Source of the DNA: Methylococcaceae bacterium | Lineage (GTDB): Bacteria; Pseudomonadota; Gammaproteobacteria; Methylococcales; Methylomonadaceae | Direction: 5' to 3' | NCBI GenBank assembly: GCA_013140705.1 | Contig: JABFSH010000034.1 | Coordinates: 62,001-126,000 of the forward strand | Length of the DNA: 64,000 nt | Shown here: piece by piece, positions 1-64,000 of the stretch | How the letters are laid out: every line of letters begins with the position of its first letter | Position numbering within the stretch: position 1 is the stretch's first letter | Program-made: the position numbers and the translations under genes | Notes under the pieces: generated by a model | Told to the model about the DNA's origin: nothing | The model's database searches: none | Seen by the model: the letters and a program-made list of their open reading frames with translations, nothing else

Positions 1-182
1 GCGCTGACGATAAATCCGAGCTCTGCGAACTCATTGAAACCTATCGTCGCGGCGAAGTCCCGTTGATTGTGCCGCTGACACTACTGAAACATCATTTTCG
101 CAAATGCCCTGATCCGTATATAGACGAATCTTACTATATGTCGCCCTACCCTCAGGAATTACAACTTATCAATCAATTATAA
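1..182 (+). CDS. C-terminal end of a YbgA-type (DUF1722) protein, partial
   Basis: Reading from base 3, an open frame runs without a stop to TAA at 180-182, giving about 59 residues of a protein whose start lies before the window. The stretch with YRRGEVPLIVPLTLLKHHFR, followed by a Pro-rich tail (DPYI...YMSPYPQEL), is what I recognise as the end of the DUF1722/YbgA domain, often fused behind DUF523. The biochemical role of the family is not well settled. The next gene begins 3 bases after the stop, so the two are probably co-transcribed. Confidence 0.75.
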   Translation, partial: ADDKSELCELIETYRRGEVPLIVPLTLLKHHFRKCPDPYIDESYYMSPYPQELQLINQL

Positions 183-185
183 GCC

Positions 186-1025
186 ATGGCCAAGATACTA
201 ATTATCGGTTGCGGCGTCATCGGCATGGCGTTGGGAAATGTGCTTTCCGGTAAAGGCCATCAGGTTACGGGTCTTAGACGAAATCCTCCCGTGTCAGACG
301 CCAACACCTTCAAGTTTATTACAGCGGATATTCAATCCCGTAAAGACATTGAAAGTCTGGATTCGGATTTCGACACGCTGTTTTTTATTGTCTCGCCAGA
401 CGAACGTTCCGAGAATAACTACCGCAATCTTTATGAAACAGGTTTAAATCATCTGTTGGCCCGATACAGTCAGGCGAATAAAACCAAATGGTTTTTTGTA
501 TCTTCAACCAGTGTTTATAGTCAAACTGAAGGTGAATGGGTTAACGAGGCTTCGTTGGCTGAGCCCGATAACGTTTGCAGCCAAGTCATCAGGCAGGCTG
601 AATTGCGGCTGATTGAGACCAGCCCCAAGCATACGGTTGTCCGGTTTTCCGGTATTTATGGTCCAGGGCGCGAGCATCTGTTAAGAATGGCCCAACAGTC
701 GCCCGCCATACAGAAATCGCCGCCCTACTATACCAACCGGATTCATCAGGACGATTGCGTGGCGGTATTGGCGTTTTTATTGGAACAGCATTTAGCCGGT
801 GTAACCATGGAATCCTGTTATTTGGCCACTGATGACAATCCGGCGCCGATGTGGGAGGTCATAACCTGGCTAACGCAACAGATGAATTGCAATCCACCTG
901 TAGAAAAAACAGTCGGCACCGTTTGTTCAATGAATAAACGCTGTGACAATAGCAAGTTAAAAGCGCTGGGTTATCAGTTTAAGTATCCCGGCTTTCGGCA
1001 TGGCTATCTGGAGTTAATTCAATAA
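186..1025 (+). CDS. SDR-family NAD-dependent epimerase/dehydratase-like protein
   Basis: A 279-residue cytosolic protein with an N-terminal Rossmann dinucleotide site (GCGVIG, residues 8-13) and an SDR-type core. The segment FFVSSTSVYSQ (about residue 102) followed by RFSGIYGPGR (about 152) matches the atypical extended SDR group represented by E. coli YeeZ. The usual YxxxK catalytic pair is not obvious, as is common in this group, so the reaction cannot be named. The ATG lies 3 bases after the preceding stop, which suggests translational coupling with the YbgA-like gene. The substrate is unknown. Confidence 0.75.
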   Translation: MAKILIIGCGVIGMALGNVLSGKGHQVTGLRRNPPVSDANTFKFITADIQSRKDIESLDSDFDTLFFIVSPDERSENNYRNLYETGLNHLLARYSQANKTKWFFVSSTSVYSQTEGEWVNEASLAEPDNVCSQVIRQAELRLIETSPKHTVVRFSGIYGPGREHLLRMAQQSPAIQKSPPYYTNRIHQDDCVAVLAFLLEQHLAGVTMESCYLATDDNPAPMWEVITWLTQQMNCNPPVEKTVGTVCSMNKRCDNSKLKALGYQFKYPGFRHGYLELIQ

Positions 1026-1054
1026 ATAGGTGGCGGAGCTCAGGTTTTAACAGA

Positions 1055-2716
1055 TTATTTATGGGTTTGTGTTCGCCATAAATTGACGATTTCTGCCACG
1101 TCGAGATCATTCGGGCCTACTCTCCAGCCTGTAAAATAATCTACGTCGTTACTTTTCGGTTCGGGGTTGGGCCGGTAAATTTGAACGCGCGTCGGCATGG
1201 GCGCCGCCTCTCCCAGAACAAGCGCCTCCCCTCTGCCCAACGAACTGAGAATGTCGGTTAAATCTCCCTCGGCTTCAGGAACCAGCCCCCGGATGTAGGC
1301 TTGATCATCCGGATTGCTGGTGCGAAGACAAATAAAGGAACTGCATTGAGACAGCATGGTTTCAGACAATTCTGTCGGCCGCTGACTAACCACTCCAATT
1401 GAAACGCCGTATTTACGACCTTCCTTGGCTATGCGTTCCATCATTTTCTTGGCGCCTTCAAAGCGGCCGCCTTTCTCTCGAGGAATATAGGAATGGGCTT
1501 CTTCACAGATCAAGGTAATCGGAAATTCCCGTCGGGAAGGATTCCAGTAATTAAATTCGTAAGCCAGACGCCCAACTTCCGCACAAACCGATGGCCTGAC
1601 ATCAGCCGGAACCGAGCTTAAATCAATGACCGTAACATTGCCCTTTTTAACACCAACCCCAACAAACTGACTTAACAAATCGGCCATGCTTTCAGAAGTA
1701 TTATGGATTTTGGGCTTTAACAGGAAATCATAGCGGACATCATTGAAGCGACTTTGCAGTCTAATAAGAAATTCATCAAACTGTCCAAATAAAGGACCTA
1801 ATACCTTGCCAAACTCTTTTCTTTCCTCATTGGCTGCTTTAATTTGCATATACAATTCTGCCAACGGAAAGTAAATGGGCGTATCCACTGTAACGGTTGC
1901 CAATCCTAATCGTCTGGCCTCTTTTCGTTTGAGCTGAGATATCACTTCGCGCATAAATGTCATTTGGATGGATGCCGATTTATCCGTCCGGTCAATAAAC
2001 AAATCAACCAGTTCTGCATAGGGCATCAACCAATACGGCATTTCTATTTCCGTGGCGTCGAGATAATTAACTTGATCATCAGGAAATGCAGATTGCAGGG
2101 AGCCATCCGGTTCTCTCCAGCAATACTCGCCATGCAAATCCAGCAAAATAATATGGCTTTTTGGCATGGCTTTGATGGTAGTTTGAATCAGACTGGTAAC
2201 CGTCCAGGATTTTCCCGCCCCGGATTGACCGACAATGGCAAAATGGCGGCCAAAAAGCGCCCTGGGATCAAGCGCTAAATGGTAATCTTTATGCGATGCC
2301 AGCTGTCCAATAAAAAACTGGTAGTCCCTGAATTTGGCAAAAATGGCGTTGATTTCCCGCAAGCCTACTGCATACACTTTTGCACCCGGCGTCGGGTAAT
2401 GACGTACACCCCGGATAAATGTGCCATTCTCTTGTAATTCGCCAACGGGAATCAGGGAAATAAAACGATCTGAATGTCGCGTGCCGCTTGTATCGAAACG
2501 GTCTCTCTCCCACATTTTAAACACCATTGCCAAAACAGCGATGTGGGCTTGTCGGATAACCACGTAGGAGCCAACATGTCCGGCCAATATTTCATCATCG
2601 CCGACTTTGATCAAGGGTGTTTCGCAGGCATGTTCCGGATCTAGCCGGGCTTCCATGCCATCGCCGCGAACTTCGGATAAATTGCCGATCTGAATTGAAG
2701 TTTGTTGTTCGATCAT
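1055..2716 (-). CDS. HerA-like hexameric ATPase (DUF87/FtsK-HerA superfamily)
   Basis: A 553-residue protein. It has an N-terminal barrel-like region (1-140), a Walker A motif GQSGAGKS (about 163-170) and a Walker B strand ending ITLICEEAH (about 400-408), followed by a sensor-like SQRP (about 444). This is the layout of HerA/DUF87 ATPases, which form hexameric DNA pumps. Canonical HerA works with the nuclease NurA in end resection, and some bacterial relatives work in phage defence. Here no nuclease, SIR2 or other effector gene is adjacent: the feo operon lies on one side and an unrelated convergent gene on the other. The partner and role are therefore open. The family call is firm, the function is not. 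Confidence 0.8.
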   Translation of the reverse strand: MIEQQTSIQIGNLSEVRGDGMEARLDPEHACETPLIKVGDDEILAGHVGSYVVIRQAHIAVLAMVFKMWERDRFDTSGTRHSDRFISLIPVGELQENGTFIRGVRHYPTPGAKVYAVGLREINAIFAKFRDYQFFIGQLASHKDYHLALDPRALFGRHFAIVGQSGAGKSWTVTSLIQTTIKAMPKSHIILLDLHGEYCWREPDGSLQSAFPDDQVNYLDATEIEMPYWLMPYAELVDLFIDRTDKSASIQMTFMREVISQLKRKEARRLGLATVTVDTPIYFPLAELYMQIKAANEERKEFGKVLGPLFGQFDEFLIRLQSRFNDVRYDFLLKPKIHNTSESMADLLSQFVGVGVKKGNVTVIDLSSVPADVRPSVCAEVGRLAYEFNYWNPSRREFPITLICEEAHSYIPREKGGRFEGAKKMMERIAKEGRKYGVSIGVVSQRPTELSETMLSQCSSFICLRTSNPDDQAYIRGLVPEAEGDLTDILSSLGRGEALVLGEAAPMPTRVQIYRPNPEPKSNDVDYFTGWRVGPNDLDVAEIVNLWRTQTHK

Positions 2717-2810
2717 GGCAGACTCTTGCTGATTAAAGTTACAACAAGCTTAGACCAGTTTGAACTGAATAGCAGGGAAGGCCTTAAGGTGGTTACTCCA
2801 GCCTTTTATC

Positions 2811-3035
2811 TCAATTATCAATCCATTCATAAATTTCTGTCATGGCTGGATCACATTGACAGCAACTGGTGCCACAAGCCGATTCCCGAGTCAACTTTCG
2901 AACGTGACCTTTGCTCATCCATTTTCCCAGCATGCCTCGCAAGGCATTGGCATCCATATTAAAATGAATGGCCAAATCTGCCAGCGCAACTTTCCTCTGC
3001 TGCTTAAGATAGCTGCGTAGATCAGACAGAATCAC
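2811..3035 (-). CDS. feoC: FeoC-like Fe-S winged-helix protein
   Basis: A 74-residue protein beginning MILSDLRSYL, with the small winged-helix fold of FeoC (residues 1-50) and a Cys cluster C-x3-C-C-x2-C near residues 54-60. FeoC proteins bind an iron-sulphur cluster through such cysteines and modulate the stability or activity of FeoB. Its start lies inside the 3' end of feoB (14-base overlap), so it is the last gene of feoABC and probably coupled to feoB translation. It could also act as a transcription regulator; experiments in other species favour a role at FeoB. Confidence 0.85.
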   Translation of the reverse strand: MILSDLRSYLKQQRKVALADLAIHFNMDANALRGMLGKWMSKGHVRKLTRESACGTSCCQCDPAMTEIYEWIDN

Positions 3036-5352
3036 TGAACGACTCCCGGTTGTGATTTGTGGTCATATTTTTGCCGGCTAACCACAAGCCGGCTATAACC
3101 AGTAAAAAACTTAACACGAGACCTGTTATCCAGACTAATGAATACTCTGGATGTTGTTGGTATGTTGCTATTTGATAAAAAATAATGGCTGTCATATAGG
3201 CCATGCCCGTTGTCCAGAATATGACAAAAATTGTCCATCTTAAACTGGTTTCTCTGAAGATTGCTGCTGTAGCTGCCACACAGGGCGCATAGAGAAGTAT
3301 GAACAATAAATAGGCAAACGCTCCTGCCTTGCCATCAAAACTTTCGCGCATCGCGCTAAACGTTTGCGCATTAACACCTTGTTCGCTGGCAGCCGATGAA
3401 ATGTCATCGACTTTACCAATATTAAGCCCCAGCGGATCTAACAGGTTATCAGCAACTGCCGACAAATTTTGTGGAACCGTCAGACAGGCACTCATCAACG
3501 CTTCTTTAAAATCAAAGGGCGGCTTTTCGGTTGTATTTCCCGAAACCTCACTGTACAAGGCATTCAAGGTTCCAACTACGGCTTCTTTTGCCAGAACACC
3601 GGTAAAAATTCCAACTGTAGCCGGCCAATTATCGTCTTCAATACCCATAGGCTTGAAAACGGGCGTTAATCCGCGTCCAATTTCGCTCAATACCGATTTA
3701 TTGCTGTTTTCCTTTCCAAAACTACCGTCCGTTCCCAGTGCATTCAGAAAATTCAATACCAGCACCATCGGTACAATCACTTTTCCGGCATTGAACAGAA
3801 ACGATTGCAATCGGTCCCATGTCTTGATGAAAACACCGCGCAATGTCGGTAAATGATAGGCCGGTAATTCCATAATAAATGGCGCCGATTCGCCTTTAAA
3901 TACCGTGTGACGCATTATTAAACCCGTCAATACAGCAACTGCTATTCCGAGCAAATACAGGCCAAAAACCAAGTTCTGTCCGCCAACTGGAAAAAAGGCT
4001 GCAGCAAATAAAGCGTAAACAGGTAATCGAGCTCCGCACGACATGAAAGGATTCATCATATTGGTCAGTATCCTGTCTCGTTGATTTTCGAGTGTTCGCG
4101 TTGCCATTATCGCGGGAACATTACATCCGAAACCGACTATCATCGGGACAAATGATTTTCCAGGCAAGCCGATCACCCGCATAAACCTGTCCACGACAAA
4201 AGCGGCTCTGGACATGTAGCCTGAATCTTCCAGTGCGGACAAGAACATGAATAAAAATCCAACGATAGGTATAAAGGTCGCCACTACCTGGATACCGCCA
4301 CCCACTCCATTTGCCAATAATACAATCAGCCATTGCGGCCAATTAATCCGGGTTAACACATGACTCAAGCCATCGACCAAAAAGGCACCAACGGTCTGCT
4401 CGAAGAAATCTACAAAGGCACTACCGATGTTTATAGTAAACATAAACATGGTGTACATAACCAACAGAAAGACGGGAATACCCCAGAGGCGGTTTAACAC
4501 AACGCTGTCAATTTTATCGGTGACGTGACGGGTGACTTCATTGATCTTGCAGACTGCTGCCTGGGTTAATTCATTTACGAATCCGTAACGGGCATCGGCA
4601 GCAAGAATATCAATTTCATCGCCGGTTTCATTTTCTACCTGACGTTGGAATTCCGATACCGCTACTTCAAGGCTGCTTCCTGCGATCTCGCGGGCAAGCG
4701 TATCACCTTCGAGTAATCGAACCGCTAACCATCTAGGATCACAGCGGTATCGATTGGCAGATTCTTGTAACTTGGGCAATAATTCTGCGATTGCAGATTC
4801 TAACGCAGTTGTGTAAACAATTTTTATCGCTGGAATTGGATGTGTTTCAGTAGCCCGATTAATGGCTTTTTTTAACGCGGCCACACCTTCTTTAGTCGAA
4901 GCGGTAATAGGCAATACGGGACAACCGAGTTGCAAACTTAAAAAGTCTGAATCAATTTTGATCCCACGTTGTCTGACAGTATCCATCATGTTGAGTACCA
5001 AAATCATCGGCACTCGCATCTCTATTAATTGAGAACTCAAATAGAGATTTCGTTCAATATTGGCCGCATCAACGATATTAATGACGACATCGGCGACTCT
5101 TGATGCCACATAATCTCGGGCAATCTTTTCATCCAAAGAGACTTGATCATCTGATGCTTCTAACGAATAGGTTCCCGGCAGATCGACCAGTTCGATCACT
5201 TTACCTTCAAAAGCATATTCTCCGGTTTTTTTTTCGACCGTTACGCCCGGCCAATTTCCCACCTGCTGCCTGGCGCCGGTAAGAGCATTAAAGAGCGTGG
5301 TCTTGCCACAGTTGGGATTTCCAACAACCCCAACTGTGAAATGGGGGTTCAT
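3022..5352 (-). CDS. feoB: Ferrous iron transporter FeoB
   Basis: A 776-residue inner-membrane Fe(II) transporter. The N-terminal G domain shows G1 GNPNCGKTT (residues 11-19), a G2 region around PGVTVEKKTG, G3 DLPGTYSL, G4 NMMD and a G5-like ITAST. After the helical spacer come the membrane domain with paired Gate regions, including GFGCNVPAIMATRT and the SCGARLPVYAL segment, and a hydrophobic C-terminus. Length and motifs are those of full-length proteobacterial FeoB. Its ATG directly abuts the feoA stop codon and its 3' end overlaps feoC, giving the order feoA-feoB-feoC. Expression is probably controlled by the Fur-like site before feoA. Confidence 0.97.
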   Translation of the reverse strand: MNPHFTVGVVGNPNCGKTTLFNALTGARQQVGNWPGVTVEKKTGEYAFEGKVIELVDLPGTYSLEASDDQVSLDEKIARDYVASRVADVVINIVDAANIERNLYLSSQLIEMRVPMILVLNMMDTVRQRGIKIDSDFLSLQLGCPVLPITASTKEGVAALKKAINRATETHPIPAIKIVYTTALESAIAELLPKLQESANRYRCDPRWLAVRLLEGDTLAREIAGSSLEVAVSEFQRQVENETGDEIDILAADARYGFVNELTQAAVCKINEVTRHVTDKIDSVVLNRLWGIPVFLLVMYTMFMFTINIGSAFVDFFEQTVGAFLVDGLSHVLTRINWPQWLIVLLANGVGGGIQVVATFIPIVGFLFMFLSALEDSGYMSRAAFVVDRFMRVIGLPGKSFVPMIVGFGCNVPAIMATRTLENQRDRILTNMMNPFMSCGARLPVYALFAAAFFPVGGQNLVFGLYLLGIAVAVLTGLIMRHTVFKGESAPFIMELPAYHLPTLRGVFIKTWDRLQSFLFNAGKVIVPMVLVLNFLNALGTDGSFGKENSNKSVLSEIGRGLTPVFKPMGIEDDNWPATVGIFTGVLAKEAVVGTLNALYSEVSGNTTEKPPFDFKEALMSACLTVPQNLSAVADNLLDPLGLNIGKVDDISSAASEQGVNAQTFSAMRESFDGKAGAFAYLLFILLYAPCVAATAAIFRETSLRWTIFVIFWTTGMAYMTAIIFYQIATYQQHPEYSLVWITGLVLSFLLVIAGLWLAGKNMTTNHNRESFSDSV

Positions 5353-5586
5353 CTAAATTTTCTCTATCAATAAAACCGACGCTTCATCTTTGCGCAATGT
5401 TAATGAAAATCCACGTAACTTGATTTCTACTGGATCTCCCATTGGAGCAAATCGCGTAATGCTAAATTCAGTTCCTGGTGTTAACCCCATCGCCAATAAA
5501 CGCTTACGATAAGCTTTACCGGATTTATCAAAGCCGATTATTTTTCCTAAATCACCTGCAGTGAGATTTTTCAAGTTCAATATCAT
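5353..5586 (-). CDS. feoA: FeoA, SH3-like partner of FeoB
   Basis: A 77-residue cytosolic protein beginning MILNLKNLTAG, with an SH3-like fold typical of FeoA: a helix with LAMGLTPGTEF followed by the strands GDPVEIKLRGFSLTLR. FeoA is needed for FeoB-dependent Fe(II) uptake. An in-frame start 57 bases further upstream would add a 19-residue extension unlike any FeoA, and that stretch lies next to the putative Fur site, so I chose the internal ATG at 5586. The stop codon is immediately followed by the feoB start. Confidence 0.9.
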   Translation of the reverse strand: MILNLKNLTAGDLGKIIGFDKSGKAYRKRLLAMGLTPGTEFSITRFAPMGDPVEIKLRGFSLTLRKDEASVLLIEKI

Positions 5587-5640
5587 AATTTCAGCCTTAG
5601 TAAGATTGTTTAAAGATGCATTATTGGATCTGATACTAAT

Positions 5641-5661
5641 CAATAATCATTCTCATTAAGA
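5641..5661 (-). promoter_or_regulatory. Putative Fur box upstream of feoA
   Basis: The AT-rich run around ATAATCATTCTCATTA matches the classical 19-bp Fur consensus at about 13 positions by eye, including the central ATCATT blocks. It lies about 55-75 bases upstream of the chosen feoA start, where an iron-dependent repressor would be expected to act. I infer repression by Fur with Fe(II); no binding data are available. Confidence 0.5.
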
Positions 5662-6061
5662 ATAACTATAGCATACAATTTAATTTAGTCAAACTTACTG
5701 CTCTAATTCTTGATTCCAATTAGGAGTTGCTTCAAGAATTACACTCAATTAGTTGATTATGAAAAAATTTATTCATTCCCGAGAAATGACAATTTTCTTT
5801 GGCGGAAAGCTGGCGGGCAGTAACTTAAGAAAAAAAACAGTGATGTGTTTGATTTTAGCTTTTTCGATAACTAAATAATCAGATCGCAAACTTTGTAATG
5901 GAACTGCTGGGTTATTTGAAGGTTACACTAATAATTCCAGGCAGATACCTATTTTTGGAAGTGTAGCCTAACAACTTTGATAAAAGTGCTTTCAAAAAGA
6001 AGTACAGCTTCGTTTATCACTTGCCAATGGTTGGCGCAAAATTGAAGAACTGCCCTGAGGG

Positions 6062-6099
6062 AAGATAGCCAAGCAAGCCTAAGCTTCGACTATCTTTTT
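6062..6099 (+). terminator. Hairpin followed by T-run downstream of ihfB
   Basis: Seven bases AAGATAG (6062-6068) pair with CTATCTT (6090-6096), with a second short pairing AAGC/GCTT inside. The T-run follows the stem on the plus strand, so as an intrinsic terminator it would stop rightward transcription. It could still act as a weak terminator or processing hairpin at the end of the leftward rpsA-ihfB transcript. Direction is uncertain. Confidence 0.35.
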
Positions 6100-6111
6100 G
6101 AGACTTTTTGC

Positions 6112-6417
6112 CTAATCAATAATTTTATATTTTCCGCTCGATTCATCAACACGATCACGGAGCTCCTTACCAGGTTTGAAATGTGGCACATATTTTTTGG
6201 ACAGTGCTACAGATTCACCTGTTTTAGGATTTCGACCCAATCTTGGAGGCCTTAAATGTAATGAAAAACTTCCGAAACCACGAATTTCAATCCTTTCGCC
6301 GGATGACAATGCCTGATTCATTTTTTCTATGATACATTTCACTGCCAGTTCAACATCTTTTAATGCTAAATGCGGTTGCTGTTTTGCAAGAGCTTCAATT
6401 AATTCAGATTTTGTCAC
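6112..6417 (-). CDS. ihfB: Integration host factor beta subunit
   Basis: A 101-residue member of the HU/IHF family, a DNA-bending protein acting with IhfA in recombination, replication and transcription. Visible family features are the N-terminal [10 protein letters not shown] helix, the GRNPKTGE arm-tip motif with its intercalating proline and the [10 protein letters not shown] strand. I chose the GTG at 6417 because the family starts with (M/V)TKSE and because an AAGGA lies about 6 bases upstream. A longer reading frame adds 15 unmatched residues. It follows rpsA by about 60 bases, the common gammaproteobacterial order rpsA-ihfB. Confidence 0.93.
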
Positions 6418-6479
6418 ATTCAATCCTTGGAAAATCGATATTAAAGAGGGCATGGAAGCCATACCCTCTTGTGACTACC

Positions 6480-8141
6480 TTATTTTTCCATTTGTTTAAA
6501 TATATCACCTAGCGTAGGTGTGCCAACTGACTGTTGAGAATAATCTTTGATGGTATTAGACTCTTCGTCATGATCTTTGGCCTTAATAGACAAAGAAATC
6601 GTTTTGCTTTTTTTATCGACTCCAATGAATTTGGCTTCAAGCTTATCACCTTCTTTTAACAAAGTGCGGGCATCTTCAACACGATCACGCTGAATTTCAG
6701 AGGCTCGCAGGTAACCTTCAACATTATCGCCCAAGGTAACGACCGCGCCTTTCGCATCAACTTCCTTGATTGTGCCTTTTACCAAGCTTCCCTTTTCGTA
6801 AGTCGCCAGGAAGTTTTGGAATGGATCCTGTTCCAGTTGCTTGATACCCAGTGATATGCGTTCGCGTTCAGAGTCAACCGCCAAAATAACGGTTTCCAGT
6901 TCATCACCTTTCTTGAATTCACGAGCAGACGCTTCGCCATCATCTGCCCATGAAATATCGGACATATGAACCAAACCGTCAATACCACCGTCAAGACCGA
7001 TGAAAATACCAAAATCGGTAATTGATTTGATTTTTCCTGAAATTTTGTCGCCTTTGTTGTGCGTTGCTGCAAATTCATCCCACGGGTTGGTTTTGCATTG
7101 TTTCATGCCAAGTGAAATACGACGACGTTCTTCATCGATTTCTAAAACCATGACTTCAACTTCGTCGCCTAATTGAACCAGTTTGGATGGATTAACGTTT
7201 TTATTGGTCCAGTCCATTTCAGAAACGTGTACTAAACCTTCAACGCCTTCTTCAATCTCAACGAAGCAACCATAATCAGTCAGGTTATTGACTTTACCGA
7301 ATGCACGGGCACCTGCAGGATAACGGCGGGCAATGTTTTGCCATGGATCTTCACCCATTTGCTTCATGCCTAATGAAACACGATTTTTATCTTTGTCGTA
7401 TTTAAGAACTTTAACCTTGATCTCTTGACCGATTTCAACACATTCGGAAGGATGACGGACACGACGCCATGCCATGTCGGTGATGTGCAACAAACCGTCA
7501 ATGCCACCAAGATCAATAAATGCACCGTAATCGGTCAGATTTTTCACCACACCGGTTACTGTTGCACCTTCTTCCAGCGTTTTTAGCAACTCTTCTCTTT
7601 CTTCGCTGTATTCTTTTTCTACAACGGCACGGCGAGACAGAACAACGTTATTGCGTTTTTGGTCGATTTTAATAACTTTGAATTCAAGATCACGATTTTC
7701 AAGGAAAGTCGTATCTCTGATAGGACGAACATCCACTAATGAACCAGGCAAGAAGGCGCGTAACGCACCCACTGCAACAGTGAAACCACCACGAACTTTA
7801 CCGTTGATTCGGCCAATAATGGTCGCTTCTTTTTCAAAAGCATCTTCGAGTTCGAACCAGGCTTTATTCTTTTTCGCTTTATCTCGGGAAAGAAGCGTAG
7901 CACCTAAACCGTCTTCAAATAAATCAAGAGCAACTTCAATGACATCGCCGATTTTGACTTCCAACTCGCCATCGTTATTCAGAAATTGCCATTTAGGAAT
8001 GACACCTTCAGATTTGGCGTGCGTGCTGACGATGATCATGTCGTTTTCGATGTCAACAACAGTCCCCATCAGCATGGAGCCAGGACTCATTTTGGTTTTG
8101 GTTAAACTTTCTTCAAGTAATTCAGCAAAGCTTTCGCTCAT
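6480..8141 (-). CDS. rpsA: 30S ribosomal protein S1
   Basis: A 553-residue protein starting [13 protein letters not shown], the usual S1 N-terminus. It carries six S1/OB-fold repeats, recognisable from repeated segments such as [39 protein letters not shown] and [21 protein letters not shown]1 binds the 30S subunit and helps load mRNA with weak or structured leaders. Starting five codons earlier from a TTG is possible, but the ATG at 8141 fits the family. It lies downstream of cmk and upstream of ihfB. No autoregulatory structure is evident in the 80-base leader, although the space is enough for one. Confidence 0.97.
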
Positions 8142-8222
8142 TTTAATTTTTCCCAAGCTTATCAGAACTGAAATAAGCTTTATTCGTAATAATAAAGTTA
8201 AAAAAAACCGTAAAAATTGATT

Positions 8223-8897
8223 TCACGGCAATAAAAAATCCTGATGGATTAAATTTAACACGGCTTCAATTACAGTTTCGATTGTCATTTCAGAAGAATC
8301 GATATATAAGGCATCGCTTGCCATTATCAAAGGCGCGCTGGCACGCGACATATCTCGAAAATCACGCTGTTCTATCTCTTGTGTTATCTGCATAAGGTTA
8401 GCATCAATTCCTTTTTGTTTCAACTGTTTATATCTTCTATCCGCTCTTTCGGCTGCGCTAGCTGTCAAAAAGACTTTGTATCGAGCGTCTGTAAAAACCA
8501 CAGTCCCCATATCTCGGCCATCCGCAACCAATCCCGGGTATTGCTTAAAATCACGCTGTTTTTGTAACAACGTGCGTCTGACTTCAGGCAGAGCGGCAAT
8601 AATTGACGCAGCACTACCCGTTGTCTCCAGTCCCAGCTGATCGGTAATATCCTTGCCATCCAACTTGACAATCAACGTATCACCACATTCAAATTCTAAC
8701 GCCATATCTCGCGCTATCTTTACAATTTCAGCTTCTTTTTCCAAGTCAACTGCTTGCTGTAATGTCGCGATTGCGAGCGAGCGATAAATTGAACCACTAT
8801 CCAGATAATGCCAACCCAATTTTTTAGCAATCAGCCGACTCACCGTACCCTTACCGGCACCGCTGGGTCCGTCTATCGTCAATACAGGAATATTCAT
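8223..8897 (-). CDS. cmk: Cytidylate kinase
   Basis: A 224-residue cytosolic nucleotide kinase that converts CMP and dCMP to the diphosphates using ATP. The P-loop GPSGAGKGT lies at residues 10-18. The YLDSGSIYRS segment (CMP-binding), the VADGRDMGTVVF motif and the arginine-rich lid (RADRRYKQ) are all present. Length and position between tyrA/aroA and rpsA are those of the standard gammaproteobacterial cluster. The start ATG is unambiguous. Confidence 0.96.
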   Translation of the reverse strand: MNIPVLTIDGPSGAGKGTVSRLIAKKLGWHYLDSGSIYRSLAIATLQQAVDLEKEAEIVKIARDMALEFECGDTLIVKLDGKDITDQLGLETTGSAASIIAALPEVRRTLLQKQRDFKQYPGLVADGRDMGTVVFTDARYKVFLTASAAERADRRYKQLKQKGIDANLMQITQEIEQRDFRDMSRASAPLIMASDALYIDSSEMTIETVIEAVLNLIHQDFLLP

Positions 8898-8914
8898 AGA
8901 TCTCTGGCTATGGC

Positions 8915-11137
8915 TTAATGGCTAGCACTATCATTTAAATCGGAGGTTTCTTCACAATCCAGATTTAATCCCAATGTTTTGACCAAATCTTTAAATTCAG
9001 GGAATGACGTATTGACATTAATGCAATCAAGCACAGTGATCGGCGCTTGAGCACGCAAACCAGCAATTGAAAAAGACATGGCAACGCGATGATCGCCATG
9101 CGATGTCACAACACCGCCACCCAACGAACCACCTTGAATAATCATGCCGTCGGGTGTTGGTTGCGCATTAACACCGAGGACTTGCAAACCATCAGCCATC
9201 ACCTGAATGCGATCCGATTCTTTAACTCTCAATTCTTCAGCGCCAGTCAGCCGGGTCTGCCCTTCTGCAACGGCTGCAGCAACAAAGAGCACAGGAAATT
9301 CGTCAATGGCTAGTGGCACCAATTCTTCGGGAATATCAATGCCTTTTAATGGGCTGTATTTAACATGCAAATCAGCCACCGGCTCACCACCGACCTCTCG
9401 CTGATTAAGCACTTCGATTGAAGCACCCATCAACCTTAAAATATCAATGATGCCGGTTCGAGTAGGATTAATGCCTACATGCTTTAGCAACAGATCCGAT
9501 CCTGGCGCAATTGAAGCGCCCACCAGAAAAAATGCGGCCGAAGATATATCACTGGGCACATCAATATCTGTCGCAATTAAACTGCCTTCGGATGTAATAG
9601 TGGCTGCACTGCCCTCTCTTTTCACCGGATAGGCAAATCCGTTTAACATACGTTCGGTGTGATCTCGAGTGGGAGCCGGCTCAGTCACACGAGTTACACC
9701 GTTGGCATACATGCCCGCCAGTAACAAGCACGATTTAACTTGGGCACTTGCCATCGGCATCACATAATCGATGCCATTCAATTGACCTGCTCTCCCAGTA
9801 ATCCGGAGCGGTGCTGTACCTTTTTCAGTTGTCTTGATGTTAGCGCCCATGGCTGCCAATGGCTCGGTAACCCGCTTCATCGGACGTCCCGACAAGGATT
9901 TATCGCCGGTCAAAACCGAATCAAACGGTTGACCAGCCAGCAAACCACTCAATAAACGCATGGAAGTACCCGAATTGCCAAGATACAGTTCGTTTTTAGG
10001 CGCCTGTAAGCCATGTTTGCCGACGCCATGAATGGTCACGCAACCATTTACAGGGCCTTCAATCTGAACACCCATATCGCGAAACGCCTGCAAAGTTGCC
10101 AAGGCATCTTCCGCTTCGAGAAACCCGGTAACGTGAGTCACGCCCTCTGCCAAAGAGCCTAGCATGATGGAACGATGCGACATGGATTTATCACCCGGCA
10201 CACGGACTTCGCCTTGTAATTTGCCGCCGGGTTGTATTTTGAATGTAATTGATTTAGACATAGTAGTTTCAAACTGTTCAAGAAAGCGTTGTCGTGCCTT
10301 TCGGGCATATGTAAAGGTTTCAAATAACTGTTGGCTATCATTAATTTCCAGCAAGTGTTGTATTCTATCCAACTGTTCCCTGGTTTGTTGAATTAATGGG
10401 ATGATTTCATCTTTATTGGCTACACAGATATCCTGCCACATGATGGCATCGCTAGATGCAATCCGGGTAAAATCTTTGAAGCCGCCGGCTGCGTATTTGA
10501 ATATTTCATTTTGTTCGTCTTTGTGGCCCAACAAATCGACCAGCGCAAAGGCCAGAATATGGGGTAAGTGACTGGTTGCCGCCAGCACAGCATCATGCTG
10601 CTTTGCACTCATTACCGAAACAATCGCGCCTATCTGCTCCCAACAATGCCGGACTTTATTCAGCGCATCCGGACGCGTTGCGATGCTTGGCGTAATAATT
10701 AAACGCTTATTAACAAATAAATCGGCCAGTGAGGCGTCTACGCCACTTTGCTCGGCACCGGCAATCGGATGTGCGGGAACCAGATTATCCGGAATATAAC
10801 CAAAAACCCGTTGGGCCGCACAAATCACACTACCCTTGGTACTTCCCACATCAGAATAAATCGTTTGATCCGACCAAAAGGGTTTAAGTAGTGTAAAAAT
10901 TGACTCGATCGCGCCTACCGGTGTCGCTATGACAACACAGTCGGCGTCTTGAACCGCAGGTTCGATATCCAGGTAATAATCGTCAATGACGCCCAGCTGC
11001 TTGGCCTTTTGCAGGTTTTGCTCATCCTCCTGGCGGCCATAGCCCACGATAGTTTTACTCAAGCCTTGCTGTCTCACAGCACGGGCAATAGAGCCGCCTA
11101 TTAATCCAACACCGATTACACAAATGCGGTTAAACAT
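8915..11137 (-). CDS. tyrA-aroA: Fused prephenate dehydrogenase / EPSP synthase
   Basis: A 740-residue bifunctional protein. Residues 1-290 form a TyrA domain with the NAD site GVGLIGGS (about 9-16) and the HPIAGAE motif (about 123-129). Residues from about 293 (MSKSITFKIQPGG) to the end form AroA, with PGDKSMSHR, LYLGNSGTSMR and a late SHGDHRVAMS. TyrA oxidises prephenate to 4-hydroxyphenylpyruvate; AroA makes 5-enolpyruvylshikimate-3-phosphate. The linker contains an in-frame ATG at 10261 without a clear ribosome binding site, so one fusion polypeptide is the simpler reading. The same fusion is known in pseudomonads. The 5' end overlaps hisC by 8 bases. Confidence 0.95.
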   Translation of the reverse strand: MFNRICVIGVGLIGGSIARAVRQQGLSKTIVGYGRQEDEQNLQKAKQLGVIDDYYLDIEPAVQDADCVVIATPVGAIESIFTLLKPFWSDQTIYSDVGSTKGSVICAAQRVFGYIPDNLVPAHPIAGAEQSGVDASLADLFVNKRLIITPSIATRPDALNKVRHCWEQIGAIVSVMSAKQHDAVLAATSHLPHILAFALVDLLGHKDEQNEIFKYAAGGFKDFTRIASSDAIMWQDICVANKDEIIPLIQQTREQLDRIQHLLEINDSQQLFETFTYARKARQRFLEQFETTMSKSITFKIQPGGKLQGEVRVPGDKSMSHRSIMLGSLAEGVTHVTGFLEAEDALATLQAFRDMGVQIEGPVNGCVTIHGVGKHGLQAPKNELYLGNSGTSMRLLSGLLAGQPFDSVLTGDKSLSGRPMKRVTEPLAAMGANIKTTEKGTAPLRITGRAGQLNGIDYVMPMASAQVKSCLLLAGMYANGVTRVTEPAPTRDHTERMLNGFAYPVKREGSAATITSEGSLIATDIDVPSDISSAAFFLVGASIAPGSDLLLKHVGINPTRTGIIDILRLMGASIEVLNQREVGGEPVADLHVKYSPLKGIDIPEELVPLAIDEFPVLFVAAAVAEGQTRLTGAEELRVKESDRIQVMADGLQVLGVNAQPTPDGMIIQGGSLGGGVVTSHGDHRVAMSFSIAGLRAQAPITVLDCINVNTSFPEFKDLVKTLGLNLDCEETSDLNDSASH

Positions 11138-12260
11138 GTGCCAAAGAATCGTTCAATGCCTGCAGAAAGACCTGATTTTCGGCTTCGGTACCAATACTGA
11201 CGCGTAAATGCTGAGGTAACTCATAATTGTCGACCGGCCTGACAATCACGCCTTTACGCAATAGGGCTTGGTAAACCGGCATGCCTGGCTGCTTTAAATG
11301 CACCAAAACAAAATTAGCCGCTGAATCTACCCAATCCAGACCAAGATTTTTAAAACCTTCAGTAAGTTGCTGCATACCTAGCGCATTGACGTTAATCGAA
11401 CTTGCCAAATGCTCGGCATCATTCAACGCCGCTTCTGCCGCAGCCAAAGCCAACGAATTATTGTTAAAAGGCTGACGTACACGATTTAAAATATCGGCAA
11501 TCTCGGAACTGGAAAGACCGTAGCCAACCCGCAAACCAGCCAGTCCATAAGCTTTTGAAAATGTACGGGTAATAATTAAATTGGGATATTTTTTTAACCA
11601 GCTGATTGAATTGATCGTAGCATCCTGACCACCCAGGCCAGACGCATGAACATACTCAAAATACGCTTCATCCAGCACACAAATAACGGAATCAGGCAAA
11701 ACACTAATAAAAGCCTCCAAACTGGCTTGGCTCAAAAGCGTGCCGGTAGGATTATTGGGGTTGGCTATGAAAACCAGACGGGTTTTATCGGTAATTCGCT
11801 GCAACATCGCATCCAGGTCGTGACCATAATTTAATGCCGGAACGACAATAGCCGTAGCTCCCACAGCCTGTGTAACAATCGGATACACGGCAAAGGCATG
11901 CTGTGAAAAAATCACTTCAAGCTCAGGTGTCAAAAACGCACGCGCCACCAATTCCAGAATTTCATTGGATCCGTTACCGAGCGTAATCTGGCTGACATCT
12001 ACAGCATATTTTCTCGCCAGCGTCTGTTTTAGATGATAGCCACTGCCATCAGGATAAAGCGCCAACTCCGGCAATGCCGCCTGTATCGCAGCCAAGGCTT
12101 TTTTCCCGGGACCCAGAGGATTTTCGTTGGAAGCCAGTTTCACAATTCGATCAAGACCTAACTCGCGTTGCAACTCTTCAATGGGTTTGCCGGGTTTGTA
12201 GGGGATAAGCTGTTGCACACCGGGTACTGCCAGTGTATAGATGTTTTCGATGTGGCTCAT
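11130..12260 (-). CDS. hisC: Histidinol-phosphate / aromatic aminotransferase
   Basis: A 376-residue PLP-dependent class I/II aminotransferase. The N-terminal LASNENPLGP, the GNGSNEILEL segment, the ANPNNPTGT motif and the PLP lysine in TFSKAYGLAGLRVGYG match HisC. The typical reaction is imidazole-acetol phosphate plus glutamate to histidinol phosphate. In this genomic setting, between pheA and tyrA, the enzyme probably also transaminates prephenate-derived keto acids (HisC2-type). Its stop overlaps the fused tyrA-aroA start, implying coupling. Confidence 0.93.
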   Translation of the reverse strand: MSHIENIYTLAVPGVQQLIPYKPGKPIEELQRELGLDRIVKLASNENPLGPGKKALAAIQAALPELALYPDGSGYHLKQTLARKYAVDVSQITLGNGSNEILELVARAFLTPELEVIFSQHAFAVYPIVTQAVGATAIVVPALNYGHDLDAMLQRITDKTRLVFIANPNNPTGTLLSQASLEAFISVLPDSVICVLDEAYFEYVHASGLGGQDATINSISWLKKYPNLIITRTFSKAYGLAGLRVGYGLSSSEIADILNRVRQPFNNNSLALAAAEAALNDAEHLASSINVNALGMQQLTEGFKNLGLDWVDSAANFVLVHLKQPGMPVYQALLRKGVIVRPVDNYELPQHLRVSIGTEAENQVFLQALNDSLAHV

Positions 12261-12359
12261 GTCAATAGTGGGGTATGAAGTGGAATCTTAAAATATCAAG
12301 CCGGTATTCGTGGTCCTTCGCAAGCTTGAGATAATTTGCAGCTGAATTTTGTTCAATAA

Positions 12360-13445
12360 TTAAAGAACGGCTTTTGGATAAGAACCCAACAACTTCAACA
12401 TATGAACATTGTCTTTGACTAGGTCCAAAGCCTGAGCAATCATCTGATCTTCGCTGTGACCAGCTACATCGATAAAAAATATATAATCCCACAAGCCTTG
12501 TCGCGAGGGTCTGGACTCAATACTTAACATATCGATGCCAAATCGTGCGAATGGCTCAAGGGTTTTGTAGAGGGCCCCCGGTTGATTGCCGGTAGATACC
12601 ATCAGTGAAGTTTTATCATTGCCGGTCGGTGCTGACATTTGTTGGCCCACGATAATAAACCGGGTGGTATTATTGATTTCATCTTCAATATTCTTTTCTA
12701 TGATGGCTAGATCATAAATATCTGCAGCCGATTTACCCGCTATCGCTACTGTTCCGGAAGTAATAGACGCTAATCGCGCAGCTTCAGCATTGCTGCTGAC
12801 CGCCGTAATTTTGGCATGCGCCAAATGCTTATTCAGCCACTGGCGACATTGTGCCAATGATTGTTGGTGTGAATAAACTTCAATTACTTCGGCCAGGCTT
12901 TCAATACGACCCATCAGGTTTTGATGCACTCTGATTTCAACCTCACCACAAATTTTCAACGTCGATGTCAAAAAACGATCCAGCGTATGATTAATCACGC
13001 CTTCGGTTGAGTTTTCAACAGGCACCACGCCGAATTGACATTTATCGGATTCAACCGCATTGAAAATATCATGAATGGTTGCTACCGGAATCGTATTGAC
13101 GCCATGGCCAAAATGCTTGAACGCAGCCTGTTGCGTGAAAGTGCCTTCGGGCCCCAGAAACGCAACTTCCATGGGTTTTTCCAGCGCCAGACAAGCCGAC
13201 ATTAACTCCCGGAAGAACCGCACGGTCGTCGTATCAGACAGCGGTCCCTGATTCATTTCCATAATCCGTCTCAACACCAGCGCTTCTCGATCCGGGCGAT
13301 AAAAGCAGGCGTGTTCGCCTTGAGCAGTTTTGGTTCTGGCCACTTCCTGAGCCCAAACCGCCCGCTGATTGATCAGCTCCAGAATCTGTCTGTCAATTAC
13401 ATCGATTTTATCTCTTAATTCGGTAAGAGGGATGATAGAAGACAT
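12360..13445 (-). CDS. pheA: Bifunctional chorismate mutase / prephenate dehydratase (P-protein)
   Basis: A 361-residue enzyme with three parts: an AroQ-type chorismate mutase (1-90, with LRDKIDVIDRQILELINQR), a prephenate dehydratase domain (about 93-270, beginning VAFLGPEGTFT and containing NNTTRFIIVG) and a C-terminal ACT domain (GALYKTLEPFARFGIDMLSI, then ESRPSR). It converts chorismate to phenylpyruvate. The ESRP motif in the ACT domain suggests feedback inhibition by phenylalanine. It sits 22 bases downstream of serC and about 100 bases upstream of hisC, inside the gyrA-to-aroA cluster. Confidence 0.95.
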   Translation of the reverse strand: MSSIIPLTELRDKIDVIDRQILELINQRAVWAQEVARTKTAQGEHACFYRPDREALVLRRIMEMNQGPLSDTTTVRFFRELMSACLALEKPMEVAFLGPEGTFTQQAAFKHFGHGVNTIPVATIHDIFNAVESDKCQFGVVPVENSTEGVINHTLDRFLTSTLKICGEVEIRVHQNLMGRIESLAEVIEVYSHQQSLAQCRQWLNKHLAHAKITAVSSNAEAARLASITSGTVAIAGKSAADIYDLAIIEKNIEDEINNTTRFIIVGQQMSAPTGNDKTSLMVSTGNQPGALYKTLEPFARFGIDMLSIESRPSRQGLWDYIFFIDVAGHSEDQMIAQALDLVKDNVHMLKLLGSYPKAVL

Positions 13446-13467
13446 GGGGTTCGTCCAGGGAGAGCTA

Positions 13468-14547
13468 TCAGTGTGTTCTTTCGAATTCAGTCATGAACTC
13501 ACAGAGTGCGGCCACGCCCGCCTCAGGCATGGCATTGTAAATACTGGCGCGCATACCGCCGACCGAACGGTGTCCCTTCAATTCCAACAAGCCGTTTGCC
13601 TCGGCGGCAGCAAGAAACGGCTTATCCAGGCTTTCGTCAGCCAGAATAAACGGCACGTTCATTCTTGATCGAACCGCAACCTCAACCGGATTGCGGTATA
13701 AAGAAGACGTATCGATAGCCTTGTACAGTTTGGCTGCCTTGGTGATATTGCGTTGTTCAATGGCAGCAACACCCCCCTGCTCTTTCAGCCATTTTAAAAC
13801 CAGACCAACCAGATACCAGCTATAAGTTGCAGGTGTGTTCAGCATGGACTGGTTTTTTGCCTGTTCGGCATAATCAAACACCGAAGGCGTGGTTTTGGTT
13901 GCATGACCAATCAAGTCATCTCTGACGATCACCACGGTAACACCGGCAGGCCCCATGTTTTTCTGGGTACCCGCATAAATCAACCCAAACTGGCTGACAT
14001 CAATCTTGCGTGACAAAATATTGGATGACATATCAGAAACCAGTGTCAGGCCCTGGCTTTCTGGAATATCTGAAAATTCGACACCATGAATCGTCTCATT
14101 GGACGTGTAATGCAAATAGGCGGCTTCACTATCCAGTTGCCAACCCGCAACATCCGGAATAGAGGTGAATTTGCTATCTTCAGAGCTGGCGCTGACGATG
14201 ACATTACAGTAACTTTTTGCATCTTTGATGGCTTTTTCCGACCATGCGCCCGTCTTGATGTAACAGGCTTTAGTTTTGCCATTCAAAATATTCTGCGGGA
14301 TCAGTGAAAACTGTGCGGATGCGCCGCCCTGCAGGAACAATACCTTGTAATTGGCCGGAACATTCAACAAGTCTCTCAGATCACTTTCCAGTTCCTCCGC
14401 AATAATCGAAAAATGTTTGCCACGATGACTCATTTCCATAACCGACATGCCGCTATCGCGCCACTCCAATAATTCTTCCTTTGCCTGCTGCAATACCGTC
14501 TCAGGGAATGCTGACGGACCTGCACTGAAATTATAAACTCGCGACAT
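13468..14547 (-). CDS. serC: Phosphoserine aminotransferase
   Basis: A 359-residue PLP enzyme beginning MSRVYNFSAGPSAFP, the SerC signature. The PLP lysine lies in YAGTQKNMGPAGVTVVI. It converts 3-phosphohydroxypyruvate to phosphoserine and has a second role in pyridoxine synthesis. The gene starts 2 bases after the gyrA stop, so it should be translated from the same message as gyrA, a conserved arrangement in gammaproteobacteria. Length is normal for the family. Confidence 0.96.
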   Translation of the reverse strand: MSRVYNFSAGPSAFPETVLQQAKEELLEWRDSGMSVMEMSHRGKHFSIIAEELESDLRDLLNVPANYKVLFLQGGASAQFSLIPQNILNGKTKACYIKTGAWSEKAIKDAKSYCNVIVSASSEDSKFTSIPDVAGWQLDSEAAYLHYTSNETIHGVEFSDIPESQGLTLVSDMSSNILSRKIDVSQFGLIYAGTQKNMGPAGVTVVIVRDDLIGHATKTTPSVFDYAEQAKNQSMLNTPATYSWYLVGLVLKWLKEQGGVAAIEQRNITKAAKLYKAIDTSSLYRNPVEVAVRSRMNVPFILADESLDKPFLAAAEANGLLELKGHRSVGGMRASIYNAMPEAGVAALCEFMTEFERTH

Positions 14548-14549
14548 TG

Positions 14550-17159
14550 TTACTCTTCTCCGGATTCAACTTCGTTATTTGTATCATCATCGATATCATC
14601 ACTGGATACCATATCATCCTGCACATCTTCGCCAATCAAACCTTCGATTCGATCAACCCCAATGACTTTTTCCTTTTTATCCAGACGGATAATCGTTACG
14701 CCCTGGGTGTTTCTGCCGACGACTGAAATGCCATCGACGCGTGTGCGCACCAGTGTGCCGCCATCGGTGATCAACATGATTTCATCATGGTCATTAACCA
14801 GCACAGCGCCCACTACCGCACCATTACGAGGTGATGTTTGTATGGCGATCAACCCTTGTCCACCGCGTTTATGGCAGGTAAACTCTTCGAGTCGGGTTCT
14901 TTTGCCATAGCCATTTTCCGTGATATTCAAAACCGTACCTTCCGTAGCGATAATCAGCGATATGACCTTCTGGCCCTCCTGCAAACGGATGCCACGGACA
15001 CCCGTTGCCGTTCTGCCCATGGAACGCACATCGACTTCATTAAAGCAAACAGCCTTACCGGTACTGCTGAACAATAAAACATTCTGTTGACCATCGGTAA
15101 CCGCGACACCGACGAGCGTGTCGTTTTCAACCAAATCGATGGCAATTTTACCGCTGGTACGCTGGCGCTCAAATTCGCTTAACGGTGTCTTCTTGACGGT
15201 ACCGGCTGAAGTCGCCATGAATATGAATTTGTTATCGCTAAATTCACGAATGGGGAGAATGGCATTAATCTTTTCGCCATCTTCCAGCGGCAGCAAATTG
15301 ACAAAAGGCTTGCCTCTTGCCGTCCGGCTTGCGACCGGTAATTGGTAGACTTTTAACCAGTAAACCTTGCCTGATGAGGAGAAACAAAGAATCGTATCGT
15401 GCGTGTTGGCTACTATCAGCTTATCAACAAAATCCTGTTCCTTGGTTGCCGTAGCTGATTTTCCCCGACCACCGCGCTTTTGCGCCTTGTAATCGCTTAA
15501 AGGCTGTGACTTTACGTAACCTTCGTGAGACATGGTAACCACCATATCCTCTTCGGTAATTAAATCGCCATCTGACAAATCCAGATGACTCTGAATGATT
15601 TCGGTACGGCGCGGATCCGAATACTGGTCTTTAATCGCGACCAATTCTTCACGAATGATTTCCATCAAACGAGTGTGATTGCCCAGAATATAAAGATACT
15701 CATCAATCTGCTCCAATAATTCCTTATATTCGTTTACTATTTTATCCTGCTCTAAACCGGTCAATCGGTGCAATCGCAAATCAAGAATGGCCTGCGCCTG
15801 AGTCTCGGACAAACGATAGCTTCCATTCAGTATGCCAAATTCAGGGGACAGGTCTTCAGGCCGTGAACGCTGAGCATCCGCACGCTCCAACAACGAAGCG
15901 ACCAAACCGGAATTCCATAGTCTTGCCAACAAGCCTTCTTTTGCTTCGGCAGGATTTTTTGATGTTTTGATCAACTCGATCATGTCATCGATATTGGCCA
16001 ACGCAACGGCCAGACCTTCCAGGACATGCGCTCGCTCCCGAGCCTTGCGAAGATTGTAAAGCGTCCGGCGAGTGACACAAACACGGCGATGATCAATAAA
16101 AGCATTGAGAATCTCTCTGAGATCCATACAGTGCGGACGACCATCCAACAAAGCGACCATGTTGATGCCGAAAACGGTCTGGAATTGTGTTTGTTTATAG
16201 AGGTTATTCAATACAACTTCGGGCACTTCGCCACGGCGTAATTCGATAACCATCCGCATGCCATCCTTGTCGGACTCATCGCGCAATGCGGATATGCCCT
16301 CAAGCTTGCCTTCCTTGATTAATTCAGCAATTTTTTCCAGTAAACGCGCCTTATTGACCTGATAAGGCAGTTCGGTGGTCACAATCGCTTGTCGACTGCT
16401 ATCACCGATATCTTCGAAATGACAACGTGCCCGCAAATAGATTTTCCCGCGGCCCGTCGTATACGCACTATAAATGCCGGATGCGCCATTGATAACGCCG
16501 GCAGTTGGAAAATCGGGGCCTGGCACATGAGCCATCAAGTCATGAACCGTTGAATCCGGCTGATCAATCAATACCAGACATGCGCTGATAACTTCACCCA
16601 GGTTGTGCGGCGGAATATTGGTAGCCATTCCCACGGCGATACCCGAAGAACCATTGACCAGCAGGACAGGAACACGCGTTGGCAAGACGGCGGGTTCAGA
16701 CTCTGACTCGTCGTAGTTAGGAACGAAATCGACTGTTTCCTTATCAAGATCGGCCATGATTTCATGGGAAATTTTAGCCAGTCGTGCTTCGGTGTAACGC
16801 ATGGCGGCTGGCGGATCACCATCAACCGAACCGAAATTGCCTTGTCCATCGACCAGCAGATAGCGCATGGAAAATGGCTGTGCCATGCGGACCATCGTGT
16901 CGTAGATGGCCGAATCGCCATGAGGATGGTATTTACCCATGACATCACCGACAATACGTGCTGATTTTTTATAAGGCTTGTTCCAATCGTTACCGGCCTC
17001 ATTCATCGCATACAACACACGGCGATGAACCGGCTTAAGACCATCCCTGACATCCGGAAGCGCCCGACCGATGATTACGCTCATGGCGTAATCCAGGTAG
17101 GATCGTTTCATCTCGTCTTCGAGATTGACAGCAATAATTTCTTTAGCGAAGTTTGACAT
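14550..17159 (-). CDS. gyrA: DNA gyrase subunit A
   Basis: An 869-residue type II topoisomerase subunit. The quinolone-resistance region reads [17 protein letters not shown], with Ser and Asp at the positions equivalent to E. coli 83 and 87, the unmutated form. The catalytic tyrosine lies in [10 protein letters not shown]. The C-terminal beta-pinwheel contains the GyrA box QKRGGRGK, which separates gyrase from topoisomerase IV. The tail is acidic, rich in Asp and Glu. It is the first gene of a long leftward run; a 160-base gap separates it from the hydrolase gene upstream. Confidence 0.97.
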
Positions 17160-17322
17160 GGATCCCTATTAAACAGATTAACGCCGAAACACAGCGACCG
17201 ACTCGATTTTCTAAAAAAATCGCACAATCTTTGCATTCCGTGCTGCGCGACAACGTTAGAACAAATATTCCTGCGATTATATCAAACCGTGGAAACTTAG
17301 TCGAAGTGAAGTTGGCCTAAAA

Positions 17323-18042
17323 TTAGCCAAATAATTCAGCCAGGAAATTTTGCAGAGATTTCCAGGATCGACTGTCCGCAACCGGTTGATACACGGTACC
17401 AAATTGGGGATCATTGGCCTTCGGATTCGTAAAGGCATGCATGGTCTGACCGTAGACATGTAACTGCCAATCCGCCTCTGCTTCCGTCATTTCCTGCTCA
17501 AAAGCGACGACTTGTTCAACAGGTCCCATCGGATCATCGTGCCCGTGAAGTGCCAAAACCTTTGCCTTGATGATATTGCCCTGCGTATTCCCGGGCGCAC
17601 CCAACAAGCCATGAAAGCTGACCACGCCCTGTAGATCGATTCCGGTTCTTGCCAAATCAAGCACACACAAACCGCCAAAGCAGAAACCGATTGCCGCACA
17701 CTGAGTTTCATCAACACAGGGCAATTGCCTTGCGGCTGTCAAAGCAGCCTTCATGCGCTGCTGCAGCATTGCCCTGTCATCGATGAAAGGCTGCATGAGT
17801 TTGGCGTTTTGCTCCGCATTTGAACCCATCACGCCCTTGCCATACATGTCGACAGCGAAGCCAACATAACCTAATTCAGCGATTTTTTTCGCTTTATCAT
17901 CTACAAATTGATCCCGACCCGCCCATGTGTGATTGATTAAAACGACCGGCCTGGGTTCTGTATAGGCATCATCATAGGCAAAAAAAGCTTCCAGCAAGAC
18001 TTTGCCATCCCAATACTCGGTGGTTTTCGACACTACAGCCAT
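17323..18042 (-). CDS. Dienelactone hydrolase family protein
   Basis: A 239-residue cytosolic alpha/beta hydrolase. The nucleophile elbow GFCFGG (around residue 120) has cysteine rather than serine, as in dienelactone hydrolases. An Asp (HGHDDPMGP) and a His (YGQTMHAFT) complete the triad. No catechol degradation genes lie nearby, so the natural substrate is unknown and the name should be read as a family name. It lies 16 bases downstream of the phosphatase gene and is probably co-transcribed with it. Confidence 0.85.
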   Translation of the reverse strand: MAVVSKTTEYWDGKVLLEAFFAYDDAYTEPRPVVLINHTWAGRDQFVDDKAKKIAELGYVGFAVDMYGKGVMGSNAEQNAKLMQPFIDDRAMLQQRMKAALTAARQLPCVDETQCAAIGFCFGGLCVLDLARTGIDLQGVVSFHGLLGAPGNTQGNIIKAKVLALHGHDDPMGPVEQVVAFEQEMTEAEADWQLHVYGQTMHAFTNPKANDPQFGTVYQPVADSRSWKSLQNFLAELFG

Positions 18043-18058
18043 ACAACACTCCTATCTG

Positions 18059-18547
18059 CTAAACATTTAATAAGCCGCGCTTCTGCAGGTCGTTGACAAA
18101 ACCAACGGAAGCTTCTTCAATCAAATCCAATACCTTTTCAAAACCGTATTTACCGCCATAATAGGGATCGGGCACGACGCGTGTTCCCAGATGGGGGGCA
18201 TAATCAAGAAAATACTTGAGTTTATCTTTATATTTTGCAGGACAGGCATTACTTAACGTCGCAAAATTTTCATCGTCCATGGCCAATAAGTAATCAAAAT
18301 CTTCAAAATCACCCATAATCACTTTTCTGGCGCGTAAATTCGACAAGTCAATGCCGCGATCAAGTGCCGCTTTCTGTGCCCGCAAATCAGGCGCCTCACC
18401 CACATGATAGGCATGCGTGCCAGCAGAATCGAGACTGAAACGGCCTTCCAGGGAGCGCTCCTTAAGCAGATTTGCAAACACACCTTCAGCAGTCGGCGAG
18501 CGGCAGATGTTGCCCATACACACAAATAGAACTTTAATTTTTACCAT
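18059..18547 (-). CDS. Low molecular weight protein-tyrosine phosphatase
   Basis: A 162-residue protein with the P-loop CMGNICRS (C-x5-R-S) close to the N-terminus and the general acid in the late VPDPYYGG motif. This is the complete catalytic set of the LMW-PTP family. Such enzymes often dephosphorylate BY-kinases of capsule export, but none is adjacent. I start at the ATG at 18547 (MVKIKVLFVC), because the longer frame adds 14 residues before the family's usual N-terminus. Confidence 0.9.
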   Translation of the reverse strand: MVKIKVLFVCMGNICRSPTAEGVFANLLKERSLEGRFSLDSAGTHAYHVGEAPDLRAQKAALDRGIDLSNLRARKVIMGDFEDFDYLLAMDDENFATLSNACPAKYKDKLKYFLDYAPHLGTRVVPDPYYGGKYGFEKVLDLIEEASVGFVNDLQKRGLLNV

Positions 18548-18621
18548 ACCGTTGATCACTGACAGGTTCAATATTTTCAAGAAAGGCATTATAACGCCTG
18601 AATTTACAATTAGCCGACAGA

Positions 18622-18645
18622 GAATAAGCCGTTCGTGACTTATTC
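18622..18645. promoter_or_regulatory. Inverted repeat in the divergent promoter region
   Basis: A perfect 7-base dyad, GAATAAG (18622-18628) and CTTATTC (18639-18645), with a 10-base spacer. It sits between the divergent phosphatase gene (start 18547) and the PAS-GGDEF-EAL gene (start 18827). It could be an operator for either gene; no protein can be assigned. Confidence 0.25.
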
Positions 18646-18826
18646 ATTGACATACCTCAAGTGTTCGCTACAAAATCAAAATACTAATGCCATCCGTGTG
18701 ATATATTTACAGAGGGCGTCAAGACTGATGGCAGGAAAACCGGCGGGTTATTCAACGTTCTGAACTCTACTAAATACAAGTGGCGCAATACAAGCCTACT
18801 CTCCATACAATTCAATAACATTGATA

Positions 18827-21800
18827 ATGCGATCCATAAAGTCACATTTAACTACCAGCTTATTGTTGTGTCTACTACTACCCACTTGCTTGATCGGCGG
18901 TACCGCCTACTGGTTTGTTTTTAACGTTATCAAAGAAAACCGTATCGGTACTGTAGGTCAACTTGCCGATACGCGTCACGAAGCATTACGGATTCGTCTT
19001 CATGAAGACCTGCAGCGCAGCAAAGACCTGCTGGACACGCTCATTGCCACCTGCCGCTCCAACAATATGACCATCAATGCCTGCGCTCAATCTCGCCTAA
19101 AACAATTCGCAGATGTCAATCATGCAGTCGGACTGACTTTTCACTCCGGGACTGAGCCCGATCTAGCCTTCGGCAGTGAAGCGATACCGTTGGCATCATT
19201 ACTGAATTCCTTTCAGCCTGATCAACTGTCAACAATCTCAACCGCCCGACTGACTGGCGATTGGCTGTATTCCGTGATAGCTACCGACGTTGCATCCGGT
19301 TTTCGGTTGGTTTCGACGTATCCGGCGCAGAAATTGGAAAAACTATTCGCCCAAACACCTTTGCTAGGCCACTCCGGCGAAACCTTTTTAGCCAATAGCC
19401 AGGGTCTATTTATCACCAAGCCACGTTATCCTTCGGAACAAGGTATCAGCAAGACGATCAGCGCCATGCCCATGCAACGCTGCTTGCTTAAGGAAAATAG
19501 TGAAATGCTTGATCTGGACTATCGCAACGTCCCCATTATTCATGGATTTCGGTTCGTGCCGGAAATTGGTGGCGGCTGCATCATGGCACATATCGATCAG
19601 ACAGAAGCGTTCATGCCATTGCGACGACTCACACAGGAGCTAATCCTATTGTTCGGCCTCGGCACCTTTGCTGCTTGGCTACTCGCAACACGATTGGGCG
19701 AAAACCTGGCCAACCCCATTTTGACGCTGGCAAAAATGGTACAACTGTTCTCCAAAGGTGATTTCACACAACGTGCACCCGCCAACGTCATCACCGAAAT
19801 CGATCAATTGTCACATCTTTTTAATGACATGGCGGGACAACTCGATGCAGCACTCAGCAAACTTAAAAAATCTGAGCATCAATTGGAAAACAAGGTTGCA
19901 GAACGCACTGCCGAACTACAGGATCGTAATAAAAAATACCGCTCAGTCATTCAAACGACTGGTGATGGATTCTGGCGAGTCAACACCAACGGTTACCTGC
20001 TGGAAGTCAATCCCGCTTATGAGCGCCTTTCCGGATACAGCGAACACGAGTTAATCGGGCTGCGCATCACGAACCTCGAAGCGCAGGAATCGCCTGAAGA
20101 AACCGCTGCCCATATACAAAAGATCATGCAGCAAGGCAGTGACACTTTTGAAACCCGACATCGCCGCAAGGATGGCAGCGTATGGGACACTGAAGTCATT
20201 ACCTCTTTCATTAGCGATGAAGGCGGCTATTTCGTCGCCTTCTTCCGCGACATCACTGAACGCAAACGAACCGAACAGGAGCTACTCATAGCCGCCAGCG
20301 CCTTCGAAACTCAGGAAGGCATCATGATTACCGATACCAACGGTAACATTGTGCGCGTGAATCGAGCCTTTACCCGCATTACCGGTTACTCGTCCGATGA
20401 TGCTATTGGCAAGAACGCGTCGATACTGAGATCAGGACGTCATGATCAGGATTTTTATAGTGTTATCCATCAGGCTTTACAAACTGCGAGCGCCTGGGAA
20501 GGCGAGATATGGGATCATCATAAGGATGGCCACATTTATCCACAATGGCTTGCGATGACAGCCGTCAAGGACACGAAGGGAAATATTAGTCATTACATCA
20601 GCAATTTCTCCGATATCACCGAACGCAAGGCCTCTGAGGAAAAAATCAAAAGTCTGGCGTTTTACGATACATTAACCAACTTACCAAACCGCCGCTTACT
20701 CATCGAACGCCTGGAACACGCTATTACCATCAATACACGCACGGGAGATTACGGTGCATTGCTATTTCTGGATCTCGATAACTTCAAATTATTAAACGAT
20801 ACCCAAGGCCATGGCATGGGTGACGAACTGTTGATTGAAGTCGCGCGTCGATTGAAAGTCTGTGTCCGTAAAGCCGATACGGTGGCACGTCTGGGAGGCG
20901 ATGAATTTATTGTACTGATGGAAAAGTTTGATCAGGCGAGCGAACAGATAGCCTTGCAGGTAAAAACAGTGGCTGAAAAAATTGTTACCGCACTCGCAAG
21001 TCCTTATTCGCTCAGTAAAGTCATTCATCACAGTTCCAGCAGTATCGGCATCGTTCTGTTCAATGGATCCGACATTACCGCAGATACCGTGCTGTCACAA
21101 GCCGATACCGCAATGTACGCCGCCAAAAAAAGCGGCAAAAACGCATACCGTTTTTTTGATCAAATCATGCAGCGAGAATTGGATCAGCGGGCAAAACTCG
21201 AATTCGATTTAAAAATGGCTGTCGAGAATAATCAACTCAAGCTTTTTTTCCAGCCTCAACTTGACGTACAAGGAAAAACTGTTGGCTTCGAGGCGCATAT
21301 TCGATGGAATCATCCTGAGCTTGGCATGATTCCCGCCGAGCAATTTATTTCAATTGCCGACGAAACAGGAATTATCCTGGCAATCGGGCAATGGGCATTA
21401 AAAGCCGCCTGCGACCAGCTGAGCACCTGGAAAAATCAGCCTTTAATGCGAGAAATGAGCATTGCCGTCAATATCAGTGGCAAACAATTTTACCAAGCCA
21501 GTTTCACTGAGGCATTACGCGCGCTTATTGCCGAACGCGCCATCGACGCCTCACATCTCAAACTGGAACTGACCGAACGGATGATATTGGAAAAAATCGA
21601 TAGCACCATCGGAAAAATGCTTGATTTAAAAGCCCTTGGCGTCATGCTTGTCATGGATGACTTTGGCACCGGTTACTCATCACTGAGCCTCCTAAGAGCC
21701 ATTCCTTTCGATCAGGTCAAGATTGATAAAAGCTTTGTTGACCGCTTCAAAGAAAACAGCACGGATGCCTTCCTGATTTCCACCATTCTCACTCTGGGAG

Positions 21801-21961
21801 AGTTGGTCGGAATTGATGTCATTGCAGATGGCGTCGAAAATAACGAACAGTATGATCTTCTCAAATCCATGGGGTGTTCTGTATTTCAAGGCTATTTTCT
21901 GGGCCAACCCGAACCTATCGAAACCATTGAATATCAATTGCTTATCGCTTCAACATCCTAG
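18827..21961 (+). CDS. Membrane PAS-GGDEF-EAL cyclic-di-GMP protein
   Basis: About 1044 residues. Two membrane helices (about 10-34 and 272-290) flank a periplasmic sensor, followed by HAMP, a short coiled coil, two PAS domains (about 370-480 and 490-605), GGDEF and EAL. The GGDEF motif is intact (about 692-696) with an RKAD inhibitory I-site just before it. The EAL domain deviates: EAH replaces EAL (about 824) and ADGVE replaces AEGVE. Metal and catalytic positions in VNISGKQF, MDDFGTG and KIDKSF are kept. I infer an active or product-inhibited diguanylate cyclase with weak or altered phosphodiesterase. Start: ATG at 18827, two codons after an alternative TTG. Confidence 0.9.
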   Translation: MRSIKSHLTTSLLLCLLLPTCLIGGTAYWFVFNVIKENRIGTVGQLADTRHEALRIRLHEDLQRSKDLLDTLIATCRSNNMTINACAQSRLKQFADVNHAVGLTFHSGTEPDLAFGSEAIPLASLLNSFQPDQLSTISTARLTGDWLYSVIATDVASGFRLVSTYPAQKLEKLFAQTPLLGHSGETFLANSQGLFITKPRYPSEQGISKTISAMPMQRCLLKENSEMLDLDYRNVPIIHGFRFVPEIGGGCIMAHIDQTEAFMPLRRLTQELILLFGLGTFAAWLLATRLGENLANPILTLAKMVQLFSKGDFTQRAPANVITEIDQLSHLFNDMAGQLDAALSKLKKSEHQLENKVAERTAELQDRNKKYRSVIQTTGDGFWRVNTNGYLLEVNPAYERLSGYSEHELIGLRITNLEAQESPEETAAHIQKIMQQGSDTFETRHRRKDGSVWDTEVITSFISDEGGYFVAFFRDITERKRTEQELLIAASAFETQEGIMITDTNGNIVRVNRAFTRITGYSSDDAIGKNASILRSGRHDQDFYSVIHQALQTASAWEGEIWDHHKDGHIYPQWLAMTAVKDTKGNISHYISNFSDITERKASEEKIKSLAFYDTLTNLPNRRLLIERLEHAITINTRTGDYGALLFLDLDNFKLLNDTQGHGMGDELLIEVARRLKVCVRKADTVARLGGDEFIVLMEKFDQASEQIALQVKTVAEKIVTALASPYSLSKVIHHSSSSIGIVLFNGSDITADTVLSQADTAMYAAKKSGKNAYRFFDQIMQRELDQRAKLEFDLKMAVENNQLKLFFQPQLDVQGKTVGFEAHIRWNHPELGMIPAEQFISIADETGIILAIGQWALKAACDQLSTWKNQPLMREMSIAVNISGKQFYQASFTEALRALIAERAIDASHLKLELTERMILEKIDSTIGKMLDLKALGVMLVMDDFGTGYSSLSLLRAIPFDQVKIDKSFVDRFKENSTDAFLISTILTLGELVGIDVIADGVENNEQYDLLKSMGCSVFQGYFLGQPEPIETIEYQLLIASTS

Positions 21962-22079
21962 CATATCACCCGCCATACAGTGTCTGACATCTGAACAACG
22001 CATTATTGACGACACTGACTGTCAGGATGGCAATTGCTATTCATTCAAGAAAATGGACGGCACTCAATACGGCAACAGA

Positions 22080-23411
22080 TTATTTTGCAAACGACCGACC
22101 AATACTGTAATAAACAAGGCCTAGTTTCTTCAAAAGTTGCGGCTGATACAGATTCCTGCCATCAAAAACGACAGCATCCTTTAAAGTGTGTTTGATGAAT
22201 TCAAAATCAGGGCTCCAAAAGTTTTTCCATTCCGTCACAACACACAAGGCATTGGCACCTTGTAAAGCCGCTTCAGCCGTTTCTACCAAAACCAAGCCCG
22301 CCTTGTCGCCATAAATTCTTTTTGCCTCGTCCATCGCTTCAGGATCATAGGCCCTGACCGTTGCGCCAGCCTCAATGAGTGCTTCCAGCAGAACCCGGCT
22401 GGGCGCTTCACGCATATCATCCGTTTTCGGCTTGAATGCCAAGCCCCAAAGCGCAAATGTTTTTCCTGCAAGATTACCTTGGTAATGGTGGATGATTTTG
22501 TTAAATAAAACCTGCTTTTGCCGGTTATTGACATTTTCGACGGCATTCAGCAACTCGGCCTTATAGCCAATTTGTTGAGCTGAGCGTTCCAATGCTTTAA
22601 CATCTTTTGGGAAACACGAACCACCATAGCCGCATCCAGGATAAATAAATGAATAGCCGATCCGGGAATCGGAACCTATGCCGTTCCTGACCTGCTCGAT
22701 GTCTGCGCCCACCATTTCCGCCAGATTGGCCAGTTCATTCATAAAACTGATTTTGGTAGCCAACATCGCATTGGCCGCATATTTTGTTAATTCGGCAGAA
22801 CGGATATCCATGGTAATCACGCGTTCATGACTGCGATTAAAGGGCGCATAGAGTGCCTTTAAAAGCTCTGCGGTTCTTGGATTGTCGGTACCAACAATAA
22901 TCCGGTCGGGTTTCATGAAATCATTAATCGCCGCGCCTTCTTTCAAAAACTCCGGATTTGACACCACATCAAAATCAATTTCTACGCCGCGTTCAGCTTG
23001 CACGGCCAGCATCACCGACTTCACTTTATCTGCTGTACCAACCGGTACGGTGGATTTGTCCACGACAATACGGTAATCCAGCATATGTTCAGCAATCGAT
23101 TTAGCCACCGCCAAAACATATTGTAGATCCGCTGATCCATCTTCATCGGGCGGTGTACCCACGGCGATAAACTGGAATGTCCCATGGTTAACGGCTTCGG
23201 GTATGTCCGTAGTGAACTTTAATCGACCGGCCTGCTGATTTTCCTTAATCAACGTATCAAGGCCGGGTTCATAAATAGGAATGACGCCACTTTTCAGATT
23301 ATCAATCTTTTTCTGATCGATATCGATACATAGCACCTCATTACCAACTTCAGCCAAACAGGCGCCCGTTACCAAACCCACATAGCCTGAGCCAAAAACC
23401 GTAACTTTCAT
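22080..23411 (-). CDS. ugd: UDP-glucose 6-dehydrogenase
   Basis: A 443-residue NAD-dependent enzyme oxidising UDP-glucose to UDP-glucuronate for polysaccharides. It has the Rossmann motif [10 protein letters not shown] (7-16), the VGTPPDEDG segment, NPEFLKEG and the catalytic cysteine in GGSCFPKD (Cys266). Length is standard for bacterial Ugd. It is the last gene of the leftward cluster starting at 27674 and lies 48 bases after the glycosyltransferase. This suggests that glucuronate or a derived sugar is a building block for that system. Confidence 0.95.
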
Positions 23412-23459
23412 TCTTTATCTCCAATCTTTTTTTCTATTTTGGCAATACTTAATTGATAT

Positions 23460-24668
23460 TCACTCTGCTGTAAGCAATCCGGAGTAAATCTTGATATAAC
23501 GACCCACACTTTTCGCCCAGTTTCTTTCCTGTTCAACATACTGCCTACCCGCCTGACGGAGCGCATCCCATTGTTGGGGTTGATTTAACAAATCGAGCAC
23601 GGCTGTTGCTAACGCATCCGCATCATTCGCTTTGAACAAGTACCCATTCTGAGCATTGGTAATCAGCTCTTTATGTCCGCCCACATCCGAGGCAACAACC
23701 ATTCGCCCTTGCGCCATGGCTTCCAATGGTTTCAAAGGCGTTACCAGATCGGTAAGACGCATGGACAACCGCGGATAAACAAAAATATCGACTTGATTAT
23801 AGTAATCCTGCACTTGATCATGAGCGATTCGACCCGTAAAAAGTACCAGACTATCCAGTTTTAATTCCTGGACTTTTTGTTTAATTAAAGCTTCTTGTGG
23901 ACCACCCCCAACCAATAGCACCCGAATTTCCGGCTGTTGTACCACTATTTTTGGCAAGGCCTCCAAAAGCAGGGGCAAACCTTCGTAGGCATAAAACGAA
24001 CCGATAAAACCCAGCACGACTTTATTCTGCAAACCCAAACGTGTTCTTAAGTCTTGATCCGGCTGGACACCATAGCTGAATCGCTCTATGTCCACTGCAT
24101 TGGGAATGACTGTAATTTTGTCTGGTGCAATACCCCGGGTGACAATATCAGAACGCAAACCTTCACAAATCGTAGTGATGGCATCGACTTTTTTGAACAC
24201 ATGGGTTTCAAGCATTTTTGTCAGGTAATAACGCAAACTAGCTTCAGTTGTCGTGCCATGATCAACCGCCGCATCTTCCCAAAACGCCCGACATTCATAC
24301 ACGACCGGAATCTTGTGTCGCTTGCCCGCTTTAATGGCCGCCATAGCGGTTAATGCCGGAGAATGGGCGTGGAGAATATCGGGCTTTATTTGCGGGATAA
24401 TTTCGTCGAGTCGCTTTCCCAACGAGTGCACTATTGCACATTGATTTAAAACTGGAATTTTTGCAATCACCGAATGCAGCGGACTGGAACGATAAAAGGT
24501 AAAGCCATCGACTGTTTCAACAGAGGCACTGGTTCCGAAGTGTTTACAGGACGTCACATGAAACGTTTCCCAGCCTAATTTTCTTTGTTGTTCAAGGATC
24601 GCTTTGGTACGAAACGAATAACCACTATGAAGCGGTATCGAGTGATCAAGAATATGAAGAATTTTCAT
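23460..24668 (-). CDS. Glycosyltransferase family 4, exosortase-A-associated type
   Basis: A 402-residue GT-B fold retaining transferase. The start MKILHILDHSIPLHSGYSFR and the following GWETFHVTS stretch are what I recall for the subfamily named in databases as exosortase A system-associated glycosyltransferase (TIGR04063-like). The C-terminal half shows GT4 features: VLGFIGSFYAYEGL, a nucleotide-sugar site ending PLKPLEAMAQGRMVVASDVGG. The natural acceptor is unknown. I chose the ATG at 24668 because the longer frame adds 27 unmatched residues. No exosortase gene is in this window. It is part of the 22-27.7 kb cluster. Confidence 0.85.
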   Translation of the reverse strand: MKILHILDHSIPLHSGYSFRTKAILEQQRKLGWETFHVTSCKHFGTSASVETVDGFTFYRSSPLHSVIAKIPVLNQCAIVHSLGKRLDEIIPQIKPDILHAHSPALTAMAAIKAGKRHKIPVVYECRAFWEDAAVDHGTTTEASLRYYLTKMLETHVFKKVDAITTICEGLRSDIVTRGIAPDKITVIPNAVDIERFSYGVQPDQDLRTRLGLQNKVVLGFIGSFYAYEGLPLLLEALPKIVVQQPEIRVLLVGGGPQEALIKQKVQELKLDSLVLFTGRIAHDQVQDYYNQVDIFVYPRLSMRLTDLVTPLKPLEAMAQGRMVVASDVGGHKELITNAQNGYLFKANDADALATAVLDLLNQPQQWDALRQAGRQYVEQERNWAKSVGRYIKIYSGLLTAE

Positions 24669-24729
24669 GAAGGGTATTATTGCTTGGTTGAGATTGCATG
24701 AATATGAAATTATAGTTTGCGCGGAATAC

Positions 24730-25809
24730 TTAATGTTGATCTTTTCCAATGACGCGTTTGTAGGCTTTGCGGGACAAATGCACCACTAGCAAATAAAACG
24801 GCATTTTTAACCAGTGTGATCTGACGAATAACACCCAGCGCGCTAAACCCGTCCACCGATCGTTGCAGCTTTCATGATCCGGCATCAGCCCTCTCAAAAA
24901 TAGAGCATCCATCAATTTGAGTTTTAATTTACCGCACGAGCGCGCTTCCTCCACCGCAAACACTTCATCAGGTACTGGTGTATGCAAAATTAATCGAGTG
25001 TATCTCAATGCGTAATACAACGGAACAGTTTGTTTGAGTTCATTGGCACGTTGAATTAAATTGCGCCAAAAATGTGGCTGTATCGAAAATTCTTTGAGTA
25101 ACAAATCCAGATCGGACAAATCTCTGAGTCCAGCATCAAATTCACCTTCATGAAATAAATGCGCTGCGCTGTGGATGACCCTATCAATGTCGGACAACAG
25201 CCATTCTCCGTTGATTTCAACGCTATGCTCCAAAAGTTTTTTACTGGCCGGGCAATGACGACTGGTTAATGGCAGAATATTATGATGCACATCAACCGCA
25301 GTACCTCTCCTATAATTCTGTAGTGGTGGAATCTCGTGCATCCACTCGCGATAATATTTTTGATCGTAGTCATCGAGTTCAGCGGCAGGCATCCAGCCAG
25401 CTGCTGACAAGGCTTGCTCGGTAGCGGCAAGCGCTTCTCTATCGACGAGAATATCAACATCGGAAAATACTCGTCCTAAAGCAGCCCGATTCTTTGCAAT
25501 GGCATAGCTGCAGCCTTTCAGAAACACCGGTTTGACGGCTACACTATTTAACGCCTGCTTTATGAGTCTGATTTCCCAGTGTAGCGACACAGCGAACTGC
25601 GTGGCATAGATCTGCGCTGACATAAAATGATTGGCCGCTTGGCAGGGTATGGCGACACCTTGATTTTTTAACAACACGTCTAGCCTTGCCAATAATCCGG
25701 CACGGCGTGCCTGCCTGACCAGCAAATCCCAATCGGAAAGACTCAGCTTCTCCGCGCTCCCAGGGTTTCTTAACAAAGCGATTATCGGCAGAGGAGCATC
25801 ACGCATCAT
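24730..25809 (-). CDS. Nucleotidyltransferase-fold protein (NTP_transf_5-like)
   Basis: A 359-residue protein with a minimal nucleotidyltransferase signature: FLKGCSYAIAKNRAALGRVFSDVDILV, where the SDVD carboxylates (about 116-119) would bind metal. The rest is mainly helical. Members of this family (PF14907-like) are frequently found beside exosortase, lasso peptide or PqqD-containing loci; their substrates are mostly unknown. Its ATGA start overlaps the stop of the kinase gene upstream by 4 bases, strong evidence of co-translation. It may transfer a nucleotidyl group to a protein or sugar; this is inference. Confidence 0.75.
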   Translation of the reverse strand: MMRDAPLPIIALLRNPGSAEKLSLSDWDLLVRQARRAGLLARLDVLLKNQGVAIPCQAANHFMSAQIYATQFAVSLHWEIRLIKQALNSVAVKPVFLKGCSYAIAKNRAALGRVFSDVDILVDREALAATEQALSAAGWMPAAELDDYDQKYYREWMHEIPPLQNYRRGTAVDVHHNILPLTSRHCPASKKLLEHSVEINGEWLLSDIDRVIHSAAHLFHEGEFDAGLRDLSDLDLLLKEFSIQPHFWRNLIQRANELKQTVPLYYALRYTRLILHTPVPDEVFAVEEARSCGKLKLKLMDALFLRGLMPDHESCNDRWTGLARWVLFVRSHWLKMPFYLLVVHLSRKAYKRVIGKDQH

Positions 25810-26699
25810 TTGGCCAGATTTGCAAAATACCCAACCGCCTCCTCAAGCTGACTGTATTCGAGTCGAAAGCAATCGCAGTTCTCAACCACATCACACAGCG
25901 CTTCAAACCCGCTTGCACCCAGCACATTGAAGTTAAATGCGTTTTTAGCCAAGTCCAGAACGGCGGCGGCTTTGCTAATAGTTTCTACAGACAGTCTGGT
26001 TTCCTGACGAAATTGCGGAAATACCACCCAAGCCCCCTTTGTCCGCTGGGTGGCGTTTTGTACACTTGTTACCGGCGGCTTCATGTGTGATACCGTACCT
26101 TTGGCGGTATCATGGAAAGACTCGCCCATCACTACATCCGGTACAAATTCTTTGATGATCGGGATGGATTCGTTTTTAAGACTGACGGGACGCACAATAG
26201 GAATTAATTCCGTGCTGATCAGGTCAATCATCGCCATTTCATCCGATAAGAGTCGCCAGCCGCGTCCCACGAGTGCAGCGCAAAGCGTACTCTTTCCCGC
26301 GCCTGGCTGACCCGGCAGAATAATGGCTTGACCGTTTTGTTCAACAACTGCGGCATGGAGCAATAAATGCCTGAAGTGATGATTGGCAATACACCAGTTC
26401 AAACCCCACTCAAAAAAAGGAAAGGCTTGGGAATAAGGCAATGGCTTGAATGGGGTTTTACCATCGAACTTGAACTGAACTTGCGGTCTTAAGAAGCGCC
26501 GCAGACCGCCAACAGGATCAATACGGATATGAAAATCGACAAAAATTTCGGCCTTTGGATCGAAAAAATCATGCGCTTGATACAGGTGGGATACGGACGA
26601 CTGAACGGCGGGGATAGCAGATTGCAATTTGACTACAAATGGATCAATTGACAGAATTGCTTGATCATCAACAAACGCTACACTGGAACGAATTGGCAC
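25806..26699 (-). CDS. HprK-related kinase A
   Basis: A 297-residue protein related to the C-terminal domain of HPr kinase/phosphorylase. The P-loop GQPGAGKST lies at about 130-138, preceded by LLLHAAVVEQNGQAIILP and followed by the GWRLLSDEMAMIDL segment. These are the hallmarks I recall for the database family HprK-related kinase A, defined by its co-occurrence with a PqqD-like protein. No HPr (PtsH) gene is nearby. I infer that it phosphorylates, or otherwise activates, a peptide or protein of this cluster rather than HPr. GTG start; it follows the PqqD-like gene by 9 bases. Confidence 0.85.
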   Translation of the reverse strand: MPIRSSVAFVDDQAILSIDPFVVKLQSAIPAVQSSVSHLYQAHDFFDPKAEIFVDFHIRIDPVGGLRRFLRPQVQFKFDGKTPFKPLPYSQAFPFFEWGLNWCIANHHFRHLLLHAAVVEQNGQAIILPGQPGAGKSTLCAALVGRGWRLLSDEMAMIDLISTELIPIVRPVSLKNESIPIIKEFVPDVVMGESFHDTAKGTVSHMKPPVTSVQNATQRTKGAWVVFPQFRQETRLSVETISKAAAVLDLAKNAFNFNVLGASGFEALCDVVENCDCFRLEYSQLEEAVGYFANLAK

Positions 26700-26708
26700 T
26701 TATGTCTA

Positions 26709-26993
26709 TTATTCTCCGTTATAATCCAGCACACCATAACCGACAAACAGCTCAAGTGCTGTTGAAACATAACCAGGAAGTTCGTCGCTATTATTGATGT
26801 ACGCTTCTTTACCTAGAAAATCCAAAATTTCATCATACGTTGAAGATCGACTTCTAAGTAATTCCACTAATTTAAATGCCGCCCACTGAACAACCAATGT
26901 CTGACGGGTAGTTCCAGAGAAAATCAGATATTCCCCATTAAGATCACGACATGCAATTTCTTTGTTAGCGGAATAGAAACCAGTTTTAAGCAC
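26709..26993 (-). CDS. PqqD-family peptide-binding protein (HPr-rel-A system)
   Basis: A 94-residue protein resembling PqqD, a winged-helix-like fold that binds leader peptides (RiPP recognition element). The pattern of an N-terminal segment ending LIFSGTTRQTLVVQWAAFKLVELL, then a helix and a C-terminal LELFVGYGVLD, fits the PqqD-related proteins that accompany HprK-related kinase A. GTG start, 6 bases after the stop of the secreted-protein gene. By analogy with PqqD it would present that protein, or another peptide, to the downstream kinase or nucleotidyltransferase. No radical-SAM enzyme is adjacent, unlike pqq loci. Confidence 0.75.
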   Translation of the reverse strand: MLKTGFYSANKEIACRDLNGEYLIFSGTTRQTLVVQWAAFKLVELLRSRSSTYDEILDFLGKEAYINNSDELPGYVSTALELFVGYGVLDYNGE

Positions 26994-26999
26994 GAATTT

Positions 27000-27674
27000 T
27001 CAGGTACTCAAATCGGATAAATCAAGAATGCCATCAATAGCTTTAGCCCTGTCTTTGCATTTGGCCTCAGAATTGATCGGAATGGCGCTATAAAATGTAC
27101 CCGTCCCCGGATATCCATAAGCAGGAAAAAGCGCATCATTCAACAAGGCTACTACGTGTCGAGCGGCATAACTCTTTATGGATTTTCTCAACTCATCCAC
27201 ACCATCACTCTTGGATTTTTCCTTATCCTTATCCTTATCCTTATCCTTATCATCACCATCCTTGCAATTAAATCGCTTCTTCAGTTTACTGCCGTCAGTG
27301 ACAACTCTGGCCTCGCCCTGGAGCACTTCCAATAGCGTTGCATTACCAAAAAGACTGCCACAGGTATTATCAGTACCGAAAATATCGTCAAACCTGGTAG
27401 AGTTTTTTTGATACGGCGGGGGCCAAGCAGCCGCTCTAATAAATTGATCCCCTGTAAAACCGTTCGGTGGATTCGTACAACCATTCGAAAGATTTCCTGA
27501 CATCGTACCCGATACACCGCATTCCACCGCCCAAACCGGCTTGCTGGAAAGTGACATCAGCACGGGAGTAATAATTCCCGCCTTATTAAACTTCCGACGA
27601 GAATTATCAACCCCGGAAACTTCTGGAACGGGAATGCCGATAGGTTGGTTGTGTTCCTGTTTATTAAGCTTCAT
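27000..27674 (-). CDS. Exported Cys-containing protein with Tat-like leader; possible substrate of the HPr-rel-A cluster
   Basis: A 224-residue protein of unknown function. A polar N-terminus leads to SRRKFNK (residues 25-31), close to the Tat consensus SRRxFLK, a short hydrophobic stretch (AGIITPVLMSLSS) and a signal-peptidase-like VWA near residue 49. The mature part has five cysteines (about 52, 66, 105, 137, 206), a WPPPY motif and a highly charged Asp-Lys repeat (about 140-152). I recall proteins of this architecture beside PqqD/HprK-related genes, but cannot confirm it here. As first gene of the cluster it is the natural candidate for the modified product. Start: ATG at 27674, with AGGA about 7 bases upstream. 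Confidence 0.65.
   Translation of the reverse strand: MKLNKQEHNQPIGIPVPEVSGVDNSRRKFNKAGIITPVLMSLSSKPVWAVECGVSGTMSGNLSNGCTNPPNGFTGDQFIRAAAWPPPYQKNSTRFDDIFGTDNTCGSLFGNATLLEVLQGEARVVTDGSKLKKRFNCKDGDDKDKDKDKDKEKSKSDGVDELRKSIKSYAARHVVALLNDALFPAYGYPGTGTFYSAIPINSEAKCKDRAKAIDGILDLSDLST
27221..27250. repeat. In-frame 6-bp tandem repeat (five units)
   Basis: Five perfect tandem copies of CCTTAT, lying inside the exported-protein gene and encoding the alternating Asp-Lys run. The unit is two codons long, so a gain or loss of units keeps the reading frame and only changes the length of the charged linker. Confidence 0.9.
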
Positions 27675-28038
27675 TTTCACTTCCTCAACTTGTTTGATGG
27701 ATCAAATAGTAAAGCTTTAACCCGAATTCAAGTATGTGTTAACCCGTCGGGAAATTCATAGCACTTTAATGTTTCATAACGGTTCAAAGTCATGTCCGTT
27801 ATCCTCATCTGATTCTGGTCTGCCCTGAATCCGTTTGAATTGTACAGTAGTAATAAAACAACCGCCAAAAAGGCTCGAATTTGTCATATTCTCAACCTGT
27901 TTTTTTGATAAAGGGTCAGACTATGTAGCAACTGATTTCTTACCATCATGCATTGCTATTTGCTTGATCAAAAGACTATTATAGATTAATGCTATTTATA
28001 CTCAACACAGATCATAACACTTATCCCACCTAATTATT
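27675..28038. other. Divergent intergenic region between the exported-protein gene and aguB
   Basis: About 360 AT-rich bases separating two divergent genes, so it must carry promoters for both. I looked for a sigma-54 type element (GG-N10-GC) on either strand and saw none. No ORF with a believable start is apparent. Confidence 0.4.
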
Positions 28039-28923
28039 ATGAACTCCCCATTAATCATTAGCGCAGTACAACAGCCCTGCAACAAAGATCGTCAAACCAA
28101 CCTCGATTTTTCAATTGCCAGGATACGGGAAGCTGCAGCTAGCAAGGCTGACCTGGTGGTATTGCCTGAACTGCACCTGGGACCGTATTTTTGTCAGAAT
28201 GAAGACCATCATCACTTTGATCTGGCACAGCCAATACCCGGTCCGACAACTGATGTTCTTTCCGCTGTTGCCAAAGAGCTTAACATCGTGATTGTCTCGA
28301 CGATCTTTGAAAAAAGGGCACCGGGGATTTATCACAATACCGCTGTGGTTTTCGATAAGGATGGTAGTATTGCCGGCAAATATCGAAAAATGCACATCCC
28401 CGATGATCCAGGATTCTACGAAAAATATTATTTCACTCCCGGCGATATAGGCTTTAAACCGATACAAACATCCCTCGGTCGCTTAGGGGTTCTGGTTTGC
28501 TGGGATCAATGGTTTCCGGAAGCTGCGCGCCTAATGGCTTTAGCCGGCGCTGACATTTTGATCTACCCGACCGCTATTGGCTGGGATCCTGTAGACGATG
28601 CCGGTGAACACCAACGCCAGTTAAATGCCTGGATAACGATCCAGCGTTCTCATGCCGTAGCCAATGGCCTGCCTGTTATTTCCTGTAACCGAATAGGCTT
28701 TGAGCAAGCGCCGGACTCTGAAAAAGGCATTCAATTCTGGGGCAACAGTTTTGTTGCCGGACCACAAGGCGAAATCATTACGCAAGCTGACAGTTCGGAA
28801 ACCAAAGTACTCACCTGCTCTATCGATAGCACTCGAAGTGAACATGTTCGCCGAATCTGGCCTTATCTACGTGACCGCAGAATTGAAAATTACGGCGATT
28901 TAACCAAACGTTTCATTGACTAA
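28039..28923 (+). CDS. aguB: N-carbamoylputrescine amidase
   Basis: A 294-residue carbon-nitrogen hydrolase (nitrilase superfamily). The catalytic triad is visible as Glu44 (LPELHLGPYFCQ), Lys117 (YRKMHIPDDPGFYEKYYFTPGD) and Cys154 (VLVCWDQWFPEAAR). The FYEKYYFTPGD stretch and the DQWFPEAAR region are typical of the plant/bacterial N-carbamoylputrescine amidase group, which produces putrescine, CO2 and ammonia. The usual partner aguA (agmatine deiminase) is not adjacent. The gene converges with the SCO1-MauG gene, with only 3 bases between the stops. Confidence 0.88.
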   Translation: MNSPLIISAVQQPCNKDRQTNLDFSIARIREAAASKADLVVLPELHLGPYFCQNEDHHHFDLAQPIPGPTTDVLSAVAKELNIVIVSTIFEKRAPGIYHNTAVVFDKDGSIAGKYRKMHIPDDPGFYEKYYFTPGDIGFKPIQTSLGRLGVLVCWDQWFPEAARLMALAGADILIYPTAIGWDPVDDAGEHQRQLNAWITIQRSHAVANGLPVISCNRIGFEQAPDSEKGIQFWGNSFVAGPQGEIITQADSSETKVLTCSIDSTRSEHVRRIWPYLRDRRIENYGDLTKRFID

Positions 28924-28926
28924 AGT

Positions 28927-30879
28927 CTACTTTGCATCGCCAATCGGCGCTGAAAAAGCATCGGACACCAGCTCGTTGACATTATCGCCCGTCAACGACT
29001 GCAAAAATACAATCAATTCGTCCTGCTCGGATTCCGTTAACTTTAACGGCTTTATCAGCGGATCAAGATTTTCGTTGGCATGTCCGCCGCGATCATAAAA
29101 CTGCACCACTTGTTGCAGTGTTGCCAGGCTGCCATTGTGCATATAAGGTGCGGTCAATCCGATATTGCGTAGCGTTGGCGTTTTGTATTTCCAGCGATCT
29201 TCCGGTTTTTGGGTGACTTCATAACGCCCCATATCATTTGGAACAGTTTCTGATATTGCATCAATGATAGATGAAGCAACCTCTACATACGTGCCGGGGG
29301 CCACCTGGACACGTTGATTTGAACTGCCGTTTGTTGCCGTTTTATTCATGGCTTCTCTGTACCCTACTCCGGTGTTATGGAAATCGTTATCCGTAAATAA
29401 TGCGTGATGCTTCGTTAGCGTATGACATCCGGCGCATCCGGCCTTACCGGTAAAAAGTTTGAATCCGCGTTGTGCCTGGTCATTTAAAGCAGATTTATTT
29501 TTCCCATAATGCCAACGATCAAATGCTGAATTGGCGGAATTCAATGTTCGTTCATAGCTGGCAATCGCCATGCCAATCGATTCCATTCCCGCAGACTTGC
29601 CGAACACCCGCTGAAATCTGTGTCTGTAATCAACATCCCGATTGATTTTATCGATTACAAAACCGATTGAAGGATTCGCCATTTCATTATGCGCCAGCAA
29701 TGGCCCCCAAATTTGTTGCTCGAGCGCTGTTTCACGGCCATCGTGAAATAAGCTTCGGGAATAAGCAACGTTATACAGGGTGGGCGAATTCCGTCGAATC
29801 GTCCGTCCTTCAACGCCAACAGCGGTCGCCATTTCATTACTGGTAAAGCCCTGCTCCGGGATGTGGCACATGGCACAGGAAAAAGTATTATTAAAAGATA
29901 GCCGCCGGTCATAAAACAGCTTGCGCCCGAGAGCAATTTTTTCTTTAGTGGCCGGATTATCGGATGACATTGGCACAGGAGGCAAACCTAAAACTGGGTG
30001 GCTGATGGTTTTTAATAGATTAGCTTCATGGCCCACACGATCCGTTAGCGCGACTGATTTCGTCGCATAAGATTTTGTTTCATAATCGCTTTTATTATCT
30101 CCAGGTACAAAGCGATCAATAGCACTGAATTGCTTAGTATGTGCTTTTTGACTTGACAACTCTTCCTGAACCAACGTTTTAATGTCGTTAACCAATGTAT
30201 CCGGATGCAAAAATGCCACACTATAAATATTCCGTATTTGTTTGCGTTTGTCGATCAGATAAACCCGCAGATTATGTGAAAACGTATCGGTATTACGTCC
30301 CTGCTGATCATAAATCCTTTGAATGTTTTGCTTGTAGTGGTCCAGTATTGGTTGTAGTTGTAGTTCGGATCGCGTCGTCAGGAAATGCCAATCCAGGTTT
30401 TCATTCGCCAATCCCTGTCCATAATGTTTCATGACATCAGGCGTGTCATGTGTAGGGTTAAAGCTTAATGTCAATAACCTTAGTTGATCAGCCAATTCGG
30501 GTTGCTTTTGCACACGGTTTTTAATCTTGTGAAAAACCGCTGTCGCCAGCGGACAACCATTGATGTCACCACAGGTTGAGTATATGAAACTGAGCAACAC
30601 CATCTTGTCGCCCATCTTTTGATGTAGTCGAAAGGAACTGCCATCGGAGTCCAGAACGTCTCCGTCAGCCGCCCTACCCAACACAGGAAGTTCATAACTT
30701 CCCGGTGGCGATGGCTCAAATTGCAGACTTTCATAACCCGGCGCCAGCGTTTGCTTTTGGACTGTCTCTGCCCGAAGCATGTCACTAACGAAAATTATCG
30801 CAAGCAACATTAAAATTTTATGCAAACCGGTTATTTTCATTCGGCGTTGCAAAGTAGTTTCTCCAAAATGTTTGTCCAT
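28927..30879 (-). CDS. SCO1/SenC domain fused to MauG/cytochrome c peroxidase-like di-haem protein
   Basis: A 650-residue periplasmic fusion. A signal sequence (about 14-37) is followed by a SCO1/SenC thioredoxin-like domain (about 60-240) with cysteines 103 and 109 and His202, the usual Cu ligands. The cysteine spacing is C-x5-C rather than C-x3-C. Residues 300-640 form a di-haem peroxidase/MauG domain with haem motifs CAMCH (335-339) and CAGCH (482-486) and an APYMHNG axial-ligand segment. It may combine copper handling with oxidation of a protein or H2O2. The ATG at 30879 gives the longest form; a TTG at 30852 behind GGAG and an ATG at 30840 are also possible starts. Confidence 0.88.
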   Translation of the reverse strand: MDKHFGETTLQRRMKITGLHKILMLLAIIFVSDMLRAETVQKQTLAPGYESLQFEPSPPGSYELPVLGRAADGDVLDSDGSSFRLHQKMGDKMVLLSFIYSTCGDINGCPLATAVFHKIKNRVQKQPELADQLRLLTLSFNPTHDTPDVMKHYGQGLANENLDWHFLTTRSELQLQPILDHYKQNIQRIYDQQGRNTDTFSHNLRVYLIDKRKQIRNIYSVAFLHPDTLVNDIKTLVQEELSSQKAHTKQFSAIDRFVPGDNKSDYETKSYATKSVALTDRVGHEANLLKTISHPVLGLPPVPMSSDNPATKEKIALGRKLFYDRRLSFNNTFSCAMCHIPEQGFTSNEMATAVGVEGRTIRRNSPTLYNVAYSRSLFHDGRETALEQQIWGPLLAHNEMANPSIGFVIDKINRDVDYRHRFQRVFGKSAGMESIGMAIASYERTLNSANSAFDRWHYGKNKSALNDQAQRGFKLFTGKAGCAGCHTLTKHHALFTDNDFHNTGVGYREAMNKTATNGSSNQRVQVAPGTYVEVASSIIDAISETVPNDMGRYEVTQKPEDRWKYKTPTLRNIGLTAPYMHNGSLATLQQVVQFYDRGGHANENLDPLIKPLKLTESEQDELIVFLQSLTGDNVNELVSDAFSAPIGDAK

Positions 30880-30925
30880 TTGATCAGCGCCGGAATTAAG
30901 TTCAATGAAAGATTCTCATACATTG

Positions 30926-30955
30926 TTAACTTAATGCTTGGCAAAAGCATATAAT
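30926..30955 (+). promoter_or_regulatory. Sigma-70-type promoter upstream of the lipoprotein gene
   Basis: A perfect TATAAT (30950-30955) with a weak -35 TTAACT (30926-30931) 18 bases upstream, about 40 bases before the start of the lipoprotein gene. A short dyad ATGCTT/AAGCAT overlaps the spacer and could bind a regulator. Confidence 0.5.
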
Positions 30956-30996
30956 AGAGGCCTGTTTAATCACTACACCATCTACCTTGAAAACCC

Positions 30997-31617
30997 ATGG
31001 TATCAGGAATGAAGTTGAGTAATGCTATTTTAATCGTTTTAACTCTGCTTGCCTTGACAGCGTGCTCGACTCAGCAGGTCAAACCGGATGCGGCAACATT
31101 GGAGAACGATAAAAACGCCCCGGCATCGGCTGTCGATGGTTTACAGCTATCCGGTAAAAACCCACCGTTGACACTCGAAAAAAGCGGAAAAAAACTAAAC
31201 TTGGTAAGAATCATGGATGGCGGCGCCTGTAAAAATGATCTTCAAGGTGTTAAAGGCGTTTTTCTACTGTATGCCAATCCGGATGATGTTGAACGCATAA
31301 AAAAAAGCAAAGGTACTCAGGTCTTCAGCGACTTCGAAGGCAAAATTCAAATGATTTCAACAGAAGCCCTGCAACAGGCCATTAACGACTCTAATCTTGA
31401 CGAAGATCCTTTTTCGTTGGGCGAAGAAGAGGCGCAACTAAAGCTAGCCAAGCAACTTACCGAGAATTTCCTCAATGCTGTTTCCGAACCCATTACTGCT
31501 TTTGAAAAAGAAACCACATTAACCATTGCCATAACCACGTTCACACCATCGTTCGTGTTTTTTCAAAAAGGCTGTGATGCCATTCGGATGGACGAAAATC
31601 CAGACTTAGCCAATTAG
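30997..31617 (+). CDS. Uncharacterised lipoprotein
   Basis: A 206-residue protein with a lipoprotein signal: a hydrophobic h-region (ILIVLTLLALTAC) whose LTAC lipobox would be cleaved before Cys23. The mature protein has a linker rich in Asp, Lys and Pro, then a folded part with GGACKNDLQGVKGVFLLYANPDDVERIK and a late QKGCDAIRMDE; the two remaining cysteines could pair. I do not recognise a family. It is divergent from the SCO1-MauG gene and monocistronic by spacing. Confidence 0.75.
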   Translation: MVSGMKLSNAILIVLTLLALTACSTQQVKPDAATLENDKNAPASAVDGLQLSGKNPPLTLEKSGKKLNLVRIMDGGACKNDLQGVKGVFLLYANPDDVERIKKSKGTQVFSDFEGKIQMISTEALQQAINDSNLDEDPFSLGEEEAQLKLAKQLTENFLNAVSEPITAFEKETTLTIAITTFTPSFVFFQKGCDAIRMDENPDLAN

Positions 31618-31750
31618 CCTGATAACCGTTCTGCCTTATATATATAGTTACCATGGCCCGCTATGCACCATTTTACGCCACGATCACTGCTCCTGCATTC
31701 AGACAGCCATTAAAAATGAACAAACATTCTGCTTGATTCGGGTTTATTCA

Positions 31751-31770
31751 TTTTAGGAATATGCCTAAAA
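31751..31770. repeat. Short inverted repeat downstream of the lipoprotein gene
   Basis: TTTTAGG (31751-31757) and CCTAAAA (31764-31770) form a 7-base dyad with a 6-base loop, between the lipoprotein gene and the NTF2-like gene. There is no T-run, so it is more likely an operator or fortuitous than a terminator. Confidence 0.3.
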
Positions 31771-31877
31771 TGCATTCCTTTAGTTGGCGTGGCAAAAAAT
31801 ATCCAGGCAAAATTGGCTTTTGACTATAAAATAGTCCCCCTTTTAATTATCAATACCCCATTACATTTAAAACCTTT

Positions 31878-32285
31878 ATGAATCAAGATACCATTAAACT
31901 TGTAGAACACTACTATGCCGCTTTCAACAGCGGCGACATGGATACTTTCCTTAGCCTTCTGACTGATGATGTCATTCATGACATCAATCAAGGCAGACGT
32001 GAAATCGGCAAGGAAGCGTTCACTCAGTTCATGGCCTGCATGAATTATAATTACAAAGAAGAGCTGGTCGACATGGTCATCATGTCTACGCCGGATGGAA
32101 GCCGTGCAGCGGCAGAATTCGTCGTACTGGGCGAATATATACAAACGGATGAAGGCTTGCCGGCAGCAAATGGTCAAAAATATCGTCTCCCGGCGGGCGC
32201 ATTTTTCGAAATTAGCAACAATAAAGTCGCCCGGATCACTAATTATTACAATTTACAGGACTGGATTGCGCAAGTAGGCGGCTAA
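31878..32285 (+). CDS. NTF2-like (SnoaL/ketosteroid isomerase-related) protein
   Basis: A 135-residue cone-shaped alpha+beta protein. The pattern VEHYYAAFNSGDMDTFLSLLTDDVIHDINQG is the usual NTF2-like start, and the C-terminal FFEISNNKVARITNYYNLQDW is typical of the ketosteroid isomerase-related subgroup. The family binds small hydrophobic ligands and has diverse or unknown activities, so no reaction can be assigned. The gene stands alone. Confidence 0.8.
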   Translation: MNQDTIKLVEHYYAAFNSGDMDTFLSLLTDDVIHDINQGRREIGKEAFTQFMACMNYNYKEELVDMVIMSTPDGSRAAAEFVVLGEYIQTDEGLPAANGQKYRLPAGAFFEISNNKVARITNYYNLQDWIAQVGG

Positions 32286-32730
32286 TAAGACTATCCACTT
32301 AGGATATGGTAAAAAATTACTTACCGATTGGGTGCCGAGAAAATTTTTGCGTTCGTCCTGAGCCCTTCGACTGCGCTCAGGAGAGCCTTGTCGAAGGATA
32401 GACGCAAAAATTTCACTCCGTCGCAGCAAGCCATTCATGCTTCGACAAGCTCAGCACGAACGGCTTGCCGGGCGATTTTGCGTTTTCGGGAAGTTATTTT
32501 TAACGGAATCCTTAGCCGTTGGCAGATCCTGAAAAACTTAAGGAAACCTCTGAAAAGTTATCCGTTCGTTCAGAGATTCGAAGTGCAAATTTTAAAGGCC
32601 CCCTTAAATTGCAATTGGCCGATATTCAACAAAAAAACTGTACTTTCAAGAGATTGTCAGCATCGTAACTCCATTTAAAAATACAGGGTAGAAACTAACA
32701 AAGCTTTTCGCTCTGTTACTTTCGTCTTTC
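32286..32730. other. Intergenic region with compound repeat
   Basis: About 445 bases without a credible gene. The left third holds the palindromic repeat element at 32341-32463. The remainder is AT-rich, and I see no promoter or small ORF that I could defend. Confidence 0.5.
32341..32463. repeat. REP/MITE-like compound palindromic element
   Basis: Nested inverted repeats. AAATTTTTGCGT (32341-32352) is mirrored exactly by ACGCAAAAATTT (32402-32413). Inside, CCTGAG pairs with CTCAGG and TTCGAC with GTCGAA. The outer motif CGTTCGTCCTGAG (from 32350) is repeated inverted, with one change, as CTCAGCACGAACG to 32462. The TTCGTxCTGAGC...CTTGTCGAAG motif is one I know from dispersed intergenic repeats in many proteobacteria, thought to be moved by REP-associated transposases. 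Confidence 0.75.
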
Positions 32731-33867
32731 TCAAATAGGCAACACTGAAAATACATCATGGTCTTCTACTGCTTGAGCAGTTCTGCGGATCAGTTCAAGA
32801 TTACTTTCCAAAGGCATTAACCCGCCAACAGCCAGCGTTACCATCATGGCTTCGAGCGCATAGGCTAAATGCGCTCGATACCTGAGTAACAAACTATCTT
32901 TATTGAAAGTGGTATTACCTTTTTCAATCAGTATTTGCAAATAGGTATCAAGCAAGCGATGCTCATGTTGTCTACGTATTTCAGGATCCAGCGCTGTTGC
33001 TAAAAAATAGGAAACGTCACTGATGCCCTCACCTATTCGAACCAATTGCCAATCCAGAAAACCCGGTTGAGATTGATTCCAGAATAAGTTGCCCGGATGG
33101 CAATCGTGATGAATCAGCGTTTGAGCACCTGCCGATAAAAAATTCATCGCTTGCTTACGGCATCTTGAATACTGCATGATCGGCTCGAAGAGCGATGCAG
33201 GCACAAGATTGGTAGCGAGTTGTAGACCACGTTTCATCAAAGGCACCGCCAAAATGGTACCCAAATTGTCTTCCAGACGCCGAACCGATGCGGCTAGCCA
33301 ACGAAAGCTCGGGTCACAATCAACTTTATTATCAAAAAACGCATGAAAGTGGGCGAGCTGTTCAATCACCATTGCCGCCTGGGATACAGACAACGCATCA
33401 CCGGGATGACCTGGAATAGCTCCGGACTCGGTAATGTCAGACAAAACCAGGGTAGCGCCTTGTCCAAATTTGCTCTGCCCAGCTAAAGCAGTTGGCCTAT
33501 TGACAGGAATCAAATGAGCAATTTCTTGATAAAAACGCACTTCCGTATGGAGTAAGCGCGGCAAGGCCGTAATCAGCCTTGCCCGGCAGGCCATGGATGG
33601 AAACTTGACGAACCATCGCTTAGGTAAAGTTTTGGGGCCATCATGGTCAACAATGACACGCACTCTAGTGGTGGTGCCAATGTCGATAGAATCAATATCG
33701 ACCTTGCTGACTTTCGTTCCGTTTGCCTGATTGTCAACAATCCTTTGGGCCCAGTTTATAGTTAGATTTTTAGGATGCCGAACAAGAAAGTTTTCGTTCA
33801 TGATTTTTCTGAATGACGCTATCCGCTTAAGTTCCAAAACATTGTGAACAGCAGACAGGGTGGCCAA
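32731..33867 (-). CDS. Phosphotransferase of the APH/ecdysteroid-kinase-like superfamily
   Basis: A 378-residue kinase-fold protein. The catalytic loop HHDCHPGN (about residue 255) and metal-binding LDWQ (about 270) are those of aminoglycoside phosphotransferase-like and choline kinase-like enzymes. The nucleotide-binding lysine is probably in RWFVKFP. The substrate is unknown; nothing nearby suggests antibiotic resistance. The gene is downstream of purC, 48 bases away on the same strand. A start at an internal ATG (Met23, MNENFLVRHP) is also possible. Confidence 0.75.
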   Translation of the reverse strand: MATLSAVHNVLELKRIASFRKIMNENFLVRHPKNLTINWAQRIVDNQANGTKVSKVDIDSIDIGTTTRVRVIVDHDGPKTLPKRWFVKFPSMACRARLITALPRLLHTEVRFYQEIAHLIPVNRPTALAGQSKFGQGATLVLSDITESGAIPGHPGDALSVSQAAMVIEQLAHFHAFFDNKVDCDPSFRWLAASVRRLEDNLGTILAVPLMKRGLQLATNLVPASLFEPIMQYSRCRKQAMNFLSAGAQTLIHHDCHPGNLFWNQSQPGFLDWQLVRIGEGISDVSYFLATALDPEIRRQHEHRLLDTYLQILIEKGNTTFNKDSLLLRYRAHLAYALEAMMVTLAVGGLMPLESNLELIRRTAQAVEDHDVFSVLPI

Positions 33868-33914
33868 AGTGTGTTGAAAGCTTAGTGCACCCGCAGCAAT
33901 CCTTCAAACCAAAT

Positions 33915-34808
33915 TTATCCTTGCGTCAGTCTGATTTCGGCTTCCCGATACTTTTGCGCGCAATAGTCGGCTACTTCTGCGGGCAGTGAAGGTCCTGGCG
34001 CTGTTTTATCCCAGTCCAATGTCTCCAGATAATCGCGAATATATTGTTTGTCGAAGCTGGGAGGACTCATGCCAACCTGATACTGGTCTGCCGGCCAAAA
34101 TCGGGAGGAGTCCGGGGTCAACACTTCGTCAATCAAATGCAAAATCCCGTTTTCATCAATACCAAATTCAAATTTGGTGTCGGCAATAATGATACCGCGC
34201 TCCTTGGCATAGGCAGCTGCCTCTGTATACAGCTTCAAGCTGGCATCTCGCACTTTTTCGGCCAGTTCCTGACCCATCAATTCCACGGTTTTTGCAAAGG
34301 TTACGTTTTCATCATGATCGCCGACATCGGCTTTCGTGGACGGTGTATAAATAGCTTGCGGTAATTGTTGCGCCTGCTGTAAACCCTCAGGCAATTGAAT
34401 GCCGCACACGCAACCCGATTGTTGGTAATCTTTCCAGCCTGAACCAATCAAATAACCACGAACAATCGCTTCAACCGGTAATGGTTTTAAAACTTTAACA
34501 ACAATAGCCCTACCCTCGACCTGATCCCGCTCAGCCTCGTCGGGCAAAACGGCTTCGAGAGGAATATCGGTTAAATGATTCGGCATGACATGCTGCATTT
34601 TTTCAAACCAGAAATTTGAAACACGGGTTAGCACCCTGCCTTTGCCTGGAATCGGATCCGGCAATATCACATCAAATGCCGAAAGACGATCTGTCGTCAC
34701 AATCAGCATATGCTTGTTATCAATTTCATAAATATCTCGCACTTTTCCGCGGGAGCGAAGTTTTAATGAGGATAATGAAGATTGGTACAGTGCTGACGGG
34801 GTACTCAT
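33915..34808 (-). CDS. purC: Phosphoribosylaminoimidazole-succinocarboxamide synthase
   Basis: A 297-residue SAICAR synthetase, step eight of purine synthesis, ligating aspartate to CAIR with ATP. The [10 protein letters not shown] start, [32 protein letters not shown] and DTKFEFG motifs identify it. The length of about 297 matches the longer PurC class rather than the roughly 237-residue E. coli form. ATG start; the phosphotransferase gene follows. Confidence 0.96.
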
Positions 34809-34926
34809 GTGATTTGTTCAATTCCCGGGGTTAATAAAAAGTTAAAATAGGTGCAAAGTGCAAGGCACAGAGTTAAAGGCGAAAACCAATTATAAAATAA
34901 GCATCCCGTTATGCCTTGTACCTTAA

Positions 34927-35727
34927 TTACTTCAAACTATCGGTGACGTGCGGTGCGATCAACTGATACATGATCTGGTGCATTTTCGGACTGGCTGCAA
35001 TCACATTGCCTGTTTCCATGTAATTGTCGTTGAAAGAAAAGTCGGTGACAACACCACCCGCTTCCTTGATCAGCAGAATGCCTGCCGCCATGTCCCACTC
35101 CATAATGCCAATTTCCCAAAAGCCATCCAGTCGGCCTGCTGCCACATACGCCAAATCCAGCGCGGCAGCACCGGCACGACGTATACCGGCAGAGTCTGTG
35201 GTGATGGCGCGGAACATCCCGACATAGGCATCCAAATGTTGATCGGTTTTGAATGGAAAACCCGTACCTATTAAAGCACCTTTCAAGCTGGATTGATTGG
35301 TGACTCGTAAACGGCGATTATTCAACATCGCACCGCCGCCGCGTTTGGCCGTGAACAATTCATCGCGAAGCGGATCGTAAACCACACCGACTTCAAGTTT
35401 GCCTTTGCATTTTAAAGCAATCGATACCGCGTATTGCGGAAATCCATGCAAAAAGTTTGTTGTACCATCCAAAGGATCTATGACCCATACATAATCATTG
35501 CCTTTGTGCTGACCACTTTCCTCTGCCAAAATGGCGTGGTCGGGATATGCCGATTTAATGATGTTGATAATTTCACGTTCAGCCATCCGATCAACTTCAC
35601 TGGCATAATCATTCTTGCCTTTTTGATCAACTTGAAGATGACCAACATTATCGGATTTACGGAGAATCAGGTCACCAGCGCTTCTCGCAGCGCGAATGGC
35701 GATATTAAGCATGGGTTGCATAGACAT
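34927..35727 (-). CDS. suhB: Inositol-1-monophosphatase SuhB
   Basis: A 266-residue Mg-dependent phosphatase. It has the metal motifs ILAEESG, WVIDPLDGTTNFLHGFP and EWDMAAGILLIKEAGG. In enterobacteria SuhB also joins rRNA antitermination complexes. The gene is divergent from trmJ across a 180-base gap, a classical gammaproteobacterial pairing. A second ATG two codons in (35721) fits the usual N-terminus MQPMLNIA equally well. Confidence 0.95.
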   Translation of the reverse strand: MSMQPMLNIAIRAARSAGDLILRKSDNVGHLQVDQKGKNDYASEVDRMAEREIINIIKSAYPDHAILAEESGQHKGNDYVWVIDPLDGTTNFLHGFPQYAVSIALKCKGKLEVGVVYDPLRDELFTAKRGGGAMLNNRRLRVTNQSSLKGALIGTGFPFKTDQHLDAYVGMFRAITTDSAGIRRAGAAALDLAYVAAGRLDGFWEIGIMEWDMAAGILLIKEAGGVVTDFSFNDNYMETGNVIAASPKMHQIMYQLIAPHVTDSLK

Positions 35728-35907
35728 TTATAATGAGCGGGTAAATCAGTATAGAATATCAAATCTTTTGGTAAACTTTGCTTTTTTCATTACATTATTT
35801 AAGCAACTCCATCGCGTGAAAGTAAACAACTCGCTTTGTCAGCGTTTGAAAACAGGCCTGCAGCCACCCTTCTCACAAAACAATAACATTTCGTTTCCAA
35901 CTACTCT

Positions 35908-36636
35908 GTGTTATCCACTATAAAAATCGTGCTTGTCGGCACAACGCACCCCGGAAATATCGGCGCTGTCGCCCGGGCCATGAAAAATATGACCATGACC
36001 AATTTATGTCTGGTATCGCCAAAAATATTCCCGAGTGCCGATGCCACTTCCCGTGCGTCCGGCGCTGATGATGTATTGTCACGAGCCATCGTTTGCTCCA
36101 CGCTGGAAGAAGCTGTCGATGACTGTGAACTGGTCATAGGCGCCAGCGCTCGATGCAGAACGATAAGCTGGCCGGATATCACACCGAGAGACTGCGCCGA
36201 AAAAATTTTGATTCATGAACCCGGCCGTAAAGTGGCCATTGTTTTTGGTCGAGAAAATTCAGGTTTAATGAATAACGAACTGGATTTATGCCATTTTCTG
36301 CTTCGCATTCCATGTAATAGCGAGTACAGTTCTCTCAATTTAGCGGCTGCCGTGCAGATTGTCTGCTATGAGTTATTTGTCGCGACTGGCGTCAAAAGTG
36401 AAATCCAAATTGGCGATAAAGGCCAGCAACCGTTGGCAACCGCCGGCCAGATCGAGTCTTTTTATGCTCATTTAGCTGAAGCATTAGTCGACATTGGTTT
36501 CATGCACCCTGATAAATCAAAAACCATCATGCGGCGTTTACGCCGAATTTATAATCGGATACAACTGGATACCAAAGAACTGGACATACTCCGAGGTATC
36601 TTGAGAATGTCCCAGGGGAACAAGAGGAAAAATTGA
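35908..36636 (+). CDS. trmJ: tRNA (cytidine/uridine-32-2'-O)-methyltransferase TrmJ
   Basis: A 242-residue SpoU-class (SPOUT) methyltransferase that methylates ribose 32 in the anticodon loop. The N-terminal [24 protein letters not shown], the [12 protein letters not shown] knot motif and the [20 protein letters not shown] motif are the expected signatures. It uses a GTG start at 35908; no strong ribosome binding site precedes it. Its stop overlaps the cysE start by one base. Confidence 0.93.
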
Positions 36637-37391
36637 TGTTTGACCGGATTAAAGAGGATATTGCCTGCGTCTTTGAACGTGACCCCGCCGCGCAATCCGT
36701 GCTGGAAGTGATCACAGCCTATCCAGGATTTCATGCCATTTTAATTCATCGTATCAGCCATTTTCTGTGGCATACCGGATTCAAATGGCTGGCTCGTTTT
36801 ATTGCCCATATCGGTCGATGGTTGACCGGCATTGAAATTCACCCGGGTGCAGAACTCGGGCGACGCTTCTTTATAGATCACGGCATGGGCGTAGTTATTG
36901 GTGAGACGGCCGTAATCGGTGATGATTGCACGTTGTATCACGGCGTCACACTGGGCGGCACCACCTGGAATAAAGGCAAACGACATCCCACCTTGCGAAA
37001 CGGTGTCGTTGTGGGCGCCGGTGCAAAAATCCTGGGTCCCATTGAAATAGGAACAGGCGCAAGAGTAGGATCCAACTCCGTGGTTCTCAAACCCGTGCCG
37101 GCGGGAGCTACTGTGGTGGGCATTCCCGGTCACATCATCGACCCAAACGCGAAAAAAATTGCGCTGGCTTTAGATGCGATTGCCAGCAAAACAGAGTTCG
37201 ATCCTTACGGAACCAAAGCCGACATGCCGGATCCGGTAGCGCATGCCATTAACAGCATGCTGGCCCATATACATACGATGGATCAACAGATTGCTGCCAT
37301 GCAGAAAGAAATGAATAAGGCAGGCATTCAATGTGAAGGTGCGCCCATTAGCGATTTGAATGGATGTGAAATCGAGGATGGCTATAATTAA
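36636..37391 (+). CDS. cysE: Serine O-acetyltransferase
   Basis: A 251-residue left-handed beta-helix acetyltransferase making O-acetylserine for cysteine synthesis. The [24 protein letters not shown] stretch and the [16 protein letters not shown] motif with the catalytic His/Asp are clear. The ATG (36636) overlaps the trmJ TGA (TGATG), with AAGAGGA upstream. The gene supplies sulphur precursors just before the iscR-iscS genes, which fits a sulphur/Fe-S theme. It is followed by a palindromic repeat. Confidence 0.94.
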
Positions 37392-37399
37392 AGACGTCA

Positions 37400-37432
37400 A
37401 ATTGTAGAGACGCACTCTTGTGTCTACAATTA
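37400..37432. repeat. Palindrome downstream of cysE (GTAGAGACGCA-type repeat)
   Basis: AATTGTAGA (37400-37408) is mirrored by TCTACAATT (37424-37432); between them the ACGCA...TGTG arms add partial pairing. The core TAGAGACGCA resembles the hairpin at 53074-53097. It may work as a transcription end or mRNA-stabilising hairpin after cysE, though no T-run follows. Confidence 0.6.
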
Positions 37433-37515
37433 AGCATAGTTATGCGGCTACAATCACCCTATTTGATCTGCTTAAAGTATTTCCAAGTGCGATTACTCCG
37501 TAATTACAATTCACA

Positions 37516-37547
37516 TTAGTTGACTAATGTGCTAGGTTAAGTATAGT
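37516..37547 (+). promoter_or_regulatory. iscR promoter with possible type 1 IscR site
   Basis: A -35 TTGACT (37520-37525) and -10 TATAGT (37542-37547) with a 16-base spacer lie about 37 bases before iscR. The sequence around the -35, TTGACTAATGTGCTAGGT, resembles the type 1 (Fe-S form) IscR operators in front of E. coli iscR. I infer autorepression by holo-IscR. Confidence 0.55.
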
Positions 37548-37583
37548 GTTACCATCCAGTCAATCTGTGCGTAGGATTATTTT

Positions 37584-38075
37584 GTGCGACTAACTACTAA
37601 AGGCCGTTATGCAGTAACTGCAATGCTTGATTTGGCTTTTCATAGCCAAAGGAAGCCCGTCACCTTAACCGACATTGCAACCCGCCAAACCATATCGTTG
37701 TCTTATCTTGAACAATTATTCGCCCGCTTACGCAAGGCGGGTATCGTCAAAGGTGTGAGAGGCCCTGGCGGAGGCTATCAACTCAATCTCAAGACTTCAG
37801 ATATCAACGTTGCCGATATCATTGCAGCAGTCGACGAGCAGATCGATTCGACACGCTGCGGTGGTGAAGCCAATTGTCATAAGCATCAAGCCTGTTTGAC
37901 GCACGATTTGTGGATGGGGCTCAGTGACCAGATAAGGACTTACCTGAAGAGCATCACCTTGGCGGAACTTCTGGAAAAACACCATGTGCAGGAAGTGGCC
38001 CGAAGACAAGATCAAGAAGCTCAAAAAGTAATTGAAATTCATCGCCACAATGGATTCAATGCTTCATTTGAATGA
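37584..38075 (+). CDS. iscR: Fe-S cluster-sensing regulator IscR
   Basis: A 163-residue Rrf2-family regulator beginning MRLTTKGRYAVTAMLDLA, with a winged helix (1-80) and the three cluster-binding cysteines in CGGEANCHKHQAC followed by the ligand-like His (LTHDLW). The [2Fe-2S] form represses isc genes; the apo form can activate others. GTG start. Its last codons overlap iscS by 4 bases (ATGA), so regulator and desulfurase are co-translated. Confidence 0.94.
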   Translation: MRLTTKGRYAVTAMLDLAFHSQRKPVTLTDIATRQTISLSYLEQLFARLRKAGIVKGVRGPGGGYQLNLKTSDINVADIIAAVDEQIDSTRCGGEANCHKHQACLTHDLWMGLSDQIRTYLKSITLAELLEKHHVQEVARRQDQEAQKVIEIHRHNGFNASFE

Positions 38076-39190
38076 TCTACCTTGATCATAATGCAACCAC
38101 GCCGATTGATGAACGTGTGCTGGATGCAATGCTCCCCTATCTTAAATCCTTTTATGGCAATCCATCCAGCTTGTATCGACAAGGGCGATTTGCTCACACG
38201 GCCATAAACCGAGCCAGGGAACAGGTTGCTGCATTGGTGGGCTCATCGCCATCACAAATCATATTTACGAGTGGAGGCACGGAAGCTAACAACATGGCCT
38301 TGGCAACCTTGCCCAAGGAAGGCAGACTTGCCATTTCAGCCATTGAACATCCATCGATTACCGAGCCTGCTCTACGATTGAAGCATAAGGGTCATGAAGT
38401 GAGCTTCGTCGATGTGGATCAACATGGATTGATCACCGAGGCTGCATTAGATAATCTCATTCGGTTCCAACCCAATCTGGTTTCAATTATGTTGGCAAAC
38501 AATGAAACCGGCGTCATCCAGGATATCGCAGTCATCGCTTCACGATTGACTGAAAAGGGCATTCTGCTCCACTCGGACGCAGTTCAAGCATTAGGAAAAT
38601 TACCCATTGGCTTTGACCGATTAGGCATTCATTTAATGTCCGTGTCTAGCCACAAGATATATGGTCCCAAGGGTTGTGGCGCACTCATCTTTGATAAAAA
38701 TGTCGCAATCAATCCGATTATATTTGGCGGTGGTCAAGAACAGGGATTAAGAGCGGGCACCGAAAATGTGGCCGCCATTGTTGGGTTTGGCAAAGCCGCA
38801 GAACTCGCACAAGCAGAACTTGTCCAACGCAATGAGCATCTGGCTGTGTTAAGAAATCTGCTGGAAAATTGTCTAACCACCATTCCTGGTCTAACTATTT
38901 TTGCCCAAGCGATGCAACGATTGCCGAATACTGTTCAATTCGGCATCCCTGAAATTGACGGTGAAATGTTACTGATGAAACTGGATCAAAAAGGCGTTGC
39001 CGTCTCCAGCGCATCGGCCTGCGCCAGCGGCGGCGGCAAACCCAGTCCCGTGTTGACAGCAATGGGTATTGAAGCCGGACTGGCAAAAAGCGCCATTCGT
39101 ATCAGTTTGGGACAAACCAACACGGAGGCCGACATTTTAAAGTTTTTTAATCTTTTAAAACCCCTGATTGGTCAGGGATCATCTAGTTAG
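38072..39190 (+). CDS. iscS: Cysteine desulfurase (IscS/NifS type)
   Basis: A 372-residue PLP enzyme that takes sulphur from cysteine. Features are MIYLDHNATTP, TSGGTEANNMA, the PLP lysine in SSHKIYGPKG and the active cysteine in SSASACASGGG. It is about 30 residues shorter than E. coli IscS and looks closer to NifS-like members. No iscU scaffold follows, so the downstream acceptor may be the adjacent IscA-type protein or a scaffold elsewhere. Confidence 0.92.
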   Translation: MIYLDHNATTPIDERVLDAMLPYLKSFYGNPSSLYRQGRFAHTAINRAREQVAALVGSSPSQIIFTSGGTEANNMALATLPKEGRLAISAIEHPSITEPALRLKHKGHEVSFVDVDQHGLITEAALDNLIRFQPNLVSIMLANNETGVIQDIAVIASRLTEKGILLHSDAVQALGKLPIGFDRLGIHLMSVSSHKIYGPKGCGALIFDKNVAINPIIFGGGQEQGLRAGTENVAAIVGFGKAAELAQAELVQRNEHLAVLRNLLENCLTTIPGLTIFAQAMQRLPNTVQFGIPEIDGEMLLMKLDQKGVAVSSASACASGGGKPSPVLTAMGIEAGLAKSAIRISLGQTNTEADILKFFNLLKPLIGQGSSS

Positions 39191-39201
39191 AGAGGTATGT
39201 A

Positions 39202-39525
39202 ATGTCATTGTCATTAACCGAGCGGGCTGCTCGTCAAATCAAAAAACAGCTGGATAAACGCGGAACCGGCATTGGCTTAAAATTGGGCGTCAAAAAATCC
39301 GGCTGTTCCGGTTACAGTTATGCACTGGATTACGCCGACACACTTAACGAACATGATGTTGTTTTTGAAGAATTAGGCGTCAAAGTCATCATTCACGCAG
39401 ATGATATGCCATTTGTCGAAGGAATTGAACTGGATTATCGCCGCGAAGGCATCAACGAAGCCTTCCAGTTCAACAATCCGAATGTCAAGGGAACATGCGG
39501 CTGCGGCGAGAGTTTCACCGTTTGA
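39202..39525 (+). CDS. iscA: A-type Fe-S carrier protein IscA
   Basis: A 107-residue HesB/IscA protein with the three conserved cysteines in KKSGCSGYSYALDY and the C-terminal GTCGCGESF. It accepts and transfers Fe-S clusters, often to [4Fe-4S] proteins. It begins 11 bases after iscS, with an AGAGAGG ribosome binding site, and ends the operon; hscBA and fdx are absent. Confidence 0.93.
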   Translation: MSLSLTERAARQIKKQLDKRGTGIGLKLGVKKSGCSGYSYALDYADTLNEHDVVFEELGVKVIIHADDMPFVEGIELDYRREGINEAFQFNNPNVKGTCGCGESFTV

Positions 39526-39639
39526 TGAGGGTATAACAAAGGCAATACGTTTCATCTTCCAAACATAAAGCCAAATAGGATTGATCGAAAGCAGCTGTCT
39601 TGAACCAATGAATTTACTTTGGCTGATTGTGTATTTGAC

Positions 39640-40983
39640 TTAACTCTGCTTGCGCTTGCGCCAAATATATAAACCGGTTGCCAGCAGAAAACACGGCAAC
39701 ACGATCAAAAACCCAAAGCCCATGACGGCAACACTAGACTTGGTGAGCTGCAGGCGCGTATCGACTGCACTTTTGGCAGGAATGTTAATAAAGCGATCGT
39801 CATGGATCAGCCAGTTAACGATACGCAAGCCCATTTCCCGATTACCGACATTGCCAATATAGGCATTCGATAAAAAGTCACCATCCCCAATCGCCACAAT
39901 ACGCTGTTGATTATGGTTACCGAGATCACGTATCAAGGCATAGGCAATAACCAACGGCCCCTCCTTTTCGTTACTGTCGGCATCAAAGCGTATCTTGTCT
40001 TTCAGGATCCCTGTTTCTGTCCAGGATTGCGATGAACTATTCAATAAAACCTCGACTTGATATTCCGAATCCTCGTCTATTGCGAAAGCCGCTGCAACGG
40101 GATATAGCGTAATGGCCTGAAATCCTTGGACTATGGGGTGTTGAGGATAGTCAGAAACCACCTCGAAACCGGCCTCATCGATACCGTAGAGCTTAGAATT
40201 TGATCCGACAATTGTGCCTGCCAATTGTCTGAGTCCAATCAATTTCAATAATGAAGCATGTTGATTTTCCGGGTCACTAAGAAAAAGCAGATTACCGCCG
40301 TTTTGCAGATATTGCTGAATCATAGCGACTTCACCCGGCAGCATTGGAGCGGCAGAGGCCGTTATCACTAATAGAGCGGAATTATCCGGAATCGCAGGTA
40401 ATGTCGCCAAATTAAGTGTTTGCGTATTAATTTTACGGCGAGCCAATTCTTTGCCGAATTCCTTTAAGTCAAAGTTGGCTTCACCCTCAGGCGAACGTTC
40501 ACCATGGCCTGACAGAAAAGTGATCCACCGTTCTTTGGCATTGGCAAGCTGCATTAACGCATTGGTTAATGACGATTCGTCGAGATAACTGATCTTTTCT
40601 TCACGGCCCTGATAGTTAACCAGAATAATACCGGATGTGGAAATATTTAACTCGCGGGTTTTGGCCGGCTCAGATTCAGGATCAATAAAATTAATGACGA
40701 TATTGGCTTTATGCTGTCGATAACGGGCAACCAACTGCGAAATCTGGCTCCGGATGGGTTGACCGTTTTTTATATACGCTGTTATTTCAATCTTATCTGG
40801 CAATGATTTCAGCAACTGTTGCGAAGCTGACGATAAGGTGTTGGCCGCATTGCCGGTAATGTCGACTTGCCAGACATAGCGAGTGCTAAGCCATCCGGTG
40901 ACGCCGATCAAATATATCAGAATGACCGTGACAGCCAGGTTTTTCAAGCGAATTTGCTGGTGCAAGTGCCGGGTTATTTTCAC
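39640..40983 (-). CDS. GldG-like ABC transporter substrate/auxiliary protein
   Basis: A 447-residue membrane protein with an N-terminal helix (about 14-34), a large periplasmic or extracytoplasmic domain of the GldG/ABC_transp_aux type (ITAYIKNGQPIRSQI, NFIDPESEPA, ISYLDESSLTNALMQL, FLSGHGERS) and a C-terminal helix before RKRKQS. It forms an operon with the permease and ATPase upstream (4-base overlaps). Homologues take part in gliding motility in Bacteroidetes; in proteobacteria the cargo is unknown. Confidence 0.85.
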   Translation of the reverse strand: MKITRHLHQQIRLKNLAVTVILIYLIGVTGWLSTRYVWQVDITGNAANTLSSASQQLLKSLPDKIEITAYIKNGQPIRSQISQLVARYRQHKANIVINFIDPESEPAKTRELNISTSGIILVNYQGREEKISYLDESSLTNALMQLANAKERWITFLSGHGERSPEGEANFDLKEFGKELARRKINTQTLNLATLPAIPDNSALLVITASAAPMLPGEVAMIQQYLQNGGNLLFLSDPENQHASLLKLIGLRQLAGTIVGSNSKLYGIDEAGFEVVSDYPQHPIVQGFQAITLYPVAAAFAIDEDSEYQVEVLLNSSSQSWTETGILKDKIRFDADSNEKEGPLVIAYALIRDLGNHNQQRIVAIGDGDFLSNAYIGNVGNREMGLRIVNWLIHDDRFINIPAKSAVDTRLQLTKSSVAVMGFGFLIVLPCFLLATGLYIWRKRKQS

Positions 40984-41738
40984 TTTTGCAGCCGGTCATT
41001 ATCCAGTGTGCGCACACTAAGCACAATGAACGCCGTAATAAACAAAATAAAATAAACAAAATCAACGGAACTCATCAATCCGCTTTGTATGGACTGAAAA
41101 TGCTTGAGCATGGACAAGTATTGAAAGACTTCACTGTACTGACTATCCATGCCCGCCGTCCAATCCAAAATCCAAAGCAGCAGCAGGCTACCAAATGTGG
41201 TAATCGCTGCAATGGTGGGATGCCCGGCTATACAGGACATAAACAAGCCAATAGCGGTAAAAGACATGACTAACAACAGCAAAGCGATGATATTGGCAGC
41301 TAATTTGCCTAAGTCCAGATCGCCACCCGATAACAACGATAAAGGCATCAGTGTGATTAATAGAATTATCACAATCAACAAGCCTAAAACACCCCAATAT
41401 TTACCCAAAATTATGGCCTGATTGGAAACCGGTGCAGAAAGCAAAAGAGCGAGGGTTTTATTCCTGCGTTCCTCACAAATCACCCGCATGGTGAGTAAGG
41501 GGGTCACTAATAATAAAATGATGGCCGCATTACCAAACAACGGGGTTATGACGATATCGGTCAAACCGGGCCCTCCGACGATAGTCTCCAATTTAGGCTG
41601 CAGCAGGGTAAAGGTTTCAACCTGTGATAAAAATAAAAAGGCCATGATAAACTGCAGGATCGCCAATATTGTCCAGGCCATCGGCGATAAAAACAGCGAC
41701 TTAAACTCGCGCAAAGCAATGACAACCGTAGTATTCAT
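40980..41738 (-). CDS. ABC transporter permease (GldF-like)
   Basis: A 252-residue protein with about six membrane helices, for example TILAILQFIMAFLFL, AAIILLLVTPLLTM and GVLGLLIVIILLITLMPL. The ERRNKTLALLLSAPVSNQ loop is typical of ABC-2 type permeases. It overlaps the ATPase and GldG-like genes by 4 bases on each side, so the three proteins form one exporter complex. Confidence 0.88.
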   Translation of the reverse strand: MNTTVVIALREFKSLFLSPMAWTILAILQFIMAFLFLSQVETFTLLQPKLETIVGGPGLTDIVITPLFGNAAIILLLVTPLLTMRVICEERRNKTLALLLSAPVSNQAIILGKYWGVLGLLIVIILLITLMPLSLLSGGDLDLGKLAANIIALLLLVMSFTAIGLFMSCIAGHPTIAAITTFGSLLLLWILDWTAGMDSQYSEVFQYLSMLKHFQSIQSGLMSSVDFVYFILFITAFIVLSVRTLDNDRLQK

Positions 41739-42670
41739 AAATCCAGGTGTTTCTGCTCCTTGGTCAGGGATATAAAAATATCTTCAATGGATTTTTTGAT
41801 GGGGATCAATTCCTGCAAGCCCCAACCTGACTTGATAATCAGCTCGGCGATTTGCTCGACAGGTGAATTATTCACATCATGATGTATTCTGAGCCGATTT
41901 TTATCCAGGTTTTCGATTGAAAAAACACCGGGGATCGCAATTAGCATTTGAGAATCGGCTGTCAGTCGGGTTGACACAAGAAGTGTGCCAGTGCACATCT
42001 GCCGGTTTAACCCCGCAATGGTTTCATTCAAAACTAACTGGCCCTCGTGAATAATTTGCACATGAGAGCATGACTCTTGAACTTCCGTCAGAATATGTGT
42101 TGATAGAAGAACACCATGATCCTGCCCTAATTCGCGTATCAAGGCACGAATTTCCCGTATTTGTATCGGATCCAAACCCACGGTAGGTTCATCGAGAACG
42201 ATGACTTCAGGACTGTGTAAAATGGCCTGCGCAATACCTAAGCGCTGCTGAAAACCTTTGGACAGGTTAATAATCAAACGATCCCCAACCTCGGTCAATC
42301 CGCAACGCTCTTTTACTCTGGCAATAGCTTGGGCACTGAGCTTGCTGGACATGCCATGAAGCTGTGCGCAATAGTGTAAAAACTCCTGTACGGTGAGTTC
42401 TTTATAAAGTGGTGGCGTATCGGGTAAATACCCAAGATTACCTTTAGCCAGCTTCGGTTCATCCAGCATATCAAAACCATTAATCTTGATCTGTCCGGAA
42501 CTGGGTGCGAGATTGCCACACAACATTTGCATGGTGGTGGTTTTGCCGGCGCCATTAGGTCCAAGGAAACCCAGTACTTCGCCTTTGCTCAAGGTAAAAC
42601 TGACATCATTTACGGCACAGTGTCTACCATAATAACGCGTCAGGTGCTCGGCTTCGATTAGCGTTGTCAT
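41735..42670 (-). CDS. ABC transporter ATP-binding protein (GldA-like)
   Basis: A 311-residue ATPase with Walker A GPNGAGKTT (about 35-43), a signature loop INLSKGFQQRLGIAQAI and Walker B VIVLDEPTVGLDP. The C-terminal extension is usual in ABC-2 exporters. It is the first gene of the gldA-gldF-gldG-like operon and is preceded by hflD on the same strand, 8 bases away, so the operon may start further upstream. Confidence 0.92.
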   Translation of the reverse strand: MTTLIEAEHLTRYYGRHCAVNDVSFTLSKGEVLGFLGPNGAGKTTTMQMLCGNLAPSSGQIKINGFDMLDEPKLAKGNLGYLPDTPPLYKELTVQEFLHYCAQLHGMSSKLSAQAIARVKERCGLTEVGDRLIINLSKGFQQRLGIAQAILHSPEVIVLDEPTVGLDPIQIREIRALIRELGQDHGVLLSTHILTEVQESCSHVQIIHEGQLVLNETIAGLNRQMCTGTLLVSTRLTADSQMLIAIPGVFSIENLDKNRLRIHHDVNNSPVEQIAELIIKSGWGLQELIPIKKSIEDIFISLTKEQKHLDL

Positions 42671-42678
42671 GTAATCAG

Positions 42679-43302
42679 TTAAATTTGACTTAACAACACT
42701 TTTAACTCATTCTGAATTTTTTTGCGGAAAAACAGAAATTTCCAGCGAGAGCCGCCACATTGTTTCCATAAAATGGCTGAGCGAATACCCGCCAACAAAG
42801 CCGCTCTTATTTTGTTGGCAATATCTGATCGGGATAAATAATCCGGTTCACCATTCACCATTACTCTCGGTTGCAGCGTACTGATCGTGCTGAGATAAAT
42901 ATCGCCTAAATTTGCCAACACGTTTTCATGCAGAAGTCCAAAGTGCTCGGCCTGGTTCTGCGCTTTGGCAATGCCAATCTGAATGGTTTTCATCATCTCT
43001 TTACGACTGGACAACTGGCTTTCCAAAAAAACCAGGGAAGCGGCATAACGCGCCTGTTGCGGGCTAACTACTTTATATCCGGTCATTTGTACCTGAAGTT
43101 GCTCAAGACCCAATTTAACACCCTGTAAGCCACCATAGACATCAATAACACTGTCTGAGTCAATTTTTAAAATACTGCCAATGCTGGCCTCCATAGCAAC
43201 AGCATCAGCCGTACCATTAATCGCCAGTTGGTCCACCAATGCCGCCGACTGAGCAATGCCGGCAAGTGCAATGGTTTGATTGGTAATCGTGTTGAGTTGC
43301 AT
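42679..43302 (-). CDS. hflD: HflD-family protein (DUF489)
   Basis: A 207-residue, mostly helical protein. The N-terminus TIALAGIAQSAALVDQLA, the middle KLGLEQLQ and the C-terminal RAALLAGIRSAILWKQCGGSRWKFLFFRKKI are characteristic of HflD, a membrane-associated protein first known for affecting lambda CII stability in E. coli. In many genomes hflD follows mnmA; here it lies between an EAL-HDOD gene and an ABC operon instead. Its normal cellular role is unclear. Confidence 0.9.
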   Translation of the reverse strand: MQLNTITNQTIALAGIAQSAALVDQLAINGTADAVAMEASIGSILKIDSDSVIDVYGGLQGVKLGLEQLQVQMTGYKVVSPQQARYAASLVFLESQLSSRKEMMKTIQIGIAKAQNQAEHFGLLHENVLANLGDIYLSTISTLQPRVMVNGEPDYLSRSDIANKIRAALLAGIRSAILWKQCGGSRWKFLFFRKKIQNELKVLLSQI

Positions 43303-43322
43303 AGAATGTCTGACCGTCCCAG

Positions 43323-44522
43323 TTAATTTAAATTACTCAGTACGTCTTTTGCCCAATTGATGCTTTCAACATAGGCTTCACCAATCAACTTTTGATCCAG
43401 ATCCCTGAAGGTCAGCTCGGAAATATTCCAATGCTCATAATTGATGACGCACGCCAGCGCTTCACCGGTCAACCCCTGTTTGAATAGAATCGCCGGCATA
43501 ATGTCATCAGCCAAAGGAAGCTGTTGTAAGGCCTCTTCAATCGGGATATCCAATAGACTATCCAGACAGGATAAAATGCCAATCAGAAAAAAATGATCGG
43601 ATTTTTCACCCACCAGTTTTCCCAGTTGTTCGCACATTTTTCCCCGGATCAATGCATTTTGCAAGATGGCTTCAGACTTATTGGACAAAGAAGCCAGCGT
43701 CAATATATTTGACCAACGCTTTATTTCTTTCAATCCCAAATAGGAAATGGCATGATGAATTGACCCGACTTTGCTCGGCAGGGCAAAAAAGGCCGAGTTT
43801 ATATAGTGCAACAACTTGTAACTGAGACCCACATCTTGAGATATAATTTTGGCCAAATCATCGATTTCGACGTCAGAGTCGTTAATGATGGTCAATAATC
43901 GAATGGCGGCTGTTTGATTGACACCTAAACGCTTGCCGACGACCGTATTGGGCTTATTAAAAAAGAATCCCTGAAAATAATCACACCCTAGCTCACGCAA
44001 GTATTGAAACTCTTCATGGGTTTCCACTTTCTCGGCGAGCAAACGCACTTTATACGATTTGAGTTGCTGGATTGCGCTTCGGGTTTTCGTTTCGCCCATC
44101 GCCAGTATGTCCAATTTGATAATATCTATAAATTCAATCAGCGGTTTCCATTCGTCGGAAAAAATAAAATCATCCAGGGCAATCGTATAACCTTGCTGGG
44201 AAAATTCCCTCAAGTTGTTGATGATTCGTAAGTCTACTGCAACATTTTCCAATACTTCGATAACTACCCGGTCTTTAGGGAGGCTGAGCGGTGTTTTTTC
44301 GAGGATATTCTGAGTCGTAAAATTGATAAATGCTTTGTGAGAGCCCACCAGGTTATTCAGCCCCAATTCCAAAATTGAATCGGTAATAATTTGATTGGTC
44401 GCTTGTGTGGCTTCGTTTTTATTATTTAGATCAAATTCATTGCCTCTGAAAAGAAGTTCGTAGGCAAAAATATTCAGCTTCTGGTCAAAAATTTGTTGCC
44501 GCCCGATAATAAAGTCTGCCAT
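43323..44522 (-). CDS. EAL-like plus HDOD domain signalling protein
   Basis: A 399-residue cytosolic protein beginning MADFIIGRQQIFDQ. Residues 1-190 are an EAL-like domain in which the EAL motif is ELL (AYELLFRG); DDF and KLD positions remain, but the catalytic set looks incomplete. Residues about 200-395 form an HDOD domain. This YuxH/CmpX-like architecture generally binds c-di-GMP or partners rather than hydrolysing the nucleotide. An upstream in-frame start adds 30 residues with no match to this architecture. It lies 20 bases before hflD. Confidence 0.85.
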   Translation of the reverse strand: MADFIIGRQQIFDQKLNIFAYELLFRGNEFDLNNKNEATQATNQIITDSILELGLNNLVGSHKAFINFTTQNILEKTPLSLPKDRVVIEVLENVAVDLRIINNLREFSQQGYTIALDDFIFSDEWKPLIEFIDIIKLDILAMGETKTRSAIQQLKSYKVRLLAEKVETHEEFQYLRELGCDYFQGFFFNKPNTVVGKRLGVNQTAAIRLLTIINDSDVEIDDLAKIISQDVGLSYKLLHYINSAFFALPSKVGSIHHAISYLGLKEIKRWSNILTLASLSNKSEAILQNALIRGKMCEQLGKLVGEKSDHFFLIGILSCLDSLLDIPIEEALQQLPLADDIMPAILFKQGLTGEALACVINYEHWNISELTFRDLDQKLIGEAYVESINWAKDVLSNLN

Positions 44523-44640
44523 TTTATGTATTTTTAATAGTTGGATTGATATTTCTTTAAGTTTAGTAAGGTTTTCCAGCGTTACAAATGCAGCCGAAAA
44601 ATCCGGAAGCAAGCCAACTCAAGCGAAATATCTGAATTTA

Positions 44641-44659
44641 TATCATGATTATCATTCTT
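44641..44659. promoter_or_regulatory. Fur-box-like sequence
   Basis: TATCATGATTATCATTCTT agrees with the 19-bp Fur consensus at about 14 of 19 positions by eye. It lies between the EAL-HDOD gene (start 44522, leftward) and the HMA gene (start 44801, rightward). Fur control of a copper-related pair would be unusual; control of the leftward gene is equally possible. Confidence 0.4.
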
Positions 44660-44708
44660 CAGTCGAGTATGATACAGAAAACAAAACTATTGGGTATAAG
44701 GCGAAAAA

Positions 44709-44727
44709 ACCTAATCTTTAACTAGGT
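44709..44727. promoter_or_regulatory. Inverted repeat before the HMA gene
   Basis: ACCTA (44709-44713) and TAGGT (44723-44727) form a dyad of 19 bases, about 75 bases before the HMA gene. It recalls MerR-family metal operators (CueR type) but the spacing is two bases shorter than usual, so the assignment is weak. Confidence 0.3.
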
Positions 44728-44800
44728 GGTCCTACAACCTTGTGCCTTTCTCCTGATCTTGGTGAATAGTTACCATAAATATTAAATATGAGGTGACAAA

Positions 44801-45010
44801 ATGACTGAATCTGTAACGATTGCTGTAAGCGGTATGAAATGTGGGGGCTGTGAAGCCAATGTCATAAACAAACTGCAAGCGCTTGATGGCGTCCTGATCG
44901 TTAAGGCATCCAGTAAAGCGAAACAGGTCCATGTTGAATTCGATACTCAAAAAACCAATGTAGACAGCATTAAAACGACCATTACCGCAGCGGGTTATAC
45001 CGTAGAGTAA
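44801..45010 (+). CDS. Small heavy-metal-binding (HMA) protein, CopZ-like
   Basis: A 69-residue ferredoxin-fold protein with the metal site [10 protein letters not shown] (C-x2-C) near the N-terminus. Such proteins carry Cu(I) to P-type ATPases in the cytosol. The neighbouring copper ATPase, 110 bases downstream on the same strand, supports a CopZ-like role. The AGGTGA upstream gives a reasonable ribosome binding site. Confidence 0.88.
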
Positions 45011-45120
45011 GCCTTCATCCGATTGATTTCAATGGATTCAGATGCTGGCCTCGAATTGATGATTCAAATCATCGTCAGCACCGAGACCGAGTCTGTATCC
45101 AATTGTCCAAGGTAATACCC

Positions 45121-47364
45121 ATGAGTATAGAAGACAGTCCCAAACCAATCCGTTTATCGATTTTAGGCATGAGTTGCGCGGGTTGTGTCAGTGTCGTTGA
45201 AGCCGCGTTAGCAAATGTAGATGGCGTTATTTCAGTGGCTGTCAATTTTGCTGATCATTCCGCCGATATCCAGGGCCATGCCGATCCGGTCTTGTTAATT
45301 CAAGTTGTCCGGGAGGCTGGATATGAGGCCGCCCAGATGGATGAACTGGAAGACCCCGCTGATCAGGAAGAGCGGGAACTGATTCGCTACCACATGTTAA
45401 TGAAAAAAGCAGGTGTCGCCGGGCTGTTTGGCGCATTTCTGATGGCAGGTGAACATTTGGACTGGTTCCCGGAAATTGGTTCTCTATCAGGATTGTGGTT
45501 TTGGCCGGAAATGGCACTGCTAACACTAGCCATTTTGGCGTACTCCGGCTGGCATTTTTATAGTGGCGCCATCAAATCGTTAACGCTGGGACAGGCCAAT
45601 ATGGACACGTTAATTGCGATAGGCACAGGCTCGGCCTGGTTATATTCCTGTGTAGTTATCGATTTTTATGCAACCTTGCCTTCATTAGCCAAACATGCCT
45701 ATTTTGAAGCCGCCGTCGTCATTTTAGCTTTCATAAATCTTGGAACCGGCCTGGAAACCATGGCCAGAGGCAAAACATCCGGTGCCATCCGCAAACTGAT
45801 TGGTTTGCAACCGCGAACCGCTCGGGTAATAAGAAACGGTGAAGAGCTTGATGTCCCGATTGAATCTGTTGGCTTGGGCGAAACCCTTCGTGTCAGGCCT
45901 GGGGAAAAAATTGCTGTCGATGGTGTGTTGCTGGAAGGTCACTCCACTCTTGATGAATCCATGCTAACAGGCGAACCGATTCCCGTGGAAAAAGTGGTTG
46001 GCTCTGAAGTGGCGGCCGGCACCATGAATCGAACCGGCAGTTTTTTATTTAAAGCCACCCGAATTGGCCGAGATACCGCGTTAGCCCAAATCATCCTGAG
46101 CGTTCGTCAGGCACAAGGTAGTAAACCTGAAATTGCAAGACTAGCCGACAAAATTTCAGGAGTATTTGTGCCGGCTGTCCTCGCTTTATCCACGCTGACC
46201 TTTTTGATATGGTTCACTTGGGGGCCTGACCCATCGCTGGGTTATGCCTTTGTTACCTCAATGACCGTGCTGGTTATTGCCTGTCCCTGCGCCTTGGGTT
46301 TGGCGACGCCGATTTCTGTCATGGTCGCTGTCGGTCGATCCGCACAATCCGGTATCTTGATTCGTAACGGCCAGGCATTACAGACAGCGGGCCGGCTCAG
46401 CTGCGTGATTCTCGATAAAACCGGCACGATTACCGAAGGTAAACCTGCTGTCTCATCGGTCAAAGCCATCGGCCATTTTTCAGAGGAACTTGTTTTACAA
46501 TATGCCGCCAGCCTTGAATCGGGCTCCGAACATCCGTTGGCAGCCAGTGTACTCTCGGCGGCTGAAAATAAGCAGATCAAGCTTCAGAAAGTTAGTCAAT
46601 TTGAGGCAATTGCCGGGCGCGGCGTTTTGGCGATTGTCGACAATAAAGCGATTGCTTTCGGTAACAAGTCCCTAATGGAAGCAAAAGCGATCTCATTGAC
46701 TCGTTATGAAAAGCAGATTGATAACCTGTCGGCAACCGGCCAAACGCCCATGCTGCTGGCTGTCGATAACAAGATTGCAGGCATCATAGCTGTTACCGAT
46801 CCTATTAAGAAGGATTCTGCAGCAGCGATTCAACGTCTGAAAAATCAAGGTTTGCGAATAATAATGGTCACTGGCGATAATCCGATAACCGCACAAGCAA
46901 TTGCCCTCCAGGCCGGTATTACCGAAGTAAAGGCGCAAGTATTACCCCAGGATAAAGCGGCATTAGTTAAACTGCTGCAACAGCAAGGTGAAAAAGTGGG
47001 CATGGTGGGCGATGGAATCAATGACGCCCCGGCATTGGCCTGTGCGGACGTCGGCTTTGCTATCGGCAGTGGCACAGACATTGCCATTGAAAGCGCTGAT
47101 GTGGTTATCATGCAGGGCTCATTGTCAAAGGTGCCGGAAGCTATCGAATTATCCAAGGCCACCGTTGCCAATATTAAACAAAATCTGGTCGGCGCATTTT
47201 TTTATAATACAATGAGTCTGCCGATTGCAGCGGGCGTACTGTATCCTCTGTTTGGAATTTTGTTGAATCCCATGATCGCGGGCGCCGCCATGGCCATGTC
47301 TTCGTTAACCGTGGTCATGAATGCCAACCGTTTGCGCTGGGTAAAACTCGACATCGAGCAATGA
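45121..47364 (+). CDS. copA: Copper-transporting P-type ATPase
   Basis: A 747-residue P1B ATPase. One N-terminal HMA domain (GMSCAGCV) precedes the membrane helices. The copper-selective CPC motif is in [11 protein letters not shown], the phosphorylation site in DKTGTIT, the HP locus in GSEHPLA and the hinge in [10 protein letters not shown]. It exports Cu(I) at the inner membrane. The ATG at 45121 has AAGG about 8 bases upstream; an earlier TTG (45103) is less likely. Together with the HMA gene it forms a copper-resistance unit. Confidence 0.95.
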
Positions 47365-47448
47365 GTTTTACTTGCCCTTCTACTCCATATAGACATTCAA
47401 CCTTCTGATCTGTATGGCCGTAAAGTCAACAGATTTGAAATGCTAGTC

Positions 47449-47454
47449 TATAAT
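47449..47454 (+). promoter_or_regulatory. -10-like TATAAT before the PstS-like gene
   Basis: A perfect TATAAT about 65 bases upstream of the PstS-like gene, without a clear -35 at the usual distance. It is a candidate start of the three-gene operon ending at 51925. Confidence 0.35.
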
Positions 47455-47517
47455 GGCAATCGGCAACGATAATAAACATCTATCTTTAGGGGAATAGCCG
47501 GGTTGCACAAGTTAGCT

Positions 47518-47946
47518 ATGGACAAACGGATTTTGGGCATTAGAAGGATTTTCCTCATTACCCTGATTGTTTGTTCGCCCCTGGTCAATGCGGCTGATAT
47601 TATCGTCAACCGAACTGTCCCTGCCGCGCCGTATTCATTAGCCGATACCCGTGCCGTCTTTACGATGCAGCAGAGATTTTGGCCGAATGGCAAACCGATA
47701 AAAGTTTTCACTTTAGCCGATAGTGATCCTGTCCATAAAGACTTTGCTAAAAATAACCTCGACATGTTCCCCCATCAACTCAGACGAGTTTGGGACAGAA
47801 TGACTTTTTCCGGAACCGGCATATCCCCTACTCAGCTTGAATCAGAGCAGGAAATGATCGACAAAATAGCTACTACACCTGATTCAATTGGCTATTTAAA
47901 CTGCAGACCTGACGATGAAAAAATACGCTTATTTGAATATCAATAA
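47518..47946 (+). CDS. Short periplasmic PstS-like (phosphate ABC transporter substrate-binding family) protein
   Basis: A 142-residue secreted protein with a signal peptide ending VNA-AD. The mature part ADIIVNRTVPAAPYSLADTRAVFTMQ, WPNGKPIKVFTL and the C-terminal TPDSIGYLN are features of the short PstS-like domain proteins, about half of a normal periplasmic binding protein. Ligand unknown. I start at the ATG at 47518, as an earlier TTG lacks support. Its 3' end overlaps the porin gene by 32 bases, and the c-di-GMP gene follows, suggesting that it feeds a signal to that sensor. Confidence 0.75.
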   Translation: MDKRILGIRRIFLITLIVCSPLVNAADIIVNRTVPAAPYSLADTRAVFTMQQRFWPNGKPIKVFTLADSDPVHKDFAKNNLDMFPHQLRRVWDRMTFSGTGISPTQLESEQEMIDKIATTPDSIGYLNCRPDDEKIRLFEYQ

Positions 47947-49108
47947 CGGTTTGGTTCTTTTAATCTTATCCGGTTTGACTAATGTCAGCCAGTCTGCCCT
48001 TTTGCCTGAAGAAATCGATGTTCACGGTTACTTGACCCAAGGCTTTTTTCATTCCTCGGATAATAATTTTTTCGGACAAAGCGATGATGGCATCAGTCCC
48101 AGCTTAACTGAAATAGGTATCAACACGGCGTATCAACCAATCAGCCGTTTGCGGTTTGCCGCCCAAGGTCTCTATCGACGCGCGGGCGATATCGATCCGG
48201 GGAGTATCAGACTTGATTACGGTTTGGCCGATCTAATACTAATGAACCATGAATCCGGCAAAATCGGTATTCGCGGCGGCCGAATAAAAATTCCATTCGG
48301 CTTATACAATGAAACACGGGATATGCCCTTTACTCATCCGACCATCCTGTTACCCCAAGGTATCTATTTTGATCGTTCCCGTTCATTATTGTTGTCTGCC
48401 GACGGCGGATCACTGTATGCAGAACAGCGTACCCGTTATGGCGATTTTGCTTTCAAATTTAATGTCGGCATGCCGTTGGGGCCGCATAAAGAGATTCAAG
48501 CCATTGTCCTGGGCACCGGTGATGCTCAAGGTAAACTTGAAGGAAAACCAGCGATCGCAACCCAGCTAACTTATGAACTCAACGGTGGCGAGTATGTTTT
48601 TGCCGTCAGCTACATGGATCTGGAGCTTGACTATCAGCCTGCGGCAGGTGAAGCAATGAACGCCAGCACAGCCCACATCCAGCCCTTATTGTTTTCAGCG
48701 CAGTATAACGGCGAGAAGTTCACGCTCACCGGCGAATACAATTACCGATGGAACACATTCGGAGCTTTCGCGCCCGAGGGCAAATTCATAACGGAAAGCT
48801 GGTATGTACAGGGTAGTTACCAAGTTTTACCGGAACTACAGGCAACTGTTCGTTATGATGTCATTTATATGGACAAGGATGACAAAAGAGGTGACGGCGC
48901 GGCTTTATTGGGCTATCAGCGTCATTCCGCATTTGGAAACGACTGGATGGTCGGATTGCGTTGGGATATAACGACATCCTGGATGTTAAGAGCCGATTAT
49001 CACCGCATTCACGGTACGGCGGTGTTGTCACAGGCCGACAATCCCGACCGGCAATTAACGCGCCCGGACTGGGATCTTTATGGCTTGCAACTTTCCTTCA
49101 GGTTTTAA
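47915..49108 (+). CDS. Outer-membrane porin-like beta-barrel protein
   Basis: A 397-residue protein with a signal peptide (to about residue 28), alternating hydrophobic strands rich in aromatic residues and a C-terminal phenylalanine (QLSFRF), all signs of an outer-membrane barrel. Segments such as LSADGGSLYAEQRT and FVGLRWDITTSWMLRADYHRI-like strands support this. It overlaps the PstS-like gene and is followed 6 bases later by a GGDEF-EAL sensor. I do not recognise a specific substrate. Confidence 0.75.
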   Translation: MKKYAYLNINNGLVLLILSGLTNVSQSALLPEEIDVHGYLTQGFFHSSDNNFFGQSDDGISPSLTEIGINTAYQPISRLRFAAQGLYRRAGDIDPGSIRLDYGLADLILMNHESGKIGIRGGRIKIPFGLYNETRDMPFTHPTILLPQGIYFDRSRSLLLSADGGSLYAEQRTRYGDFAFKFNVGMPLGPHKEIQAIVLGTGDAQGKLEGKPAIATQLTYELNGGEYVFAVSYMDLELDYQPAAGEAMNASTAHIQPLLFSAQYNGEKFTLTGEYNYRWNTFGAFAPEGKFITESWYVQGSYQVLPELQATVRYDVIYMDKDDKRGDGAALLGYQRHSAFGNDWMVGLRWDITTSWMLRADYHRIHGTAVLSQADNPDRQLTRPDWDLYGLQLSFRF

Positions 49109-49114
49109 TTAAAA

Positions 49115-51925
49115 ATGGAAGATAACCGGTCCTTTTTTAGTTTACGATGGAAATTGGCCATTCTTTTTGGATGCGTTTTCCTGATCATGCATAGCGCTTT
49201 TTCCTACATAATGTATCTGGAAGCCAAGGAACACTACGCCGATGAAAGAAAACATGTAGAAGACAGTCATGTCAACATCGCAAAAGCACTGACCGAGGAA
49301 TCGTATACCGTTCTGGAACAGTTCGCAGAACTTCTTTCATTAATCGATACACTGTCAACTCAACAAGAGAACTATCAAATTCAGGTATTAAGCACTCTGG
49401 ATGAAAATTGGTCCCAATGGCAACTCAGTTGGGACATGGAAAATGTCGCTTTTTTTGATAAGCAGGCCGTGCGAGTCAAATCCTGGGGTAACGAACAAAT
49501 CACGGCAGATGCCGCTGTAAAGCAAGTCTTGAGCAATGAGGCCCCGGCTCATCAAGTATTTTGCACTGACAACTGTTATCAACAGGCCATTATTCCGTTA
49601 ATGCGGAAATCCGAAATATCAGGTGCTTTCAGTGTTCTTCGAACCTTTTCCGATGTCATACTCAAATACAAACTGGCAACATCATCGGACATAGGTGTTG
49701 TCAGTGCTCAAGCCGAATCTGTTTCTGATGGACAGAACATCGTTTACAAATTAACCGGCATGACCTCGCCTGAAAAAAATCAGCCGATTTTCGACTACAT
49801 AGCCCGCCACCATACATTTTCCGAATTCATTGGAGCCAGTAAAACCCTGGAACTTGGTGGACGTGTCTATGACGTCACTTTTTTTCCGGTTCAAGCCAAT
49901 ACATCGGAAAAAGGCCCCTATTTCCTGCTGGTTAATGATATTACGCCCGACGTGATTCGTCTTGATAAGGAGCTACAACAGGTTTGGATATATGGGGTCA
50001 TCAGCTTATCGGGCTCTTTAATTCTGCTGATCCTGTTGCTGCATGTTTCATTTCGACGCGTTAAAGTATTGTCCGAACTTTTGCCGTTATTATCCCAGAA
50101 TCAATATGCTGAATTTAAGAGACAGTTAACAACCAAAAAAAATTCCCCTACCTTTGGCCGTGATGAACTGGATGAGCTTAATTGCACAGTATTGAGCTTG
50201 ACTCATCAATTGGAAACCCTTGAACAGGATGTACGTAACAATACCTTCACTCTATTGGAAAAAAGCCAGGATCTTGCCAAAGAGAGAGATTTTATTCGGC
50301 AATTGGTTGATACGGCACCCATCATTATCATTACCCAAAAATTAAACGGCATTATTTTATCCGTTAATCAGGCCGGAATCGACAAACTGGAAGCCGATAG
50401 TCATTCCATCGTCGGTAAAGTGTTTGATATGTTCGTGCCGGAATCTGATCAAGAACACCTTAAAAAGTTAAACCAACTCAGAATGGGAGACCGTTCCAAA
50501 CGATTTAATATCGATGGTTATTTAGTCACGCAATCCGGCAAGCAAAAAGAAACTTCCTGGCTGCATACTTTATTGAAGTCGGAAGAAAACAGTGATGAAC
50601 CCGTAATACTTTCCTTAGGTGTTGATATTAGCTCAAGAGCTATATCCGAGGAAAAAACCCAAAAAATGTCGAGTTATGATTATTTAACCGGCTTGATTAA
50701 TCGTAAAAAATTCAAGGAAGAATTATCCGTTGAGCTTGCTTCCGCAAAACGCTACGGCTATAAAATCGCCCTCTTCTATCTCGATCTTGATCAGTTTAAA
50801 ACGATAAATGACAATAAAGACTTTGAGGTCGGCGATTATCTTCTGCAGCAAGTAGCTACTGTCCTAAAGGATGCGATGCGATCAACTGATCTATTATGTC
50901 GCTATGGTGGCGATGAATTCACGCTGATAATGCCACATGCAGAACTACAAGGCATTCAACAAAATGCGACTAAAATAAACCAAATGCTTCTCTCCAACGA
51001 GTTCTGTTATGATGGCGTTTCTTACCCAATTAGCATCAGTATCGGAATTAGTATTTTTCCACAGCATGGACTAACGGTCAGCGAATTACTAGAAAATGCC
51101 GAACTGGCAATGCATCAGGCAAAAATATCGGGCGGAGCCACTTACCATATTTTTTCTCCAGATCATAGTTATCAAACAAAGTTAACCCAAATGTTGTATT
51201 GGCAGGAAGTTATTGAAAACGCAATAGCACAAGACAAATTTGTTTTGTATTATCAGCCCGTTATTCAAATTCAAACAAATGAAATCAACCATTTTGAATG
51301 CCTCCTTCGTCTTCAAAAAGAAGACGGCTCCTTGATACTGCCCCCCGAATTCATCGGCTATGCAGAACAACTGGATCTGATTGGAAAAATCGATCGATGG
51401 GTCATCAAAAAAGCAGTACAAAAGTTAATCGAGTACCGTCGACTGAATGAGCCCTTTAAATTATCAATCAACCTATCGACATCTGCTCTGGATGATCCGG
51501 CCATGTTTGAAGATATTTCACGATTAATCAGTGTTCCAGACCTTGATCCAAGCCAGATTATTTTTGAAATCACTGAAGCTGCAGCCGTATCCAATTTTGC
51601 AGCCGCTGAGACACTTATCAAGCAACTGAAAGAGCTGGGATGTTTACTCGCTTTGGATGATTTTGGCGTTGGCTTTTCCTCCATCTACTATCTCAATCAT
51701 TTTCCAGTTGATTTTATAAAGCTGGATGGCTCATTTATCAGCCAGATCGACAAAAACGATGATGACAAGATATTTGTCAAAGCCATTACTGGTTTAGCTC
51801 ATGCATACAACAAGCAGGTAGTCGCTGAATTTGTTGAAAATGAAGAGATTCTGGCAATCCTCAACGACTTTGGCGTTGATTTCGCACAGGGCCATTATTT
51901 AGCCCATCCAACGGCTCATGATTAA
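49115..51925 (+). CDS. Membrane sensor GGDEF-EAL protein
   Basis: A 936-residue inner-membrane protein. Two membrane helices (about 13-31 and 288-312) enclose a periplasmic sensor, followed by a coiled coil, a PAS domain (about 395-515), GGDEF and EAL. The GGDEF motif (598-602) is intact and has an RSTD I-site. EAL reads ECL (about 728), while NLST, FEITEA, DDFGVG, KLD and AEFVEN positions are mostly kept. It is the third gene of an operon with the PstS-like and porin genes, which suggests periplasmic ligand control of c-di-GMP. Confidence 0.9.
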   Translation: MEDNRSFFSLRWKLAILFGCVFLIMHSAFSYIMYLEAKEHYADERKHVEDSHVNIAKALTEESYTVLEQFAELLSLIDTLSTQQENYQIQVLSTLDENWSQWQLSWDMENVAFFDKQAVRVKSWGNEQITADAAVKQVLSNEAPAHQVFCTDNCYQQAIIPLMRKSEISGAFSVLRTFSDVILKYKLATSSDIGVVSAQAESVSDGQNIVYKLTGMTSPEKNQPIFDYIARHHTFSEFIGASKTLELGGRVYDVTFFPVQANTSEKGPYFLLVNDITPDVIRLDKELQQVWIYGVISLSGSLILLILLLHVSFRRVKVLSELLPLLSQNQYAEFKRQLTTKKNSPTFGRDELDELNCTVLSLTHQLETLEQDVRNNTFTLLEKSQDLAKERDFIRQLVDTAPIIIITQKLNGIILSVNQAGIDKLEADSHSIVGKVFDMFVPESDQEHLKKLNQLRMGDRSKRFNIDGYLVTQSGKQKETSWLHTLLKSEENSDEPVILSLGVDISSRAISEEKTQKMSSYDYLTGLINRKKFKEELSVELASAKRYGYKIALFYLDLDQFKTINDNKDFEVGDYLLQQVATVLKDAMRSTDLLCRYGGDEFTLIMPHAELQGIQQNATKINQMLLSNEFCYDGVSYPISISIGISIFPQHGLTVSELLENAELAMHQAKISGGATYHIFSPDHSYQTKLTQMLYWQEVIENAIAQDKFVLYYQPVIQIQTNEINHFECLLRLQKEDGSLILPPEFIGYAEQLDLIGKIDRWVIKKAVQKLIEYRRLNEPFKLSINLSTSALDDPAMFEDISRLISVPDLDPSQIIFEITEAAAVSNFAAAETLIKQLKELGCLLALDDFGVGFSSIYYLNHFPVDFIKLDGSFISQIDKNDDDKIFVKAITGLAHAYNKQVVAEFVENEEILAILNDFGVDFAQGHYLAHPTAHD

Positions 51926-52124
51926 TGCTTTTTTGCTTCAAATTTTAACTTTCCTTGCACTAATTCACTCAGATAACAAACGATTTTTATTGGCCAAGTT
52001 ACCTGCAAGGCATATTGATCGTTTACAATGCACAGTCTATTTCAAGATAAAATTTTGATTACCGAGTAAATGTACCGAGTAATTCAAATTTTCCAAAGTG
52101 TGGGCTTAAATTCAAAGTGATTCC

Positions 52125-53060
52125 ATGAATAAAATAAAATGTGCAGTCATCGGTACCGGCTATCTGGGTAAATACCACGCTGAAAAGTATGCCGCGTTAC
52201 CTGATTGTGAATTGGTAGCTGTCGTTGATATCAATGAAGATGCGGCCAAAGCGGTTGCTGAAAAACTGAATGCGAAGGCACTGACTGATTACCAATCGCT
52301 ACTGGGTGAAATAGACGCCGTCAGCATTGTTGTGCCCACAACCCTGCATCATGCAGTTTCAAAAGACTTTCTGAATGCCGGAACGCATGTATTGGTTGAA
52401 AAACCAATAACCGTTACAGTTGCAGAAGCCGAAGAATTAATTGCCATCGCCAACAGCAAACAGCTGATTTTGCAGGTCGGACACCTCGAACGCTTTAATC
52501 CAGCCGTATTAGGCCTTGATAATGAGGAAAAACCGTTATTTATAGAATCTCACCGCTTATCGCCCTTTAATCCTAGAGCTAACGATGTCAGCGTCGTGCT
52601 GGACTTGATGATACATGATATCGATATTATTTTGGCTCTGGTCGATTCACAAGTCGAACGCATTGATGCGAGCGGTACAGCCGTATTGACCAAAGGCACG
52701 GACATTGCCAATGCCAGATTACAATTCAAAAATGGTTGTGTTGCCAATGTGACAGCCAGTCGAATCAGCATGAAGATGGAACGTAAAATGCGCATGTTCA
52801 GGCCTTCTTCTTATGTCTCGGTGGATTTCCAGAATCGCGTGTTAACCAAGCATCGCACCGGCAAAAAGGAAATGTTCCCCGGTATACCTGAAATTGAAAC
52901 TGAAGAATCCATTTTTGAAAATGGCGATGCGTTAATGGAGGAAATCAAACATTTCATCCATTGCATCCGTACCGGTGAAAATCCACTGGTTTCTGGCGAA
53001 GCCGGCAAAAGAGCACTCGAAACTGCCATACAAATCACCCGCTTAATAGGCGATAAATAA
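52125..53060 (+). CDS. Gfo/Idh/MocA oxidoreductase, GnnA-like
   Basis: A 311-residue NAD(P)-dependent oxidoreductase. The Rossmann motif GTGYLGKYHAEKY (about 10-22) and the EKPIT segment define the family, and GHLERFNPAV is a recurrent motif in relatives found beside lipid A genes. Together with the aminotransferase immediately downstream, it fits GnnA, which oxidises the 3-hydroxyl of UDP-GlcNAc so that GnnB can install an amine. The substrate is not proven; a sugar precursor of O-antigen is an alternative. Confidence 0.8.
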   Translation: MNKIKCAVIGTGYLGKYHAEKYAALPDCELVAVVDINEDAAKAVAEKLNAKALTDYQSLLGEIDAVSIVVPTTLHHAVSKDFLNAGTHVLVEKPITVTVAEAEELIAIANSKQLILQVGHLERFNPAVLGLDNEEKPLFIESHRLSPFNPRANDVSVVLDLMIHDIDIILALVDSQVERIDASGTAVLTKGTDIANARLQFKNGCVANVTASRISMKMERKMRMFRPSSYVSVDFQNRVLTKHRTGKKEMFPGIPEIETEESIFENGDALMEEIKHFIHCIRTGENPLVSGEAGKRALETAIQITRLIGDK

Positions 53061-53073
53061 AATCTTCACCCGC

Positions 53074-53097
53074 AGAGGCGCAACCCATTGCGTCTCT
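53074..53097. repeat. Hairpin repeat between gnnA-like and gnnB-like genes
   Basis: AGAGGCGCA (53074-53082) and TGCGTCTCT (53089-53097) form a 9-base stem with one G-T pair and a 6-base loop. The core resembles the repeat at 37400-37432, so both may belong to one dispersed family. Confidence 0.6.
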
Positions 53098-53121
53098 ACA
53101 CATCAACAAAAGGCAAAAAAC

Positions 53122-54219
53122 ATGATACCCATGGTAAACCTTAAGGCACAATATGCCGAAATCAAAGAAGAAGTCGAGCGTGGACTGGCTCAGACCATTG
53201 AAAATTGCTCATTTATTTTAGGCCCCAACGTTCAGGCATTTGAACAGGAGACTGCCAAATATCTGGGCGTAAAACATGCCATCGGCGTTGCCTCAGGAAC
53301 CGATGCCCTACATCTGGCATTGATTGCGGAAGGCATAGGCACAGGCGATGAAGTGATAACCACCGCCTTTACCTTCATTGCTACCGCAGAAGCCATTAAA
53401 TATGTAGGCGCAATTCCCGTTTTTGTCGATATCGACCCTAAAACCTTTAACATTTCGCCTGCTGCCATCGAAAAAGCCATAACGCCAAAAACCAAAGCAA
53501 TTATGCCTGTACATTTGTTCGGTCAACCGGCCGATATGACCCCGATTGAGCATTTATGCAAAAAATATGATTTAAAACTCATCGAAGACTGTTGCCAGTC
53601 TTTTGGTGCAACAATCAACGGCAAGCAAACTGGTGCCATAGGTCATGCGGCCGGATACAGTTTTTTCCCCAGCAAAAATCTGGGGGCATTTGGCGATGGC
53701 GGCCTTGTCGTGACGAATTCGGATGAAAGTGCCGCCAAAATAAAGCAATTACGTAATCACGGCTCCGATATCCGTTATTATCACGACATCATCGGCTATA
53801 ACAGCCGACTGGACGAAATGCAGGCTGTCATATTGCTCGCAAAATTAAAGCGCATTGACCAATACAACAAAGCCCGCCGCCAAGTCGCTCATTATTACTC
53901 AACACTCATGGCAGACCTACCGCTAACCACACCTTTCGAGGACGGATTGGGCGAACATGTCTATCATCAATACACACTATTGAGCGATCGCCGCGATGAC
54001 ATTTTGAAAGCCTTGCAGAATGCAGAGATTGGCTGCGCTGTTTATTATCCCGTGCCGTTACATCAACAGAACGTTTTCAAACAGGAATGTACGGGGTTAC
54101 GATTACCAGTTACAGAATCCGTTGCAGCCAATTGTGTTTCGCTACCGATCTGTCCTTTTCTTGAGGAGCAAACCATTGAAAAAATTGTCGATGTCATTAA
54201 AGGGGTCTTAACCAACTAA
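53122..54219 (+). CDS. DegT/DnrJ/EryC1 sugar aminotransferase, GnnB-like
   Basis: A 365-residue PLP-dependent enzyme. The motifs GVASGTDALHLAL, EDCCQSFGAT, the PLP lysine in FFPSKNLGAFGDGG and the Asn/Arg region YNSRLDEMQA identify the DegT family. Next to a Gfo/Idh oxidoreductase it fits GnnB, giving UDP-GlcNAc3N for amide-linked lipid A. Alternatives include WbpE-like enzymes for O-antigen sugars. The 61-base gap to the preceding gene contains a hairpin repeat. Confidence 0.85.
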   Translation: MIPMVNLKAQYAEIKEEVERGLAQTIENCSFILGPNVQAFEQETAKYLGVKHAIGVASGTDALHLALIAEGIGTGDEVITTAFTFIATAEAIKYVGAIPVFVDIDPKTFNISPAAIEKAITPKTKAIMPVHLFGQPADMTPIEHLCKKYDLKLIEDCCQSFGATINGKQTGAIGHAAGYSFFPSKNLGAFGDGGLVVTNSDESAAKIKQLRNHGSDIRYYHDIIGYNSRLDEMQAVILLAKLKRIDQYNKARRQVAHYYSTLMADLPLTTPFEDGLGEHVYHQYTLLSDRRDDILKALQNAEIGCAVYYPVPLHQQNVFKQECTGLRLPVTESVAANCVSLPICPFLEEQTIEKIVDVIKGVLTN

Positions 54220-54415
54220 TCAGACTCGATTCAATTTGAAGGCAGCACAATAACTTAATCAGAGTTAATCACGTCCAGCAGAGCAGCACTATTGATAACT
54301 CAATCGATGTTTCTTATTCCTGGACAAACGATGCTTTCATTGAAAAAAATCCTTATTCATAGTCAATGGAGGATAGTTGAAACTAAAATCCACCACGTTT
54401 CCTTGGGTAAGCTAA

Positions 54416-54907
54416 ATGGAGGCAGGTGAAGGCTTGAAAGACCTCATTCAGGCGATACTTAACGATCCTGCATTTCCGGCAGGTATTGCCTGGAGAAGAC
54501 GTTTATTTTATGCAAATGAAACAGTTATTAGCGTCGGCGATACCAGCAACAGCTTTTTCTTGATTGAGGAAGGTCAACTTCGGGTAACTGTTCTTGTCGA
54601 GTTGGGCAAGCACAAAAAAGTTCATCCGGGCATTTGCGACTTAGGAGCGGGGGATATTTTCGGTGAAACCTGTCTGCTCGAGTCAGGCGTTCGCAGTGCA
54701 TCGATAATTGCAATTACCAATGGTTGCGCAGTTGAAATTTACGCCGAAAAATTTAACTATTACCTGGAAACGAAACCCGTACAGGGCCATTTGTTTTTCA
54801 AACATCTATTTGCCATCATGACTGATCGTTTGCAACGCTGTAATCGAAGAATTGAGAACCTGATGGTCTGGGGACTCAAGGCCTACGAAATAGAAAAGCA
54901 CCTCTAA
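54416..54907 (+). CDS. Cyclic nucleotide-binding-domain protein
   Basis: A 163-residue single-domain protein. The beta-roll pattern SNSFFLIEEGQLRV and the phosphate-binding-cassette-like GDIFGETCLLESGVRSASIIA support a cNMP-binding (Crp-like) fold. No helix-turn-helix follows, only a short C-terminal helix, so it is not a Crp-type activator. It may bind a nucleotide and a partner protein. The ATG at 54416 lacks a strong ribosome binding site. It stands alone. Confidence 0.75.
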   Translation: MEAGEGLKDLIQAILNDPAFPAGIAWRRRLFYANETVISVGDTSNSFFLIEEGQLRVTVLVELGKHKKVHPGICDLGAGDIFGETCLLESGVRSASIIAITNGCAVEIYAEKFNYYLETKPVQGHLFFKHLFAIMTDRLQRCNRRIENLMVWGLKAYEIEKHL

Positions 54908-55025
54908 GCACCAAAACTTCAGCACTAATTTCTGTGTACAGTAAAGTCGTATTTATTTATTAGAGCTTCATCACAAAATCAAACCGGCCTAATAGGCCAT
55001 ACAATATCGTTGATCTATAGTTACT

Positions 55026-55130
55026 ATGCGTTTACTAAAACTGATTAATCCTCTCAGGGGCGTTCTGGTTTTGGCAAATAAGCTTGAAAACCCTATCGAC
55101 ACCAACAACTTTATGGAGCTATTAAAATGA
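55026..55130 (+). CDS. Tiny ORF, translationally coupled to the next small ORF
   Basis: A 34-residue frame (MRLLKLINPLRGVLVLANK...) ending in a TGA that overlaps the ATG of the following small ORF (ATGA, 55127-55130). I see no good ribosome binding site before it, so its reality depends on the coupling. No family is recognised; it is basic and partly hydrophobic. Confidence 0.35.
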   Translation: MRLLKLINPLRGVLVLANKLENPIDTNNFMELLK

Positions 55131-55276
55131 CCGATTTTAAGAAAGATTTACTACTGGGATTAATGTTTGTCAGCGGAATTTTTGGCTTTATTTCAGGTGA
55201 ATTCATTATATCCACCGTCGCATTTGCTGCCGCCGCAATTTATAGCAATATAACCATACGAAAACAGCCAATTTAA
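55127..55276 (+). CDS. Small membrane protein of unknown function
   Basis: A 49-residue frame. MTDFKKD is followed by a long hydrophobic stretch with two short helices (LLLGLMFVSGIFGFISG and FIISTVAFAAAAIYS). A GGAG about 9 bases before the ATG is a plausible ribosome binding site, and a strong hairpin follows its stop, so it looks like a genuine short gene. No family recognised. Confidence 0.6.
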   Translation: MTDFKKDLLLGLMFVSGIFGFISGEFIISTVAFAAAAIYSNITIRKQPI

Positions 55277-55292
55277 TGGAAGAAGTTAATTG

Positions 55293-55324
55293 CGTTATCA
55301 CTGCTCATCGGAGCGGTGATAACG
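55293..55324. terminator. Strong hairpin between the small ORF and lysC, probably bidirectional
   Basis: The stem CGTTATCAC-t-GCTC / GAGC-g-GTGATAACG pairs almost perfectly across a 4-base loop. It sits between converging genes, the small ORF (rightward) and lysC (leftward), and is followed by short A- or T-rich tracts on both sides. A bidirectional terminator is the natural reading, although no long T-run is seen. Confidence 0.6.
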
Positions 55325-55355
55325 TTAAAAGACGGATTAATTAACTCTCAATTTA

Positions 55356-56582
55356 TCAAAGTTTAGTTTCTTGATCCAGTTTGAATGCATCATGTAAAAC
55401 CCTGACGGCCAACTCCAGATATTTCTCGTCAACGACAACAGATATTTTGATTTCTGACGTCGAAATCATCCGAATATTAATACCTTCCTTCGCTAAAGCC
55501 TTAAACATGGTACTGGCAATCCCGGCATGCGAACGCATACCCACACCAACAATGGAAACCTTTACGATGCCATCATCTCCGGACACCTTTCTGGCACCTA
55601 ATTCCACACAGGTTTTTTCCAGTTCTGCTTTTGCACGCAGATAATCATTCCTGTGGACTGTAAAGGTAAAATCTGTAGTTTCGTCTTCAGCGATATTTTG
55701 CACAATCATATCGACTTCAACATTAGCCTCAGCAATTGGCCCCAAAATTTTTGAAGCAACACCGGGTTTATCGGGCACGCCCGTGATTGTTAATTTTGCT
55801 TCGTCCCGATTAAATGCAATTCCTGAAATTAAAGCGCTTTCCACTTTTGTATCCTCGTAGGTAATCAGTGTACCCAAACCTTCTGTAAATGATGATAATA
55901 CGCGCAGAGCTACATTGTATTTGCCGGCAAATTCAACCGACCTGATCTGCAATACTTTTGAACCTAAACTGGCCATTTCCAGCATTTCTTCAAAAGTAAT
56001 CCGGTTTAGCCTGCGTGCTTTGGGTTCGATTCTTGGATCGGTCGTGTAAACACCATCGACATCGGTAAAAATCAGGCACTCATCTGCCTTTAAAGCCGCT
56101 GCCAATGCCACTGCAGTGGTGTCTGATCCACCTCGACCGAGGGTTGTGATGTTATCAAATTCATCAACACCCTGGAAACCGGCAACCACAACCACCCTTC
56201 CCTGATCAAGTTGTTCACGCATACGGTCGCTATCGATATTGCGTATCCGGGCCTTGGTAAATGCGCTATCCGTTAGAATCTTGACTTGGCTACCGGTAAA
56301 CGACCAGGCAGGACAATCAACGTCATGTAAAGCCATGCATAATAACGCAACCGTAACTTGCTCTCCGGTCGAAACCAGCACATCCAGCTCACGTCCAGTC
56401 GGTTGATTTTGCATTTCCTTTGCCAAAGCGATAAGACGATTGGTCTCGCCACTCATCGCCGAAACGACAACAACAATCTGATCGCCCTGCTCGTGTGCTT
56501 TTTTTACCTTATCAGCGACAGCCTTGATTCGTTCAACCGTTCCAACGGATGTGCCGCCAAATTTATAAACATATAATGCCAT
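55356..56582 (-). CDS. lysC: Aspartokinase
   Basis: A 408-residue monofunctional aspartokinase, the first step of lysine, threonine and methionine synthesis. It has the KFGGTSVG motif (7-14), a kinase core with GRGGSDTTAVALAAAL and a C-terminal pair of ACT domains (from about 265) that bind allosteric amino acids. Length is standard for alpha-type aspartokinases. The stop lies close to the hairpin at 55293-55324, and alaS lies 12 bases upstream. csrA, commonly next, is absent. Confidence 0.95.
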   Translation of the reverse strand: MALYVYKFGGTSVGTVERIKAVADKVKKAHEQGDQIVVVVSAMSGETNRLIALAKEMQNQPTGRELDVLVSTGEQVTVALLCMALHDVDCPAWSFTGSQVKILTDSAFTKARIRNIDSDRMREQLDQGRVVVVAGFQGVDEFDNITTLGRGGSDTTAVALAAALKADECLIFTDVDGVYTTDPRIEPKARRLNRITFEEMLEMASLGSKVLQIRSVEFAGKYNVALRVLSSFTEGLGTLITYEDTKVESALISGIAFNRDEAKLTITGVPDKPGVASKILGPIAEANVEVDMIVQNIAEDETTDFTFTVHRNDYLRAKAELEKTCVELGARKVSGDDGIVKVSIVGVGMRSHAGIASTMFKALAKEGINIRMISTSEIKISVVVDEKYLELAVRVLHDAFKLDQETKL

Positions 56583-56594
56583 TAATTATAACCT

Positions 56595-59207
56595 TCAGCC
56601 TGCCGTTTGTTCATTTATCCAGGCAGGAACACTTGCCAATGCTTCTGCCAGCTGGCTCGGATCATTGCCTCCTGCCTGTGCCATATCGGGCCTTCCGCCG
56701 CCCTTGCCACCGACTTTGGTAGCAACAAAGTTCACCAGATCGCCGGCTTTGATACGTCCAACCTGATCTTTTGATACGCCGGCAGTCAAGCTGACTTTAT
56801 CGCCTTCAATCGCCGCCAACACAATCGCAGAGCTACCCAATTTATTTTTTAACTGATCAACGAGATCACGCATGGTTTTCGGATCAACATCATCCAGTTT
56901 GACCGCAAGAACTTTAATTCCATTCACGTCAACAGCACTGGACGTCAATTCTCCGCCCGCAGAACTAGCCAACTTGGCATTCAAGCGTTCCAGTTGTTTT
57001 TCCAAAGCTCTGGTTTTCTCGAGTAACTGCTCAACTTTTTCCGCTGCCTTATCGGGAGAACTTTTCAGAAGGCCTGCGATACTCGCAAGTGCCTTATCAC
57101 GACTGGCAATCCAATTCATACAACCGCTACCGGTCACCGCCTCGATACGTCTGACACCTGCCGCAACACCGGTTTCGCTCATGATTTTAAAACAGCCGAT
57201 ATCTCCTGCCCGAGCCACGTGTGTACCACCACAGAGTTCTGTAGAAAATTCGCCGATTTTCAGCACCCTGACTTCTGCGCCATATTTTTCACCGAACAAG
57301 GCCATCGCACCTGCTTTAACGGCATCGTCCTTAGCCATGACTTCGGCGGAAACGGCGTTATTCAAACGAATTTGTTCGTTGACCAAGCGTTCAAGAGCAC
57401 TTATCTCATCATCCGTTACCGGCTCAAAATGGGAGAAATCAAAACGCAGCCGATCGGGATTAACCAGAGAGCCCTTTTGTGTAACATGCTCGCCTAAGGT
57501 TTTTCTTAATGCAGCATGCAGCAAATGGGTTGCCGAATGATTGATTTCAGTCGCACGCCGATCCGCTTCATTAACACGGGCATCACAGGTTTGACCGACA
57601 CTCAGCGTTCCTGTCAGCAATTTTCCCTTATGCAGGAAAAGATTACCGCCCTGCTTTTGCGTGTCACTAACGTCAAACACCGCGCCTTCCAGAACTATTT
57701 TTCCGGAGTCACCTACCTGCCCTCCTGATTCCGCATAAAATGGCGTTTTATCAAGCACTACAATGCCTTCTTGACTAGCTTGCAAAGCATCCACCGCTTG
57801 TCCCTGATAATATAAGGCCACAATCCGCACGGCATCGTTCAAATGGTCGTATCCTGTAAATGCCGTTTCACATTCCAGTTTAATTTCAGCGTCGTAATCG
57901 GCACCAAAGCTACTGGCTGATCGAGCTCGATCACGCTGCGCCGCCATCGCGGCTTCAAAGCCTGCCTGATCAACCGTCAGATTATTTTCACGCGCAAAAT
58001 CAGCCGTCAAGTCAACAGGGAAACCATATGTATCGTAAAGTTGAAATACCGTATCGCCTGGAATAACTGTACCCTCCAGTTTAGCCACACAGGCTTCAAG
58101 TATTTTCATACCCTGTACTAGTGTTTCGGCAAAACGCTCTTCTTCTTTTTTCAATATCCGCTCAATCTGTTCCTGAGCACTTTTTAATTCAGGATAGGCT
58201 TCACCCATTTCATCTGCCAACGGTGCCACCAGCTTGAAAAAAAACACATCGCTTATCCCCAAGCGATAGCCATGTCGAATTGCGCGACGGATGATCCTGC
58301 GCAAGACATAACCGCGTCCTTCGTTGGAAGGCAAAACGCCATCAGCCACCAAGAAGGCGCAGGAACGTATATGATCTGCAATCACCCGTAATGAACTTTG
58401 ATTTAAGTCAGTAATGCCGGCCAAGTCAGCTGCTGATTTCAGTAGTTTTTGAAACAGGTCAATTTCGTAATTGCTGTGCACACTCTGTAACACAGCGGCA
58501 ATACGTTCAAGCCCCATGCCTGTATCGACAGATGGCTTTGGCAATGCCGTGAGTGTACCATCGACGGCACGGTCATACTGCATGAACACTAAATTCCAGA
58601 TTTCGATGTAACGATCGCCATCTTCATCGGCAGACCCTGGAGGTCCTCCCGCTATGCCCGGACCGTGGTCGTAGAATATTTCGCTACAAGGACCGCAAGG
58701 TCCGGTATCGCCCATCGACCAGAAATTGTCTTTAGCGCCAATTTTTGAAAAGCGGTCACGGTCGATGCCGATCTCGTCCAACCAGATTTTTTCGGCGTCG
58801 ATATCTTCTTCAAACACGGTCACCCATAATTTCTCTGCAGGAATACCTAGTTCTTTCGTCAGAAAATCCCAGGCCAGATTAATGGCGTCATTTTTAAAGT
58901 AATCCCCAAAACTGAAATTGCCCAGCATTTCAAAAAATGTATGGTGTCTGGCGGTATAGCCCACATTTTCAAGATCGTTATGCTTGCCGCCTGCGCGGAC
59001 ACAACGCTGACTGGTTGCCGCTTTGGTAAATTCGCGCTGTTCCCGTCCCAAAAAGACATCCTTGAACTGAACCATGCCGGCATTGGTAAATAATAACGTT
59101 GGATCATTGCCAGGTATCAGCGAACTGGATGGTTCTACACTATGCCCTCTGGCACGGAAGAATTCCAGGAACGCGGAGCGTAACTGTGCGCTTGTCAAAT
59201 TTTTCAT
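56595..59207 (-). CDS. alaS: Alanyl-tRNA synthetase
   Basis: A 870-residue class II synthetase. It begins [17 protein letters not shown]; motif 1/2 regions include [20 protein letters not shown] and the [13 protein letters not shown]. The editing domain shows the zinc-binding HSATHLLHA and [13 protein letters not shown], and the C-Ala domain follows. The end [14 protein letters not shown] is typical. I chose the ATG at 59207; a GTG two codons earlier is an alternative. It lies between recX and lysC. Confidence 0.96.
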
Positions 59208-59223
59208 AGTCACTGTCGTTAAA

Positions 59224-59691
59224 TCACAAAATTGTCAATTGCTCGTAAAATGAGCGGATCATGGCTCCGCTAAATCCGCGTTGCATTAAAAAACGGCTAC
59301 GTATGGCCCATTCGTTAAAATCGGGTTGATGCCCGTGACCAAACTTTTTGCTATAGACTTGTTCCAACAAGTTCATCCAGCTTCCGGCGGCTTCCTGCAC
59401 GATCTCTTCGAGATTGAGTGACACAGCGTTGATATCAATACCATTTTGCTGAAGTTCATAGCTTATGCGAACAGGCCCAAAACCTTTTAAGATACGTGAA
59501 CGCGCATAGACTTCGGCATATCGCTGATCATCCTGCCAGCCTTCCTGGGCAAGTTCGTCGATAACCGCCAAAGCGATATCTTTGTTAAAACCCTTTACCG
59601 TCAATTTTTGCAGTAATTCCTGTTTACTATGCTCTCGCAGCGCAAGCAACCGTAAACAAACATCTGTTACTTGTTTGAAACAATCGTCCAC
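59224..59691 (-). CDS. recX: Regulatory protein RecX
   Basis: A 155-residue helical protein with repeated three-helix units ([64 protein letters not shown]). RecX binds RecA filaments and limits their growth. GTG start. It follows recA by about 16 bases and precedes alaS, the usual gammaproteobacterial order, and is probably part of the recA transcript. Confidence 0.93.
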
Positions 59692-59707
59692 AACGAGCTA
59701 TCGAAAT

Positions 59708-60739
59708 TTACTCGGTGTCTGTTACTGGTAAATCCGCATAAACGATGGTTTTGCCAAAGGCTTCGGCTCTAATTTTGGCTTCGATATCCTTGGCTTTTTC
59801 CGGATGTTCCTTAAGAAAAAGTTTGACGTTGTCCTTGCCCTGCCCGATTTTCTCATCCCCGTAGCTATACCAGGAACCGGCCTTTTGTATGATGCCAAAA
59901 GTGCAGCCCAAGTCGACTAATTCGCCGAGAAAGGAAATGCCTTCGCCATATAAAATATCAAATTCCGCCTGTTTGAAAGGCGGCGCAACTTTATTCTTGA
60001 CGACTTTGACTCGGGTTTCGTTGCCAATAATTTCCTCGCCTTTTTTTACTGCACCGATGCGGCGAATATCCAAACGCACTGAAGCATAGAACTTCAACGC
60101 ATTGCCACCGGTAGTGGTTTCAGGATTGCCAAACATGACGCCAATTTTCATGCGAATCTGGTTAATAAAAATAACCAGAGTGTTGGAGCGCTTAATATTG
60201 GCAGTCAATTTTCTTAACGCCTGCGACATCAACCGCGCCTGCAATCCCATGTGAGAATCACCCATGTCGCCTTCAATTTCGGCTTTCGGCGTAAGCGCCG
60301 CCACGGAATCCACGACTACAATGTCGACAGCACCGGAGCGTACCAACATATCGGTAATTTCGAGCGCCTGTTCACCGGTGTCAGGCTGAGAAACCAGCAA
60401 ATCATCCACATTGACGCCGATTTTTTCAGCATAGCTGGGATCCAAAGCGTGCTCGGCATCGACAAAAGCCGCCGTTCCGCCAAGTTTTTGCATTTCCGCT
60501 ATCACTTGTAGAGTCAATGTTGTTTTGCCGGAAGACTCGGGGCCGTAAATTTCAACAACCCGGCCACGCGGAAGACCACCACAACCCAGTGCAATATCAA
60601 GTCCCAGAGACCCCGTCGAAACCACATCAATATCACGAGCAGTGGCAACATCGCCCATTCGCATCACAGAGCCTTTACCGAACTGCTTTTCAATCTGCAT
60701 CAATGCGACGCCTAGCGCTTTCTTTTTGTTTTCATCCAT
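59708..60739 (-). CDS. recA: Recombinase RecA
   Basis: A 343-residue DNA-dependent ATPase for strand exchange and SOS induction. The start [26 protein letters not shown] is the family start. It has Walker [10 protein letters not shown], the [18 protein letters not shown] region, and the loop [21 protein letters not shown] longer frame adds 14 residues with no match. An AAAGG lies about 9 bases before the ATG. A promoter candidate lies at 60793-60821; I found no clear CTG-N10-CAG LexA box. Confidence 0.97.
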
Positions 60740-60792
60740 TGCTAATGACCTTTGAGTATGTGTTAGTGAAGGACCAACCAATCAACCGTTTA

Positions 60793-60821
60793 TTATCACA
60801 CAGCGTAGCAAAAAGGTACAA
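60793..60821 (-). promoter_or_regulatory. Promoter candidate for recA
   Basis: On the minus strand, TTGTAC (60821-60816) and TGATAA (60798-60793) are separated by 17 bases, upstream of recA. The -10 fits sigma-70 fairly well. I did not see a LexA operator over it. Confidence 0.45.
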
Positions 60822-60842
60822 GGCAAGCATATTATTTTCTCA

Positions 60843-61997
60843 CTACCCCTGTCCTGCCAACATTTCTAAGACAAGGTTTGCCATTTGTTTCGAACCGCCA
60901 CCAGGACCCAGGCGTTCTTTGACCTGTTGTAAATCGGTACGCATCTGTTGAACATAAGCCTTATCACTCAAAAGCCGCAAAACCTCGACAGCCAGTTGCT
61001 CCGGCGCTGCTTCATGTTGAATCAATTCTTTGACAATACGCTTGCCCGCAATAATATTGGGCAATCCAATGAACGGTGTTTTTACCAGCAATCGGCCCAG
61101 CCAATACGTGATCGGTGACAATTTGTAAGCAATAACCATCGGCACGGTCAGCAAGGCACACTCCAGCGTTGCTGTTCCTGATGTTGTCATAATGGCGTCG
61201 CAACATTGCACGGCATCGTAAGGCATGTTTTTGATGACAATAATCTCGATTGATCTGTGCCGAAGATAGGATTGCAACGTGTCATCACTGATGGAACCGG
61301 CCTGAGGCAATACAAACTGAACTTCCGGCATCTCTGACTGTATGTCGGCCGCCGCTGTCAGCATGACGGGCAACATGCGCTTGATTTCGCCAAGACGACT
61401 ACCCGGCAGCAAACCCACAACCGGACTGGTCGTATTTAGTCCAAAAAGCGTAAAATCATCTGCTTTAGCGAACTTCGGATGCACCTTATCAACGGAGGGA
61501 TGGCCGACATAGCGCACAGGTACATGCTCGGCTTCGTAATAAGCGGTTTCAAAAGGAAAGATAACCGCCATCATGTCGATTACCTGACCATACTTTTTAA
61601 CGCGACCCGGTCGCCACGCCCACACCTGAGGACTTACATAGAACAACACCTTAATACCCAGTTGTTTGGCAAATCGAGCCAATTTAAAATTGAACTCCTT
61701 ATAATCAACACAAATCAGCAAATCCGGCCTTTCCTCGATCAGAATTTTCTGCATACACTTTAATGCGCGCCGAATGTCCGGATAATGCTTGATCACCTCA
61801 ACCACACCAATGACCGCAATGGCTGTCGAGTCAAAACGGACATCAATCCCCGCCTTTCGCATATGCAGCCCACCCATGCCGAGCCCCTGAATATCGGGCC
61901 GATTTTTTTTCAGTTCCAGAAACAGGTTTGCGGCGTGCTGATCACCGGATGATTCTCCAGCGCTGAACATAACAGTTAATGCGTCACATTGAGTCAA
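60843..61997 (-). CDS. lpxB: Lipid A disaccharide synthase
   Basis: A 384-residue inner-membrane-associated glycosyltransferase joining UDP-2,3-diacylglucosamine to lipid X. Motifs FSAGESSGDQHAANL, the GIKVLFYVSPQVWAWR segment and LLPGSRLGEIKRMLP are diagnostic. I use the TTG at 61997, because AGAGGA lies 7 bases upstream and the family has about ten residues before AGExSGD. It is the gene upstream of recA on the same strand. lpxA and lpxD are not in the window. Confidence 0.94.
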   Translation of the reverse strand: MTQCDALTVMFSAGESSGDQHAANLFLELKKNRPDIQGLGMGGLHMRKAGIDVRFDSTAIAVIGVVEVIKHYPDIRRALKCMQKILIEERPDLLICVDYKEFNFKLARFAKQLGIKVLFYVSPQVWAWRPGRVKKYGQVIDMMAVIFPFETAYYEAEHVPVRYVGHPSVDKVHPKFAKADDFTLFGLNTTSPVVGLLPGSRLGEIKRMLPVMLTAAADIQSEMPEVQFVLPQAGSISDDTLQSYLRHRSIEIIVIKNMPYDAVQCCDAIMTTSGTATLECALLTVPMVIAYKLSPITYWLGRLLVKTPFIGLPNIIAGKRIVKELIQHEAAPEQLAVEVLRLLSDKAYVQQMRTDLQQVKERLGPGGGSKQMANLVLEMLAGQG

Positions 61998-62180
61998 ACA
62001 ATAATCCTCTTGATGCTATGGATGGATTGATAATCTGGCTATGTTATCTCAAATAACTCCGATTGCATCGATCATCATCAACCAACAGTAATTTAGTTGT
62101 GACTGGTTGCAATAGACCCCCAACAGGCGTTAAAGTCTATTTTCATAACTATGATTCTGTTGATTTATCGGGAGCACTTC

Positions 62181-62957
62181 ATGACAATTCGATTTTACTG
62201 GCTCGCCGCCCTAGTTTCTCTGACATGTATGTCGGCATCGGCTGCTGACCTTGATCGATCCACCATTGAACAGCGTTTAGCAAAAGCGGATAAAACCCAT
62301 CCGGCCGATCTGCGCCGAAAAAACCTCACCGACCTCGACTTGTCCAACCTGGATTTTAGAAATGCCGATCTCTGGGGATCAGATCTGCGCCGAGCCAATT
62401 TAAGCGGCAGTAATTTATCCGGCTTGAATCTGGATTTGACGGTGATGTCCAAAATCAATCTTTCCCGCGCCAACCTATCCAACAGCAGTATTTTCGGCGT
62501 TCACATGGGAAGTGCCGATTTGAGTTATGCCAATTTAACCGGCAGTCGCTTCATCGCGAATCTGGATCGCTCGAATCTAAGCCATGCCAATCTGTCTCAT
62601 GCACAATGGGGAGTGGACATGAAAAACCAGCCAATGGGATTGATGCGCGTCAGTCTGAACAATGTCAATTTATCAGGCGCCAATCTTGAAAGCGCCGATC
62701 TGAATCGCGCCTTGATGCGCCATAGCAATCTTGCCGGAGCCAACCTGCACAATGCGATGCTGTTTGGCGTCGATTTTTCAGGTGCTGATTTAACGAACGC
62801 CAATTTAACCGGTGCCGACTTATCCGGCAGTAAACTGGAAGATGCCGATTTTACCGGAGCCGATTTAAAAGGTACACGCTTCAGCGGCATTACAGACAAA
62901 TCCACAATCAAGGGCCTAGAATCCAGCAAAAACTTGAGTTCTGCAATCTTTGAATGA
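62181..62957 (+). CDS. Secreted pentapeptide-repeat protein
   Basis: A 258-residue protein with a signal peptide (IRFYWLAALVSLTCMSASA), then a run of A(D/N)LxX pentapeptides from about residue 45 to the end, for example SNLDFRNADLW, RANLSGSNLSG, SADLSYANLTG and GADLTNANLTGADLSGS. Such repeats fold into a right-handed quadrilateral beta helix. The ATG at 62181 has GGGAG about 8 bases upstream. Role unknown; export to the periplasm sets it apart from cytosolic gyrase-protecting members. Confidence 0.85.
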   Translation: MTIRFYWLAALVSLTCMSASAADLDRSTIEQRLAKADKTHPADLRRKNLTDLDLSNLDFRNADLWGSDLRRANLSGSNLSGLNLDLTVMSKINLSRANLSNSSIFGVHMGSADLSYANLTGSRFIANLDRSNLSHANLSHAQWGVDMKNQPMGLMRVSLNNVNLSGANLESADLNRALMRHSNLAGANLHNAMLFGVDFSGADLTNANLTGADLSGSKLEDADFTGADLKGTRFSGITDKSTIKGLESSKNLSSAIFE

Positions 62958-63326
62958 GGGTTATTGTTTCACCGTAAATTTGGGAAGCCACTAAAAATTG
63001 CATTACGACAGGTGTTTCCTGAGCTTAGCCGATTAAAAAGGCTCAATTAAGGGGTGTTTAATTAAATCAGCACCCAATCCGTTCGCGCCGGGCCAAGTAG
63101 GTTACCCTCGGTGACATGACGTTAACTGGAAACTGTCGCTGTTTGACGCAGTTTTTTGTTTTTTATATGGTTATAAGGTTTTGATTATACGAATGTAAAA
63201 AAGACCATTTCTTGATAACTGGTCGAAGCATGATCGAATAATACTTAGAGGCTCCTTAAAGGGGATTATATTTGCAAGCGAAAATAAGCAGGTCGATAAT
63301 CACCCGCATTTACCATCAAAATAATC
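62958..63326. other. Intergenic region after the pentapeptide-repeat gene
   Basis: About 370 bases without a credible gene. A hairpin followed by a T-run at 63130-63165 is the only structured element I recognise. Confidence 0.5.
63130..63165 (+). terminator. Possible rho-independent terminator
   Basis: AAACTG (63130-63135) pairs with CAGTTT (63149-63154), with a further GTC/GAC inside, and is followed by a long T-rich run on the plus strand. It lies about 170 bases after the pentapeptide-repeat gene and could end its transcript. Confidence 0.5.
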
Positions 63327-63656
63327 ATGACTGTTGAATTAATTACCTGCATTACCATATTGGGTTGTTTCTGGTACTGGTCATCAGCCAAAACCGTACA
63401 TGAGGTTGCCTATTACGCTGTAAAGCAGCACTGCCTGTCCCTACAACTCCAAATGCTGGATGATTATGTTGCCTTTAACGCTATTAGTATTAAACGTGAC
63501 AATCAAGGGCGTTTGAGATTTATGCGCCGATACCATTTTGAATTTTCTGCTACCGGCAATGAGCGCTATAACGGGACTATCACAATCCTCGGACGACAAA
63601 CAATTAACATACAGCTGGCCCCCTACAGAATTGTTGAACATGAAACTGACATTTAG
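63327..63656 (+). CDS. DUF3301 family protein
   Basis: A 109-residue protein with an N-terminal membrane helix (LITCITILGCFWYW) and a cytosolic or periplasmic tail. The pattern VAYYAVKQHCLSLQLQMLDDYVAF followed by RFMRRYHFEFSATGNERYNGTITILG matches DUF3301, a gammaproteobacterial family of unknown function. It stands alone. Confidence 0.7.
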   Translation: MTVELITCITILGCFWYWSSAKTVHEVAYYAVKQHCLSLQLQMLDDYVAFNAISIKRDNQGRLRFMRRYHFEFSATGNERYNGTITILGRQTINIQLAPYRIVEHETDI

Positions 63657-63697
63657 ACCAAAGTGGTTTTCTGTTTATTAATTCTTCTTTGCCAGAT

Positions 63698-64000
63698 TCA
63701 TTCATGCGCCGCTTGAGACCGTCTGGCGTGTGATTCCTTGGCTTTTCGGCGTAGATAGCGCCGCTTGCTGATAATGTCCGCCAGTTCTTCAGCCGTTAGT
63801 TGTCGGCGGGGGAGAAGGTGCTCAAGCGCTGTGACCAAATCATTGAATGACAGCATGGGCCACTGTGGGCGGCCGGCTTTTTTCTGTTTAACCAGAAATT
63901 GCGTTCCCAGCATGACTAATGCCATATGGTGATGCCTGACATCCCATCGGCAGACTTGATAGTCGGCCATGCCGCATTCGCTTTTCGCTTCGCGAAAACC
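63698..64000 (-). mobile_element. C-terminal part of an IS701-family transposase, cut by the window end
   Basis: The leftward frame is open to the window edge and ends at 63698. Residues reading FREAKSECGMADYQV and RHHHMALVMLGTQFLV are what I recall from the C-terminal end of IS701-type DDE transposases. An internal ATG at 63970 is in frame but not the true start. The IS right end should lie within 63657-63697, but I could not fix an inverted repeat from one end. Confidence 0.7.

Follow-up and report, generated by a model that had tools for sequence, protein, structure and literature searches.

A recurrent four-gene cassette of an exported protein, an RRE-like adaptor, an HprK-related kinase and a nucleotidyltransferase-like protein in a Methylococcaceae genome

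We examined a cluster of six genes in a 64,000-nucleotide stretch of a Methylococcaceae bacterium genome (hereafter the window, meaning the whole stretch) and found that the same cassette, together with its target gene, recurs in many bacteria, which likely reflects an unstudied protein-modification pathway. The four genes that are conserved code for a protein of exported type, an adaptor whose model has an RRE fold, a kinase of the HprK type with the catalytic residues in place, and an NTP_transf_5 enzyme. The best explanation, and in our judgement a fairly probable one, is a proteobacterial cassette for RRE-guided protein modification. By analogy, and going by the available text of the papers concerned, its closest precedents are paeninodin and pseudomycoidin, both phosphorylated lasso peptides, and the LPP family (2026) of the Bacillota.

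Gene layout and conserved unit

The initial annotation described six tightly packed leftward genes at 22080-27674, and all six ORFs were found there on the minus strand:

27000..27674, minus strand: exported protein gene, candidate substrate (ATG start, 224 aa; RR-type signal)
27528..27605, minus strand: proposed signal/leader, residues 24-49, NSRRKFNKAGIITPVLMSLSSKPVWA, read from the sequence
27486..27521, minus strand: candidate acceptor motif C52-G-V-S55-G-T-M-S59-G-N-L-S63, at the start of the predicted mature protein
26709..26993, minus strand: PqqD-like discrete RRE, putative leader-binding adaptor (94 aa; family profile and model)
25806..26699, minus strand: HprK-related kinase A (297 aa; TIGR04352, 390 bits)
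24730..25809, minus strand: NTP_transf_5 nucleotidyltransferase-like protein (359 aa; PF14907, 155 bits)
23460..24668, minus strand: XrtA/PEP-CTERM-type glycosyltransferase, stp3 (402 aa from the homologue-fitting ATG; exopolysaccharide context, non-core)
22080..23411, minus strand: UDP-glucose 6-dehydrogenase-type enzyme (443 aa; exopolysaccharide context, non-core)

From 27674 to 22080, the gaps between successive genes were 6, 9, -4, 61 and 48 bases; the fourth had been given as 62 and the other four agreed. The gene order recurs in many genomes, so the cluster of the window is more than a chance arrangement. The six genes had also been read as a single pathway, of which the four-gene core stood. 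The six-gene unit was rejected because the XrtA-type glycosyltransferase and the dehydrogenase follow the cassette in just 10 and 3 of the 67 loci with room, respectively, the window counted in; one more locus (L056), with frameshift-broken genes and both the glycosyltransferase and the dehydrogenase seen in pieces, was not counted. The conserved unit is the first four genes (exported protein, PqqD-like protein, HprK_rel_A and NTP_transf_5), and the last two are context from an XrtA exopolysaccharide locus, matching TIGR04063 (glycosyltransferase, 631 bits; cut-off 442) and TIGR03026 (nucleotide-sugar dehydrogenase, 468 bits; cut-off 190). An adjacent NTP_transf_5 gene was absent, at the threshold used, in 13 of the 99 loci with room, and the upstream RR protein was absent at about 8 of 100 kinase loci.

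The XrtA locus seems to be split in this genome. Contig C5 carries an XrtA deacetylase, a FemAB protein, stp1, stp2 and the XrtA amidotransferase, all over cut-off, with the amidotransferase last and unrelated genes after it, while in a Methylomonas locus (L004) the cassette and stp3 come directly after stp1, stp2 and that amidotransferase. A plain XrtA story is weakened by the exosortases of the genome, none of which reaches the 208 bits of the XrtA cut-off (scores 190 and 141).

The exported protein and its adaptor

In the enlarged set, the gene immediately upstream of the PqqD/HprK pair codes for an RR-signal protein at about 92 of 100 kinase loci, as judged by profile and partly by eye; the loci come from related genomes, so such counts do not represent independent events. 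In the first set, the leader profile matched the directly upstream gene at 50 of the 53 uncut loci, with two more recognised by eye; 29 of the loci counted had also served as seeds of this profile, and both the 53 and the 50 include L046, a second copy of L008 (49 of 52 without the duplicate; 21 of 24 non-seed loci). Among 101 related genomes, the exported-protein profile (A1) matched 30. HprK is over cut-off in 34 genomes, of which 29 were matched, and the thirtieth match came from a genome with an HprK fragment. None of the remaining 66 was matched; these have neither an over-cut-off kinase nor a fragment, and 11 of them have sub-cut-off kinase matches. The match and the kinase lie on different contigs in one genome (G035), both at contig ends. 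The RRE profile matched 36 of the 101 genomes, and in 34 the match lay at the kinase locus. The initial annotation had staked its reading on the exported gene and the PqqD/HprK pair occurring together, and this link held.

In its own genome, profile A1 had a single match (E<=0.01). No Pfam or NCBIfam family matched the exported protein over cut-off, nor did any NCBIfam model pass its cut-off on the substrates scanned (29 of class I and 10 others). An I34 inhibitor or SGF29 tudor identity was discarded, since the Pfam matches were below cut-off and found in 1 of 29 members. A search of the profile against PDB sequences gave no match at E<=1. The model of the core (mean pLDDT 65) gave no PDB match by Foldseek at E<=10, which is no sign of a new fold.

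The proposed leader comprises an RR motif, a P-x-L-x-x-L element (IITPVLMSL in the window) and a V-W-A cleavage site, the latter placed by eye. A candidate twin-arginine stretch, SRRKFNK, was read in the protein, and TatC is encoded in the genome. Among flanking ORFs, the leader profile reached at least 15 bits solely in HprK-locus proteins, a control that covers flanks only because all its ORFs came from stretches centred on HprK genes; the genome-wide control is the search of the 101 genomes, where the leader profile alone tied class I to nine proteins with non-class-I cores. Most leaders lack the aromatic residue that the known [Y/W]xxP motif has: Y stands at P-3 in 1 of 78, or in 1 of 47 when only the cleaner first set is counted. 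Class I is defined by SGNxS, so the conservation of this motif in A1 is by selection; counted fairly, the motif occurs in 31 of the 50 upstream proteins that bear the leader (one a duplicate, L046). Besides this N-terminal motif, class I proteins have a conserved C-terminal part (consensus AAYLNA). Class II proteins are without SGNxS and carry a C-terminal C-[aromatic]-x-S motif, and an SGNxS acceptor is therefore not universal.

The family of the PqqD-like protein corresponds to the chaperone of what NCBIfam calls the 'HPr-rel-A system' (TIGR04352 kinase, TIGR04353 chaperone): TIGR04353 matched 31 of 33 proteins at the PqqD-like position at E<=0.01, while the window protein itself was not among them and scored 14.3 bits (cut-off 35). 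It had no Pfam match, and the Pfam PqqD search of the genome returned only another protein, on contig C67. The family profile matched TbiB1/TfuB1, and the model aligned with TbiB1 (5v1v) at Z 11.2 and rmsd 2.6 over 88 aligned residues. In Foldseek the first matches of the model were TbiB1, PqqD and PbtF, with probabilities of 0.98-1.00 but E values of 0.02-0.1. Profile and model thus bear out the PqqD-like identity first proposed and point to an RRE fold, as in the domains that bind lasso-peptide leaders. When the exported protein and the RRE were modelled together from a thin alignment, the leader was disordered (pLDDT <50), with no strand binding. At related loci, RR proteins that carry [YW]xxP in the signal adjoin kinases whose N-terminal part weakly matches an RRE.

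The kinase and the nucleotidyltransferase-like protein

The kinase is a member of HprK_rel_A (TIGR04352, cut-off 200). It was aligned to the HprK structures 1ko7 and 1jb1, and its catalytic His, P-loop Lys and Asp-Glu occupy columns that are conserved in all 103 kinases compared, a set that leaves out L046, L001, L068, L094 and L095. The second acidic residue is Glu here, whereas Asp is reported for lasso kinases in the available text on those systems. Although it shares the kinase core with His, P-loop and Asp, a canonical PTS HPr kinase/phosphorylase was ruled out by a TIGR00679 score far below cut-off (26.5 vs 240 bits) and by the absence of HPr: the genome (99.97% complete) had no PF00381 match, as the initial annotation had it, and the same search gave matches in 7 of 14 controls. 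The radical-SAM enzyme, likewise noted as absent, was not among the families in the matches listed for the six proteins (NCBIfam, Pfam). Substrate class followed the kinase tree: it changed 2 times, compared with 29 on average after shuffling, and none of 500 shuffles came as low; 14 of the 103 labels were set by hand, 5 CxxPSSF-type rows were counted as class I and 15 rows were unlabelled. In the NTP_transf_5 protein (PF14907 cut-off 31), which has the pair D117-x-D119, residues K98, G99, R113, D117, D119, H158 and D173 were kept in 86 of 86 aligned homologues.

Proposed mechanism, precedents and alternatives

In the pathway we favour, the RR signal peptide would double as a RiPP-type leader whose P-x-[LIV]-x-x-L element docks on the PqqD-like RRE. 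The RRE would present the protein in the cytoplasm, and HprK_rel_A would phosphorylate one or more serines in C52-x-x-S55-G-x-x-S59-G-N-x-S63, just past the predicted cleavage site. Taken jointly, docking and phosphorylation of the SGNxS-region serines are probable, with about two chances in three. The NTP_transf_5 enzyme may then put a sugar or nucleotide on the phosphate, as PsmN does in pseudomycoidin; this step falls a little short of an even chance. The marked protein would leave through the general export machinery, moderately probably by Tat rather than Sec, and a housekeeping signal peptidase would remove the signal. The protein would end up at the surface or in the exopolysaccharide matrix as a phosphoprotein or phosphoglycoprotein, the matrix role being tentative. 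The boldest version, on balance improbable, is a widespread undescribed pathway of the Pseudomonadota in which the export signal is the RiPP leader, read by the RRE, and the kinase together with the NTP_transf_5 enzyme adds a phosphosugar to a folded secreted protein, at the N-terminal SGNxS (class I) or the C-terminal C-[aromatic]-x-S (class II), to give a phosphoglycoprotein of the exopolysaccharide matrix. If true, the mechanism would supply targets for an NCBIfam-named kinase/chaperone pair without a described substrate in the literature searched, carry RRE-guided modification beyond small peptides to complete secreted proteins, and link protein export to leader recognition of the RiPP type.

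The initial annotation took the joint function to be undescribed, which was too broad: in the available text of PMC9266682, PMC8498205 and PMC13381572, HprK kinases act in sets with an RRE and an NTP transferase to (poly)phosphorylate lasso peptides and LPPs, the kinases being PsmK (with PsmN), PadeK and LppK. Our literature search, made outside preprints and most subscription journals, found no paper using the 'HPr-rel-A system' names and no recognised description of this cassette or its substrates.

The phosphorylated lasso peptides paeninodin and pseudomycoidin share a PqqD-type RRE and an HprK homologue, with a nucleotidyltransferase in some clusters (available text of PMC9266682, PMC8498205 and PMC5067487). 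In pseudomycoidin, PsmK phosphorylates Ser and PsmN adds hexoses on the phosphate (PMC9266682, PMC8498205). Kinase-bearing lasso clusters also occur in proteobacteria, e.g. Sphingobium yanoikuyae (same three sources), and a Priestia plasmid record holds a lasso-type cluster with a kinase related to that of the window. However, lasso clusters as described there have a cyclase (C) and a B2 protease, neither of which is among the six genes, and the substrate here is a secreted-type protein; a lasso peptide cluster was ruled out, the asparagine-synthase homologue of the related locus half being the XrtA amidotransferase on contig C5.

The LPP systems, as far as the available text of PMC13381572 describes them, resemble the cassette in their discrete RRE, HprK-like kinase and NTP transferase (LppN, likened by description), in a precursor that adjoins the enzymes, in their polysaccharide loci and in a phosphate on Ser near the core start, the position of the candidate site here. 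LPP precursors have 35-200 aa and are phosphorylated near the new N-terminus. These likenesses of enzyme and site lend some weight to a processed, LPP-like RiPP, in which the N-terminal SGNxS segment would be excised and act as a signal or toxin, as does the short length of some class II proteins and of the RR peptides at related loci. We consider such a peptide product unlikely: class I keeps its C-terminal part; a scan of the six genes and four neighbours gave no peptidase or exporter, MsbA-like or other, over cut-off; and the genome has three S26 peptidases, all on other contigs, whereas LPP clusters have a SipW-like signal peptidase and an MsbA-like exporter. The cassette also differs in coming from the Pseudomonadota, in its RR signal peptide as candidate leader, in the absence of the LPP precursor motif YxxPxVLxHQxIxFETxxS, and in the greater length of its protein, which has SGNxS or (class II) the C-terminal motif. 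Deletion of lppN, the LPP counterpart of the NTP enzyme gene, produced no change in what the same source reports. This counts against the mechanism we favour, as do the disordered leader of the joint model, the aromatic residue missing from most leaders, class II without SGNxS, the loci that lack an adjacent NTP_transf_5 or the upstream RR protein, and the Glu in the kinase.

Nucleotidylation by NTP_transf_5 as the main, AMPylation-like modification, with the HprK homologue as a scaffold or reverse phosphatase, is in keeping with the invariant D-x-D pair and other residues of that enzyme, but is very unlikely given the equally invariant catalytic residues of the kinase, its presence at loci without an adjacent NTP_transf_5 and the hexoses of pseudomycoidin, which go on phosphorylated Ser (available text), so that the kinase acts first.

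The kinase might instead be a regulator that phosphorylates a cytoplasmic target controlling exopolysaccharide synthesis, the exported gene being a passenger. A Xanthomonas HprK is reportedly a virulence-regulating serine kinase (PMC6916182), and the cassette stands directly after the XrtA amidotransferase in 13 of the 67 loci with room. We give this reading little credence, as substrate class tracks the kinase tree, the 66 genomes without an over-cut-off kinase or fragment hold no orphan exported homologue, and the RRE adaptor would have no obvious role. For RRE-guided modification, the cassette offers a candidate site, a candidate leader and ready controls, since class II (L032) and class I (L033, L054) cassettes lie right after the same XrtA amidotransferase within one genus.

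Gene content and conservation of the cassette

The six leftward genes at window 22080-27674 are real, and the first four of them form a conserved cassette that lies beyond ordinary annotation and is made of known parts. It is a variant of the RRE/HprK phosphopeptide systems (RRE, the leader-binding domain of RiPP systems) whose exported substrates are undescribed. The gene layout of the initial annotation was confirmed, except that one gap measures 61 bases, not 62. In order, all on the minus strand, the genes encode:

Exported RR-signal protein, 224 aa
PqqD-like protein, 94 aa
HprK-related kinase, HprK_rel_A (390 bits; cut-off 200)
NTP_transf_5 protein, 359 aa
Glycosyltransferase stp3, XrtA/PEP-CTERM type TIGR04063 (631 bits; cut-off 442)
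Nucleotide-sugar dehydrogenase, the last gene of the six

The exported protein carries a charged low-complexity stretch, DGDDKDKDKDKDKEKSKSD (window 27200-27260, minus strand), which is missing at the same alignment point in most relatives.

We collected 22 kinase relatives from one scan of genome contigs and 40 stretches from related genomes. In a first set of 53 kinases (E<1e-50 and room upstream), the leader profile, built on the signal/leader region, placed an RR-signal protein upstream in 50 of 53 loci (49 of 52 with a duplicate removed), and in 21 of 24 loci outside its seed. At loci L020 and L021 such a protein was added by eye, and L023 had none. The set was enlarged, with more distant Pseudomonadota, to 103 kinases, three of which were interrupted by contig ends; an RR-signal protein, partly identified by eye, adjoined the RRE/kinase pair in about 92 of the remaining 100 loci (exceptions: L023, L081, L083, L084, L090, L096, L107, which is ambiguous, and L111). 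L081 has a leader-bearing ORF on the opposite strand. A same-strand NTP_transf_5 gene came next in 86 of 99 loci with room. Among 67 loci with room, 10 had the XrtA glycosyltransferase after the cassette and 3 had the dehydrogenase. Of 398 genomes sampled across the phylum, 61 had an HprK_rel_A match over cut-off, as did 34 of 101 related genomes. Plasmid records of Sphingomonas (L122) and Vibrio alfacsensis (L119) showed the same gene order, with the target annotated as 'hypothetical protein' in both; the PqqD-like/RRE gene of the Vibrio plasmid (L119:4724-4978), which separates the exported gene from HprK-related kinase A, is absent from the gene table.

Exported proteins and their two classes

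The proposed association of the exported gene with the PqqD/HprK pair held, with exported-protein matches in 29 of 34 kinase genomes and in 0 of 66 others. The exported-protein profile (whole class I protein; E<=0.01) matched in 30 of the 101 relatives: 29 of the 34 with a kinase over cut-off, plus G058, whose kinase is a fragment at the end of a contig. The remaining 66 relatives, 11 of them with sub-cut-off kinase matches, had no exported-protein match. Two kinase-bearing genomes had a further match elsewhere, to the C-terminal part only (G023, E 7.5e-6, in a 2,056-aa frame; G031, E 0.008). Among the five kinase genomes without a match, four had an upstream RR protein of another class (L026, L032, L036, L053) and one locus was cut (L027). 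The RRE profile matched in 36 of 101 relatives, 34 at the kinase and 2 weakly elsewhere. With the leader profile, 69 of 5,743 ORFs from the collected loci reached >=15 bits, all at HprK loci, a count that tests the flanks only because these loci were selected around HprK. Taken by itself, the leader part (roughly positions 2-56 of the profile) matched 9 proteins with non-class-I cores (E 5e-6 to 0.01).

Class I comprised 31 of 50 leader-bearing proteins, with SGN-x-S soon after the signal, usually preceded by C-x-x-S; the window protein reads C52-GV-S55-GTM-S59-GN-L-S63, and A49, judged by eye, is likely its last signal residue. Class II (35 of 103 by pattern) has, at the C-terminus, a motif of the type C-[aromatic]-x-S, such as SCWASI or TCFASL, which is common to members from distant lineages (L031, L032, L065, L072-L074, L101-L104) that diverge in the remainder. 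Mapping the two classes onto the kinase tree (48 rows of class I, 40 of class II) required 2 changes versus a shuffled mean of 29, with 0 of 500 shuffles as low; 14 labels were assigned by hand, 15 rows had none, and kinship among loci inflates these counts. Even so, one genus (g10) had both classes directly after the same XrtA amidotransferase (class II in L032; class I in L033 and L054).

RRE, enzymes and proposed mechanism

The 94-aa protein, described initially as PqqD-like, is an RRE according to its family profile and predicted model. Alone, it stayed below threshold for both PqqD models. A profile of 33 same-position proteins, searched against PDB sequences, matched the lasso RREs TbiB1 (E 6.5e-4) and TfuB1 (7.2e-4); 31 of the 33 matched TIGR04353 at E<=0.01 and 12 matched Pfam PqqD. 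The predicted PqqD-like part (residues 231-320 of a joined chain; block means of pLDDT 61-91) aligned with TbiB1 over 88 residues (Z 11.2, rmsd 2.6). Foldseek placed TbiB1, PqqD and PbtF on top (probability 0.98-1.00, E 0.02-0.1), with no E-value <0.001.

The kinase and NTP_transf_5 appear active, judging from their residues. The His and P-loop lysine, together with an Asp-Glu pair, were kept in 103 of 103 kinases, which align with HprK structures (E 0.004-0.02); for characterised lasso kinases, PMC9266682 gives His-Lys-Asp-Asp. K98, G99, R113, D117, D119, H158 and D173 were invariant in 86 NTP_transf_5 proteins. HPr, noted as absent, was not found in a search of the window's genome.

According to PMC9266682, PMC8498205 and PMC13381572, HprK homologues add one or more phosphates to a precursor serine, and RREs present the precursor to enzymes of this kind; once the serine is phosphorylated, PsmN attaches hexoses to it. 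The closest system is that of the linear polyphosphorylated peptides of Bacillota (PMC13381572), with an RRE, kinase, NTP transferase, capsule loci and phosphate on core Ser3. In the window cassette, the RR signal would itself serve as leader. This is supported by related loci, in which longer kinases (L057, L058, L060, L062, L063, L121) have a weak N-terminal RRE match (2-13 bits; that of L058 ties with an unrelated ORF) and four of them have a neighbouring RR protein with [YW]xxP within the signal (L058 YATP, L062 YTPP, L063 WTPP, L121 YTAP). Docking of the leader on the RRE is a step that we infer, since the motif aromatic is mostly replaced in the window's class (Y in 1 of 78) and the leader was not bound in the joined model. 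The longer kinase at L121:2609-4064 is listed as 'PqqD family chaperone' in the PLSDB table, and an HprK-type kinase in a paeninodin-family lasso cluster on a Priestia plasmid (L120:4668-5603) is annotated as 'aldolase'.

XrtA exopolysaccharide context

In 13 of 67 loci with room, the gene immediately upstream of the cassette was that of the XrtA amidotransferase. No XrtA-type neighbours were seen around the cassettes on the Vibrio and Sphingomonas plasmids within the stretches viewed, and the window's genome had no exosortase over the XrtA cut-off. A role of the exported protein in the exopolysaccharide matrix is plausible but unproven. The order in Methylomonas (L004) is stp1, stp2, XrtA amidotransferase, cassette, stp3. 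In the window's genome, contig C5 carries the XrtA genes as far as the amidotransferase (L117:9282-15569), and the cassette, stp3 and dehydrogenase lie apart, in the window; the locus seems split in two where the cassette starts in Methylomonas. Outside the cassette, window 28927-30879 (minus strand) encodes a 650-aa protein with an N-terminal SCO1/SenC-like part, recognised by eye, and a MauG/MbnH-like di-heme part (259 bits with TIGR04039, under the cut-off of 363).
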